This document shows positions 1 through 64,000 of a stretch of 64,000 nucleotides of DNA, one piece after another; the first letter of the stretch is position 1, and each line of letters opens with the position of its first letter. Made by a program: the position numbers and the translations under genes. Origin of the DNA: Polytrichum commune. Its lineage: Eukaryota > Streptophyta > Polytrichopsida > Polytrichales > Polytrichaceae. The DNA lies in the NCBI GenBank assembly GCA_950295325.1, contig OX485803.1, positions 56,433,554 to 56,497,553 on the forward strand, in the 5' to 3' direction. The notes beneath the pieces are model-generated. The model was not told where the DNA came from, searched no databases, and worked only from the letters and a program-made list of their open reading frames with translations.

Positions 1-547
1 TAATTGATAAAATGATTAATTTCTTAGCACAATACTTTATGAGGTCTAGGAAAGAAAAATCTATTGTTTAAGAGCTTCAAAAAAATTGCATGATGCTCAA
101 TTAAACATTACAAAGATCCTATAAAATTAGATGGTTTTCTAGGTTTAATGTTAATCCTACCTTGTGTGATACCTTGGAATCTATATTTGTTTTTATATGG
201 ATTATTCAAAGAAAAAAATGATGATAGGAAACCCCTTTTTCAAGAAATTAAGAACTTTTAAACACATATATATGCTCTATTTCCTAGCCGATTTGCTTAA
301 AATTCTAGTTGTTTTGTATAAAGTTGTTTCAGCACAAATATGTTGACGTAACAACCATAAGATCTTTTATTAGAATAGAAATTGAAAATAATTAGAATGT
401 TGCATGCTATAAAAAATTCTAATATGAACCAAGAGACATTTTCAATTCTAGCATAACTACCATATTATACTAGATCATGCCCCCCTTGGTGGATATTTGC
501 AAAGGTTACCGAGTGAAATTAGAGGTGCCAAGTAACTTATTATAAAG
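1..547. other. AT-rich intergenic sequence
   Basis: No open frame with recognisable motifs, RNA gene or repeat boundary was seen. The last ~70 bases may already belong to the decayed hAT fragment that follows, but the frame is broken there. Confidence 0.5.
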
Positions 548-931
548 ATTATTAGAGATCCTAGTGGTGTTGATTTGGAAGAGGCTTTGGCTTTTCAAAA
601 CACATATGCTCAGGCTATTTGCAATGCTTTAGAGGCTAGATTTCAAGACAATGATGTTGTTTCTACATTGAAGATTTTAAACCCCTCTAACATGTCATCA
701 AGGAGAGTTGGTTTGGGTTTTTAGGGTGTGGAATTTCTTCTCCAACATCATGAAATTGAGAAGCAAGTGGAAACTCTACCTTGTCTTGTAAATTTATATG
801 CATGTAGAAGGAAATTTAAAATTTAAAATTATAGAGAACTTTTGAATGGAAAGAAAACATTCAAAGACTTATGCGCTATGATAACTTGGAATGAATATTT
901 ACAAAAACAAATTACTCGAACATCCTTCAGT
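548..931 (+). pseudogene. Decayed hAT-type transposase fragment (ZNF862-like)
   Basis: Reading the frame that starts at base 548 gives a stretch containing ALEARF, then DNDVVSTLKILNPSNM, then GVEFLLQHH. This order (an A/RF-D-N-D block, an L-NP-NM block, then a G-V-L-hY-like block) is what I know from the region just before the C-terminal dimerisation domain of hAT transposases annotated as zinc finger protein 862-like. Stops at 722-724 and 824-826 break the frame. Both the N-terminal catalytic part and the dimerisation domain are missing, so this is a relic. A similar C-terminal relic lies at 15871-16230 on the other strand. Family assignment is by eye. Confidence 0.6.
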
Positions 932-2535
932 TAATAAAAATTGCTAGATGTCAAAGTATAACTACAACTACTTGTGAATGGGTTTTTCCTATACAAAATA
1001 TTATAAAATCCAAACATCATAATCATTTGGAAACAACACTTTGAAATTGGCTTTAGAAGGTCCAACCCATAATTTTGACCACATCTTGGTGGAGGCAATT
1101 GAGTTATGGAGGAATTCACAAATTAAAGGTAATTGTATTCTCATCCTAAGAAAAAAATCTTGCTAGTCACACTTGTGAAGATGCCCAAAACGTAGATTTA
1201 GATATTGTTTGATGCTTCATTTGATATTTGATATTTGATATTTTGTTTCATTTTATTTTTGCAAAACTTCAAATATATCTTGACTCATCAAAGTATTTGA
1301 GAGTGCAAAATCCTTGGCCATTAAAAGGTGAACGGCTAGACTAGGTTCAAACCCTGCTAAAGATGTTACTTATGTGCATTACAATGTATATGCAGTGTGG
1401 GTTTGATATTTTGTAAAATTGTTCGAGTGTTTTACAATGTTAGTTTGATGTTTTACAGTGCTTCTTCTAGTGTGGATCTAAAAATTGAAGTGCTGAAATT
1501 GAGGTAAGAAGTGATTATTCCAACATTGAATTAGGAACAGGAGCAAAAAGGAATCCTCAGTTTCTTAACCTCTAAGGTTCGTTCACTGAGTGGCTTTTGA
1601 AAATTACCGGATGAGTTTCCGAATTAGGGGCTAAAAACTTGATGGGGTTACAGTCCCTTTTCACTGCACAGATGGGCTGCTGTCCGCCGCAGATTAGTTG
1701 ATTTGCAACAGGCACTGGTTAATCGGGATAATCAGTGTGGTAATTTAGGGGTATCACGACAAGCCACAAAGTCATCATAAGTGTAGGACCCAGTTTTATT
1801 ATTTCATCTCCATGGTATGGCTTGTGCTTATCTAGGTACTACCTGGGCCATATCACATTTTAGCAGCGTTTCTATGATCTTCACATAATATTTTGTTGGA
1901 GGAAATGTATGCAGAAAAGGTATTGCAGAAAATGTCAGAGCATCAAAATTCGAAGCACCATAAGCTTGACATGACCTGAGCACTCCACCAATCTCAAAAT
2001 TACACACGCCCCCAGTACGAATCTAACCATTATCTATTCTTGTGAATCTTGAACAAGTTTGCCTCTAGCTTAGAGGTCGAAATTTGAGGAGGACTTTCCA
2101 AAGAAAGGAAAATCACATGCAAAACAAAATCATTACAACTGAAGTTCCGGTTTCGAGTAGGGACCATCAATCTCCTGGGGATGCCAGGCTTCTATATGAA
2201 TATTTACAAAGATAAATACTGAGTCAACTTAGGTATACACAGGCAGCTGGTAACTTACATTCCAACTTTCATCCCTTTGCTCTGCATTATCTATTCTATG
2301 CTCTTTTTCAATCCACGGGCATATTGATTGATTGCAATTTGCCTCGAGATAGATGCCACACAGGGTGCTGCTGCATTTATGTAGTGGTCTTATGTACCTA
2401 GTTGGTCGCCGTGGTTTCTGTGCATCACCACAAGCAGCGATGATAGAACTTCATCTAACACAGGTGATGATGGAATTCCGCAGTTTAAGAGGGAGCTAAT
2501 TGTAACAGCCTGTACCACATCATTACCCATCATAA
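932..2535. other. Intergenic stretch downstream of the U11/U12-25K gene
   Basis: About 1.6 kb with no supported gene. The end nearest 2535 should carry the 3' untranslated region of the minus-strand splicing gene, but I could not pick a convincing polyadenylation signal. No terminal repeats or tandem arrays were noticed. Confidence 0.5.
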
Positions 2536-4460
2536 TCATGTCTTCCGGAGGCCGTGGAAGAAGCGACGTTTCTTGGAGTGAGAGTGTCGACCGTTTTCTT
2601 TTGATGTCACATGGTGCTCAAATCTCAGCTGCGTGGAAGTGGGGCAAGTAAGCTTGTTAGTACTGAGCATCTAGGAAAGCATATCCTAGCAGTCGACCCT
2701 AGTTCGTCAGTAATTATTTGAAAAACAAAAATTTGAAAACACACAAAATTGCAGAGTCACGATGACGATGAAATTCTGGAAAGAGAAACATGTTTTCTCC
2801 ACCATACGCAACAAATCAATCGTATCATTTTGACATAACAGATTCATATTTTCATGAAGTGCTTTCATCTAAATAAACGTACATTTTGTCATTCCAGTGA
2901 CTAATTAGCCTCGCTCCTATGGTACACTACGTGAAATTGGTTTTGGCCAGTTGAATCTTGGTAGATAGGAGAAGTCTTGGTATATGAGGTGACGAGTTGT
3001 GAGAACTTGTCACTTGACTATGCTTAATATTCATGCATGTAATATGGAGGTCCTTCATTCTAAGTAATATTTCTTGAAGATAGAATAGAAAGCGAACATC
3101 CTTACACAAGGAGGGTGATGTGCAAAGTTGGCGTTAAAGGGACAATAAAAAATGACATAAATTAATAAACCCTAGAATAAGCCGTTTCGAAAAGCCAAGT
3201 AAGTGGATTTGAAGTGACCGATCGTTACCTGATCGTTGTTCTTGATGCCAAAGGATTCTAGTCGAGCATCGTCCTCAATCAGCTTCGCATTCCCAAAACA
3301 CAGACAGAAACTGCCCCAGACATGCTTCCTGTAACCGGATCAATTAAGTTAGGGTAAGTCGTCTATTATAGAAGAATGCCAAGACCTAAAGATTTCGGTA
3401 ATTGAAGCAGGTAGTGTGCATTACGCTTTATCTACCGGATGTATCAAACAAAACTTCTTGAAATTCTATACATGCCCAAGCAAGCAATGCGCATGGCCGG
3501 CCATAAAATCCTAAATACCCACCAGGAAATGTGGCGATGTCCGAGCTGGTCCTGTTCCATTGAATCAATATACTTCATAACGGCTTGTCTCAGATCAAGA
3601 ACCTTCGCGGCGTTCAACACAGCCACTTCTGAAATCCAGAACAGCACGAGACCGATTCAGCAATGGTGCCTCCCAACCTAACTAACAAAGTGACCTGTAC
3701 AAAAGTGTCTGTCAAATAGGTCAACCATGATTTCTACCCCGAATGCAACAAATTGTCTGTCAACTCGGGCTACAAGGAAGGATCTCGGCGAATCGAAAAT
3801 TAGGAAACCTAACACAAACAGCCCTATACATTGAACCATGTCGGGGCCGGATGCTAATCCATGCGAAGTTTGTCAAACGAACATAGGAAAAAACCAATTT
3901 ACGGGTCCATGGTTGCACAACAGCCTATCGATCTACAAAAGAAGCCAACTATTCGGAATGTCCACATCAGAACCCAGGTGTCTTCGGCAAATAATATTGT
4001 TTAGCACGCAGATATTTGTCAGAATTAGGCACGGGAAAACTAACGAGGATCTTTTTCAATGATGCCGATGGTTTCCAAAAACTGCAGACCATTTAACAGA
4101 CAGACTGAATCAAACATGTCCCAGATTTCAATGGACTCTTGGCATCCGAAAATCTACTGGATTAGCCTGATACACCGATTAGCAGCAGCAAAATCACCAC
4201 TTCCATCCCTATGCGCTCCAAACGAACCCAAATGAAAAGGAAAGTAAAAATCACATACCAAACTGGGTGCCGTCGAGCTTGAGGATGGACAGCTTCATGG
4301 CGCTGCCGAGCTCCACCCCAATCAAGGTGTCTATATCTTCCACTGTGGCATTCTTAGGCACATCCGCCAGCACCGGGTCATCGAGAATCGTCGACACCAG
4401 AGGCTCAAACTGGCTCCGCCGGAAGTATGTCCCCAAGTCGCCCCTCCGGATGCCCAACAT
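2536..4460 (-). CDS. SNRNP25: U11/U12 small nuclear ribonucleoprotein 25 kDa protein (4 exons)
   Basis: Minor-spliceosome protein of the U11/U12 di-snRNP. In known systems it is a ubiquitin-like protein that partners U11-59K in 5' splice-site recognition in the nucleus. Exons on the minus strand: 4460-4259, 3628-3523, 3328-3229 and 2628-2536. They total 501 nt in one frame, giving 166 residues and ending TGA. All three introns have GT and AG ends (GTATGT, GTGGGT and GTAACG donors). Family landmarks occur in order: DDPVLADVPKNATVEDIDTL and ELGSAMKLSILKLDGTQF in exon 1, VAVLNAAKVLDLRQAV and GHRHISW in exon 2, KHVWGSFCL and SFGIKNNDQ in exon 3, and a basic tail RHSHSKKRRFFHGL in exon 4. The ATG at 4460 is chosen because an in-frame TGA lies just upstream (4482-4484); the N terminus is the least certain part. 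No frameshift or premature stop was found. Confidence 0.9.
2629..3228 (-). other. Intron 3 of the U11/U12-25K gene
   Basis: A 600-bp GT-AG intron in phase 0 between the exon ending in NNDQ and the basic C-terminal exon. It is AT-rich. No inserted element was recognised. Confidence 0.75.
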
Positions 4461-5297
4461 CCTCCCCAACCCCACCAAAAATCACACCCAAATACAACCA
4501 CACCAAAAATCACATGCACTTTTCCCCCGCCTCCTTGTTGATGATGAAATCTCTCAACACAACATCCACCATCCTAATCCAAATTTTCTTGCCACACTGC
4601 TCCCCTTAAACTAACTCCGCATCCTTACACATCAATTCCCCATCAGGGCATGCCCCCAAACTATACCTTAACCCAAACTTCTTATTAACCCACCCTGCTT
4701 CACACGACTCCCAAATCTCTGCCACCATTAGGAAGCACACGTGCGAACCGAAACTCGAAGCGACGACACGTAAACAACACCGATGAGAATTAGCAGACAG
4801 ATCTAAGAGCCTGAGCTCTGATGCATGTCAGTCCAATTCTATTCCATCGTCAGGTTGAGGATTGAAGGTGATGTTAAATGCTGCCGGAGGAATTGACCAG
4901 CCAAAGTACACTTGAAGGTGGAGGAAATCTGACAGAGCTGGGTGAGGGAGCGACAAAAAGGAGAGAGGAGGCCTTTGTATGAAGGGGGGTGGGGGTGCTG
5001 GAGAGCGGGTGCGCGCGGACCGGGTCATGCGACCCGGGGTGATGGCCGGGGCCGGCCGGGCGCGGTGGCTTGGCCGCTAGGAAATGCCGTTGAGATTGAC
5101 GTCGCCCGCGATAGGGCAGGCGCGGCGACGGCCGCGGCGGTGACCGTTGGGCAGAGGAGGGCTGGAAATAACGAATGCCCTTCCAGTTCCCCTTCTTGAG
5201 GAGGGGCAGTTTTGGCCACTGCCCTTAAAATAGACGCATGTTTCTTTTATTTGATAATTACACTAATTATCCCATTTATTGCGCGTGGTACTAATAA
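4461..5297 (-). promoter_or_regulatory. Upstream region of the U11/U12-25K gene with a GC-rich block
   Basis: Sequence directly upstream of the minus-strand start codon. Bases about 4940-5200 are strongly GC-rich and CpG-rich (runs such as GGCCGGGGCCGGCCGGGCGC) inside an otherwise AT-rich window. Inference: this is the promoter and/or 5' untranslated region of a housekeeping splicing gene. Short open frames exist here on both strands, but they are low-complexity products of GC content and I do not call them genes. No clear TATA box was seen. Confidence 0.45.
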
Positions 5298-5796
5298 GGG
5301 CCACTTCACACATGAGCCAAGAGCCGTGACCATGAAAGTGTGAGAGCCCAAAAGAAAGTGTCCAAAGGCCATCCCAACACACCTCCAAAATCATGTAGTG
5401 TGGTCACGGATTCTCAAGTGTAGTGTGACATCATATGTGACCATATTCTCAACCAAATGTTATTTCAATGAATTTCTATTCACACGGGTCCTCACACATG
5501 ATAAAATAGAATAAATCAATGGTTGTGAGCATTCGGAGTGCCACAGTCTCCCCGGTTTGGTGTTAGGCCTACCTCCAAGAGGTGTTTTCCTGAAGATAGT
5601 CCTATTACTATGAAACATGATCCATTTGATGCCATGTAGTAATTTATGTAAACTTTACATCCATCTTGCATTCAGTTACTTTGTTGGTCCCTCAAGTGTA
5701 GTGTGAAGCGAACTTGGACCAACTTCGCCTTTTCCACCAATGAGAGTGCTTGAAGTGTATGGTCACGGGCTCTCAGTCTCATGTGTGAAGTGGCCC
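5298..5796. mobile_element. Tourist-like (PIF/Harbinger) MITE
   Basis: Terminal inverted repeats begin GGGCCACTTCACACATGAG at 5298 and end with the complementary CTCATGTGTGAAGTGGCCC at 5796; similarity continues inward through GAGCC-GTGACCAT. The 499-bp element is flanked by TAA at 5295-5297 and TAA at 5797-5799. A 3-bp TWA duplication with such termini is the hallmark of PIF/Harbinger-derived MITEs. No coding sequence inside. Confidence 0.85.
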
Positions 5797-5799
5797 TAA

Positions 5800-6300
5800 T
5801 TCCCGAAACAAACAATATTTTGCCAAATTTCAAAATTAGTGAGGGAGGGTTGAAACATTTTTGCGAGTGATACTAAATTCATGAATACATGCTCATTTAT
5901 CATACCTTTTAAGAAAATTAATGTGTGCTCTAAGGTGTTTGTAGAGTGCATAATTTGTTTTGGTGAGCTCGAAGAGGCTACATCTTCTTCTTTTTTAGTC
6001 GGTGCCACTCACTGTTGAGGCATCTCCTAACACTAAGAAAGTAAAGAGAGCTTGTATTGAGAGTTCCAACACTTTGACACTTAGGGTTCCAAAAACCCTA
6101 GATCTTCTCATAGGACTAATTTCATAGCATACTAAAGAAACTTAGTATCACCATCACTAAGTTCCCACATGCACTATTAGACCATCCTCACTAAATGGGA
6201 TAATCAATGGTTATTTGGTTTGTCATTTTGTAGTTCCATGGTGTAAAATGTTTAAGGTTCGTGTTTTGTGATGAAGGAAGCAATTTGATGGGAAATGCAC
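5800..6300. other. Intergenic sequence between two MITEs
   Basis: About 500 bp of AT-rich sequence without recognisable genes or repeats. Confidence 0.5.
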
Positions 6301-6491
6301 TACTTGGAAACGCCGTTCTAGAACACACTTCCCATTTGACATAGGCAGTGATTAGCACATGATCCCGTTGATACGTGTCGAGTTTGATCTACAATTCTCG
6401 TAGATTGCATTCGACTCTTGTTAGTAGGGCCATGTGCTAATGACCACCCATGTCAAATGGGAAGTGTGTTCTAGGACCACGTTTCCTAGTA
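6301..6491. mobile_element. Foldback (hairpin) MITE
   Basis: The left arm from 6301 (TACTTGGAAACG, then CTAGAACACACTTCCC and CATTTGACAT) is matched in reverse by the right arm ending at 6491. Pairing runs almost to the centre near 6395, with arms of about 95 nt and practically no loop. No convincing target-site duplication was seen, so the superfamily is undecided. Transcripts could fold into one long hairpin. Confidence 0.75.
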
Positions 6492-6967
6492 ACGACACCA
6501 GACAAAGTTCGAGTGGAGCAATTGTGGTCATAAGATAATAATCTTATTTTTGAAATTATAATAAGTTCATGTAGAAAGTATAAGTTTGTTATCTATGAGA
6601 GTGAATTTTGCTTTTGATTAAATTGCATAGTATGAATGAAGTTATTGTGTGACAACAACTTGAGAAAACATTGGGATGATAGCAATATGGTTAATGTCAA
6701 TGTAAATAACATAAAACATTATAATTTATCAAAATCACTATACACATATTATCAAATAAATATTAAGTAAAGTGGTTTGTTTCTATTGTTGCAAGCAAAG
6801 AAAGTGGACAAGGGGGTTAAACAACATTGCATCAAAGAATACATCTCTCATTGCACATCTCGTGTGAGTCAAAGACCAAAGAACAATGCACAAACAATAC
6901 CACTCCGTAGTACACGCAAACCAACAACGGAAGGATATTGCAGTCGGTTGAGATCGAACATGGGTCA

Positions 6968-8627
6968 TGTGAGGCCAAACCCACCACCCTTAAGCGTCCT
7001 AGTCCGGGTGGTGGTTTTGAGAATCACATGTGTCATACCCAAACTCGTGGTAACATGGAATGTAACTCCCATCTCAATGAACTCCCAACTTACTTAGAAT
7101 CATGATGTTTTATTGATGTTAGCCTCTTGAATAGGTAGAGCATTGGCCTTCTCAAGGGTCCACCCTGCGGCCTTGGCCACACATGCCCTTAAGGATATTC
7201 CTCTTGAAACCTTGGCCTTGGCCAATGTTTTCTCATCAGTGCTCTACACCTCAGTGAGGCTATGGGTTGCCGACTCCATGATTCAATTAAGTTTCTAGTG
7301 TCTTAATTCCCAATTGTCAACCCAAGGACATTCTCCTTGTGTGGGGCCAACAACCCAATCTCGTTTTTCACATCCATATTAGCACATCAATTTACTCCAT
7401 GATGAGAATACAAGTGTTGAAAAACACTTCTCTCTCTTATCACTCTCATGTCATCCTCCTCACAAGTTCACTCCCAAGTGTCACTTCCCGCTATACGGGA
7501 TTTCCTAACTAAAACTCTAATCCTAACCCAGCTAACCTCTTAAATCCTAACCTATATAGTTACTTAATTCCTAACCCAACCCCTACTCTTTGATGCAGCC
7601 TTTACCCCAGCAGTCCCGGTCCAGTAGCCCCTTAGATTCAACCAGCAACTAGCTGGGCTTGCCGAAACCACCCTCTGCAGTCCCGGTCCAGTAGCCCCTT
7701 AGATTCAACTAGCAGCTAGCTGGGCTTGCCGAAACCACCCTCTGCAGTCTCGGTCCAGTAGCCCCTTAGACTCAACCAGCAGCCTGCTGGGCTTGCCGAA
7801 ACCACCCTCTGCAGTCCCGGTCCAGTAGCTTTGCTGCAGTCTCAGAACCCGAGAGTCGACTAAGCACCATAATTAAATGCCACGGCCGAAAATCATAACT
7901 GGATGCTACAAATTAAATCTTATGAACTAAGCCCTATAAACTAAATACTACAAACTAAATATTATGAGCTAATCACTATAAACTAAATACTACAAACTAA
8001 ATATTATGAGCTAATCACTATAAAATGCCACTAATCCCAACACTGTAACTAAGCACTATAAAACTAACCTCACAACCGGTTGGCACCGGTTTCCCCCACA
8101 AAGAAACTTGCACTTCCCCATGCCTCCTTTCTAATCACACTCTTTTCCTCTAATTCTAAGAGCTCAAAAACCCTAGAGAGGAGTGGGAGAGAGAGAGAAT
8201 GAGAGAGAGAATGATTTTGAAGAAGAGAGTAAAAGGTAAAGAGAGGGAACTTAAGGAGAAGAGAGGATAAGGGAGGAAGAGGAGAGAAAGGGCATCCAAT
8301 CACAACCCCTTAAACCTTCTCCCCCTTAGTAGGACCTCATCCTCTCCGCTAACCCTTCAACCCCTAAACCAACAAGAACACGTTCTAATTCAAACAATTA
8401 AATCAAAGGCACTTCCCCTTGCCTCATCAAACACTACTCTTCTAATCAAAACACCCCCTAATGTCACTAAGCTTCTAATTCACCATACAAAATGGCTTAA
8501 GGCCTAAACATAAATCCACCCAAGCCTCACTCTTTTTATACTTTTGATTGTTTCAATAACACTCCAATTGCAATTCTTATTAAATTCTAAACATAAAACA
8601 AATATGAGCACTCATTTTGGGCTCATA
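6968..8627 (+). mobile_element. Solo LTR, family copy A
   Basis: A 1660-bp unit starting TGTGAGGCCAAACCCACC and ending GGGCTCATA, flanked by GGTCA at 6963-6967 and GGTCA at 8628-8632. TG-start, near-CA end and a 5-bp target-site duplication fit an LTR left after recombination between the two LTRs of a retrotransposon. Internal landmarks shared with copies B and C: AGTCCGGGTG near the start, and TTTTGGGCTCA at the end. Landmarks shared with B include a CTCAAGGGTCC block and a purine-rich GAGAGA tract. The final CA has become TA. No internal (gag-pol) region remains. Confidence 0.85.
7611..7829 (+). repeat. 67-bp minisatellite inside solo LTR A
   Basis: Units start at 7611, 7678, 7745 and 7812, exactly 67 bp apart, each opening CAGTCYCGGTCCAGTAGC. 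Three full copies plus about 18 bp of a fourth. The array sits at about the same LTR position as the 35-bp array of copy B, and both contain TCCAGTAGC. Confidence 0.9.
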
Positions 8628-8989
8628 GGTCATGAATCAGATCTAAAATTCATGGGGAAATAGATGCGAAGAACAAGATATGCATGACAAACTGTGCAAT
8701 ATATAGCGACTTGTGGTTTGTCTCTATTGTTGCAAGCAAAGAAAGTGGACAAGGGGGTTAAACAACATGGCGTCAAAGAATACTTCTCTTATTGCACATC
8801 TTGTGTGAATCGAAGACCAAAGAACAATGCACAAACAATACCACTCCGCAGAGCGCGCCAACTAACAAAGACAAGATATTGCAGCTGGTTGAGATCGAAT
8901 ATGGACCCTGAATCATATCTAAAATTAATGGAGAAATAGATGTGAAGAACAAGATATGCAGAACAAAGCTCTACAATGTATAGCGACTT

Positions 8990-9695
8990 AATCCTTATTC
9001 CATCGTATGATGAATGTACATGAACGGCACAATGTTGTGGACGAAAACTTTCCGTTTGGCGATGGCGATAAGGTCATCAACGGGCAGCTCAGATTTTGGG
9101 CTCTCGGGCAGTTGCTGGCTCCGTTAGACTGCCCCCCTAGGGCTTGCAGGGGGGCCATTTAAGGTCAGCCTCACCAAAACCCCCAGAGTCAGAATTAAGT
9201 GACTAACCTAATGTTTGAAAAAACTAGACAAATCCACATGTTAGTAGTTAGTAGGGGCAATTAATTAGGTAGCAGGTATTGAAGGAGGAAGTGCATGCTG
9301 CTGCGGCACTTGCCACTCAACATATACTTACTGGGACAAGGTTAATTACCACGGCATTCGAGTCCATTCATGCAGGTTTGAAAACCGAATTGCTTAGTAT
9401 TTCGTGATTAAGTGTGGAAGCTAGAGCTGGACCATCTGTGCTGTTTGGGAGACTGAGCCATAGAATAGGCATCAATGCATGATCTGGCTTTGAAAGCTTG
9501 AAACATTAAGTTAAGTTAATTATAAAACTGAGTTACGTGGCCATTTGGCCGCGTACTACCTTACGACATCATTAGGAGTGTGATAGTACAAAAGTGCTTA
9601 TCTCAATCAAGCAGGGACACTTGCTAAAATGGTACTGCGTACCAAGATTATAATGTGCGATTTTTAACATCTTGGTTGTTAGAGAGGTTGAATTA
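8990..9695. other. Intergenic sequence
   Basis: About 700 bp with no supported gene, array or paired termini. Confidence 0.5.
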
Positions 9696-10174
9696 CACCC
9701 TAAACTCTGTAATATCAACCCCCGTAATGTCACACACTTTCTAATATCCCCAAACCCTAGGGAATGGATGTTTGCTGTTCAAATCTCACTCCTTATTGTC
9801 ACATTTGTTTTCTCTTATATCATGAAATTTCTCATTTATGCAAACCATCCAAGAAGTCAACTGACACCCTCGTATTGCACCATGTGTCAACATGTGGAGT
9901 GTCACCTTCTTATTCTTGTTTTTCTTATGCCACTTGTTGAATGTTGGTGCACGCGTCTGCCACATCGCCCGGGAAGGCCGAGTGGAGTGGACCACACCAG
10001 CGTAGGTGACGGGAGAACGACTTCAAATTGTCCTCACATCTCCTTTGTGTTATTCCATAATGTCACATGCTCCACTAATCCTATAGTATCACGCATCCAT
10101 TTTAACACTACAAAACTCCATAACATCATGAGCACTTTGGTTGTCACAGGTGTGATACTACAGAGTTTAGAGTG
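9696..10174. mobile_element. TA-flanked MITE (Tc1/mariner-like)
   Basis: The left terminus CACCCTAAACTCTGTAATATCA at 9696 (allowing mismatches) is inverted at the right end, which finishes TACAGAGTTTAGAGTG at 10174. TA dinucleotides flank both ends (9694-9695 and 10175-10176). Length 479 bp. A 194-codon open frame runs through the element and past it, but its ends follow the repeat and it has no protein motifs, so I do not call it a gene. Confidence 0.7.
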
Positions 10175-10176
10175 TA

Positions 10177-10786
10177 TCGTATACACATGTACATACCTCT
10201 CATTCATCCAACATAAAAGCCCTGAAATAGTATGCAGCCCAAAGGCTTTTTTTTAAGTTGATTTGACGTTAGAATTAGTTTTGAAGACGCCAATTTAGTT
10301 CTACTCATCAAGATCATTTGAGACAGATCGGCGGGCCAAGTTTAATGCTGGATAGGTGAGAGGTACGCTAGTATATGATATTTCCTCCTCTCCTTGAATG
10401 TTTATTCTCTCTGTCATGTTTCCCGTTTACCGCCATACCTAAGACCTCGAGCAAGCATAAAGTGATCAGTAGGTATGTAAGCCAAGCCACTCATGAAATT
10501 AAGTTAGTGCAGATCATGGCTTTGCCTGCCACAGCCTGCAGGCCTAAGCTTTATTGGTTGGTATTGAAAATTGGGCAGAGAAAAAGCAACAAGAAAGTGC
10601 ATCAAGTGTGGCGTGTTGGAAACATGTTCCCAGTGTTTTGTCTTCCTTGTTTTGACCTAGACTTATTTTGGGTGCAAAAAATGGTTCGCTAAATAATCCT
10701 TGTATTAAGGTACATGGCTCTATTGTGTGCACTTCTAACTCCAGATAATTTTTTGGTCATAAGAGTTAACTAAAAAGTTCAAGGAG
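10177..10786. other. Intergenic sequence
   Basis: About 600 bp with no recognisable gene. A 105-codon open frame at 10375-10692 has no motif, start context or homology that I can support. Confidence 0.4.
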
Positions 10787-12422
10787 TGTCAGCCTCAAAC
10801 TCCCACCCTCATGCGTCGTAGTCCGGGTGGGGGCCCAAGGCTCACATGTGTATGAATTGCTTGCCCCAATCCTCCATCCCATTTAACACACCTTCCAGGC
10901 CAATGTGCACACACCTTTACTCATATAAATGGCACCCACATCTCAGCATTTAGGAATGCTTGTATTACATTTAAGTATTAGCTCAAACATACATTCTAAT
11001 CAACCCAATGTGGTGTGAATGAGGGCCTAACTACCACCCATTCACCTTGATCCCACTTCCTACTCCTAATCCCTAAGGTAGCCCCACACTAATTCTATCT
11101 AGTTCACCCACATCTATTACCCTCCGACCCAGCCTGGGTGCCGTGCCTAATGTTGGTTGCTAATTGCCGAATAGGCAGAGGCTAAGAGCTGCTGGCCTTA
11201 AGTGGGAATCCCCTGGCTGGGTCTTGAGGCCGTCAGAACCCGTCAATACCTCCCCCAGCGTGTCACTCCTATCGGCAACTGTGGTGAGTGTCGAGAATGG
11301 CCTCTAGCCCATGAGCAGCTGAGTCGCTACTAGGTTGCATCGATTCTCCTTAGTGGCCCCCTTCCCGGGATTGAATGTTGCAGCCCTTCCCCCTGCTGGG
11401 ATCCCTTGAGGCCTAGCAATGCAGGTGTTCAACCTTCGAACTCACCTCGCCCACCAGCCTTGCATCTCAGAGGTGAGGCTCAGCCGCTTCCAAGCATGAC
11501 CCTGCTTAGTGGCTCTTCGCCCTCCCCTGGCATCCTAGGAGTTGTGTTCTCAGGCTAATTCTCCCTCTTGCACAATGAGAACAACCGGCCTTAGCTGCAT
11601 TGCTCTTCAACCCCCAACAACGCCTTCAACATTTGATTCTCAGCTCCCCCTCACGTCTGTGGCATATAACGTTAAATTGCCCTGTTCCAGACTAGCCCAC
11701 ATTTTTGTTCTCCATCCTTCATTCCTTTTCCTCAGCATTTCCGAATCCCAGCCCATTGGGAATATGTGAGGCGCGTCCCTCTCATCCCCTCCAACTTAAA
11801 GAACATGTCTTCCCAACCACAAGTTGTCTCCTGGCGCCTCCTTCCTCAACTGATGTCCATGGCCCGAGCCTCCCACAACTCTCTTCCATTCACTGCCTCG
11901 GTGTGGGTTGTTTCTTTCTGCATCGCGGTGGCCCTCGCCTGCCATTACCTTCCCCTTCGCCGAGAGCTTCATGATGCGGCAGGGCTCCGCCCCTGTCATG
12001 CGAGCTTCTCTCCTCGGTGTCTGCTACTCTCTCTCTCGAAACAGAACCGCCCCCTCTCAACCGAGGACCCCCCCCATAGACCTAACTAGAATTCAGCTGA
12101 CAATGCCCACCGGTTGGCTCCCGAAAAAGCCCTTAGCACCTAAGCCCCTGTCCTAAAACAAATAATAATCCTAAGCCTAACACTAATGCCCTCGCCTCAA
12201 GTCGCTTGAGCTCAAGCATTACCCAACCGTGATTGAATTACTTACTTGTCTTCTGGTATTTTTCTCTTTTACTAACTCAAGTCCAACCCTTAAATTAACT
12301 GTAACCACACTTTAACACATCACTCTTTTTTGTATGCGTTTGACTAATCAAACAACACGAATTCTAAGGTTTCCACACTTTTTAAGCTTAAGAAGACATG
12401 TGGGCTTAATCTTGGGCTCACA
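10787..12422 (+). mobile_element. Solo LTR, family copy C (most diverged)
   Basis: Starts TGTCAGCCTCAAACTCCCACC at 10787 (diverged from the TGTGAGGCC start of A and B) and ends TTGGGCTCACA at 12422. Flanked by AGGAG at 10782-10786 and AGGAG at 12423-12427, a perfect 5-bp target-site duplication. Length 1636 bp. Shares GTAGTCCGGGTGGGGG near the start and the TTGGGCTCACA end with the other copies. Several pyrimidine-rich open frames at 11.5-12.2 kb are within the LTR and are not genes. Confidence 0.8.
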
Positions 12423-12842
12423 AGGAGGTATTGGGTATGTAATGTGCATTGAAATCCCCTGTATGAGCTTATCATAATAGTCTTCAAGTGAGGAGGATGG
12501 AAACTACGACACCAATTATGAGTTGATTAGGTTGATGGCTTGATTAGGCATGATTGATGATTGGATTAGTCTTGATTACGTTGATTGCCTAGGTTTAAGT
12601 CCATTAACGTAGACATGGATCAATTTGATTAGGATGGAAACTACGACACCAATTATGAGTTGATTGAGGAGTTTGATGATCTTTTGGTCACGTGTTACAT
12701 GATGGTGATGTCATCATGGGATTTGTTCAATATTATGAATTGGAGGAGAAAGGTAATTCATCAATCAATGCACATGTTAGTGTGAGAGGCATGTTGGGTA
12801 ACATGTGATTGTTGAGACATTGAAACTATCAATACTAGAGTT
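12423..12842. repeat. Short intergenic stretch with a 34-bp direct duplication
   Basis: The string GGATGGAAACTACGACACCA and its continuation ATTATGAGTTGATT occurs at 12495-12528 and again at 12632-12665, 137 bp apart. Nothing else recognised. Confidence 0.7.
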
Positions 12843-13170
12843 CACTAGTAGAAAACTATGCTCAAAATGACCGCAGCCAAAAACAACTGCGATTCTTTTG
12901 ACCAGCATGATTTGCAGTCGTTAAACAACTACATTTTTTTTCTTTTTCATTTTGTGACTGACATTTTGAAATCTTTGGGTTGTGTAATATACCATTGTAA
13001 ATGTATGTTTAAGTCCTTTCCAACGGTATATTGCACGCCCCAAAATTCCTATAATTTCAATTGCAAAACTTTTTTTTTTTGCAATTGCTAAATGACTACT
13101 GATCAGATTGGTCAAAAGAGCCGAGGCCGATTTCAGTTGCGGTTCTTTTTGACAGAGTTTTGTACCAATG
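12843..13170. mobile_element. Foldback MITE with CACTA-like left end
   Basis: Left end CACTAGTAGAAAACTATGC is of the CACTA type. The left arm (CTCAAAATGACCGCAGCC, TTCTTTTGACCA, GTGTAATATACCATTG) is matched in reverse by the right arm (CAACGGTATATTGCACGC, TTGGTCAAAAGAGCC, GTTGCGGTTC), with the turn near 13007. The right end has lost its TAGTG terminus and no target-site duplication was found. Confidence 0.6.
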
Positions 13171-14332
13171 ATTTGGGAGTTCAAAATCGTAGATGAAAAT
13201 GCCACATTGAAGCAACAACCCTAAACCACACGCCATCACAAAGGCACAAACTCTATCGCCACTCTTCCCACATGCTCAACAATTTGTAATATATATTTTT
13301 TGCAAAACTCAAGGAAAAGGTCATGCAACACCAAAACCACCACCAAACAACGAGAGAGACGAGCTACACCACCTGGATAAGATTTACAAATGTTGGCTCA
13401 AGACGTGGGCTCCCCAACAAGAGACAACAATGGAATACAAGTTCGGCACAAGCAAATTCACGCTTCTTTGCCCTGATAGGGCATGCATAATTAATTGAGT
13501 AGGAGGTGATGTGACAACTGACGCATGTAACTTGACATTAGACATAATAACAGATTTTGCAGAGAAACACAATTAAAAATAAGAATCTCCCACATGCTTT
13601 GCTTTGTTTTCGGTTCGTAGAAGCAAAAAAAAATCACAATTTGTTTTAACTCCTCTGTTCGATGAAGGACTTTATCCTAATAATCATGTTTATGATATCA
13701 ATAATCAAAGAAAAATGAAGAAAACACCCAAAAGAAGTATTTTTTTCATTCCTTGAACTCCCTTAACATTATTTCATGAGTGTTTGGACAGAGTGTGTCG
13801 TAAAATGGAAGATTAAAGTCCATTACTCCTAATGGAAATGAGGAATTGACATATGACAGTCGGTCTAATAATTGGCTCATGTATGTATAGCATGACTTGT
13901 CAACTTCAAAGTTAATGTTGTAAATGCCTAATTCAAATATACATATTGTGGATGTTGGGTCTGCCAAGGTGGTGAATTATTCAACACACATTGTAGAAAT
14001 ATTTTGCAAGCATCTGAATCTTATGCTTAGTAGCTAAATATTGTCAACAAACCAATGGCTAAGTTGCTTGTGTCAGAGTGTAGACTGGTCATGATCATTA
14101 TACGACAAAGTGATTATTATTCAAATGTGACTAGCCATTAAGTACATAGTCAAGTATATATGCAAAAAATTGAGCTGAACAACGACAATCTTGGGTTTAA
14201 TGCGTGTGCAATGTCAAACTAATGTGCGATGCAATAATGGAGAGTGGATGAATATAAAAACATGGATAGCTGTGCTTATTCTTTTATGACAATTAGTCCT
14301 TGGACGCAATCATGCTTGAATGAAAATTCTAA
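13171..14332. other. Intergenic sequence
   Basis: About 1.2 kb with no supported feature. A 73-codon minus-strand frame at 13746-13967 has no motif I recognise. Confidence 0.45.
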
Positions 14333-14754
14333 GGGGTGAGTTTCCATGTAGGCTGCTCGCCCCCCAAATTTTAGTGTGAATAAGGACAAACCTGCCCAAA
14401 TGTAGAGGGAATATGGTGGGGTAGGGTTTGTATGTGCCAACTATCTACTCTCATCTTCTCAAATCCGGGTCCACTTACTAACCTCCTCCTCTTGTCATCA
14501 AAAACAAACTTCTAGACCAACATTGATTCAATTGAGTCTTCAACCGATCTTAATCCTTCAGTGACCGGCACTTGTAAGTTAGAGATTCTTTAGTGGACAC
14601 ATGGAAGTCTAGCAGCCCGCGTCCACAACCCTACACATTCTACCGGACCGCCAAAATTTAGTTGAATGGTGGCTTTTGCTTAACTACATGCGACACCTCC
14701 AACCTACTATTATCTAGAAGCTAGTGGGCGAGCGGCCTACATGGAGATTCATCC
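14333..14754. mobile_element. Tourist-like (PIF/Harbinger) MITE
   Basis: Left terminus GGGGTGAGTTTCCATGTAGG, followed by CTGCTCGCCC, at 14333; the right end GGGCGAGCGGCCTACATGG...ATTCATCC at 14754 is its inverse with a few mismatches. Flanked by TAA (14330-14332) and TAA (14755-14757). Length 422 bp, no coding sequence. Confidence 0.8.
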
Positions 14755-14757
14755 TAA

Positions 14758-15870
14758 GTTTATATGATATCAGTCTTGGACATGCTTTCCAATACAATGT
14801 GGATTGTGGAGGCAACTAGGACTTGTAATCATGCTATGGGCTAAGATTTGTTGGCCTTATGTGGTTAGTCTTCTTCACCATACACCTCTACTAAAGTGTT
14901 GTATGGCAAGCTTGTGGTCATGATTAACAGTCACCAAGACAACACATGCTACAATGAGATTGGTTGTGTACTCAAAATATACTATCCATTTTAGGTTTGA
15001 TAGTTACCACAATTGGGAAACTCCACGTAATCACTTAAAGAGAAATATACATTTTCATTTCATTTTGAAATATCCAATAACTTTTGCAACCAATTCCAAT
15101 TCTATAACTTGAAATGACAATCTTCTTGCTTGACAACTGATAACCGCATTTGACATATGCAAATCTTATCTAACAACCAAAATTATATGTGGAGTTTTGA
15201 CAATGCCCACAACAGGGCAACATCCCTTACACCCAGAAGTTGAAAAAAGCGTGGGAATTGAGACATAAAAATACTTAGTGCTTGGGACGAATGAATCAAT
15301 TATGAAATACAATATGCACGTCAAAGTCTTTTGGGAACCTTGACTCCACATCCATGGCCACACCCAACATGTCCTCGGGCATGGGTGTCACGACCACAAC
15401 TATACCCACCATTGCAGTGAGCAAATTGTCAAATTCAAACAATATTCACAATGGCCCCATTCCATGGCCGGTGGACACCCATGTAACGTAGTATGCTTAC
15501 AAAGTTCGGCGATGGCGAGGTATGAGAAAGGACCGTGAGGACCAAAGGTGGATGAAGTTTTTATTCAATCTCCATACCTACATTACATCCATCCCCGACG
15601 CATGCAATTTGGCTTGGGTATAAAATATTCCAAAACACATTACAATCATCTTATAAGGTTCCTACCAGTGTGTATGTTTGACAAATTTCATGTGACGTTC
15701 AACCTCAAATCCAAAGTGTCACGTGACGTTTTCAAAAACAAAAATGAATGTCAATTGACATCTACATTTTATTCCAAAATGTCACCTCAATTTTTGGCTT
15801 ACACAATATTTTAGAAAACTAATATTTTGAATAATAAAAAACAAACTTGATTTGTAACAAAAAAAAACTA
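14758..15870. other. Intergenic sequence
   Basis: About 1.1 kb without a supported gene. Short open frames on both strands carry no recognisable motif. Confidence 0.45.
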
Positions 15871-16230
15871 TCAATCGAGCGTAAGTATCCTTCGGTCTCG
15901 CATGTTTCTCCAAATGTTGAAGATGGTAGCCCAATCCATTGCATCCACTTCAAGCCCACAAAGAGAAACCTGCATAAGAGCATCAAGGGTCTTCAAGTTC
16001 AAACTATTGCGCAAGTGGCTTTTGATTGTATTTTGTTTTAAAAATCCTCTCTCATAAATAGCTATACTTGATGGAATGAGTATAATTTTTTGCCAAAGTT
16101 GCATAAGTTTAGGCCAATTTGTGTGCCATTCCAAATTGCTACCACATATGCGCCAAGCCTCAAATATCATTTTGTTCTCACACTCATGTCGAAGTGTTTC
16201 CGTAAATTCCAAGAGTTCTCCCTTACACAT
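15871..16230 (-). pseudogene. hAT transposase C-terminal dimerisation-domain fragment
   Basis: A 119-codon open frame containing WPKLMQLWQKIILIPSSIAI, then YERGF, KQNTIKSHLRNSLNLKTLDA, LMQVSLCG and IFNIWRNMRDRRIL. The P-S-x-A-x-x-ERGF-KQN-IK-RN-L-TLDALM series is the conserved hAT dimerisation region (ZNF862-like lineage). It lacks any catalytic domain and a good start, and sequence upstream does not continue the protein, so it is a truncated relic. With the fragment at 548-931 it shows that hAT transposases once inserted here, matching the hAT-type MITEs at 35.2, 44.4 and 62.7 kb. Confidence 0.75.
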
Positions 16231-16387
16231 GTCACTCTCTTAATTTCGTAAACAATTAAGAAATTAAGAAATATGAATTTCGTAAACTAATCAAAATCCC
16301 AACTTATGTATTGAATCCATGATGAATCTAGCCAAAGAAAAGCAAGCTTCAAATAAAATTGGCAACCCTATTCACAAGTTATGTTTC

Positions 16388-17929
16388 TGTGAGGCCAAAC
16401 CCACCACCCTTAAGCGTCCTAGTCCGGGTGATGGTTTTGAGAATCACATTCACTTCATAACACCATAATGTAATTGCTATGTGGCTCCCATGTCCGAGGT
16501 ACTCACTTCATCTTAACTCAACTTGTTTTATTATTTTGAGCCTCTTGGCTTGTGGTGGAATTTGATTTCTCAAGGGTCCAACCCGCGGCTTTGGCCACGC
16601 ATGCCCTTACAGAGATTCCCCTAGCACCCTTGATCTTTACTTCCCTTGTCTTTCCCTTGCTAGGATCCTCCACATTCTCCATTTATTGCACCCGTGATCT
16701 TATTTTGACAAAGAGAGTGCAAATGTTAAGAAACACTTTCCTCAATAGTCAATGTTTAAATACAATCACTTGTGACTCCACACATCACCTTTCCTAATCT
16801 AATGAGTCTAATACTCGTTTACGAACTAACCTGATCTAAAATGGTTTACTATATCTATAACTAATTCAGCAATATCACTCACTTATGCTAGGCTCTAGCT
16901 AATTGCTGAGCTCCCAGCCTCAGCTGGCTAATATGGTTTGGCCTTAGCTAATTAACCAAGTCAGTAGCTTAGTCTGTTCGGTCTCAACTCTCAGTCCAGT
17001 AGCTTAGTCCGTTCGGTCTTGGTTTCCAGTCCAGTAGCTTAGTGTGTTCGGTCTTGGCTCCCAGTCCAGTAGCTTAGTGTGTTCGATCTTGGCTCCCAGT
17101 CCAGTAGCTTAGTCTGTTCGGTCTTGGCTGCCAGTCTAGTAGGTGAGTCTGTTCGGTCTTGGCTCCCAGTCCAGTAGCTTAGTGTGTTCGGTCTTGGCTG
17201 CTAGTCCAGTAGCTTAGTCTGTTCGGTCTTGGCTGCAGTCCAGCAGCTTAGTCTGTTCCTCTTAAATGCTTAGCTTAAGCACTTGACTAGTCACAATATA
17301 GTGCTATCAACTAAGCTAAACCATATTCGAACTAAATTGACATATGAACTCCTATCACTAAAAACTAATGATTAATTGGCTAACCCTCCTTTGGTTGAAT
17401 CCTAGACTACATGTAACCCTCTAACCACACTACACTACCACGTACATTCCTACACACCTCCATACTCAAGAGAGGGGAGGAGTGAACAAACTTGAAGAGG
17501 TAAAAGAGAGAGGGAAAATGAAAGGGGGAAGTCTTAAGTAGCAAAGAGAGAGAGAGGTCATGAGGTAAGGATAGGGTGAGAGGATTAGAGCCTCCAATCA
17601 CAACCTCTTAACCCTTTCCTTCTAAGTAGGGACTTATCCCATCTACAAGGCTCTTCCATTCCTAAACCAACAAGGTGGATCCTAAAGTGGGCATTTAACC
17701 CGCAGATCCCCTCATGCCTTACCTTACTCCATCCTCATCTAGTCAAGGCATTCCCTCATTGAACTTAAACCTTGAAATAATCACACAACACCACCTAATA
17801 TCTAAACTTAAATCCTCACCACACTTCACTCTTTTTATATTTTTGTGAACAATCATAACACATCAAAGTCTAACTAAAATTGGTTTCAAAGAGTTAATCA
17901 CCACATGTGGGCACCATTTTGGGCTCACA
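16388..17929 (+). mobile_element. Solo LTR, family copy B
   Basis: Starts TGTGAGGCCAAACCCACC and ends TTTTGGGCTCACA. Flanked by GTTTC at 16383-16387 and GTTTC at 17930-17934. Length 1542 bp, TG...CA termini and a perfect 5-bp duplication. Same internal order as copy A: AGTCCGGGTG, CTCAAGGGTCCAACC, a tandem array, a GAGAGA-rich tract, CTAAACCAACAAG, CACTCTTTTTATA. No internal coding region remains. Confidence 0.88.
16960..17262 (+). repeat. 35-bp minisatellite inside solo LTR B
   Basis: The motif AGTAGCTT recurs every 35 bp (16963, 16998, 17033, 17068, 17103, then variants at 17138, 17173, 17208 and 17242), about 8.5 units. Unit core: CCAGTAGCTTAGTSTGTTCG then GTCTTGGCTCC. It occupies the place of the 67-bp array in copy A. 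Confidence 0.9.
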
Positions 17930-18286
17930 GTTTCCAACTTCATGAAGGCTTGACATTATGGGAAAGAGAACCCTACTTATGTGAATTTCAATATGCAGAT
18001 GTTGAGTGAAATCCCGCCAGTGCATCGAATTACAAAGAAAAATTAAGAAAAAAATGATTAATTTTATTCACAATCACAAAGACTACGCAATTCAAAGTGG
18101 AATTTACAGAGAAGCTCCACCAAACCATTTACAACACTGAAGAGGAAAAACTAGCCTTTCAGACTTCAACATGGATGCCTTTCTACTTATGCATTGCGAT
18201 TAGAGAGAAATGCATGACATACAGAAAAGAAGTCAAGAACCTTGAATTTAGGTGTCTTTCTCCACTTTTTGCTTCTGAATCTGCAG

Positions 18287-18716
18287 CCAGACTCTGCTAT
18301 CTCTATCGCCAAAAGCAACGGACAGAAACTCTCAAAGGTGATCAACATGGGTGAATATCTTGCACTTCAGTATGGAGGCTCTAAGGCTCACAATTACGTA
18401 TGCTCCTCCCTTTGCTTGATTCTAGTTGAATGTATCTATTTATCTATCTACCTATCTGCTGAACAATCAATATCAACCGATATCCTCTTGAAGCATATTA
18501 TATCCTTTAGTGGTAAAAAGAAAGAATAAAAAGTTGTTCAATTGGTGAGGTCTGATCTAGGTCTCTGAACTGGAATTGTGAAATATAAAAACACTTCTAG
18601 TGCGCTGGCCAACAAAAGGTTGTTACAAGAAGGAATATTGATTATCGTCGGGAATTAATTGGTTCCAAGTGTTTCCAGAGAGGCAGGAGAAGTGGAAAGC
18701 AACCACACAATCATAA
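18287..18716 (+). pseudogene. Exon relics of a SAC-domain phosphoinositide phosphatase
   Basis: After an acceptor-like CTGCAG, bases 18287-18397 read as an exon ending GEYLALQYGGSKAHN, followed by GTATGC. This matches the G-D-x-x-ALQYGGSAAHN block of plant SAC-domain phosphatases. About 270 bp downstream, 18669-18716 reads VFPERQEKWKATTQS then stop, matching the VFSERR-WKA-TQS block that follows in the same family. The exons are in the expected order, but the second has an in-frame TAA at 18714-18716 and an imperfect acceptor phase. No catalytic C-x5-R-[T/S] exon was found nearby. I read it as a gene fragment or captured exon pair. Family recall is by eye. Confidence 0.65.
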
Positions 18717-19984
18717 CTTCATAATTACAGGTTAATTATCCCAACAGAACAATTCACTCTGGAACAAAGTGCGCTACAATCAATCCTAACCGAAAGTAGG
18801 TGCTGATCTTCGTGCCACTTCTGCGTCATTTTTGCAATAAGAAGCCTCTCCAGCTCCAAGAAAGCTCAAAGGGATTCATATGCTTTCAACAAGGGAGCTT
18901 TGCGATTCAAAGGGAATTGCTCAAAACAACTTTGGTTGAAAGCAAAAAAAACTCACATTGGTTGGAAGCAAGAAAACTCATATGGAGTGGAGGATGTGCA
19001 AACACCACGGTGATACAAACATTTGCCTCGCCATGTTCCTAGTTAGTCTCGCTCTCCGATCACCGTCTTAGCTCCAAGTTACAAAGGAAATTGCAACAGC
19101 AAAGTTGAACTCAAGTATGTGAGTGAGTGTAGGAAGTTCTCCTACTGTTATGGGTTATGTTTTCCGGATACTTGAGTTGCACTTTATAGTACTCAAGTAA
19201 TACGTGTCATTTCAATTTCTAGTGTGTCAATTGACGTGTGGTTTTTTTCTTCACAAGTCACAGTACGTGTCAATTTCTAGATTGTGCGTGTCAATTGACG
19301 TGCATTTTTTTTTGTGCAAGTTTTTGCATGTCAAAAGAGAAAAACTTGCAAAAACTTTGTCAAACATATACACTGGTTCCTACGATACTCATTGGCAAGT
19401 GTCCAAGATTACCTCCATTTTGTGGATCACTTCTTACATCACCTCGTTGAGCGGATAGATCCTCAATAGCCATTGTGATTGACCAAAATTGGTGCTCTTC
19501 TTGAAACGTTCTTGCATCCTTTTTACATTGCTACTATAAATGGCCAAAATGGTGCTATTTTGTACTTAATGTTGCATATGATTAATTACTTTTAGCAAAC
19601 ATTTATGCAATGACAATGTTGCACTCACTTGTTGACAATGTAAAGATGAAAAATAGGTGTTGCCAAAGGAAGGTGATATTTTAAGGCATTGCATTTGTAC
19701 ATGGCAATTGCCTCTGCCACAATGTCCACACCCACTCTCAAACGATGAGTACCCACCACTTTAAATCATCCATACATTCATCTACACTAGTTTTTATGAC
19801 ACGTGAAACTACTTAAAAAACATCCATCGCCCTCTTGCCGTGATGTCCACATACGAGTGATATAAATGAGGTCATATAGTGTATTCTCCTAAGAGGTCAT
19901 GTTCAAAGGCACATCTTTTTGCTTTATTACCGGATTAAATTAACCATAGTTTCTTGTAGTGATGCAATTGTTGCACTAAATCTT
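18717..19984. other. Intergenic sequence with a CACTA-like end
   Basis: No gene supported. CCATAGTTTCTTGTAGTG ending at 19964 is a right-hand CACTA-type terminus; the same end occurs at about 55428-55445. Its partner terminus was not found. Confidence 0.45.
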
Positions 19985-20199
19985 GTAGTGATGACATTCA
20001 GTGTCACTTACTATCTGGAATTACACAATGCAATATCTTTTTATTATTTATGTAATTTTTTACCAATAAATGTCAAATTGGTTGTTTGGACATTATAGAG
20101 TAATTACAACTTTACTTGATAAGAAATTAAATCAGAAGTAAAAATATACAACATTGCATAATTCCAAATAGTAAGTGACACTAAATATCATATTTAGTG
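19985..20199. mobile_element. ~215-bp MITE, copy 1 (AGTGACACTAAATATCAT ends)
   Basis: The right end AGTAAGTGACACTAAATATC then ATATTTAGTG (to 20199) is mirrored on the left by GACATTCAGTGTCACTTACT. The inner parts (GGAATTACACAATGCAATAT versus ATACAACATTGCATAATTCC) also pair. The left end is eroded. Same family as 20346-20560. Confidence 0.55.
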
Positions 20200-20345
20200 T
20201 AGTTGTCATACATGCGAGACGATTACCAAATCAAACTTCTTCACTTGGCCATGTAGGCTATTGAAGCTCATATGCATATCTTGTTCATAATCAATCATTG
20301 CATTATCATCCTCTTTACATCATCCTTCTTTTTTCCTAGATTCTA

Positions 20346-20560
20346 CACTAGTAATGATATTTAATGTCACTTACTATTTGATATTATGGAATTTTATATC
20401 TATGTATTGTATATCTTGTATTTTACCAACAAATTCAAATTGGTTATTTTGGACATTATAAAAAGTTAACAACTTTACTTAGTAAAAAAAAATCAATAGT
20501 AAGAAGATATAGCATTGTATAAATGCAAACAATAAGTGACACTAAATATCATGTTTAGTG
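20346..20560. mobile_element. ~215-bp MITE, copy 2
   Basis: Left end CACTAGTAATGATATTTAAT then GTCACTTACT; right end AGTGACACTAAATATCATGT then TTAGTG, its inverse. Flanked by TA on both sides (20344-20345 and 20561-20562). Middle parts align with copy 1 (AAATTGGTTATTTTGGACAT). A weaker, partial relative lies near 32800-32990 (GTGACACTAAAT...CACACTA). Confidence 0.65.
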
Positions 20561-20562
20561 TA

Positions 20563-23500
20563 GTAGCCACTTTGCTACAGTGAAGTGAATAGATTTGCAC
20601 ACATGTTCCAAAACTCTAGATTTTTGGCTTTTAAGATGCCACCTCCACTCTTTGTGGATATGAGGTGGTGCCAACTAGCTTCTCATGGGCAGAGTGGAGT
20701 CGTCAAAAAATTATTTACCGCCACTAACACCATTAATGGGAGTAACCGATGAGCTTCATTGTGAGCCATGGATGGAGCCCATCCTCCCATCCAAGGGCTC
20801 ACTTCACCTAACATTTAGTTGAGTGGGGTGAGTGGTGTTACCACTTTCTCCTCCAATCTATACCCTTTTGGTTGCCAACCTCCTGCTCTCTTAGGTTGTA
20901 CCTTGTAGTTGTTTCGGTCATAGAATGCCAATTAATGGTGCCACCTTTTGATTGTAGTGGAGTTTAAGAAGTTTGAGGATTAAGATTCAAGTTCCATAGT
21001 GGAGCGCATTGATGATGGTTGAGGTGGCTTGCATAGTTTCTCATTTGGGGCTTGTAGTGGGTATACATTCCCAAAGGCAATTCAACTTTCGTGGTTCCCC
21101 TTATGATGAGGTTTTTACTTCATGGAAGGGAGGAGTAAATTTCCAATGGTATGGAATTGAGAGATGAATCTTAGTATTAGGAGATTTTGAAATCTACTAG
21201 TAAGATGATATTTTGGAACCGCAATTGCACCTTTGGATGCAATTATGTTAATGCAAATGCCAACATCCACCCCTACCTATTTGTAATTGTATGCACCATT
21301 ATATGAGTGGTATTTTGTTAGCAATGATGTTCATTTTGTGTATATTCTCTTTATTTAAGAGGGTTGGTCCAATCAATTTGATTTACCACCCACTAAATTT
21401 GTCCAACCTACTAGACTATAGATTTACCCTTGGTAGGGAGCCCCCTTATTCTCAAATACCTTGGGTAGTATGCTCATATGTTCGATTTACTGGGCGAAGA
21501 ACCATTTCCAACCTAGTCAACCATCTCCTAGCTGCTTGAAGACTATGGTCTTTCATGTACGAAGGATATATACTTGCCGATATCCATTATAGGAGGACTT
21601 TAAGGCAATGGACTGAAGCTCCTTTAATGACAATGATTACCCACCCACATTTTTGTGAGTGCCCTTGAAGATGCAAGTGGAATCCCAAAGCCATATTGTT
21701 GAGTAACGAATACAATTAGTCCATAATTCCGGGACCAAAATCTATTGTGGTTGAGTGCAAGGCGACTTACATACAATTTTTCCAGAACCGCATTCACTAC
21801 AAAGACCATGTTTGCTTTCCACCAACAATTTTTGCAAAGGCAATCTCAGATTGGTGTGGACAGTGGAACGTGACCATCGAAGTGAACCAATTTCACGATA
21901 GCCATCACGAATTATTGTTGTTACTCAAGTTGCAATACTGACCCATAAGGTGGGTGAGATTGGTTGAGGCTATGGCCATTAGTTATTTTAATGCAAGTGC
22001 TCATAAGTGCCTCATCAACAAATTTTCACATATGAGAGCTGATCCTTTCGAGAGATTCCTAAGGTGGCAGAGGACGAATGCATTTGTGTTGGTTGCAAGA
22101 GATCTGGATTTACAAAGGGTGATAAAAAGATGGAGACCATGGAGCTCAAACGTTCAACGGAAAAAACTGCTCAACATCAAAGGCATCCACAAAAGCTGCT
22201 TAGAAAGTAAGTTGTTGGAGGGCCAACAATTAGATTAGGGAGGGACTATGTGATATTAAATTGTTTGCTTTCTCTTAACACAAGTAGAGTTCTAATGAGA
22301 ACAAGACTTCATATGAATTGGAATTCCCTAATTCAACATGTGTAAATAGGCTATGATCCCGAGATATCAGAAAATAAGGACCGTGACGGCCATAGTCTAA
22401 CAGAAATGGGCAAGAACCTTCATATCTACATGTGGGTTGAAAAATGTATACAAGGCCAATAGTTGTAGAAGAAAGGGGGGCTCGAGACATATTATTTGTG
22501 ATACCAGATGTCTACCGGATTTATTGAATGTTTTTCGAATTTGAATATTCACCACAACTGGTGGCTTGACGCATTTATGCATGATACCTATTTGCCAAGT
22601 CTACTGTCTAAGGTGTGAGAAATTAAGTTACCTCTTGGATGAATGAACTGGATGGTGTGAAGTCTTGTCCAATTTTAAAGATATAGTTTTAGTGTGAGTG
22701 AATCAATAAATTAGCCAAGAGTGATTCTTGGACCAAATTTTTATGAATAATATGCAAGAGTTTGTGTGCTAACTATTGTCTTAGATACTTCGTGCAAACA
22801 TCAATTTTGTATCAGTCTTTGTCTTGAACATGCTTAGTATTATATCTTAATGAACAATTTACTTACGAAGTAAAACTATGGTCTGGGGCTTTGAGGGACT
22901 TAATAAATCCAGGGAGGTTGTATTGGTATCAAGATTGAGTGTTTACATGCATTGAATGAGTTTGTAATTTGAATAAAACATTAGTGCACAATTGGAACTA
23001 GAGTTTGAGGAAAAAAAAAAGATCGTGTGACTTGTTGATTTGTGAATGAAGCTAGATTGATTGGACATTGATCAATGCAAATAATTTGGAAGAATGATCC
23101 TTTTTTTTAACGGTATGGGGAATAAAGACACGTTCTTCACTAATTATGAATACGAGGGGTGTTGTGATGAATTTAGGAAGTTTAAAATAATTTGAGAGGA
23201 GTAAGTCCTCAAGCGAGAATATGTTTGTAACTTAGGTACAACCTAGTAGTTGAAATGGATGCCAATATCGAACTGTCTAAACATATTACAAAACTTGCTT
23301 GACCGAAAGACATGCTAGACTGGTAACTTGAAAATATACTACCTTAGTGTACTAGACCATTGTCTCAACAATATAATAAATAAATAAATTCAAATATGTC
23401 GTGATAAAGTTAATGAACCTATAAATTGAATTTCAAATCTAATAATATAAATTAAACAATTAAACAATATTTAGTTAACGTTGTTGTGGTTTGGCCAATT

Positions 23501-24253
23501 GCTGCAATTCATGGATACAATAGTTACCCTAGCCAAAATCAAGTAAAAAACCATTGTCAGATTGTGTAATTAAAATAATATTTTATCAAAGAAGGTTGCA
23601 AAATCTAAAAGGATGATTGCACTCCAATTTCAAGTTATTTCAAAAATTTCAAAAATAATACAATATTATTAACTATACCAATTTGTCATTGGCTTTGGTA
23701 AATAGATAAAAATGGGATACTACATGCAAGACAATTAACGATGGTTGTGCCTATGCTTAAGCACCACAGTTGGTCCAATTAAAAAAAACTCATTGGGAGA
23801 TTATTGTCTGGGTAATTTAGAGTGAGGTGAGTGACTATCATAATTGCATGTATTGCGATAAAGTGATGTTGCCATGTCTATCCCAATATGAACCCATAAT
23901 GCTTATTAAATATGAAAGAACATGTTATTATCATGTGATTATCATAATCAAACTTATATGTGACACATAGATGAAACACAAACCACTTTTTAAGTTTTCC
24001 TTGTGTGTTTCCGTGGGTTCATTTGTAACCAAAAATGTAAATTGCATTTTGGCACTGCTGCCAAGGAAGGCTTTGGTAGGCATGTAAGTCTGTTAGGAAA
24101 TAGGCTTGAATCTTGAATAAGGAATTTAAATAAAGTCTTTGGAAAATCCTAAAATAATAATTTAACTTCAAAATTGCATCAAAACCAAATGTCCATTTAA
24201 TGAATCAACCCAAAGTATGAAAGTTGAGAGGTCATTGAAGTTCACTAAATTAT
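20563..24253. other. Long intergenic stretch without recognised genes
   Basis: About 3.7 kb. Open frames up to 94 codons (for example 21954-22238 plus) have no recognisable motif, and their reading frames are surrounded by stops. No LTR pair, terminal repeats or RNA gene was seen. Confidence 0.45.
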
Positions 24254-24880
24254 TTGTCTAAATATAAACCCTTTGAACTTTATGAAACTAACTTGGGAGA
24301 ACTAAATCTTATAGGCTTTGAGGAAGTTTTTGAAAGAATTGTCAAACAAGTTTTTGAATGTCAACTTAAAACACAATTGGACCTATTAATCGAAAAGAAA
24401 CAAATTGACAGTACCTGTCAAACCAAGTTGCATCCATGATTAGTATGTTGGATTTGCAAACATCTAGAACACTACTCAAGGGATTGTGAAGTATAATGTA
24501 TCAAATACCACATGCAAGGAATTTGAAGTCCAAGTCTATTTCAAAACAACCAAGGGTAACGGAATTAGCTAAAGGATTACAAACATATGCTATTATGAAA
24601 GATTTGAATAATTTAAACCCTCAAATCACTATGAGATAACTATTGGGGATTGCACCTCAATGTCGTACCACGCTTGGTTCGGCGATGATTCACAAGAGAG
24701 CCAAAGTTGTGGAAGTTAATGATATTACTCTAAGTCAAGATCTAAGTGCACCAGTATTGAATGTAATAATTGATGGGCTAACGGTAGCTGGATTTTAAGT
24801 TGACACTGCATCTAGCTAGTGTCAACCTTATGAGTATGAAAACAATGGAGGAATTAAGGCTCATTATCATGATATATATT
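24254..24880 (+). pseudogene. LTR-retrotransposon gag zinc knuckle and aspartic-protease remnant
   Basis: After a 61-codon open frame, a frame just downstream (about 24448-24496) encodes CWICKHLEHYSRDC, a C-x2-C-x4-H-x4-C zinc knuckle. Further on the translation includes APVLNVIIDGLTVAGF, a stop, VDTASS, and after a one-base shift SVNLMSMKTMEELRL. That is the D-[ST]-[GA]-S-x-x-N-L-M block of gypsy-type retrotransposon proteases. Several stops and a frameshift make it non-functional. No reverse transcriptase or LTRs were identified beside it. Confidence 0.65.
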
Positions 24881-24882
24881 GT

Positions 24883-25412
24883 CTATTCAATTGACCAATG
24901 CATCTTCAACAAATTGACCATTGCATAATACAACCCAACTAGTACAATGAAGTTATCGACCATGATCCACCTAATTGAGAGCCTTCTCGAAGTGCTGACA
25001 TTGCAATATTTGGAGGAGAATGTGCATGAGCATTTAATGAGCGCAATAATGTAATGATTAATAATGAACAAGATATCCAAAATCCCTTCAATAGCCCACA
25101 TGGCCAAGTGAAGGTATTGGATTAAGTAATCATCTTGGATATGGCACTTGGCTCTTGCAAAACTAATTATTGCCTATGGTAATTTGGTATTGCATATTCA
25201 ACACATAGCATGCCGCACATTTTAAAAATCAATTGCCTATTCAACTCATGAATGCACATTTAACTAGTTGATCATTGCAAAGTACATCCCAAATGCTATG
25301 ATGGAGCTATCGACCTTGATCCACCTAATTGAAGACCTTCTTGAAGTGTTGGTAATATTACAATAAATGGCTAAGTGAAGGTATTGGATTTGGTCATCAT
25401 CTTGGATATGGA
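24883..25412 (+). repeat. Diverged direct duplication
   Basis: Two related blocks, about 24883-25150 and about 25228-25412, share TCGACCWTGATCCACCTAAT, CCTTCTYGAAGTG and AAGTGAAGGTATTGGATT with ATCATCTTGGATATGG. Divergence is considerable, so the duplication is old. No coding potential seen. Confidence 0.6.
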
Positions 25413-26433
25413 TCTACACAATTATATATGATAACTGACTATTGTCTATAAAAATCTATTGATTGGTTGTTTTAGATGGTGTAGAGCCTTAGTTTTTAAA
25501 AGTGAAAGTAAAAATAAAAATAAAACAAGGTACGCTTTGAGAAAGATATTTTTGAAAAATGCTCACAACCAATTTTTGGCTTCTTAGGCATTTAAGGGTT
25601 AAAGCACACAAATGCACCTAATGGAATATTGGCCTCAACAACAAGTCACCACGATGAGAGCCATGGAAACACGCCAACCATGGCCATTATGGTGGTGTTC
25701 ATGGTAAGCACCCCCATGGATGTTGTCGTTGTCCTAGCCGTAGTGCGCCATGGATGTGCGGGCAATGCCTGTTGTTGTCGGATCGGTGTCCAAGGTTGTC
25801 CATGTTAGATTTGTGTGGTTTTAGTATCAAAGTACATCATATTTAAGATCGTATGCTCCTCATAGTTATATTCCCTCCAAGCCTCAAATCCCGAACCTAC
25901 TAATTGCTTCGGAGGATTGCAATGGATGTTAATCATTCTAAGTCAATAGAGTTTGGGGATGTCCACACATTGCATATGATGTTCACTCAATTATCAGGAG
26001 GGTCATATCATACATTTTATGGAATGACTAGTGCATAGCGTCCATGGCGATGAATGCTATAGCAATGTATTTGATGCATTTTGAAGTGCCTTTTTATTGT
26101 GTTGCCAAGGACGTGCTAAGTGTGGCTCTGGACACCGCCAATATTGTTATGAGAGTGGAGGGTGTTATCATGGACGTGATAGCTATGGCCTTGGACATGG
26201 TGGGTGTCACCCTTGCAATAGCGATATTAAGTTTATTGAACCTGACCATTCATTTTCTATTCCATAATTAGTATTGACTTTTACTATGTCCTTGCATGCA
26301 CTTGCAAATTCAAGGGCTTCACCACCGCAACGATTTTTTGGGGAGTATGGGTTGACCTACATGAAAGGGCTTGGGTAACACAGGAGGAACCGTTTTATTT
26401 GGTAAGAGAAGTTTGGACTTTTTGTGCATTATA
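25413..26433. other. Intergenic sequence
   Basis: About 1 kb with no supported gene. A 75-codon frame at 26044-26271 (hydrophobic, Met/Ala/Val-rich) has no recognisable identity. Confidence 0.4.
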
Positions 26434-27375
26434 CCGTAGGTTCATAGCTGGTTCAACAGAAAATAATTCTAAAAATAGATGCCGAAAATTTTAGAATATT
26501 ATTGGCATTTTTTGCCGAATATGAAATTAATTATTTTTCAAAATTGCCAAAAAGTATGAAATATTTACTTCTCACTAGAGTTTTACTTACAGTGGAAGCA
26601 TATGTGAATTTTGAAAGAGAGAAGGTGCTCCTTTTGTAATCAAGCTCACTTACATTAGTCCACAAAGAATATGGGTTAAGAAGTAGCAAGACTCTAGGTG
26701 AGGCTTTTCAAATGTGTTGTACACAAATTTTTGGAGTCCAATTGAGCATAGAAGATGAAGTTTTATAGAATTTTGTCCAACTAACAAAAGTTGAGAAATC
26801 AATCCTTCTTCTACCTCCAACAAGTTTTGTGTCAAAATAAGTCTTTATGCAAAAGATATGGACAAAACATTGCAGCCGTGTAAAGATCAAAAAATTAAAA
26901 TGCGTTCATAACAGTTTTTCGGAGCTCATTTGTGCATAGAAGATCAACTTTTTTGGAATTTTGTTGGTCTCAGAAAAGTTTAGAAATCAAGTAATCTTTC
27001 ACCTCCAAGAAATTTTATGTCATTTGAAGACTCTATGCAAAAGTTATGCGTGTTATAAAAATGAAGTCTAACTCAGTGCTTCACCTCAAAGTTTACATAT
27101 CCCATATGCATTGTTGAACACAACTCCACTCTACTTGCATAAAGCACAGAGCATTCTCAACTCTTCACTCACATCTTACTTGTCATTCAATGCAAGAGAG
27201 ATGTACAAGATATAAGCTTAAATAAAAAATAGAAAATGAATTTAAGACAAAATTTTAAAATTAAAAGAGAAAATTGCTGAAAATATGAATATTCTATTTT
27301 TAGGTGCCGAACCTACTTTTTGAAATTTGATTAATTATTCGGCTAAAATGTGTCGAACCAGCTATGAACCTACGG
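26434..27375 (+). mobile_element. ~940-bp TA-flanked transposon, copy 1
   Basis: The left terminus CCGTAGGTTCATAGCTGGTT at 26434 and the right terminus AACCAGCTATGAACCTACGG at 27375 are perfect inverses; TA flanks both sides (26432-26433, 27376-27377). The 942-bp body is closely similar to the reverse complement of 48900-49846. Inside are two diverged ~165-bp direct repeats (about 26730-26890 and 26920-27065), each with a GCATAGAAGATSAA block, a GAATTTTGT block and a CTATGCAAAA-like end. A 60-codon frame (26708-26890, minus) is shared with the other copy, but the few differences change amino acids, so I do not call it a gene. Confidence 0.8.
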
Positions 27376-27377
27376 TA

Positions 27378-29790
27378 TCCATCACATATCATTTGGATAG
27401 AGGAGGTCTTAGAGATTTTTCTTTTGACATGGTCACCTTCATTTTCTAATGACATAGACTATTTGGGGCTCTCTGATTGCAAAATCCAGGCGACCGCCAA
27501 GCATTATGCATTTTTGAATGTGTAGGTTTTCATGGCACTTCCATGTCACTTTCTCATCCATTCTCTAACATGGTCACTTTTATTTTTAGTGACCTTGTGT
27601 AAAACAAAGTTGAATTGTCACTCATATCTCAACCTATGAGAGAATTTAGAAAGCGGTGGTCATGGTCACTAGTGTGAACACGCCCTTAAACACTTCAAGC
27701 TAATTTCTTTTACAGCAAACTTCAGTCTAGGTCTTTGTGCCACATTTTGCTGTCACCCATCTGTTGCCTTGGAAATCGCAGATTGCATTAAGTTGCTTAA
27801 GTTCATTTAAAGAAGCTGCATGGCCTCCATTTAAATATTGGGGATGTATGCCTAGTCAGGACAGTAAGGCATCCTGCAACATGCTTTTGATGTTGTGGAT
27901 ATCTAGGATGCGCTTTACAATTTGAAGTTCAGTAGATAGTTCTAAGTTAGGTTCACAAAGTGCATGCATCTCCTGAACCAGCTACTGTATTCAGAGGGAT
28001 TGATTTCATCACACATTAGTGGAATTATGGGGAAACAGCTTAATTAGAATCTAGGTTGATTTGGACGAAAAACGGCCGGCAGTTGAAATTGAGATTCAGC
28101 ACATGTTGTTTTGGAATAGACTCGTTAAGGTAGACTAGGCTTGAATGCCAGACATAATTGCTGTTTTGCTTACTTCCATGTATTTGTTCTTGAAGATGTT
28201 AATAGCAACATGTTGGTGGGCAAATATAAATGAGGATTCAGGAACATGAGAGTTGAACTTGCTTTGGAGTCAAGGTGAACACCTTTTGAGCTGTTACGGT
28301 GCTACTTGTTGATTTTCTTGAATGGTTCTCGAGTCTCACATATGTACGATCTGAACAATGTGAGACAAGGTTGAACAAGGTTGAACAATGTTGAATGTTT
28401 TCAGACTTGAATATGGCAGAAATATATAAGGTCATCGTTTGTCTAAGATCAGGTCCCACCAATGATTTTACTTTTGGCAAAACCTCAGCACACTGCGATC
28501 CGAACAAAAGAAAAAGAAAGTTTCCAATTACAAATTCCACATTTTCATGGAGGAATTTGCCGAAATTGGGAGAATCCAAAAAAAATCTTGGAATACTGGA
28601 TGAAATAACTAAATTTGGGATAAATGTACCTAGATTTGGATAAATAAATGTCATCGAGTACCCACAAATTGGCTTAACCATTGCAATGATAGTCCCCAGT
28701 TCAGCTAGCTTAAAATCTTGAGAACCAAATATCACCATTGCCAACCTTACTTTCACTCCAAACAACAGCATTCTTTTTGCCATGTATTCACTTTATTTTT
28801 TGTGCACTTACTGATTTGAGAATTGCAGACCAGATGCAGCTGTTGCATACACATCCACAGAAGCATGCAGGCACTCGCAGCCTAAGGAATCCTGCAACAA
28901 GGTTTCAATGTTGCGTGAGCCTGGGAAGTCAGTCTAAGAAGTAAGAATCAAAAGTCTCTTATAATTTTCAGACATCTTGAACTCAATTCATATGGGTATA
29001 TATGGGTCACCATTAAGGCTGCTGCCAGACACAGTTACTAGATATGACCAGGTTGCTGCGTGAGGTTCAACTGATCTCGAAACTTTAGACATTGGAAACT
29101 AACAAAATTAAAGCGATGAAGGGAATATATTAAAAATATCATCGTGGTGAGCAAATAAAGTCATCATGGAGACGACAGAAGCACACAAAAGCAAGTGCTT
29201 TGTAGAATTTGTGTGCCAGACTTCAATGATTGTTAACAGTGAGCTAGCTAGCCTCCTGGCTAAGTTCTCACGTGCACCCACCCTCTCACCAGTGAGTCAA
29301 TCCTGCACGCTTTGACACCAAACACCTTATTCATTAACTTGACAATTTTGGGAGTCCCAAATTAACGTTCAGGCTCCTAGGCTTGAATTAAACTTCTGTG
29401 CTCATATAGAGACAACACTGAAAACTGCTAAGTTTTTGATGAACAATGAACTTGGCTATCCTCAATCACAATTTGCAACATGAACTTCCAATGAAATTAT
29501 GCATTGGGAAAACGTGGCTCTCATCTTGGGAACTCTGGGTTGAATCGATGGAAATATTTTAACCAATGACGTCGACCAGGTCATGTCGTGAGACTTGGTA
29601 ATAAACAAGAGTATCATATATTATACTACACTGGTGGGTATACATAATGTAAATCATCAAGGAGTATAAAGAGCTAGCAAAACATTGGAAGCAAACCATC
29701 ATCGGAGACAGCCACACAGGAACGGCCATTATCACTTCCATCCTCAGCTGCTGGGTTTGATGAGCAGACTTGTGAGCCTGGTCACATATT
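27378..29790. other. Intergenic sequence upstream of the germin-like gene
   Basis: About 2.4 kb. A 181-codon minus-strand frame (28238-28783) is the longest here; I do not recognise it, and it lacks domain motifs and splice-site context. Its hydrophobic, Phe/Ile/Leu-rich composition suggests chance. GGTCATGGTCACTAGTGTGA then ACACGCCC near 27660-27690 resembles a MITE terminus, but no partner was found. Confidence 0.4.
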
Positions 29791-29793
29791 TCA

Positions 29794-29800
29794 TATATAG
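29794..29800 (+). promoter_or_regulatory. Probable TATA box of the germin-like gene
   Basis: TATATAG lies 59 bp before the ATG at 29859, a normal plant spacing once a short leader is allowed for. Position-based inference. Confidence 0.5.
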
Positions 29801-29858
29801 CAAGAGATCACTTGGGCGATCAGGTTGTCAGTAGGTTTCATATTCTCATCTAGACAAT

Positions 29859-30566
29859 ATGGCAATGGGACACACAATTCGGATGACAGAAGTTCATTCG
29901 TGGGTAACTGGGGCGGTGCTTCTAGTCCTGACAATCAATTTGGCCGTGATCAAACCCACGATGGCTAACGACCCCGACCCACTGCAGGACTTTTGTGTCG
30001 CGAAGAATAAGACGACGGCCGGCGACCCGACCATCAACGGCGCGGTGTGCAAACCGATTGCCGAAGTGACCGTGTCGGATTTCAAGTCGGCTTTCCTCAA
30101 GAACGTCGGCAGCACCAGCAACACCGAGAAGGTGAGTGTGTTAGCCGCGAACGTCGAGAAGTTCCCGGCCGTCAACACACAAGGCATTTCAATGGTGCGC
30201 ATCGACTGGGCCAAAGGGGGCATCAACCCCCCTCACGTGCACCCGCGGGCCACCGAGATTCTGTTCCTCGTCGAGGGCAGCTTGTACGTGGGGTTCATCA
30301 GCACCACCAACAACACGCTCTTTGCAACCTACTTGCAGAAGGGCGAGCTGTTCATCTTCCCCCGTGGACTCATCCATTTCCAGCTCAATGTTGGCAAGAG
30401 CAACGCGTTTGCAATTTCCGCGCTCAATAGCCAGAACTTTGGTACGTCGCAGGTCGCAGCTGCCTTGTTCACGCCCACCAATCTTGATGACCAAGTGCTC
30501 ACAAAGGGCTTCCGAACCACCGAGGAGATCGTGGATACCATCCAGAAAGGTTTTCAACCCAAATGA
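29859..30566 (+). CDS. Germin-like protein (secreted cupin), intact and intronless
   Basis: A 235-residue cupin of the germin-like family: secreted, apoplastic, manganese-binding, forming oligomers; members act as oxalate oxidase, superoxide dismutase or with no known enzyme activity. The hydrophobic signal segment (about residues 13-36) precedes a likely cleavage after TMA, giving NDPDPLQDFC. The conserved cysteine pair is Cys46/Cys64. Germin box 1 (HVHPRATE) supplies His126, His128 and Glu133; box 2 (GELFIFPRGLIHFQLNVG) supplies His173. All four metal ligands are present. Length is slightly above the usual 210-230 because of the N terminus; the first ATG follows the TATA box. Whether it has oxalate oxidase activity cannot be told; most germin-like proteins lack it. 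A broken relative lies at 52027-52712 on the same strand. Confidence 0.95.
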   Translation: MAMGHTIRMTEVHSWVTGAVLLVLTINLAVIKPTMANDPDPLQDFCVAKNKTTAGDPTINGAVCKPIAEVTVSDFKSAFLKNVGSTSNTEKVSVLAANVEKFPAVNTQGISMVRIDWAKGGINPPHVHPRATEILFLVEGSLYVGFISTTNNTLFATYLQKGELFIFPRGLIHFQLNVGKSNAFAISALNSQNFGTSQVAAALFTPTNLDDQVLTKGFRTTEEIVDTIQKGFQPK

Positions 30567-31020
30567 GTGACCTAAGGTATGCAAATGTTGTTCAGTTACT
30601 TTTCTTGTTCTCCACGATCTTCTATCGATCAGATTTATGTCTTCAAAGTTGTCTTGCATTAGCAAATTTATGATGTAACATTAACAAAAAAACAAGATTG
30701 AGAGTCGGAACTCCCCTGATTTAGTTATGATGATCGGAAATGCATGTTTGGTGATTCCTAAGATAATTGTACACAGGTCCTTCCAAATAAGTTCACTAAT
30801 GAGTGTGGAATAGTTAGTACAATTTGAATACATAATCCAATCTCTTTCAAACATGCGTCTATTTGGTGTTTGTTCTTTGATCCTCACTCAAGCAGATACC
30901 AATCAAATATAGGTGTCCGATTAAGAAAGCAACCAAATAACATCCTTCTATATTAACCAGGGGTCACTGTGCGTTGTGAATATGTGTATGTATGTGTAAT
31001 AATTTTGTGTTTGGTGGTGG
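30567..31020. other. 3' flank of the germin-like gene
   Basis: Expected 3' untranslated region and spacer. No strong canonical AATAAA directly after the stop was noticed. No other gene supported. Confidence 0.45.
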
Positions 31021-31038
31021 ATAGTACACATTTTATCG

Positions 31039-31377
31039 GTGCGGGTGCCCTTTGTGAAGTTAATTCCAGCTTGCAGCGAGCTTGGGATGATTCCTATCAA
31101 CGATGAGCTCTTCAAGCCATCATGGTGGTCAATGACGACTTTGTACATGAGTATTGAAAATAATTGGATCGATGCTGGCAGAGATGGCTTCCAATCTTCT
31201 GATCTTGAAGCGGTTTTCCATCATTGAGTTAATGGCGGGGGAGATGATCCATATGATCATGCTGCTGGTAGAGATGGTTTGCAATCTTTTGATGTTGATG
31301 TGGTTTTCCATCATTCAGTTAATGGTGGAGGAGATGATCCATATGATCATGATGGGTGGATGTTGCTCAGCTACTAG
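31039..31377 (+). pseudogene. Coding-like frame with two 30-residue repeats, unrecognised
   Basis: One frame stays open over about 330 bp except for a single TGA (31225-31227). It includes LGMIPINDELFKPSWW and two tandem 90-bp units (31171-31260 and 31261-31350), both encoding AGRDGxQSxD, VFHH and VNGGGDDPYDH. The second unit has TCA (Ser) where the first has the TGA. The frame ends at TAG (31375-31377), directly followed by AATAAA (31378-31383). I do not recognise the family. It could be the last exon of an old gene or a retrotransposed piece; no upstream exon was identified. Confidence 0.4.
31171..31350 (+). repeat. Two tandem 90-bp units, a multiple of three
   Basis: The units differ at scattered positions, yet both end GGAGATGATCCATATGATCA plus T. 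Length divisible by three and conserved translation suggest the duplication arose while the sequence was coding. Confidence 0.85.
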
Positions 31378-31383
31378 AATAAA
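31378..31383 (+). terminator. Canonical polyadenylation signal
   Basis: AATAAA immediately after the TAG that closes the repeat-bearing frame. A second AATAAA lies about 30 bp downstream (near 31410). Confidence 0.4.
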
Positions 31384-31414
31384 AGAGCATTTCAGTGCTC
31401 TGGAAATGCAATAA

Positions 31415-34400
31415 AAAGTTACAGATGTGGTTTCGGCTTTTATTCTAAACCATTGCATGTGTTTGACTTGACTTGATGTGTATAATATCTTTGACTCCTG
31501 TATGGAAAATCTTCTTCCTTTGGCTGTTCACATTAGGTTTTGTATGTTTTAATGATCTTCAAAATATTGATGCAAGTGATGCATTGTCCTTCTGTTCTCC
31601 CTGCACGCTCCTTGGTGGACTATAAGGTACCACAATCTAATCGTGGTGCCTACCACTGTAGGGATCATGTGGTCTTACTAATCACTGCACTGAATAGTCC
31701 TATTAGTGTGGGTGTAAAAGTTAGTGTGGAAATAATGAACACGGACTACTCTACTTGTCTAGTCGGGGTGGAAATAACATGGGTCCAAGACCCCGGGTCT
31801 TCCTCTTAGCCTTCTTGAAACTTCCGATCAACACCTTGTCCAAGATAAAATAATCATCTTTAGTCAAAAGTAGCATAAAATAAAACAATATTCAACCACA
31901 TCATTTTTTCTAGGAAAACAATCAGTACATAATTCACATTGATTTAAAACTAGAGATTTGACGTTGGTTCATAATAAGTGCGAGTTTAGGAAATGATTTT
32001 GTCCACACTAATAAGATTATTCAATGTGATTCTCTTCCACTACATGTATTTATGATCTACTTTGATGGTAGATCCTAAATTGAATTTAAATAAATTACAT
32101 AAGCATCTAGTGAAAGAAACTAGTGGTAAGGCCATGCGATTCCCTCAGTGTGTTGGTAGTGCTAGAAAGACTCAAGCTTCAACATATATTCACCCGTGAG
32201 TACTATAAAGCCCATATCAAGCACTGCAATGTTTGATACCACTTCCATAATTTTGAAGTCTTCAAGTGTCTATTTTGTCATGTCTCCACTACATTAGCAT
32301 CAAGGACATCCAATTTGTGATTGACTCCTAGATCCACATTCTTGATATCAAACCATGAATACAATTACTTATGGGTATCTTACACATAGATAGCTTTTCA
32401 TCATCCTTGCCATTCATTAGTACTTTTAGTTCAAATAGATGGATGAATCAAGTTGTCCTCAAGCAATATTTGAAATAAGAATGCCAGTTTAGGTGCACGC
32501 TACTTTTGACATTTTTTTTTTGTGTATGAGTGTTGCATAGTAAGAAATCACATGCTCTGAATCCATTCCTTTTGTTATAACTTCAATGATTTAATTTTTT
32601 TTTTTTTTTTGTATGTGTAACTTATAAGTAATGATTATCGTATCATGTGAAGACTTTCAAAAGCATGTTGGTGTTGAGTCGGTATAACAAAACAACAAAG
32701 TTGACCTAAGACGTGAAGTAACTCCTAAGTTACTAGCAAACTTAGTGGCGCAACTCATGTCCTTGAATGTTTAGAACTACAAAATTTATTTCAATTAGTG
32801 GAAATAACCATTTGGAATTATGCAATGCTATACCTTCCTACAAGGACTGTACACTTCACAACACGATTATTTGTTATGTTCTATAGAATGCATGCTATCT
32901 ATATGCGTTGTGCTGATATAAATTTGCATCCATAGTACTATAAATTTACTTATAGCACTATGTGACACTAAATGATAATCCACACTAATAAAAACAAAAG
33001 ATGTAGTAGTGGCATGAAGAAGACTTTTACTTCTCAGTAGTAGACAGAAAATAAATATTCTGCTCAAGGGAATATTTTGAAATCTGTTTGGGGCTCTGGA
33101 ATCAATCACGTTGGCCTTGTCACTGCCCTCGGCCTCCATTGTTGTGTCCAGGGAGATTTCTTGGCGTAATTGGTTGAGATCCTAGTGTTTTCAAATCCAG
33201 CCGTTTACATGTTGACATCGTGCAGATTTTCTTTATTAATTTGAGGTAGACTCCATAGATTCGTCTAGAATGATGCGTCATTTTCCTGAAGTCTTGAGCT
33301 TCAACGGCTTATTTCTCAAATTCAACTGGTATATCTGCAACTAGCAATTGGTTCTTCCTGTTCATTGCTGCTCCTTTGGGACCAGGTTCCTGTCTGTACT
33401 CCAGGAGTGGAAGTCGAGTAGCTGCATATATTGTCTCTGCACTTTGCCAAGCCCATCATAACTTAATATCACATTGATACTGTTGAGTAAGCCCAAACTC
33501 CATCGAGGCGCTACATGCAAGCAAGGCTAGAGGGAAACAGGACAGTGTTGTCGTTTCTTGCTTGGAGGATCCACAGGCCCCAGGACACTGGCGGCAAAGT
33601 AGATGAGCCTACTAAGGTAGATGATCTTAAATGGTTACTTCCCTTGGGATATGAAACATGCAACTACTAGTTCAAGATCGTTAGCAAATCCAAATCAAAG
33701 CTGTGGCCATGTTCCTCATCATTTTTGGAGCTCGTATGAATATGCTATCCAATTATGTTGACTCTTGAACTTCAAATAGTTATCATATCTTGAGCACGTA
33801 GTTAAGACACATGTTTTGGTATTTGTTTTTGGAGCCACACCTAACCACATACCACTCAAATATACGTGTTTGATTGAGATATGGAACCGAATCATACACG
33901 TCTACCTTATGGTTACTTTCAAGAGGCTTGTCCTCTTCCGGTGTGTAATAAATTCATGATTTTTTGTTTGTTTTATTAGCAACTCTTGTACGAATTTAAT
34001 GCCATACGAATGAGATTAAGGAGACTAAACTTCTGTTTGTGACAAATCTTCAAAGAGAAAATATGTGACCTTCTTAGATTGTTACATAGGTGTGGCTAAA
34101 ATACTTAATGCTGAGCGGATGTTGAACATTGCCTTTTTGACTATCCCAACAAATGGGTCGTTGTTTTAATTCTTAGAATAGTTTTGAATGTTTGTCTTAG
34201 GATGATGTTGAACCATTTTGCACCCAAAGGTAGGTATTTGAATGCATTGGGCGTTTGAATATGGCATGATGTCCATCTTATTGGTTCAATGCTCATTAGA
34301 ACCACTAAAATGATTAAAATAGCTAAGGCCTCGCTTTGGATGCAAGTCATTTCTATAGATTAAGAACATCACATGTGAGGCTAAGATATGAATATTTGTC

Positions 34401-34529
34401 AACATTACTATTTGACAATTATACCTAAAGTTACCTCCTTATTGTAGACTATGTTGGACTCCTCTACTATGCCATAAAATTATATATCAAACAAGAATGT
34501 CAGATGTTGTTGAACTAACAATGTTGACA
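31415..34529. other. Long intergenic stretch
   Basis: About 3.1 kb without a supported gene. Contains poly-T tracts near 32510 and 32600, a weak relative of the 215-bp MITE family near 32800-32990, and one copy (about 33144-33372) of a sequence repeated at about 50995-51222. Confidence 0.45.
33144..33372 (+). repeat. Dispersed repeat, copy 1 (second copy near 51.0 kb)
   Basis: Shares GAGATCCTAGTGTTT, CTTTATTAATTTGAGGTA, CCTGAAGTCTTGA and GGTTCTTCC with 50995-51222 in the same order and orientation. Length about 230 bp. The second copy lies 0.8 kb before the germin-like pseudogene; this one lies 2.6 kb after the intact gene. Confidence 0.65.
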
Positions 34530-34645
34530 CATTAATAGAAATGGTGGGACTTAACACAAGGTGTCTAGATTGACACCTACTGGTGTCATTGTCGACATTT
34601 TGTGTTAGATGGGCGTGTCGTGTAGACCCACCATTCCTACTAGTG
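34530..34645. mobile_element. Small CACTA-type MITE
   Basis: Left end CATTAATAGAAATGGTGGGA (one change from CACTA) at 34530; right end CCCACCATTCCTACTAGTG at 34645, its inverse. Flanked by ACA at 34527-34529 and ACA at 34646-34648. A 3-bp duplication with CACTA...TAGTG ends is typical of the superfamily. Length 116 bp. Confidence 0.75.
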
Positions 34646-34648
34646 ACA

Positions 34649-35171
34649 CCATCCTTACAGAGATAGTAATAGACATAGTCAACATGCAAGAAAGTGCAAT
34701 GTTAGATATATATGGCAAGTGCAACGGCCAAGGCACTTCTAGCATTTGATAGCATATGTCTCGTCTATGAGTCAACTAGTAAAGTAGTGTGTACACTTAT
34801 CGGGCACAAATATAATGCATGCGACAATCTATGCAAATGTTGTCAATGTTTACTATATAAGGTAGGCAGAGTAAAGACTAACATCATCCCTTAGAGGTGT
34901 GAATGTGTTTTGTCGTCTTTCAGTTAATTTGGCTTACATGCCAAGGAGCGGACAAATCATGGACCATTGTCAGAAAAATAGAAAAAATTATTCATTTGTT
35001 TCCAATGCTTAGAAGAGGTAGGGAGGGTAGGTAGAACATCAAGTTGATCCTCCTCGGTGACCTCACACATCTAATTTTTGCAAGATGTGAGCTATGATAG
35101 CTTTGGACAATTTCAATTTAAGTTGGTCTTTCATATTCAATTTGGCCTACACACTACCTAAAACATTTGGT
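34649..35171. other. Intergenic sequence
   Basis: About 520 bp with no supported gene or repeat boundary. Confidence 0.45.
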
Positions 35172-35591
35172 CACGGGGAGGTCACTCCATTGTCAAGTTG
35201 AACACCACGTGCAAACAAAGTTTGCTACCCCTATATTACATGCCATAGATCATTTCAAAATTCACGATATTTTTTTTACATATACATAACCATTGATAGT
35301 AAGTTTTTATATTTTTTAAAATTTCTATCAATCTTCATGTTTTGTAGTAAGTGTTTTAGTTCAATTCTGCGTCATTCTAGTTATGAACAATATGTTTTAC
35401 ATTAAAAAAATCTCATCAAATTTAGTTACCATTTTTAACTATGTAATAAGTACCGTGTATATCTACTCATGGAAAAAAATGATAAAATTTTGACCCATTT
35501 TGGTGATGCTTTATATACAAAGTAGGATCTTTTTACATGTAAAGTGTTCACACGTGGTTGTTCAACTTTACAAAAGAGTGACCTCCCCGTG
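35172..35591. mobile_element. hAT-type MITE
   Basis: Left end CACGGGGAGGTCACTC at 35172 continues TTGTCAAGTTGAAC and CCACGTG; the right end GAGTGACCTCCCCGTG at 35591 is its inverse. Flanking octamers CATTTGGT (35164-35171) and CATTTCGT (35592-35599) match at 7 of 8 positions. CA-start and 8-bp duplication fit hAT. Length 420 bp. The end resembles that of the element at 62735-63229. Confidence 0.8.
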
Positions 35592-35683
35592 CATTTCGTG
35601 TGTGGTTCAATTGTCAAGTTTTTAATTCTTTTAATTATTTTAATGTATCCATTGATGTATTGCAGATGATGGTCATTAGAAAA

Positions 35684-35844
35684 GGTAGGATGGGTAGGTA
35701 GAATATAAGGTTGGTACGCTTCAGTGCACTCAAACATGTGACTCTTGCAATACTTTAACCCAGATAGATAGATAGAAACCCCGGTCCTTTGAATATTCCG
35801 GTACCAACCTTATATTCTACCAACCCATCCTATACTTTAACCCA
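35684..35844. repeat. Inverted repeat with templated-insertion signature
   Basis: Left arm at 35684-35717 (GGTAGGATGGGTAGGTAGAA then TATAAGGTTGGTAC) and right arm at 35800-35833 are inverses with few mismatches. The right arm sits in an ~80-bp segment bounded by ATACTTTAACCCA at 35750-35762 and again at 35832-35844, as if an inverted copy of nearby DNA had been pasted in. Confidence 0.7.
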
Positions 35845-35849
35845 TATAT

Positions 35850-37689
35850 GTGGGGGGTGAATAGGGTACAAATTTATGTGTATGTGAAAGACGTCATTTG
35901 GAGAGGGTTGTAACGGTCTTTAAAAACTCATATTAGCTCAGTTTTATTTTAGAAAGTTGCGCACAATTTGAGATGACATCTTCTCCATTATCCACATGTC
36001 TTTAAATCACTTGAATAACATGAAGGATTGAGAAATTTCCTTGCTTTTAAGAGGGGATCGAGAAGATCATTTGAACCTCAAGATCATTGCTACTTTGGGC
36101 GTGGTTTTTGATATTAGATTTTGTCTTGGTCTAATTTTTTTTAATACAAAGACATTTTGAAACTCATAGTTGAGCAAAACTGGACCAAGGTCCAATTTAG
36201 AATCATGTTTGAGTTGTATTATAAAACATTTCAATAGAATTGCACATCCATACATGATTAAGATAGTATTAGATAGTTATTTTATTTTATTTTATTTTAT
36301 TTTTCTAATTGAATATAGATTGAACATCAAACATCCTCCAATAAATATATCCAAAGTGTATCAACAAATGTGTCCATGAAATTGAATTAACCAAAAAATT
36401 CTAGAATCTGAAAACATGCCCAATTTTACATAAATGAGTATTTTGAGGCCTTGTCAAGGGTTCTAGCATTACAATATTCAAATTTGATTCCAATCAAAGT
36501 GAAACGAAACAAAGTGAACTTTATATTCAATAAATTTGGGTTGGGTAGGTACTGAGAGGACATCAACTTTTGCAAGTTGGGAAGATTTTCGCAGTATGGA
36601 CCATAACCTAAAAGTTTGTACAATCATATTGTTTCCATTGCTTCATACTGATTATGTATAATTTTGCAAAGACCATGCTTCAAGATGACCCATTTTAAAG
36701 CAAAAACCCCTTATAAAGGATAAACTTTGGACATTATCAACTTGCCACTAATCATGTATGGGAGAGGCCCTCACTAATAACCTTGCTGAAGTTTGGGATG
36801 TAGTTTTGAAATCGTTATTTGTCAAATTGCTCGTTACAACCTGACCTAGGGGGTGCACTCTAAGTTGAGTACACATTGCAGTACACATTGCAGTACCCAT
36901 TCATGCAAGTGCACAAGAGGGGTATTAGTTGAACAAGTCCTCTACATCGCACAAATAAGAAGGGTGTTGCTGAAGGCAAAGTTGATATGTAAATTTAAGC
37001 TATTTTGTGATGTTGCTACTTTGTAAAAATACAATAAGCTCATCATTCATCTTGACAGGATATGAGTGGATGCATATATGTTGGACTAGTACATATGCTT
37101 GAGACTATGTGTAATCTATGCATTTGCATGTACATTATTGTTTTTATTTTAATTAAATATTCTTCCATCAATACCATTTTTGTATGATTTGAGATATTGA
37201 ACTTGAAGGCGACACAAGCACACAATTTTTCTCGGAATGAAAGTGCCCCCCCCCCCAAGTGGAATGTCCACAATTGCCCCCACTCACATTAAGGGATTAG
37301 AGGGTAGCATTATGAACTTTGAGTGCAACATTGAATGAATTTGACATGAAATATCAAAAAATAACTAGCCATGAACATTTTGAATTATCATGAAAATGAT
37401 TTATTAATTGATAAAAATGTTGTTTGGATTGAATGGCGAGAATGGAGAGACCAATAGTCAAGGAGGTTAGGTTGTGCATGCAAGTGCATGAGTCAATACA
37501 TGTGCCAAGCTTTTGGACACTTTGTGTCAACAAATGTTCATGTGAAACAACAAATGCACTTTTGCAAAACATGCATGATGCACCTGAAACATCTTTACAT
37601 GTCACTTCATTACTTTACAATACCTTGACACGTAATCTCAATTGAATATGATATATAATATATAAATAAATAAAACAAAAGTAACGTTG
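35850..37689. other. Intergenic sequence before the LINE
   Basis: About 1.8 kb with no supported gene. Contains a TTTTA microsatellite at about 36279-36304 and a run of 11 C at 37246-37256. Confidence 0.5.
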
Positions 37690-37849
37690 GGGTTTTTTGT
37701 ACACCAACGTGAATGGGAGCCCGTTCCTCCATACTGTGTTCATGTTTGACCAAGCATCACTATTCGGGTACTTCCTTCCTCTTGGAAGGTGGGCTTCTTG
37801 AGCTTTTAAGAACGGACATTGCACCTATCGTCTAGGGGGGATTAATAGG

Positions 37850-38560
37850 GGGTTGTTTGTTTTCGAGCTTCCTTTTGTTTAATATTAGGTATGTGAGATA
37901 TTTAATGGCAATTTGGTGTAGGTGTTTCATAAGTGTTTTGATCTCGTTTTTGGGTATTTTAAGTTTTTCTAGGTCTATAATTCGTTGTTTGTGGATAGCT
38001 CCTCTAACACTTGTTGTGATGGTGACGAGGGGGTTGACTTGCTAGCCGGCTGCTCTTAGTGTTTGTATGAGTGGGTTGTATTTGGTGGCTTTTTCACTAT
38101 GCGTTGTATTTGGGAATTTGTCGTGGTAGTATGTGAATTCAATGAACTGTATGACATTTGATAAGGTTGGCGCTAGGGGGGGTTGGTTGTCCGTGGGAGT
38201 GCCTAGGACACATAGTATATTTGGTCTAAGTTTGGCTAGGCATATGCATGGTGAGGCGGGGCATGTGAATTTGAGTAGCCATTGTGGGACTTTATTGTCT
38301 TGTGGTCTAGAATTTTGGTTGCCCGCATTTATGAGTGTATAATATCTCGTGTGCTTTTTTGATTATAGTGTGTGTACAATTTGGTGCATTGCTTTATTAT
38401 GGCGTGCTATACGTAGGCCTTTTATGTGGGGGTTTGAGCATGTAGAGAGTAGGTGTGGCCATGTGTCTATGTTATTATTGGGGCATAGCATGCAATTTGG
38501 GTTTGAGAACAAGTTAGGCCAAAAGATGTTTATACGATGGTTACCCATGTATTGGGCATA
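37850..38560 (-). pseudogene. LINE: C-terminal Cys/His cluster and tail
   Basis: NCMLCPNNNIDTWPHLLSTC then RIARHNKAMHQIVH (38548-38363) gives a C-x2-C-x8-H-x4-C pattern, the zinc-binding end common in RNase H-bearing LINEs. Farther on are PRPQDNKVPQWLLKF-like, IQFIEFTYYHDKFPNTTHSE, NPLVTITTSVRGAIHK and LEKLKIPKNEI, a conserved-looking C terminus. Several stops occur. Confidence 0.65.
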
Positions 38561-38859
38561 GCGGAGTTTTAGAGTTTGTGTAATTTGTGTAATTTGGGCG
38601 TCTATGATCCCGGGGTTTTTCCATAATTGGTTGGAGAGTTTGTTGTTAATTTGGTCGTTGTTTGTTCATTTGTCTATGTATGTGAATTGGGATTGGGCTA
38701 ATATGAGTTCTTGGTTTTTGTGTTTCTTATTGATGTAAGTTTGTAGGTTGCGTATAGCACCCGTGTGGGTGCTTGTGGGGACTCTATTGAGCCAATATGG
38801 TGTAGTGTGTGCCGTATGTATCCTAGGGGTGTTGGTATGTTTGTCTAGTAGGGCTTTGT

Positions 38860-39725
38860 TGTTGGCTAGTTGGTCCACATTGTCGTTACCTGTTATGCAT
38901 GTATGTGCTCTGACTTTATGTTGTGATTTTGTGTGTGCACCATGTTATGTGGTTGACTATAGCGGATATGAATAGTTTGTCCGGGTGGTTGTGTTGGGAT
39001 GACGGGTGTCGTATGTGGTTATGTATTAGATATATGCTATTGAGGCTATCTATAAATATGTGTATGTCTTGCGTATTTTGTTGTGTATTCTAAATGGCTA
39101 TTAGGATAGTGTTTAGCTCCGCTCTAAGGATGTTTTGTAGACTTGTGAGTCTCTATGCAATTCGGAGGTTATTGGCAGGACAATAGACTCATGATCCCGA
39201 TGTGTTGCCTTTGCCATTTTCATCAGGGGGGATAAATGATCCATCTGTGTATATGCATTGTTGGAGCTTGAATTTGAGAGGGTGTGTATTGTAGAGTTCT
39301 AGTGGTAGGGGTTGTGTTTGGTGGTTATTGTCCGGATGGTTGTAGTTTGAGGCTGCATGCCATGGGGGGAATATTTCAATTTTTTTCCGGGGGGATGGGT
39401 GGGGGTCTTTTTGTGGGTGATTTTTCATTTTAATATTAGACAACTCTCGTATGTTGGTTTCTAGCGCATGGGGTGCTTGTGGGGTGTATGGGGGGTTTGG
39501 ATTTTGTATGCTTAGTATGGTAGTGTATTGGTTTTCTAATTGATGTAGGTATTTTGGCCATTCTGATGTGGGGTTGTATTGTATGGTGTCAGGTGGAATG
39601 GTTACTATTGTGTGTATTTCTGCGTGGGTGATGGTGAGGGGGTTCTCTTTGTGGTTGATTATGACAACGGTTTTGGTGTTGTGGTTTTCCTGGGCTGCCA
39701 TGAGGGCCCAATGGATTGATGTCAT
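38860..39725 (-). pseudogene. LINE: RNase H domain
   Basis: IYTDGSFIPP (YTDGS at 39237-39251) gives the first catalytic Asp; RAELNTILIAI gives the Glu; IFIDSLNSIYLI gives the second Asp; and RAHTCITGNDNVDQLANNKA (about 38861-38920) gives the final H-x-x-GN-[DE]-x-x-D-x-LA block. The D-E-D-D set is therefore traceable although stops interrupt it. RNase H removes the RNA strand during reverse transcription. Upstream (39725-39260) the frame carries HAEIHTIVTIPPDTIQYNPT and KYLHQLENQY, probably linker. Confidence 0.8.
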
Positions 39726-40087
39726 GGCAGTTTTAAGGTATGGGGGGTGGGCTAAACCAACGCTTGCCCATTTTGATGAGTGTGTGTGGCCCGTTGAGCC
39801 GAATATTATGTCCTAGTTGTGTGGGGAATTGTATTGTGTGATTGTTATTGGACACGTGAGGGGCGAGGAGTAATATGAGTGTGTTATATTATACGTTTCT
39901 ATTAAAGCTTGGAGGGTGGAGGGTTTGATGGTTATTATTTGGGTTATGTTTTTTTGGCTTTCTTTTCGGGAGTATTGTGACATACCTTTGGGTTAACCAT
40001 AAAATGCCCGCGGTGAAATCTTGTGGTGGGGGGGTTCAAGAAGTGTAGCATGGGATGTGTTTGTCTTTGGTTATATCTTTCCCATAG

Positions 40088-41235
40088 TCATTGTAACCTT
40101 GTGAGTGGTATGGTGAGGATATATGCTCCCATTGGGTTGTATATATTGGTTTCCATTCCTTGTATTTGTATGGTAGGTTTGGTAGTAGTAATATCTTTGT
40201 TTGGGTTGCATTCTTTAGTGATTAGTGTGAGGTTTGGGGCTATGATGGGCGGGCGGATAAATCTTTGGTCCTTGGATTGCCCAAAGTTTATACAAGAGTT
40301 GTATGTGGTGATGGTGTTTGTTTTTTGTTGGTGTCGCAAAAATTTGTGGAGTGTGAATATGTTATGATCAAGGGCGACATTATCATGATGGAGAAGTAGT
40401 GAGGCGTCTATCCATTTGATCGTGTTAACTAGGGGGTGCTCCATTGGCATAAGTAGTGTTGTTTTATGGCTTTTGCTCCCCATTTGTCCTTATATGTTGT
40501 AGTTTTGGCGTTTATTATGGTTTGTATTGGTTTTCCATTTGTGTGGTCCACTTGGTTACTAGTATTTATGGGTGGGGTGGGCATTGGTACTTGTTGTGGG
40601 GGAGGGTTGTAACACCATATTCGAAATTTTGGGAGATTTCCAGTCTCCCAATTTGATGACAGTTTAGGTGGAGTCGACCTAAAATGTACCCAAAATTTAC
40701 ATTTTAGGTCGACTCAACCTAAACTGTATTTTCCCAAAATCATGAAATTTTCCCAAAATTTTGAATATGGTGTTTTGTGGATTGTGGGTGGGTTATGTGG
40801 GAATAGTAGTTGAGCTTGTGCCAGGGCTTCCTTGATTAGTTTAAGGGTTGCTTTGAATTTTTGTTTAAACTCCTTAGGGGATAGGATTTGGTGTGTGTCT
40901 GGGTTTTGGATTTGGGTTAGGGCGGTGATAATGTACGTATGTAGCTTATTAAGATATTTTCTGGTGGTTTTTTTTTGGTCTTGGGAGAGTAAGGCGTAGC
41001 TTGCTATTTGCAGCCATGTACATTCTATTGTTGACTGCTTTATGGGGAAGTATTTGATGGTCGTATGGACATGGATTCCATATTCCCGTTCTAGTAGGTA
41101 TAGTGTGCAGGTTGTGGGTGATCTTACACACACATGGTATTTTAGGCGTGGGAGGTGGTATGATCCCCCATATTTGGCTGTGATGTATTTGGTTAGACCT
41201 TGGTAGATTTGGCCTAGTTGGCCTTGGTCATTAAG
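40088..41235 (-). pseudogene. LINE: linker between RT and RNase H
   Basis: Two open frames: 41133-40714 (REYGIHVHTTIKYFPIKQST, WLQIASYALLSQDQKK) and 40483-40088 (HPLVNTIKWIDASLLLHHDN, KSKDQ-like FGQSKDQRFI). They continue the LINE protein without a catalytic motif I can name. The first is cut at its 3' side by the foldback element at 40611-40774. Confidence 0.55.
40611..40774. mobile_element. 164-bp foldback element in the LINE
   Basis: The left end AACACCATATTCGAAATTTT and right end AAAATTTTGAATATGGTGTT are inverses, and inner parts (CAGTTTAGGTGGAGTCGACC versus GGTCGACTCAACCTAAACTG) also pair, giving arms of about 75-80 nt around CCAAAATTT. TTGT flanks each side (40607-40610, 40775-40778). 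It lies in the LINE linker region and is therefore younger. Confidence 0.8.
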
Positions 41236-41239
41236 GGCG

Positions 41240-41536
41240 GACGTTAATAAGCAATTGACTGGATTAACTTACGAAATATTACGAAGTCAATTGCTTATTT
41301 ACTCAATGGAATTGAACATAAATATTGGATCTGGGACCTTGAAAATGAAGTGCATTCAATATGGGATTTGTGGATAAGTGGCCTTCAAGAATGCAAGGAC
41401 AATATTTTTTTTCCGAAGTCAGGCGGGCGGGCAACAATTTTCGGTCGGGTTCATAAAATCTAACGAGCAGCTGCCCTTGCCCGAATATTCCTCCCCCGAA
41501 AAGTTCGTTGGGGGGGAGGGGAACTTAACATCCACC
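41240..41536. mobile_element. 297-bp insertion in the LINE with 13-bp flanking repeats
   Basis: Flanked by GTCATTAAGGGCG at 41227-41239 and again at 41537-41549. The left part holds a small hairpin (TAAGCAATTGACT ... AGTCAATTGCTTA). Ends GACGTTAATAAG and CTTAACATCC are weakly inverse. The family is unclear: duplication this long points to target-primed insertion or a MULE-like element with extra matching bases. Confidence 0.65.
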
Positions 41537-41557
41537 GTCATTAAGGGCGTTGAGTAG

Positions 41558-43000
41558 TTACTTGCCAATACAATGGATGTAGTCAGGGAGGATGGAGGTG
41601 GTATTCATGCCAAAGTCTTCGTGGGAAAGGTGAGTTAGTGCATTCGTTGTGCTATTGGTTAGATTGCATATTTCTTTAGTGACTTTATTAAGGACTTTGT
41701 CTAATTTTTTGATGTCTGACTTAGAGAATGGGACTGCATAATATGCGTAGGCTATTCTTGGTTTGAGTACTGTATTTAGGATGTGGATCTTTTGTTTAAT
41801 TATGGTTGGAGATGCCATTAATAATTTACTTTGTTTTCTGGCTTTTTCCATGGTGATGTTTCTTTAGATGTTCCATTTTAGTGAGGGGACTAGATGGATG
41901 CCAAGATATCTATATGGTTCGTATCATGTCAAGGTGGGGAAGGGGTTATTCTTGAAGTGGATCTGGTGAGCCTGTATGTAGGCTTTGAAGAGAGTGGGTT
42001 TCAGGTTTGATTTATTGGGGCATCTTGTGATTGCGCATTTGGAGAGATTAAGGTCTATGTGTGCCCATTGTAAGAATTTTTGGAGTTTGGAAATTTGTGG
42101 TTGGATTTGTGTTATGTTATCGGTAAATATGGCTAGGTCATCAGCGTAGACTATGGTGTTACATGTAGTTGATGGTGTTTTAAAATGATAACCTATGTTG
42201 TCTTTCTCTAGCCATATGAGGAGTGGGTCTAGGAATATGATAAAGAGGTATGGACTTAGGGTGTCACCTTGGATGGTATCTCTGTTAATTAGTATGAGTG
42301 GGGTTATTCCGAAGTGGCTTCCATGGAAGGCGGTAGTTGAGTTTGTGTAGATATTGCCAATTAGGTCTACTGCATCACGGGGGTAACCGAGATCCTCCAT
42401 TATCGCAAGGAGTTTTGCATGATCTATGGATCCGAATGCATTTTTAAAGTCTATATAGATAGGTATATATCATTATTAGTTAGACGAGCATCTTCTAGTG
42501 CTGCTATGATCAATTGGATTTGTCTGGTGGTGTTTCTTTGTGGTCTGAAGCCTTCTTGATTGAAGTGTATTATTTTGTGTTTTTCACCGAAGCTTGTGAG
42601 GAGGGCAATGAGCGTACTAGTGTAGAGTTTATATGTAATGTTGGCCAATGCGATGGGTTTATAGTTGGTGATTAGTAGTGGGTCCATTTTTTTGTGGAGG
42701 AGTATTGTTTTACTATGTTTCTAGTATTGGGGTATATTTTTTTGGTGGTAACATTGCCGGAAGAAAAGAAACAACAAATCATGAAAGGGGGGGGGGGGAT
42801 GAAGGGCTTTGAGGATTTTGTTTGGGATGTTGTCCGGTCCTAGAGTTTTCCCTCTGGCTAACTTTTTAAGGCTATTGTCAAATACTTCACGGGTGAAGTT
42901 TTCCGATATACTAGGATCATGGGGGCCTCGTTTTTCAATGATGAATCCTTTTTGGTCCAACCATAGGTGGTTCCGGACTGCACATTGGTAGGTTGTAGGG
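41558..43000 (-). pseudogene. LINE: reverse transcriptase domain
   Basis: Broken frames carry the RT motifs in order: KKLARGKTLGPDNIPNKILK, then YKPIALANITYKLYTSTLIA and QEGFRPQRNT, then GYPRDAVDLIGNIY and DTIQGDTLSPYLFIIFLDPL, then IVYADDLAIFTDNI (YADDLAIF at 42125-42148), LSKCAIT, and a thumb region with LNTVLKPRIAYAYYAVPFSK. Both catalytic aspartates of YADD and the upstream palm residues are visible, but a 12-base poly-C tract (42787-42798), stops and frameshifts prevent a continuous protein. Confidence 0.9.
42787..42798 (+). repeat. Homopolymer tract of 12 G
   Basis: Within the LINE; codes for proline on the LINE sense strand. Similar tracts: 45703-45721 (19 G) and 45862-45873 (12 G). 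Confidence 0.9.
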
Positions 43001-43451
43001 TGGTCAGTGGGGTCCTCGCACAGAGGGACTTTCTTATTAAAGGACTTTTGTTGTGTTTTTAGGATTTCTTGATTTATGTCTATTGGGTTTGTGAGGGTGT
43101 TGTCATTTGTATCTTTGAGGCAATCTAGGGATATATTTGTAGATGGTTTAAATATTCTTTTATGTATATTTTTGGGTTCAGTGTTTAGTAGGAGCCTATA
43201 TTTTGTAATGGCTTTCTTACAGTTGATGGCAGTTTGTTTGGTGGTAATCTTGTGGGCTTCTATTTTTGCTAGGCGTCCTGTAGCAGCGAACTCTTCAATC
43301 CATTTTTTTTACCATTGTGTCATTAGTGGGGGTGGGGGGGACAACCATATTTTTTTAATGTGTATAATTGTTGTATATCCGGGTGGTTTGGCCAGTTTGC
43401 GCGTGGTATGGAGTATGTTGTGTGTATGGCTTTTCTAGTGCTATGGTAGGT

Positions 43452-44890
43452 CTAGAGGTGACGTTTCCACAATTTCTGTTGTTTACTTGGGAGGAAGCCT
43501 CCTTGTTGGCGGGCCCTGTGCGGTAGTGTATTGGGGGTTTGTGTGTTAAGACATGTTTCTTCTTGGGCTTCAACCCATTCTGTGTGGTGGAGATGTGACG
43601 TGTACATTTTTTGGGTGAGAGTTTGTATGGCAAGGTTGGTGGTTTCTTGAAATTGGATGAGTATTTTTTGGATTCTTTCTAGTTGTATGGGGTATGTGAT
43701 TCTTGGGGTGTATCTATCAGGGTTGTCTATATTCTGGGCAAGTGTGTTGTGACCTAGATCTAGTCTGATGGGATAGTGATCTGAATTTTGATTTTGGTGG
43801 AGCAGGGTTGTGCATGTTATGTGTGCGTGGGTTGGCATGTTAGTATAGAATCCATCGATGAGGTTGGTGGACTAGTAGTTGTGTCCACCTTGTCGGGATA
43901 AAGTTTCAGTGTTTTGGATTGGGTGCAGGGTTAGGGTTTGCATACAACATGCCCATTCCCTATTTTCACGGGTGGGGGCTTGGGGTGTGCCATTGTGGGT
44001 ATGTCCTTGTAGGAGATGTCTTTGTTAAAATCGCATGCTAATATGGTTTTGTGTGTAGGGTAGTGTTTTGTTAGGATGGTGATTTGGGCTATAATATCGG
44101 GTATGAGGTTTATGTTGTGTGAGTGTGATGGCATGTATATATTCAAAATGAGGAGTGGTGTTAGTGGTTTGTTGGTTATTTTGAAAGCTTGTAAGTAGGG
44201 TGAGATACAGGTTGGTGTGGGGATTTTGGTTATGTTCTCAGAGGTGTGGATTTTTTGGTGGATCATGGCTAGTACTCCTTTGCAGGGGGACTCGTTTGTG
44301 GCATATTGGTGGTTTGTTCCTGAATTTATACTGTTGGTGTTATTGTATAATCTCGGGGGGGGGGGGGGTAGTCATTGGTTGGAGTAGCAATATACGTGCG
44401 AACAAATGATAGGGTATTTTAAAAACATGGGGACAAAAAATTATAAATGGACTTAAGAGTAATATAGGGTATCAAAATTGGCACTGGACATCTTTAAAGT
44501 ACTATAGGGTATGGAATAATAGGTAATTTGGAATTATAAGTAATGCAAGCCATTTTTCTATTAACCCAAAGTAGAAAATTTTACAATGATAGCATGTGAA
44601 ATTTTTTTTTGAAAGTAATACCCCCTATAAAATAGTGGTTGTTCGCACCTATATCCTTAACTTTTTAACACACTGCCCCCCCCCCCCCCCCCGAGTGTAT
44701 AATATTTTGTAATTTGGAAACTTGTTGTCTATATACGTGGTTGATTTATTTTTGGTTACTTTAGTATCCTGTAGTAGAATGATGTGGGATTTGTTGTGCA
44801 AGGTGTTTATAAGTTCTATAATGCTTGGTAGGTTGGAGCTAATGTGTCCCATATTCCATGTGATAATGTGGGTGTTGGTGTTGTGGGTGT
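43452..44890 (-). pseudogene. LINE: APE-type endonuclease domain (interrupted)
   Basis: Pieces in order: HIITWNMGHISSNLPSIIEL and HIILLQDTKV (about 44890-44700), then after the MITE at 44352-44695 the block LTPLLILNIYMPSHSHNI with ILACDFNKDI (44266-43931), then SDHYPIRLDLGHN (about 43838-43740). These are the N-terminal Asn, the Q-[ED]-T-K motif (Asp here instead of Glu), the central D-F-N motif and the C-terminal S-D-H of AP-endonuclease-like LINE nucleases, which nick target DNA to prime reverse transcription. Frames shift between pieces. Long poly-C tracts interrupt the coding strand. Confidence 0.8.
44352..44695. mobile_element. hAT-type MITE with poly-G terminal repeats, inside the LINE
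   Basis: Begins CTC followed by 14 G (44355-44368) and ends with 17 C (44676-44692) followed by GAG, so its termini are inverse poly-G tracts. Further in, ATATACGTGCGAACAA on the left pairs with ATATAGGTGCGAACAA read from the right. Perfect 8-bp duplications TGTATAAT flank it (44344-44351 and 44696-44703). It splits the LINE endonuclease, so it is younger than the LINE. Length 344 bp. Confidence 0.85.
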
Positions 44891-45251
44891 CTGTGCGTTG
44901 TGGTTGTGGAGGTTGGTCGTATGTTTGGTTTGGGGTGGGTGTAAATCATGTGACCTGGTGGGTGCGCTTGGCAATGTTTTGAAGGAGTTGTTTAGGTACT
45001 AAGGGGAAGTGTTGTTCTAGGTTTTGTTGGGTGACGGGTTCCCCTTGGGCAATTTTTTGGTTGATATGTGCGTGTATAGGTATTGTTAAGGGGGTTTCTA
45101 ATGTGTGAGTGTTGAGTATTTGTGACAGGAGTTGGGGTTCTGTAGGTTGGTGTGGTTCACTGTTTTGGAGTCTTCGTAGTGGTGAGACATCGGGGGTCGA
45201 GATGTTTGGAAAGTTGGTCATTACATTGGTTGGGCATAGGGCTGAGGGCAA

Positions 45252-45593
45252 TTATAGAGGCATACAACTTGTAGTGTGGGGGTATCTTGAGAGTAATAGG
45301 TTATGTCTTCGGAGATGTGGTAGGGTTTTATGTTGGTTGGTTGAGGTGTATTGTTCCAAGTATGGGGCAAATTGTTCCGCTAGGTGTTGATATTGAGGTT
45401 TTAGTTCTAGGGTATGTGCTATAAAGTATTGTTTTTGTCTTTGTGTGAAAGCTTTTGGGAGGTTATTAAGGATTTGTGTGAGTGGTCCGGGGTTGGGTTG
45501 TATGTCCCCAATAAGGAGTATAAGTGTTTGGAGGTCGATAATGTGTGAGGTAGTTTGTGGTATGTTGGCTTTTTGAGGTGAGGACGTTTTATT
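45252..45593 (-). pseudogene. LINE: 5' coding segment with 2A-like motif
   Basis: A frame open for 113 codons between TAA stops contains LILLIGDIQPNPGP, then QRQKQYFIAHTLELKPQYQH, then LRRHNLLLSRYPHT. No Met starts it, so the 5' end of the original ORF has been lost or shifted. The protein apparently continues in another frame (about 45251-44946, with LALCP-like start and QHFPLVPKQLLQNIAKR) toward the endonuclease. Function of this segment in the intact element is unknown; in other LINEs a 2A near the N terminus separates a short leader from the main protein. Confidence 0.65.
45483..45509 (-). other. 2A-like ribosome-skipping motif (GDIQPNPGP)
   Basis: Codons read GDIQPNPGP, preceded by a hydrophobic LQTLILLI. 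Active 2A sequences follow D-[VI]-E-x-N-P-G-P; here Gln replaces the usual Glu, so activity is uncertain. Such motifs are known at the N termini of some animal and trypanosome LINE proteins. Confidence 0.7.
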
Positions 45594-45702
45594 TTATAGA
45601 AGGTGATTGAGATGATGTTGGTGTGGTGTATGTGATTATTTTCTAGTAGGTGGTTGTGTGGTGTGGATGGGGGTTGGAATGTTGGGGGTATGTGTGGGGT
45701 TT

Positions 45703-45721
45703 GGGGGGGGGGGGGGGGGGG
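45703..45721 (+). repeat. Homopolymer tract of 19 G
   Basis: Longest G run in the window, in the LINE 5' region, with several shorter G runs nearby. G-quadruplex-capable; its exact length is likely to be uncertain in any assembly. Confidence 0.85.
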
Positions 45722-46120
45722 AACGTTGATGTGCCTATGTCATGGTTTTTTAGTATGTCTCTTTGTATGAGGGGTAGTTCCTTATTTTGTGGGGTTGTGG
45801 CGTTGATTCCGATGTGGAGGGTGGGTATGTTGGTCCACGAGGGGTTTGTTTGCTTGCTACCGGGGGGGGGGGGTAGTTAATTAGTAGGTATGTGAGGCTT
45901 AATATTATGAGTGTATGCTTTGAGGGTGGTTTTTTTGTGGTAGTTTAGTGAGGGCTTTGTATTTGGGTTTTTTTTGGTGTGGGTATTCCCTGGTTCACTT
46001 TTGTATAGTGTGTTGCATTTGTGTCTTGTTTGTTTGGCTGTGTTGCCCTTTTCGTGGCCTGCTCGGTGCCGCTTGTGAGCTCTGCCATCGCTATGGTAAA
46101 ATCTTTTGTATCCGTTAGGA

Positions 46121-46447
46121 AATAACAACTACATGTGTTGACATCGAATACATGTGCTCTCACACGTAAGATATGTACCTGATTTGTTCCCGATATGTAC
46201 CGATGTTGGGTCGCTATGTAGGTGAATGCATAGTATCAATAATCAACATCAATAATGATATCAAAGAGCTTACATGTGGATATCTTAAAACTATAATACT
46301 AGTCAAATAATGATACTTGGTGGATATCACAAGGTGAGAAGATATTCGTACGTTTGGGAGTATATTTTTTGGGGGAGGGAGGGGGAGGGTTTCAACCAGA
46401 TAGGTTAGTTAAGTGGTGCACATCTTGAGGATGTGTTGGCTAGTTGG
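46121..46447. other. Spacer between the LINE and a MITE
   Basis: About 330 bp, AT-rich, nothing recognised. The LINE 5' boundary may lie somewhat inside it. Confidence 0.4.
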
Positions 46448-46450
46448 TTA

Positions 46451-46934
46451 GGGGCGGTTTACACTATGGACCATGAAGTCGTCCCACGGCCGACGAAGCG
46501 ATGTGATTGGACGTTGAAGTCGTCCCGGGACGACTTGGGTTTACACCAAGGAAAAAATGGCAGAGTGACCACGGAGGTTGAGGTCCTCAAAATATAAATT
46601 TTTAAGCCTACTCTATCCACTGCCATGGTCCAACGGGTTTTCCGTTGGGACAAGCAAAAGAGGTGGTCTAGGAAAATTAGCAAGGGCCCATGTCATAAAC
46701 TTGCCATTTTAATGATTTTTTTGGATTTTTTTGATGATTCTCTTTCCGATTTAGTTAATGACTCCACTTTTTGGTGCATGGTCATTCTTCATGGTCCACA
46801 TTCGGTTTACACCTAGTGAAGGGCCCATGAACCATGAAAACTAATATTTTAGTAACTCGGACCATGGAAGTCGTCCCACGCAAAATAGGCCTCTTACGTG
46901 GGACGACTTCATGGTCCATAGTGTAAACCGCCAC
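46451..46934. mobile_element. Tourist-like (PIF/Harbinger) MITE
   Basis: The left end GGGGCGGTTTACACTATGGA, continuing CCATGAAGTCGTCCCACG, and the right end CGTGGGACGACTTCATGG, continuing TCCATAGTGTAAACCGCCAC, are nearly perfect inverses of about 36 bp. TTA flanks both sides (46448-46450, 46935-46937). Internally the words GAAGTCGTCCC and GGTTTACACC recur, including a GTCGTCCCGGGACGAC palindrome. Length 484 bp. Confidence 0.88.
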
Positions 46935-46937
46935 TTA

Positions 46938-47639
46938 GTCCCCCAAGCCACTATTATAATCATCATCATAGAACCCAAATGATCTATATAAAGAAGATGA
47001 TTCTAATCCCATTCTAGTCCAACATTGGTACGTACATCAAAACTGAACACTATGCATCACACTCATACATTTGGGAGCTTCAAATGTATTGATAATTTGA
47101 TACATAGCGTTCAAGGTTTTAGGTCATTTGTTGGTTTGCCCATGCTAAGTTACAGTGACACTTGAAGGGCTTGAATATCATTAACAATTGAGTTCATAGT
47201 TCAACCTCGACTATTGAAATGATTATGTAAAGCGTAATGAAATGTTAACCATGCCATTTTAGAAGACCTAAGGCTTCAGCCATATATTGTGATATGTGCT
47301 ATCATCATAACATTATCCAGCCAAGTATGGAGGGTGGATGGGGCTGGAATAAGTCAAATACTATTTGGGAACTACACCATGGCTATTTTCTTACCAACAC
47401 TGCTATTTGAAATTCAACCTGATTAATTTAGTCACTAAATATTATTACAATGGAATGACCGACATCAGTTGAATAATGTTATGAGGAGTGCAACACTAGT
47501 GTAGATTTAATACGAGCTCACAATTGTCTAGTATAATTATTGGTTGAGGATTTTATGAACACATGTACTTATATTTTGGCGTGTCCCTACTTAGTAAACA
47601 TTGAATCTCTTTCATTGGAAAACTGTTGCAGATGTATGC
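46938..47639. other. Intergenic sequence
   Basis: About 700 bp without a supported gene. CACTAGTGTAG near 47494 could be a CACTA-type end, but no partner with a matching duplication was found. Confidence 0.4.
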
Positions 47640-48345
47640 AACATCCAAATGAAATAGGTGGTAAGGCCAAGGGTGGCGGCCAAGGGGTTTGAACCTTGCA
47701 CCTAGTGATACCCACACATGTGCCTTAACCACTAAGTCATCACATCACACATGATATACATGGAGTGCTTCAAACCTTTCTAGACTAAGGCCACTATTTT
47801 CACTCTACTACCTACTTGATGTATATATTTACAGTAAATATTTGATGTATATATTTATTGTATATAATTTACTACCTTCCTTTATTGTATATTTATTGTA
47901 TATATTTACTGTACATATTTACTGTACATATTTACTGTACATATTTATAGTAAATATTTGATGTATATATTTACTACTTTCCTTTACTGTATATTTACTG
48001 TATGTATTTGATGTATATAATTTACTGTATATAATTTACTGCCTTCCTTTATTGTATATTTACTATATATATTAATTGTATATAATTTACAGCCTTCCTT
48101 TAATATGTATTTTTTGATATTTACTATTTACTATTTATTTTTTATTTCCCACTATTTGTTGTTTTCTGCCCATTATTTATTATTTACTGTACATTATTTA
48201 TTATTTACTCTCTATAATTTATAGTTTATAAATTATTATTTACTATTTACGGTATGATATTATTATTTACTTTTATAGTATATCGTTTATTATTTACCGT
48301 TTATTATTATTATTTATTATTAATTTATAATATTTAGTTCCATTC
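47640..48345 (-). repeat. tRNA-SINE module joined to a TTTACTGTA array (minus copy)
   Basis: On the minus strand, box A TGACTTAGTGG (47729-47739) and box B GGTTCAAACCC (47685-47695) lie 33 bp apart, as in a tRNA-derived SINE. Its upstream side, 47815-48345, is an AT-rich array built on TATATTTACTGTA and longer periods with CTTCCTTTA. The same two parts, in the same relative orientation, occur at 53640-54500 on the plus strand. The junction also matches (AAAGGTTTTGAA-like and CTCCATGTATATCAT-like words), so this is one composite unit present twice in inverted orientation. Confidence 0.75.
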
Positions 48346-48617
48346 GAATTCGTAATTATTTCCACATCCATACATTTACAAGTCCATAAATTGAGTCCAT
48401 AAATTGCAAAATATTTAAAAGATTCTATAATATTTCAAAAAGATTATAAAAAGATTCCACATTTACTAAATTTTTGTTAATTTGGTCATTGTACTATTTA
48501 GATCAACAAAAAAATAAGCAACAAACCATTGATTTTTTACAAAAGTTCAAAAATCAGTGAAATTGGTCATTGCAGTGCCCGGATCAACATAGATATGTTG
48601 ATTTTCTGTTGATTTGG

Positions 48618-48636
48618 TCATGATTTTCTAGTAGTG
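48618..48636. other. CACTA-type terminus without partner
   Basis: TCATGATTTTCTAGTAGTG is a right-hand CACTA end; TTTGGTCAT-like subterminal words repeat several times in the preceding 150 bp, as in CACTA elements. If real it might bound the array at 47815-48345, but a left end with a matching 3-bp duplication was not found. Confidence 0.4.
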
Positions 48637-48899
48637 ATCGGACGACATGGCAAGATATTAATTTGAGAATGAGTCACCTTGATCATGGGCCTTCTATATT
48701 ACAGGTCTAAAAATGATCAAGGAATGAAGGCAAACATGGGAACTATTTCCTCTATTCTAGTTGCATGAACATGTGATCCTGGTGAATGCTATTTGAGGTA
48801 GATGATGCTTATACCTAGGCTTGTGACAAGCATGTGCCTCGATGTTTAAATATTTATGGTGCCCACATAGTTATCTACATTCTTCTAATGCCCCTTATA

Positions 48900-49846
48900 C
48901 CGTACGTTAAGGGCAGCTTCGACACATGTTAGCCGAATAATTAATTAAAGTTCAAAAAGTAGGTTCGGCACCTAAAAATAGTATATTCATAGAAAATTTT
49001 CAGCAATTTTCTCTTTTAATTTTAAAATTTTGGCTTAAATTCATTTTCTATTTTCTATATGAGCTTATATCTTGTACATCTCTCTTGCATTGAATGACAA
49101 GTAAGATGTGAGTGAAGAGTTGAGAATGCTCTGTGCTTTATGCAAGTAGAGTGGAGTTGTGTTCAACAATGCATATGGGATATGTAGACTTTGAGGTGAA
49201 GCACCGAGTTAGACTTCATTTTTATAACACGCATAACTTTTGCATAGAGTCTTCAAATGACATAAAATTTCTTGGAGGTGAAAGATTACTTGATTTCTAA
49301 ACTTTTCTTAGACCAACAAAATTCCAAAAAAATTGATCTTCTATGCACAAATGAGCTCCGAAAAACTGTTATGAACGCATTTTAATTTTTTGATCTTTAC
49401 ACGGCTGCAATGTTTTGTCCATATCTTTTGCATAAAGACTTATTCTGACACAAAACTTGTTGGAGGTGGAAGAAGGATTGATTTCTCAACTTTTGTTAGT
49501 TGGACAAAATTCTATAAAACTCCATCTTCTATGCTCAATTGGACTCCAAAAATTTGTGTACAACACATTTGAAAAGCCTCACCTAGAGTCTTGCTACTTC
49601 TTAACCCATATTCTTTGTGGACTAATGTAAGTGAGCTTGATTACAAAAGGAGCACCTTCTCTCTTTCAAAATTCACATATGCTTCTACTGTAAGTGAAAC
49701 TCTAGTGAGAAGTAAATATTTCATACTTTTTGGCAATTTTGAAAAATAATTAATTTTATATTCGGCAAAAAATGCCAATAATTTTCCAAAAATTTCAGCA
49801 TCTATTTTTAGAATTATTTTGTGCCGAACCTGCCCTTAACGTACGG
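48900..49846 (-). mobile_element. ~940-bp TA-flanked transposon, copy 2 (inverted)
   Basis: Left terminus CCGTACGTTAAGGGCAGCTT and right terminus, read inversely, CCGTACGTTAAGGGCAGGTT; TA at 48898-48899 and 49847-49848. The 947-bp body is closely similar to copy 1 in reverse, including GGTTCGGCAC, AAAATAATTCTAAAAATAGA and the two ~165-bp internal repeats. The outermost ~26 bp differ from copy 1 at both ends in the same way. Confidence 0.8.
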
Positions 49847-49848
49847 TA

Positions 49849-52026
49849 ATCTGCCACTTAACTTAGTTTGACAACCACATCATCTAGATGTGAAGTAACT
49901 TGCCACATACTAGGAAAGGTTCTCACACTGCCCTCTTGTAATAATCGCATTCCTCAACCATGCCATTCTACGCTCACATGCTATGGTCATGTCCAACCTC
50001 AATGCCGGGGAAGTCACTTCCAGATTTGTTCAAACCAAGTGGAAAAAAACACAGGATTCTTTTGACAAGAATAACTTTTAAATACTTCAACAAATCCCAC
50101 AATTATAATAGGCACTAAAACCATCATGTTACTCTGGTATATAATACCTGGAGGTTTATGGAATTAAGTTTGTGTCAAGAATGCTTGAAGTAAGATCCAA
50201 AATAAATAAAAACATGATTATAGCACATCAATAAGCTTTCCATAGAATTATTTAATGACCTTCAGGTGGAAGAAATGTCAGAAGTTCCTTGCTCACACCA
50301 TTCAGGTAAATGTACAACACGTACAATGGTCTCAAAGAAGTCGCAATAATTGCAAGGTACACCAACTTATTCTTGGCTCATAAATGGTCTGAGGTTATCG
50401 AAATTGGTGCCGGGCTAAGCCAATGTTCATGTTGAGCTCGGCAAATATATTAATGTTTTACAACCAATTTCTTGAATATACTTCTGAGAATAAAGGGATT
50501 CTAGAAGCGGTGATACCAAAAACCTTTGAGAGATGTTTATTCCAGCTGCTTTTACGATGGTCTTCCTTCTTGTCATACTTGACAACACGTGCGCAAGGTG
50601 TTTTTCTTGGTATTGTAGACTAGGTAGCACAAGCTGCATGCATGCTTAAAGATGAGAACAGAAGGATGTAGAAACAGGGCTGAAGGTACTACTTGTAGTT
50701 GAAGGATGATATTCTTTGGCAAGTGCAATTGAGTCTTGGAATTCCAAAAATTAGGTCAGAAATGCAAGTCCAATAATTAGGCCAGAATTGCGAGTCCAAT
50801 TATGAAATATATACACAGCTGCTAGGTATTATGATCACCAGCCTATGAAGATGCTGCATCACCTAACATGGCACAGATTGCTAAACTTGTAGCCAGTGCT
50901 CATGGGGTGCATCTGAACAGCTGTTGTTTACATGATTTAGGCAAAAACAAAATTATACTGCACGCATAATTTGCCATCTCAGATTGTCATGGCAGTGTCC
51001 GGGGAGATTTTTGGGCATTATCAATCGAGATCCTAGTGTTTCCAAGTCCATTTGGTTACATATTGACATCTTCCGGTTTGCTTTATTAATTTGAGGTATA
51101 TTCTATAGGCTCCTCTTAAATGATTGGTAATTATCCTGAAGTCTTGAATTTCAGCCAGTTAGTTCTTGAACTCAACCAGTTCATCTGTAACTAACAGCCG
51201 GTTCTTCCCATTCATTGCAACGTGGATAGGAAATGGGGGCCAAAAGAATAGAACGCACCAGAGAGTGGATATCCAAGTGAACATGATGCCAAGGATGTCA
51301 CATGCATTGACGCTGGGTTGAAGACTTGGAGGTCGACAAGCTTAATGAGGTGCTTTCATGCATCAATTATATATTAGATGAGGCACGAGGCTCTGGGCAA
51401 TACATGAATAAGTTAAGGGTCTGCAGCCCCATTTATGTATGCCTGGGCCGTTATCCACGCAGCAATCATTCCCAGCATGGATGTCAACCAGGTTTAGGGC
51501 TTCCTGAGTTCATCCACCAAGGGGGCGAGGAACGGCTATGGATTAGATCGACAATGGACACTTACTTTCAAAGATCATCGGATTCCAAGAAAATGATATC
51601 CATCCAAACACAAGATTTTCATCTTCGTACATCAACATCCATCCATGGCCAAATTCATTTTCATCCCACATGAAATAATTCTCCTTAAACTTGTCATAAG
51701 GATGTGAAATATGAATCTGGGAAGGACGCTGGATTTTGTGGAGGTGCATTATGCTTGAGACCGTGCCCTCAAACCACACTTTGGAATTCCGGTGCTTATT
51801 CAACTTTACATATAAAGAGTGGTCAAATCATCATGACAAGCCACCATGAGCCAAATCCCAATGCCACTATAACTTGCAGAAAAATCCAAGTTTGACATCA
51901 CTTACCTGCAACACTGATCTTCACACTCATCAATTTCAATTCACGCAACCTGCAAGGCTGCAAACTTAACCTGCGAGCTGTGGCAATCACACTATATTTC
52001 TGTGGTTACTTGTTTTATTGGCCAAC
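49849..52026. other. Intergenic sequence upstream of the germin-like pseudogene
   Basis: About 2.2 kb with no supported gene. Contains the second copy (about 50995-51222) of the repeat at 33.1 kb. A 115-codon frame at 51326-51673 shows no recognisable motif. Confidence 0.45.
50995..51222 (+). repeat. Dispersed repeat, copy 2
   Basis: Matches 33144-33372 in order and orientation (GAGATCCTAGTGTTT, CTTTATTAATTTGAGGTA, CCTGAAGTCTTGAA, GGTTCTTCC), with many substitutions. Confidence 0.65.
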
Positions 52027-52712
52027 ATGGCAATGGCCAACTCACAGGGTACTAACCGTGGCTGCGGTGCTCACCTTGGTGGTATTTGGTTTCACCACCA
52101 CGATTAAAACAACCATGGCCGCCCATGGCTGCCGACCCGGACCCTGAGCAGGACTTCTGCGTTGCGAAGGCAAACTCAGAACCAACAATCAACGGTGTGA
52201 TTTGCAAGCCCATGAATGAGGTAGTGGCCTCCGATTTCTTGTCTTCCATGTTGAAGAACGCGGGCAACACCAACAATGCCAACAAGGTGAGTGTCACGCC
52301 CGCGAATGTGGGCGTGTTCCCGGGCATCAGCACACAGGGCATTTCATTTGTGCGCATTGACTGGGCCCAAGGGGGCATCAATCCGCCTCATGTGCACCCG
52401 AGGGCCACTGAGATTTTGTTCCTCGTTGGGGGCAGCTTGTACGTTGGGTTCATTACCAGCAATGGCAACAACACGCTCTTTGCGACGTACATGCAGAAGG
52501 GTGACTTGTTTGTGTTTCCCCGCGGACTCATCCACTTCCAGCTCAACGTCGGAAAGGGCATTGCTATCTCCGGGCTCAACAGCCAGAACCTGGGGGTGTC
52601 TGCAGTAGCAGCCGCCTTGTTCAGCCCCAACGGCATCAAGGAGGAGGTCCTCAAGAAGGACTTCTGAACTACCAAGCAAGTGGTGGATACCATTGAGAAT
52701 GGGTTCAAATGA
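52027..52712 (+). pseudogene. Germin-like protein pseudogene
   Basis: The cupin core is well preserved: DPDPEQDFCVAK, INPPHVHPRATEILFL, DLFVFPRGLIHFQLNVG, with all four metal ligands. The start is broken. The ATG at 52027 is out of frame with a hydrophobic signal-like stretch (RVLTVAAVLTLVVFGF), which is again out of frame with the mature part. The second shift comes from a 10-bp imperfect duplication (ATGGCCGCCC followed by ATGGCTGCCG at 52115-52134). Near the end, the codon that is CGA in the intact gene is TGA (52665-52667); past it the frame stays open to the ancestral stop at 52710-52712. It could still give an unsecreted, shortened cupin from the ATG at 52125, but loss of the signal peptide makes normal function unlikely. 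Confidence 0.85.
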
Positions 52713-53227
52713 GTTGGAAACGGCTACTAGTTAGTCTGACTTTAGATCATTTTATTATTTGCGTGCATTATAAGGTTTTCAATAATGTCTTCTCGGTGGT
52801 CATCTGTACTCCAAGAAACATGCCAACACTACTTATACGTATTCGGTTTTATTTGTTCCTTGCTCAGGTCTAATTTGCTTGCCTTGATAGGTTGCAGCAG
52901 GTTACATGTCATGATCAAAGATTCTATATATAGTTGAATATGTAATTTAAGATTGCACAAGAATGCAGATGCTGGCAGCATAGTGATGCATACGAGCTGT
53001 TCAATCATTAGTGGAGTTGAGAAGGTCTGATATTTGGATAGTATTTGGGGTTGCCATTGCTTTGTATGTACTCAACATTAATAAAGTTTGGAATTTATAT
53101 GTTTTGTGTCAGGTTTGCAAGATGTACGTTAATTAGTGAACACCAAGTAAAGCATGAAGGGCGCAGTGATGTGGGTAGTTGATCTGTTACAATAAGGTCT
53201 CAGTGTTGGGAGGGTGTTAGGACCACA
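52713..53227. other. 3' flank of the germin-like pseudogene
   Basis: About 500 bp up to the CACTA-type element. No gene supported. Confidence 0.45.
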
Positions 53228-53265
53228 CACTAGAAGGAATGGGGTCCCCTTCGACATACCCCCTT

Positions 53266-53289
53266 CGACACGGAGGGCCCTCCGTGTCG
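53266..53289. repeat. 24-nt perfect palindrome near the CACTA end
   Basis: Two 12-nt halves CGACACGGAGGG and CCCTCCGTGTCG, 38 bp inside the terminus. Subterminal palindromes can bind transposase or form cruciforms; role here unknown. Confidence 0.9.
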
Positions 53290-53395
53290 CAAGTTTCCAC
53301 ACGCTTGAATTTTGAGCTTGAATTTTGAGCTCCGCGACATATAATTTCAACATGTGTGGAAGTTGTGTCATTCTAATGTCATTAGTTTGGTCCAT

Positions 53396-53590
53396 GAAGG
53401 AATGTTCTATAATTAAGGCGTTTCATAGATCTTCTAACTAGACTTTGACCTAGATGTAAGTCACCTACTTCATTAACTACCTAAATGTGAAGGAATGTTC
53501 TATAATTAAGGCGTTTCATAGATCTTCTAGCTAGACTTTGACGTAGATGTAAGTCACCTACTTCATTAACTACCTAAATGTGACTCACCT
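53396..53590 (+). repeat. 93-bp tandem duplication
   Basis: Units starting GAAGGAATGTTCTATAATTA at 53396 and 53489 are almost identical over 93 bp, with a partial third copy (ACTCACCTACTTCATTAA) after. High identity indicates a recent event inside the CACTA-type element. Confidence 0.9.
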
Positions 53591-53639
53591 ACTTCATTAA
53601 GTACTAAGGTAGGAGAGAGGAAATTACCGCATACAAGTG

Positions 53640-54500
53640 TATCTTTCATTCATCCGACATCAAAGCATTAAGATAGTACATAGTAAATACTAAACAATAA
53701 ATATTTCACAGTAAATAGTAGACAATTTATAGTATATAATAAATAAAATACCGTTAATAGTAAAATAGTATACTATAAATAGTAAATAGTAAACATCGGA
53801 CATACATAGTAAATAATATACTATATACAGTATATAATAATATAACTATGAAAATAACGAATATCATACCATTAATAGTAATAATATACATTAAATATTA
53901 AATATTAAATACCAGACCATAAATAGTAAATAGTATACTATAAATAATAGATAATAAAAAATTCTGAAAATAAAAATATTAAATATTAAAATATTAAATA
54001 TTAAACTATAAACATTGAATATTAGGTAGTACATAGTAAATATTAGAATATAAACAGTAAATACGAGGCAGTAAATAGAAAATACCAGACAGTTAATAGT
54101 AAATAATACACAGTAAAAACAAATACTGGGCAGTAAATAATAACCAGTAAATAGTAGACAGTAAATACTGGACAGTAAATACTGGACAGTAAATACTGGA
54201 CAGTAAATACTGGACAGTAAATAATAGACAGTAAATAGTAGACAGTAAATAAATAAAAAGTAACTTGGGGTCTCTACATACAAAGGTTTTGAAAACTCCT
54301 CATGTATCATGCGCGGAGTGGTGGCTTAGTGGCTAAGGCCTCCATGTGGGAGCCAAGTGGTTCAAGGATCAAATCCCTTGGCCCCCCCGCCCTTGGCTTA
54401 TCCTTCCTTGGTAGGTATATGGCTAGGCACTTGGATGTATGTGCCTATTAAAGGGGTGGGTTGGGTGGAGGTAAGGATTGCATTTATTAATGGAGATTTC
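53640..54500 (+). repeat. ACAGTAAAT array joined to tRNA-SINE module (plus copy)
   Basis: Bases 53670-54265 are built on GTAAATA-type words; 54155-54230 is a clean run of GGACAGTAAATACT units. The SINE follows: box A TGGCTTAGTGG (54322-54332), box B GGATCAAATCC (54366-54376), then CCGCCCTTGGCTTATCC as in the other copy. The tail is not a clean poly-A. Copy 2 of the unit at 47640-48345, inverted. Confidence 0.75.
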
Positions 54501-54784
54501 TTTTAAGGAGACATATTATATGAGATTAAATTAATGTACCTCTGCAATTTCCACATAATCATTAATTATCGCGGCGATCAAGGTCATTAATTGCCACGGC
54601 CGTCAAAATCATTAATTACGGTCGGAGTCAAAGGCCTTAAACATTTCTAACACTCACTTGGTAAAAAATAGGACTGGTCCAGGATGACAGTACCCCACAG
54701 GGCTGCTTTACTTCATGACCCAAACACACTGTCATTTATGTGTCCTTTTTGTGTTAGAAAGGACCCCCATTCCTTCTAGTGACA

Positions 54785-56915
54785 TGATCCTGGTTTAGAG
54801 AAATTGTTATGCAATCATCATAATGAAGGTAACCCTACACATGCAGGTCAATACTACATACTCATGCCACAGCAGTGTTGCTGACGTGTTCATTCCTAAT
54901 TGGATAGGAAGAGGCACGACATCTATAATTGATGACCCTATCATGACCTTAGCACTATGTCCGGTATTGGCCACATGCCATCATGCCATCGGCTATAGCA
55001 AAGCATCCAACACCTCAAAATAGGGCATTAAATACCATAAACAATGTAGCGATCTCTATGCTACAGTTCGCACTGCATCAAATGTAATCAAGCTATGAAG
55101 TTGTGAAGTTGTTGGTGGATCTGTATTACTAGCAAATGTGATTGACCACCCCCAAACCCAGCATGAACTTTTCTTCATGTTCTCCTGTGTGAAGAAACCT
55201 TTTTTTTTTTTTGGCAAGAACTGGAAATTAGGTAGTCACCTCAAGAAAGCGAGTCTAAATGACATAGTCCAATATGAACAGAATGACATCATGTCAATTA
55301 AACTAGATCGCAAATTCGGCGCAAATAGGACAAGTTATGACAAGTGAACGTGTTCCTTGCAAGCCGGTCTAGTCTAAATGACATTGATGTCCTTTCACTC
55401 ATATTGTTGAACTGTATCATTTACACCCATAGTTTCTTGTAGTGAGTGGCCATAGCTCTAACGCTAATTGCACCAAAGAAGATCAAGCATTGAGTATAAT
55501 CTAGGCTTGCATGCAGCATTTGTTAGGTTCTCCATCGAGCTCCTCCTTTCGAATTAGGGGTGAGGCGAAACATGCTTCTGCTGTTAAAATAAGCTATAAT
55601 TGCTGGAGTTGGATTTGCCGCTCCAGCTCCTACTAACTTATGAACATATCATAGACATGCCGATAACCGCGAGGCCACCCTTCACCGCTCTTGTTGTCGT
55701 TCTCGCTTCTTCCTGCAATTCTCATTTGCGTTTCTTGCTGCAGTCATTCCCTGGATTCCACGAACAGACTGACTTGAGAAAGCTCTTTTCTTTCTGAGAC
55801 AAGGTTTCTTCGTTGCAAAGTTGCAGAGCTGGACGTATTAGGGCCTGATCAAGATTGCGTCCAGAGTTCGAGTCAAGAGGAGCATGGTGGAGTTTTGCTT
55901 CGATTGTGGGGTATGCGAAACGTTTTGCAATGTGTAAAATTGAGGATGCATGGTGGATTCGCCAACTTGAAATTGAAATGCTGAGACATTGTGAACTTGG
56001 AGCTAACTTACTCATCCAACACAACCCTCAAAACTTCTCGACGTGAGAGCGAATTTGAGAGGTTATTAGGTTGAAATCTGTATGAACGCGCTCAGGTAGG
56101 GTTTATTCAAATTCAAACACTCCCGTTACTGCAACCCACAGACAATTGAGGTTTCTCCTCGTGAGAAAATAATGCTTGCAAAATCAATAGGAGTGTGCTC
56201 AACAGTGTCACGAAGGCCTCCAGGGCATTGCACAAACAATGCTGTGAGGTTTAAAAAAATAACACGAATAATGAGCAGCATCTTTATGTGCACTTTAAAT
56301 TTATCCCGTTGAGCACTCTTTGAGCAAGAACGAATTTTTACAATCTTTCTTTTCAAATACGCAAGTGCAATAGACGAGATTTCTCCAACCGCGAGGAGAA
56401 AATGTCTCTCATCCACATTCGCCTGCGGCCGGGATCTTCTCTCCTTTTTTAATGTTATTTCAAATTTTACAAGTGAAACGCTTTCTTTCATTGGCAAAAT
56501 AACATACAAGGGCAGCATCATGTCCCTCTCCAAGCGCCATTTAGAACCTGATAAGACCCTAAATTCTAGCCTGAACCCTAAAATCTATTAGTAATGTCAT
56601 TTTGCCCCAAATGGCCTCACCACTGCTCTCGTTCTCACCGAGCATTACAGTGGAGGGAATTTAGACAAATCTGGCTCTTCAACAAAAATGTGAGGCACGT
56701 CTACTATACTAGAAGATCAAGAATTTATTCACACATAAAAAGTTGAAGCCACCACGAATTCCAAAGTATTGGGCTCGTCGTTTTATGCTTTGATTTTGGA
56801 AATATGTTGTTGACATTATAATATTACTGAACAACATATATGAAAAGGGGCGTTAATTGGATTGTCGTACAGCAAAATCAGGGTTCACTATTGATTGGAG
56901 GTGGCCGTAGACATC
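54785..56915 (+). promoter_or_regulatory. Upstream region and probable leader of the glycosyltransferase gene
   Basis: No separate gene supported. A CACTA-type terminus (CCCATAGTTTCTTGTAGTG) ends near 55445. From about 55600 base composition is more even; CTCAGGTAGGGTT at 56093 could be the donor of a 5' leader intron running toward the start codon at 56916. A 135-codon minus-strand frame (56126-56533) has no motif I recognise and overlaps the presumed leader. Confidence 0.35.
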
Positions 56916-58618
56916 ATGGGTGCATTCAGAAGAAATTCGGCAGAGATGAGCTCCTTTACCAAGATCTCATCACAAATTCCTCTTCCACGAAGATCATACA
57001 CTGGCTATGGAATGCTGCTTTGCCTTTTCATCCTTGCCATGTCTCTGGTCACTCTCCTCTTCAATCTAACAATCCACCGAACTCATATGCATCACGAGTC
57101 CAGCCTACACCAGACTCCATCATGCGACCTGCAATTCATGAAGGCTAAGAAGGTCGTTCTGGTATCTCATGAGCTTTCCCTATCTGGTGAGAAATCCAAG
57201 TACAATCTGCATTGTCAGAAAATTCAGTTGGATCTTTTTGGGGAAGTTGAGAGGAGTGATTCATTGTCAACAAAAAGAACTGGACTTAAGTACTTAGGTA
57301 GTGATGATATGATTCTGCCTGGGTCAATTTGCTGTTTAATTGCTAAGGCATTTCAGCCTTCACAGGGGGTCCACTGCTGCTGATGGAATTGGCATCTCTT
57401 TTGGTTGAGAGCGGAGCACACGTACATTGGATTACTGCCAAACATATGAAATTAGTTGTAACCGACCCGGTAGTTCAAGCATTGGAAGTCAAGCTGAAGA
57501 CCAGAGGAGTTCAGGCATAACTTCCTTCCTCTCCCGCCACCCTAACATTTGTCGTGTTTCTGATGCTAAATTAATTCCCATGGTTTCTGCATTGTTATCA
57601 GGATCTTGTAAGCAACTCTCATGAGGATCCTTCGTTTTTTGATCTCAGATTTTGAGAACGAGACAAACGGAGACCATAAGAGTAGTGTCTGCCGCAGATT
57701 TGGTAGTGCTCAATACAGCAGTAGCTGGGAAGTGCATCGATGATTTTGCAGCAGTGAAGTCAGACTCAAGCAAAGTGCTGGCCAAGATTGTGTGGTGGAT
57801 ACACGAGATGAGGGGCCACTATTTCAACCTGGAATATTTGAAACGCCTCCCAAATGTGGCAGTGGTGGTGACTGATTCCTATGCCACTGCTGAGTATTGG
57901 CAAACGCGCACAAAGGAACGCTTGAGGTTAGACCTGGCAAAGTTCTGTTTTGAGCACATTCGCAACATGGAATTTCTCATGTAGTTCTGACGTGTACGGA
58001 GTTATTACAGTTATCCTCTAACTCAACATGACTTTTGGTTGGGAGTAGTTGTAAATTTGCATACAATACCTTCCACGTTCGGTAAATGTTATTTGTATGC
58101 TTGGAGGTAGTTGCGGAGGTTTGAATAAAGAATATTTTATATTGGTCCATTGAGGGTCAAACTCATTTTGGCATGCCAAGCGGTGCTAAAATGTACCGAT
58201 ATTTTATGCAAAACAACGAATGGGAAACCAGAGCCAGAGCTTTATTTGCATAGATATGCGGCAAGCCTATAACCAGCTTGCAACGTGACTTGCAAATCAG
58301 GATGAAATTGCCAAAGACCTATGTAGTGCACTTGGGCAACAGTAAGGAGCTCATGGGTGTCGCTGAGGATCCTATTCCAAGAGGGTTGATGAGGCAACGT
58401 GTTCGTGCAACACTCGGGGTCAGCAATAAGGATCTCGTTTTTTCAATGATCAATAGTATGTCCACAGCTCTTGCAATAAATTGAAATATGAGTTCCTGCT
58501 GCTAATTCTCTGAAGATCCTGTTTCGTAAATCATCATTGCATCATGGTTCAAGCTCAAAAACGTACTTCATTGTAGATTTCATTCACTATATGTGATGTG
58601 TATGTTCATGTTCTGTAG

Positions 58619-58649
<31 letters not shown>

Positions 58650-60227
58650 GGCTAACCTGTTGCAGTCAACACAAATCTGACAGGGGTTGTAATTCATTGC
58701 ATAGTAAGAAAGAGCACATTTAACGTATGCGGGAGATTGTAATTTGGGGAAACAATGTAGCTCAGATTATTGTAGGTCAGAATGTTGGAGTAGCTCAATA
58801 TGGGATAAGTCTATGCAGGTGTTTCTCGAGGCAAAGGGCAAGATTTGTTCTTAAGAGCATTTTTGAAGGCTGTGAATTTGGTCAGAGAATCCAGTGTTCT
58901 GGGAGAAGCCCTCCAGATGCACGCTTTACTTGTAGGAAGTGACTGGTCTGCTTTCAAGTACGAGACTATGCTACGGGAGTTTGTTGAAGAAAATGGTTTG
59001 GGGAGGCTGGTCCACTTTGTCAACAAGTCCATGAACGTTGCCCCTTATTTGGCTGCCTCTGATGTACTTGTCCAAAACTCTCAGGTACAGCTAGAACCTT
59101 AGGCCTCGTGCAATCTCAGCGGAAAGTATTCACGTTATTAGTGTCTGCTTGCTCCAAATTATAACTGGAACTGGATCAGAAGCTGAGGTTGCTGTGCAGG
59201 GTCGAGGGGAATGCTTTGGACGCATCACAATCGAAGCCATGGCTTTTAAGTTGCCAGTCCTGGTGAGAAATTTCACATTGTTGAGCACATCCAAAACAGA
59301 TCCTGATTCCTGATTAGCGGACGCTGGGGTCCAAATCATAGACCGCGTTGCCCGCCGCCTGCTAATTGGGTTGGAAGTTATGTTCTAGGGTTTGACCCTT
59401 CTTGTCGTTGCTAAGAGCCTCCATACTCCATCTGAGGTATGGACCTTGTTGTGTTCAATCTCTAAGTTCTCACCTACTACAAACCTTTGAACCTAGAAGA
59501 ATTGATGAGTTTGAGAGCTCTGAAGGCAGCAAGCAGAAATCATGGAATAATGATGGGATTGATGTTGGAAATTGGCTTGTGTATTGGTCAGTTATAAGTG
59601 TAAGGTTTCGTTGGAAACAAGAGTTGTTATGCCACTTAATCATTTTCATTGCTTCGTTTCAGTATATTTGATGGAACTTGAAGGCAGCTTATGCTAAGCC
59701 ACAAGCTGGGACACCACACCTAGTTTTCCAAGAGTTGAAGATGCATTAAACCTCACGAACTGGGTCCCCCTTGTTATGTCCAAGACCCAATTTCATGTGT
59801 ATTGAAATTTATTCTGAGAGTATACTAAGTACGTTCTAAGAACATTTATTAAATGTGCTCAATATTCCATGAATATGTGCATTACTTCGTAGCCCCCTTG
59901 ACAATACCCCTTTATCTCATGCAGTTCATATGTCTACAAGTAGCAACCCCTGTGGTTTATTGATGAGCTGGGTTGTGAATGCAGGGAACAGCAAGTGGGG
60001 GGACTTTGGAGATTGTTGTAAACGGAAGCACAGGGCGATTGCATCCTGTTGGGAAAGAAGGGGTGCAGACATTGGCAGATCACATAAGAGATCTTGCCTT
60101 GCACCCATCCGTGCGCCAGAGAATGGGGAACAGGGGCTACCAGAGAGTGAGAGATCACTTTATGGAGCACCACATGTGTGAGAAGTTGGGCCATGTTTTC
60201 AAAGACGTTATGGCTCAGGGCTCATAA
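56916..60227 (+). CDS. GT4-family glycosyltransferase, membrane anchored (7 exons)
   Basis: Exons 56916-57186, 57366-57514, 57649-57926, 58301-58455, 58819-59084, 59200-59262 and 59985-60227 total 1425 nt in one frame, giving 474 residues. A short basic N terminus and one membrane helix (about residues 32-53) suggest a type II Golgi protein. The nucleotide-sugar-binding fold starts at KKVVLVSHELSLSGGPLLLM (residues 78 on). Family blocks follow: LVVLNTAVAGK, WWIHEMRGHYF, KTYVVHLGNSKELM, SRGKGQDLFLRAF, VLVQNSQ, and GECFGRITIEAMAFKLPVL with the E-x7-E pair at Glu377 and Glu385. It resembles uncharacterised plant proteins such as Arabidopsis At1g75420/At1g19710 (from memory); donor and acceptor sugars are unknown. 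Introns are GT-AG except intron 2, which appears to be GC-AG. No inactivating change otherwise. Confidence 0.92.
57515..57648 (+). other. Probable GC-AG intron of the glycosyltransferase gene
   Basis: The exon ends RGVQ and is followed by GCATAA; reading on gives a TAA stop at once. The next exon begins after CTCAG with ILRTRQTETIRVV in the right phase (0). GC is thus the simplest donor, a rare but accepted variant. Length 134 bp. Confidence 0.7.
58622..58649 (+). repeat. AC microsatellite in intron 4 of the glycosyltransferase gene
   Basis: About 14 ACAC dinucleotide units inside the 363-bp intron between exons 4 and 5. Confidence 0.9.
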
Positions 60228-60994
60228 TTCACGGCAATTAATTCCTCGAAGCCTCAATATAAGAACTGCAGTTTCCAGTCTTGAATAGCTGGAGCGACTA
60301 GGAACGAACATTTTCATTTACTTGCATTTATTTCTCGACCCTGAGCTCACAGTTCTCGAATTTCCTTGGAATATCCATGACAGATGAGGACTACTAATCT
60401 GCTTACGTGATAGGTACTTTGGACTTAGACCCCACTATAAAGTTTCAACATGCAGATTCTTGAGGTCCAATTTTCAGCAATGGACTAATAAGATTGCTTG
60501 GTTTACGAAACTAGAGTTTAGGGTTTACCGTCTCCCAATTGCAATGCATTCATCAATCACATGATTTCCCACCATTTGCAGCAATTGAAAATCCTGCGTT
60601 CTCCTGGTGGATGGTGTCCACTGCGTTCAACAAGGCAATACAAAAGATGATGAGAATGCAGGTATGGAGAGAAAAGTGACATACTTGTAGTCTGTCAGAG
60701 TTAGGTATTTCTCCACCAAGCAAAGTGAATCATCATATACTTAATTTTTTACCACGCAAGCTTTCATTTCTGATATGAAGGCCCATGTGGCAAACAGGGT
60801 GCATCCACATCTTTACCCGTGTCAACCATTACATCAAGCTTTCTTGATGTAAACAGTAAGAGTAGTATAATGTGCTTTTCTGTTCTGTTTATGAGATTTC
60901 GCCAGAATGGATTTCTCCAGTAGAGGTCATCACCAAATAGGTAGACCAGGCTGATGACTTGCTATTACTTTCTGCCAATTCAGGGGTGTTTCAC
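60228..60994. other. 3' flank of the glycosyltransferase gene
   Basis: Presumed 3' untranslated region then spacer. No second gene or clear polyadenylation signal picked out. Confidence 0.4.
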
Positions 60995-61106
60995 ACTACT
61001 AAGTTCTTTGAGGGTTAATGTCTCAATTTGAGACATTAGTTGCATTGGCCGGAGATTATACAAGAGACATTATTTGAGACATTAAGTCTTGAATATTCTA
61101 GTAGTG
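60995..61106. mobile_element. Small CACTA-type MITE
   Basis: Left end CACTACTAAG, right end CTAGTAGTG, with inner halves TTAATGTCTCAA and TTGAGACATTAA in inverse. TCA flanks both sides (60992-60994 and 61107-61109). Length 112 bp, able to fold back. Confidence 0.75.
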
Positions 61107-62734
61107 TCAGCAACAGTGAAAGAGCTCAATGAAATCACTTTCATTACAATACATTTTACAAAGACATTCTTAACATGAAGATGGACTTGTCTGTGCACTC
61201 TTGTTGGAATGGTGAGTGGTACATGTTCTGAGTGCTGATCCAGTAGCAGATGGAGGGTAAGTTCGCAAATTCTATATAAACATGCAGCATATGGGATCAA
61301 GAACTCCCCCACCTGCGCTTCCTTATTAAAACCTAAACCATACACCACTACACACCACCACCACCACCACCACAACAACAACAACATACGTATGATGTCT
61401 CACGTGAAAGTACGGTCTTTGACAACCTATCATGTTTTGTTGGCTGAATTTGGAGAACTACCCGTAGATTTATACGCTCTTTAGTTCACTATGGGTTTTC
61501 AACTACGGCTTGCCCACCTACCCTCCTCTTTGCTAGTCAATTAAGCAGCCTCACTTTCCCGACACCTTGTTGAACAAGGATTTAGCACTTGGCACAAATT
61601 GACAACCATGTGGAAGGCATCATGGGGTCTATCTCATTGGGAAACCCATGACAACCCAATCACATCAAAAATCGCATTTGATGATATTGAGGAGGCTTTT
61701 CTTGCTAAAGAGTGGAACTTTTTCCATCTCTCATGGAAGAAACCAAATTACCTCCACCTCAAGGATTTTTTCAAATACGAATTTGAACTGTACTTGAAGC
61801 AACAATTGACACCATAATAATGCAAGATCATTGTTGCTTACCACTCCTCAAATCATAGACTTGCCATTGAAAAATGATTAAAAGTTAACTTTAAATTACC
61901 AGTTATTGGATAGTGGTAGAGTGTCTCTGTCTCTAAAGATAATAGATTATGCCGCTTTGCTCGTCTAACATAGTTGAAAATAAGGCACAATTTGTGTTAG
62001 AATGTCCCCTATATAACTTCATTAAAGATAAGTTCCGTCAATATTTGAGAATGTAGTATTAGGGAGCCTCAATCTTTCTTTCAATTGGACCAACAAGTTG
62101 ACATCAGCCTCTATTTCACAAAGGCTACCACACTTTGCCACTCTAGGGCATTAGTGAGTTTGAAACCATACTCATGCACTTTCAATCCATTAGCCTTTTG
62201 GTTTCACGGATTTTAAAAACAAATTCATTTCATCTACCTTACCTTATTCTAGAATTCACATATGTTGGTAGTTTTTTTTATTGATTTATAATTGTTTTTG
62301 TTTGGCTTCATGCATCAAATTGCACCCCCTACATATGAGAATTTTATAAAGAAAAACAAGTGTATACATACTAATGGCATGCTAGGAAATGAACTCATGT
62401 ATTTCAATTAATATTTTCAATTTCATATGATAAATGCCTCCACTGTATATACAAAATATATATCATGAATCAAATAGCCTTTATTTCACATGAAATTATT
62501 TTCACTTTGCAATGAAAAAGTCATTTTGATCCATAGCATGTAATTCAACAATTGTATCAAACAAAGAAAGACAAGAGCATAATAAGTTTGCCACAAACCG
62601 GAGACCATAACTCAAGGAAGCCTATGGGCTCTCCAAGAGCCTCTAGTTTGTAAAAACCTAAAACCCAAATGCAAACCCAAGCAACAACATACATGATAGT
62701 CATTGAGGACTATGACCATATGACAACCTCGGGG
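61107..62734. other. Intergenic sequence with a CCA/CAA microsatellite
   Basis: About 1.6 kb. ACCACC and ACAACA units at about 61344-61386. A 72-codon plus-strand frame at 61599-61817 (rich in Trp, Lys, Phe) is not recognised. No other feature. Confidence 0.45.
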
Positions 62735-63229
62735 CACGGGTAGATCACTTAGTGCATTTTTAAAACGACGTGCGGCATAATATAGAGAGGATTAAAATCA
62801 TTTGAAATAAAAATTATAAAGGAATTCCAAATAATGAAGGGGTCATTAAATGTAGACAATCCCATTATAAGTAAGTTAGATGGACATAAAACGTGGGCCA
62901 TTATTTTTTGTAAAATTAATATAGGGGCTGAAGATAACGATCCTAGAAGGTATGTTTAGTATGGTATGTAAATGGGTTTAGGACTCACGGGGATGGATGA
63001 TAATTGGGATTTCTGTTTGTCCAAAATTACTTAAAAGGAATATAGAGTACAAAAAATTGCAGTGACTTCGACAATATAAGTAATGGAAGGATGCAAACAA
63101 ATGGATCATTTTTGAAATTTAAGTAATTATAGGGAGGCTTTAATTCAGCCCTTGAAGGTAAATAGCCCCAAAACAAAAACCCCCAGCCGCACGTGGTGCA
63201 CAAAAATGCCTTAGAGTGATCTACACATG
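62735..63229. mobile_element. hAT-type MITE
   Basis: Left end CACGGGTAGATCACTTAGTG, continuing to ACGTGCGGC; the right end, read inversely, is CATGTGTAGATCACTCTAAG continuing to ACGTGCGGC. Perfect 8-bp duplication CCTCGGGG at 62727-62734 and 63230-63237. Length 495 bp. The first bases resemble those of the element at 35172-35591. Confidence 0.85.
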
Positions 63230-63237
63230 CCTCGGGG

Positions 63238-64000
63238 GGATCACACCCCCTTATATTTTGTAACCACGTGCAATATTGGGGTATTTAATGGGGGGATATT
63301 TAAGCATCTCTCAATATTTTTTCCCTTCCTATTTGTAGATATAAAGCTACTTTGACAGATTTTTTAGCACCCTATATTTATTTGTAATCGTTTAGAGAGG
63401 CTAATTTTTGGCACCATATTTTTTTAATAAATCATACAAGTATCAAATAGTGGATGGAATACTATAGCATTGCAAAATCGACTATGTGAGCAACAAACAT
63501 TCCATACCATCCATCTTGTCATTCAATTTATTTCAATTAGTTTTACCAATCCTAGACCATTCAAGATACCATTCAAAACACAACCAATAGCACTTGGATA
63601 CTAGTTAAAGGTTTACCAATAAACATGGAGATAACAAAATATACAAGCTAACATAGACAAGTTATAAACACAGATAGAACACAACAAGAAATACAATCAA
63701 TTGTGATAAAACATAAAATTTTGCAAAATTATCTACTTCACAAAAAAAAGATTGCCTTCAAATACAAGAAAGCTAAATACAAAAATTAAAAACACTTACG
63801 TTAATTATGTTCACAAACACATTCAACTATAGTCCCATTCAAACCTTGTACCAAATATTTACAATGTGAAGGGTTAAGATATAACTATGCACCTTCCAAT
63901 ACTATCAAGATACATGTTCAACATCCTCTATAATGTCATGATAAGACTCATGAATTATGAGGTTAAACACCAATGACGACGAATATCTAAAACTAGTTGT
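63238..64000. other. AT-rich intergenic sequence
   Basis: Nothing recognised up to the window edge. Confidence 0.5.

Follow-up and report, generated by a model that had tools for sequence, protein, structure and literature searches.

A minus-strand reading frame in a 64,000-nucleotide stretch of Polytrichum commune DNA (the window) raises the question of whether LINEs of a land plant carry a 2A peptide, and whether an altered residue in this copy reflects decay. An earlier note on this DNA had recognized, at the N-terminal side of a plant LINE protein, a hydrophobic run followed by G-D-[IV]-x-x-NPGP, the layout of 2A and 2A-like peptides. Our analysis makes it probable that the site is a fossil StopGo/2A peptide in ORF2 of a moss LINE clade, in which ORF2 would skip at one to three sites.

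The window copy and its host genome

On the minus strand, positions 45593..45252 form a 113-codon stop-to-stop frame whose translation includes DLQTLILLIGDIQPNPGPLTQILNN. The nine core residues, GDIQPNPGP, lie at 45509..45483 (the same site as C1:56479037-56479062), and a stop codon is reached 76 codons past the core, confirming the motif that the earlier note had read in this frame. The layout was also as it had described: the core is preceded by the run IIDLQTLILLI, and relatives share the corresponding heads (TWNNSTLILL or DLQTLILL). When the window was compared by tblastn with ORF2 of an intact relative, L009 (2422 codons), residues 166-2422 mapped to 45527..37835 (-) in ten pieces and several frames. 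By homology, the 113-codon frame belongs to a LINE ORF2. The copy itself, at about 45.6-37.8 kb, is dead, because its ORF2 lies in many frames and its RT is split over 42720..41924. The features of the window were as follows, with Pfam limits of the endonuclease (EN) on L009 at residues 387-631:

45483-45509, minus strand: 2A-like core GDIQPNPGP, expected skip between the last G and P (translation, pattern search)
45483-45542, minus strand: 2A-like region, hydrophobic run IIDLQTLILLI plus core (translation; homologous to the relatives' heads)
45252-45593, minus strand: residual open frame of 113 amino acids, 2A-like site and start of the post-2A domain (translation; at least 153 genome matches)
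44682-45527, minus strand: broken remnant of 2A site, post-2A domain and first part of EN, L009 ORF2 residues 166-447 (tblastn)
43329-44350, minus strand: remnant of the rest of the APE-type endonuclease and linker to RT, L009 residues 441-790 (tblastn)
41924-42720, minus strand: RT remnant in two frames (PF00078; Pfam E 8.2e-6, below cut-off, and 2.4e-20)
39781-40032, minus strand: remnant of a PCIF1_WW-like region between RT and RNase H (homology to L009)
37835-39932, minus strand: RNase H and C-terminal remnant, L009 residues 1718-2422 (homology to L009)
29835-30566, plus strand: germin-like (cupin) frame (searched against solved structures)
52056-52667, plus strand: second germin-like (cupin) frame (by eye)

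Searched directly, the window piece gave a weak RNase_H match (E 0.1). A strong GC skew (0.36-0.56, in 2-kb steps) over positions 38001-46000 marks the LINE, whose coding strand is rich in C and A and poor in G and T. Rfam at the gathering threshold gave no match in the window, and ARAGORN found no tRNA there.

A search of the genome with the 113-residue block, in which 150 of 718 candidates were scored, gave at least 153 matches, many of them in open frames of 1000-2400 codons. The eight best (L001-L008) are the window copy itself, L001, and the seven relatives nearest to it. GDIQPNPGP is intact in five of these eight, and three have damaged cores (GNIQPSPGP, GDIQPNSIP and GDVHPNLGP); this damage within the window's own subfamily concerns dead copies. 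The residue before x-N is Gln in seven and His in one. The earlier note had offered two accounts of Gln in place of Glu, decay of this copy or an altered, possibly inactive variant. The first did not hold up, because seven of the eight best-matching copies and 76 of 432 genome sites have Gln; Gln sites also occur in long open frames (L010, L014, L016, L018 and L023). Gln before x-NPGP is a subfamily state, and it may still make for a weaker site.

The genome searched comprised 407.8 Mb in 64 contigs from one species; seven contigs measure 42-78 Mb and would fit seven chromosomes. Two findings support the earlier note's assignment to a plant LINE: the window holds a germin-like gene, and the genome has LEAFY genes. 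The best solved relative of the first germin-like frame is named oxalate oxidase 1 (E 1.5e-44), and the two germin-like frames flank the LINE. The LEAFY domain model had four genome matches, one of which, a DNA-binding exon (L054), reads LDYLFDLYEQC and best matches 4bhk, presumably Physcomitrium LEAFY; we take the Asp in this exon to be typical of mosses.

Genome-wide, GD[IVM]xxNPGP matched 432 sites in 408 Mb and GD[IVM][E/Q]xNPGP matched 337, both being pattern matches that do not imply coding for each one, and the reversed pattern matched none in either case or in any of the four genome pattern searches. The strongly C- and A-rich coding strand brings to mind chance resemblance in biased sequence; we rejected it as scarcely credible, given 432 and 337 sites against 0 for the reversed patterns and the codon-level constraint described below. 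The GD[IVM]xxNPGP sites are present on all seven large contigs, and 94 sites on contig C1 form 80 clusters when those on the same strand are joined across gaps of up to 1,500 bases. Non-viral 2A sites have been reported from animals and trypanosomes in the accessible text of PMC4981915 and PMC11512398, and the LINEs might on that account be contamination or a foreign element in the assembly. This seems very improbable: the sites occur on every large contig, the copies are variously decayed, and plant-type germin-like genes are found 7 kb from the window copy. Scans of contigs from viruses and prokaryotes, seeded by pattern, found no relatives.

The site in copies chosen by their endonuclease

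Relatives with long open frames show how these LINEs are built. In 9.9-kb regions, L009, L010 and L012 have an ORF1 frame upstream of an ORF2 frame of 2372-2422 codons, and L011 has an ORF2 frame of 2131 codons; Pfam gave no match on L012 ORF1. The ORF2 frames of L009 and L053 both carry EN, RT, a PCIF1_WW-like region and RNase H. In L009 the APE endonuclease and RT share one ORF, with PF03372, PF14529 and PF00078 over cut-off, and the EN of L053 falls below its Pfam cut-off (19.6 versus 24.5 bits). Against solved structures only, the RT matched R2 chains (8.3e-29) and chain 8c8j (7.4e-16), which we take to be human L1 RT. The PCIF1_WW match sits between RT and RNase H, at residues 1684-1770 of L009 ORF2 and 1871-1964 of the L053 ORF2 frame, and scored 33.2 bits in L053, over the cut-off of 31.1, and 26.7 in L009, below it. 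PCIF1_WW is cap-adenine methyltransferase-like, with NPPF as the catalytic motif. NPPF is absent from the L053 ORF2 frame, and the region is therefore probably an enzyme domain that is no longer active; among solved structures, none of PCIF1 matched it.

We then assembled a set of copies without using the motif for their choice. The EN search gave 151 matches, from which we took the listed ones that were free of stops and lay in open frames of 1000 codons or more. The search showed two families, I (56-100% identity to L009) and II (about 45-49%), and the resulting 35 copies comprised 18 of family I and 17 of family II, not all of them independent, since L037/L038 and L051/L052 are identical pairs. 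Four family II copies (L045, L047, L050 and L053) share 99.2-99.5% identity with L043 over 1.8 kb, and L010 and L012 are 99.3% identical over 9.8 kb, which points to recent copying of these LINEs.

The earlier note had raised the possibility that other copies lack the motif or carry it out of frame with the endonuclease. A 2A site precedes EN in all 35 EN-selected copies, 210-225 codons ahead; the distance is 212 codons in L009 and 225 in the majority of family II copies. In 33 of the 35 the last site has NPGP at its end, the exceptions being L013 (NPGA) and L039 (NLGP), and in 32 it lies in the EN frame with no stop between. The three others (L033, L034 and L036) have a frameshift between motif and EN; L035 has one inside EN, and in L048 and L049 the main EN matches (1-258) are in the motif frame. 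The core D[IV]ExNPGP is fully canonical in 21 of the 35 last sites.

Position 14 of the last site is Glu in 22 copies, His in five, Gln in four and Lys in four (L019, L033, L039 and L048); the Lys sites are probably inactive, yet three of the four are nevertheless in the EN frame. Over the 432 genome sites, position 14 is Glu in 261, Gln in 76, His in 69 and another residue in 26. Altered sites elsewhere include NPGS in L029 and one GAIHTNPGP unit in L017. The StopGo core is given as (D/G/C/N)(V/I)ExNPGP in the accessible part of PMC12846837, where a His-14 variant is >95% active in its native context and earlier studies are cited for an E14Q mutant as 26 or 56% active. The strict core D(V/I)ExNPGP, like this expanded one, occurs in the family, and the window copy with its Gln does not match the strict core. 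By analogy, Glu and His units would fit published StopGo and Gln units may be leaky. A rather unlikely alternative, though one to be taken seriously, is that StopGo is ancestral here and many sites are now weakened (Gln, Lys, NPGA), giving a mixture of fused and split products or fused product only. The E14Q activities agree with it, as do the 76 Gln and 26 other residues among the 171 of 432 sites without Glu. Glu and His together account for 330 of the 432, however, and the young family II copies, 99% identical, carry the canonical GDIEPNPGP.

A search with PF03372 gave 133 matches, including 17 loci outside the 35 that likewise were stop-free in open frames of 1000 codons or more; these were divided by presence of the site after looking. 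Twelve (L056-L067) have no 2A site in the 1,200 bases before EN, where a single stray N[PA]G[PAS] was found in six frames, in L064. Five of the twelve, those with a long enough frame, have a different sequence (LGQGF) before EN. The site-free loci may be plant L1. The other five of the 17 (L024 and L068-L071) have the site, in the EN frame in L068-L070. L068 (G000:C1:40944481 EN locus) is a related element with a 2919-codon open frame and one in-frame GDIETNPGP. Since twelve EN loci lack the site, the 2A feature, judged from these sequences, marks one LINE clade in this genome.

Tandem sites, reading frame and constraint

The number of sites per copy ranges from one to three, in one frame. Two or three share one open frame in 11 of 45 copies (L010, L011, L013, L014, L016, L017, L018, L020, L022, L026 and L027 among L009-L053); L012 has two sites in different frames, and L070 is a further copy with multiple in-frame sites. 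Of the 80 clusters on C1, ten have two sites and two have three, and 13 of 14 neighbour spacings are multiples of 3, some of them recurring in related copies. In a tree of units, family II-type units (MPDIL...) fall inside the family I elements L014 and L017, and L070 consists of a family I-like and a family II-like unit; cassettes have therefore moved between the families. The N-terminal module of ORF2 (MNRxxxGYHKW...) is repeated within ORF2 in L023 (nt 1160 and 1727), L019 and L033 (nt 548), so the duplication takes in more than the 2A unit.

The frame upstream of the site is open. Over the 150 codons before the first site in 44 copies (L009-L053 minus L033), there are 11 stops in the 2A frame versus 405 and 380 in the others, many loci having been picked for long frames, which lowers the 11. 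Some loci, and the 19 family I copies used below, were chosen through the 2A block or its open frame, a choice that makes conservation and openness look better.

The motif is the region of lowest pN/pS over the whole families (0.18-0.19). In family II (11 of 17 copies, six near-duplicates left out), pN/pS is 0.79 far upstream, 0.47 in the 40 columns before the motif, 0.19 in the motif, and 0.32 and 0.38 downstream. In family I, the corresponding values are 0.83, 0.61, 0.18, and 0.49 and 0.54, from 19 copies chosen by a relaxed motif and hence biased at the motif. The subgroup L016/L022/L026/L027 has a motif without any change; in the family I subgroup L013/L015/L020/L025/L031, the motif has 0.35 and the stretch just downstream 0.14. 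Inside the motif, synonymous variation extends to four codons for the first Gly, two for Asp, two for Asn and three for the first Pro. Constraint far upstream is weak (about 0.8), and the released N-terminal piece may therefore do little.

Conservation extends into the flanks, with YYTWNNS before the core and NLPKEYTQRQKQYFI after it, and 25 of 28 TWNN-type heads (DLQ-type and family II heads left out) run into an exact GD[IVM]xxNPGP, the other three with one change each. These flanks, and Lys at position 14 in four of the 35 last sites, would suit an explanation in which NPGP is a structural turn in a folded ORF2 N-terminal domain, conserved for the fold and with no skipping. We regard this as distinctly unlikely: the constrained letters are those that StopGo requires, and the core is common to families I and II, in which much of the preceding run differs. 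In addition, extra 5' units compared with the last unit (11 pairs) kept 95% of the core and 44% identity in the post-2A module, a comparison biased towards the core, by which the units were found. A membrane-protein reading of the ORF2 N-terminus, considered because of its hydrophobic stretches (LICCIVFSLYNK), was rejected, as 11 of 12 copies had no segment (19-residue Kyte-Doolittle, cut-off 1.6).

The accessible text of PMC12846837 recognizes, as one class of upstream context, Leu-rich runs that end in (A/S/C)G ahead of Asp. By eye, some copies have such runs, including LLLLLCGDIETNPGP (L042) and LILLSGDIQLNPGP (L023); those ending in HG, GG and IG (L031, L014 and the window) lie outside this class.

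A proposed translation scheme and its known counterparts

The start of ORF2 suggests how ribosomes would reach the site. Among 17 family I places with an ORF2-start-like ATG, three of which (L023, L033 and L035) are internal module repeats, nine have the overlap ATGGATAG, where the ORF1 frame stops five bases after the ORF2 ATG (for example, L010 nt 2111 and L015 nt 1526); one of the nine reads ATGGTTAG instead. The upstream frame runs stop-free into ORF2 in L018, L020, L021 and L026, and L022 differs. Family II (L053) is without an ATG/stop overlap: its ORF1 stops at 2465, and the first in-frame ATG comes about 120 bases on, at 2591. The overlap makes coupled termination-reinitiation likely; a conceivable second route into ORF2 is frameshifting in the C-rich stretch immediately ahead of the overlap.

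We propose that ORF2 of family I starts at the ATG overlapping the ORF1 stop and would be reached by reinitiation. The ribosome would make an N-terminal piece rich in Thr, His, Pro and Ile, predicted at 171-297 residues in the 12 copies measured. At LILL-x-G-D-[IV]-[E/H/Q]-x-N-P-G-P it would skip the Gly-Pro bond, release the piece and continue, and in arrays the skip would be repeated at a second or third site. The last product would begin with Pro, followed by the conserved post-2A domain, EN, RT and RNase H. Bond skipping, its efficiency per site, reinitiation and any role of the released pieces are inferences from sequence. More tentatively, and with somewhat less than even confidence, we suggest a modular polyprotein device of one to three cassettes, duplicated and swapped, in which position 14 (E, H, Q or K) would set the efficiency of each site, giving a graded series of up to four products by way of coupled reinitiation.

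Such a device, if real, would be the first array of natural StopGo sites in any plant genome, and hundreds of sites in a moss LINE clade would place natural StopGo inside one. The 2026 survey, in its accessible part, finds no evidence of natural StopGo in plant viruses, though StopGo works in plants (PMC12846837). The native Glu, His, Gln and Lys units at position 14, among them GDIELNPGP (L015), GDIETNPGP (L042), GDIHPNPGP (L021), GDIQLNPGP (L023) and GDVKPNPGP (L019), would offer material for work with plant ribosomes, and the tandem in-frame sites raise the question of why several N-terminal pieces should be split from an endonuclease-RT protein. The spread of residues at position 14, the arrays and the ORF1 stop/ORF2 start overlap go beyond the earlier note, which had called the motif unfamiliar in plant LINEs. 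That impression stands insofar as a limited literature search found no plant LINE with 2A; it does not establish absence from print. The plant host and the tandem arrays look new.

The title of Odon 2013 (MBE 30:1955) claims recoding. The elements described there, as far as the accessible text goes, resemble the moss LINEs in combining an APE endonuclease and RT with an in-frame 2A-like site, and LINEs with 2A-like sites are on record in trypanosomes and animals (PMC4981915 and PMC11512398, in their accessible parts). The moss LINEs differ from the Odon elements in their land plant host and in having one to three sites per ORF2; their RNase H and PCIF1_WW-like region may be further differences. 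L1Tc of Trypanosoma cruzi (Heras et al. 2006) likewise has, by the available portion of that report, a 2A site in frame with its proteins; the host is unrelated, and the moss LINEs have tandem arrays and a separate ORF1, with an overlapping stop and start in family I. A counterpart of the arrays is found in the Paavivirinae picornaviruses, which in the accessible sections of PMC11512398 have several NPGP sites in one reading frame; the moss LINE is a retrotransposon that would work like these arrays and is not a member of that group. Among plant elements, the available part of a review lists only the L1 and RTE superfamilies of LINEs in land plants (PMC9033089), and placement of the clade therefore matters. 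Both are non-LTR elements, and L1 has ORF1 and an ORF2 with EN, RT and often RNase H; unlike either, the moss LINEs have a long 2A region ahead of EN.
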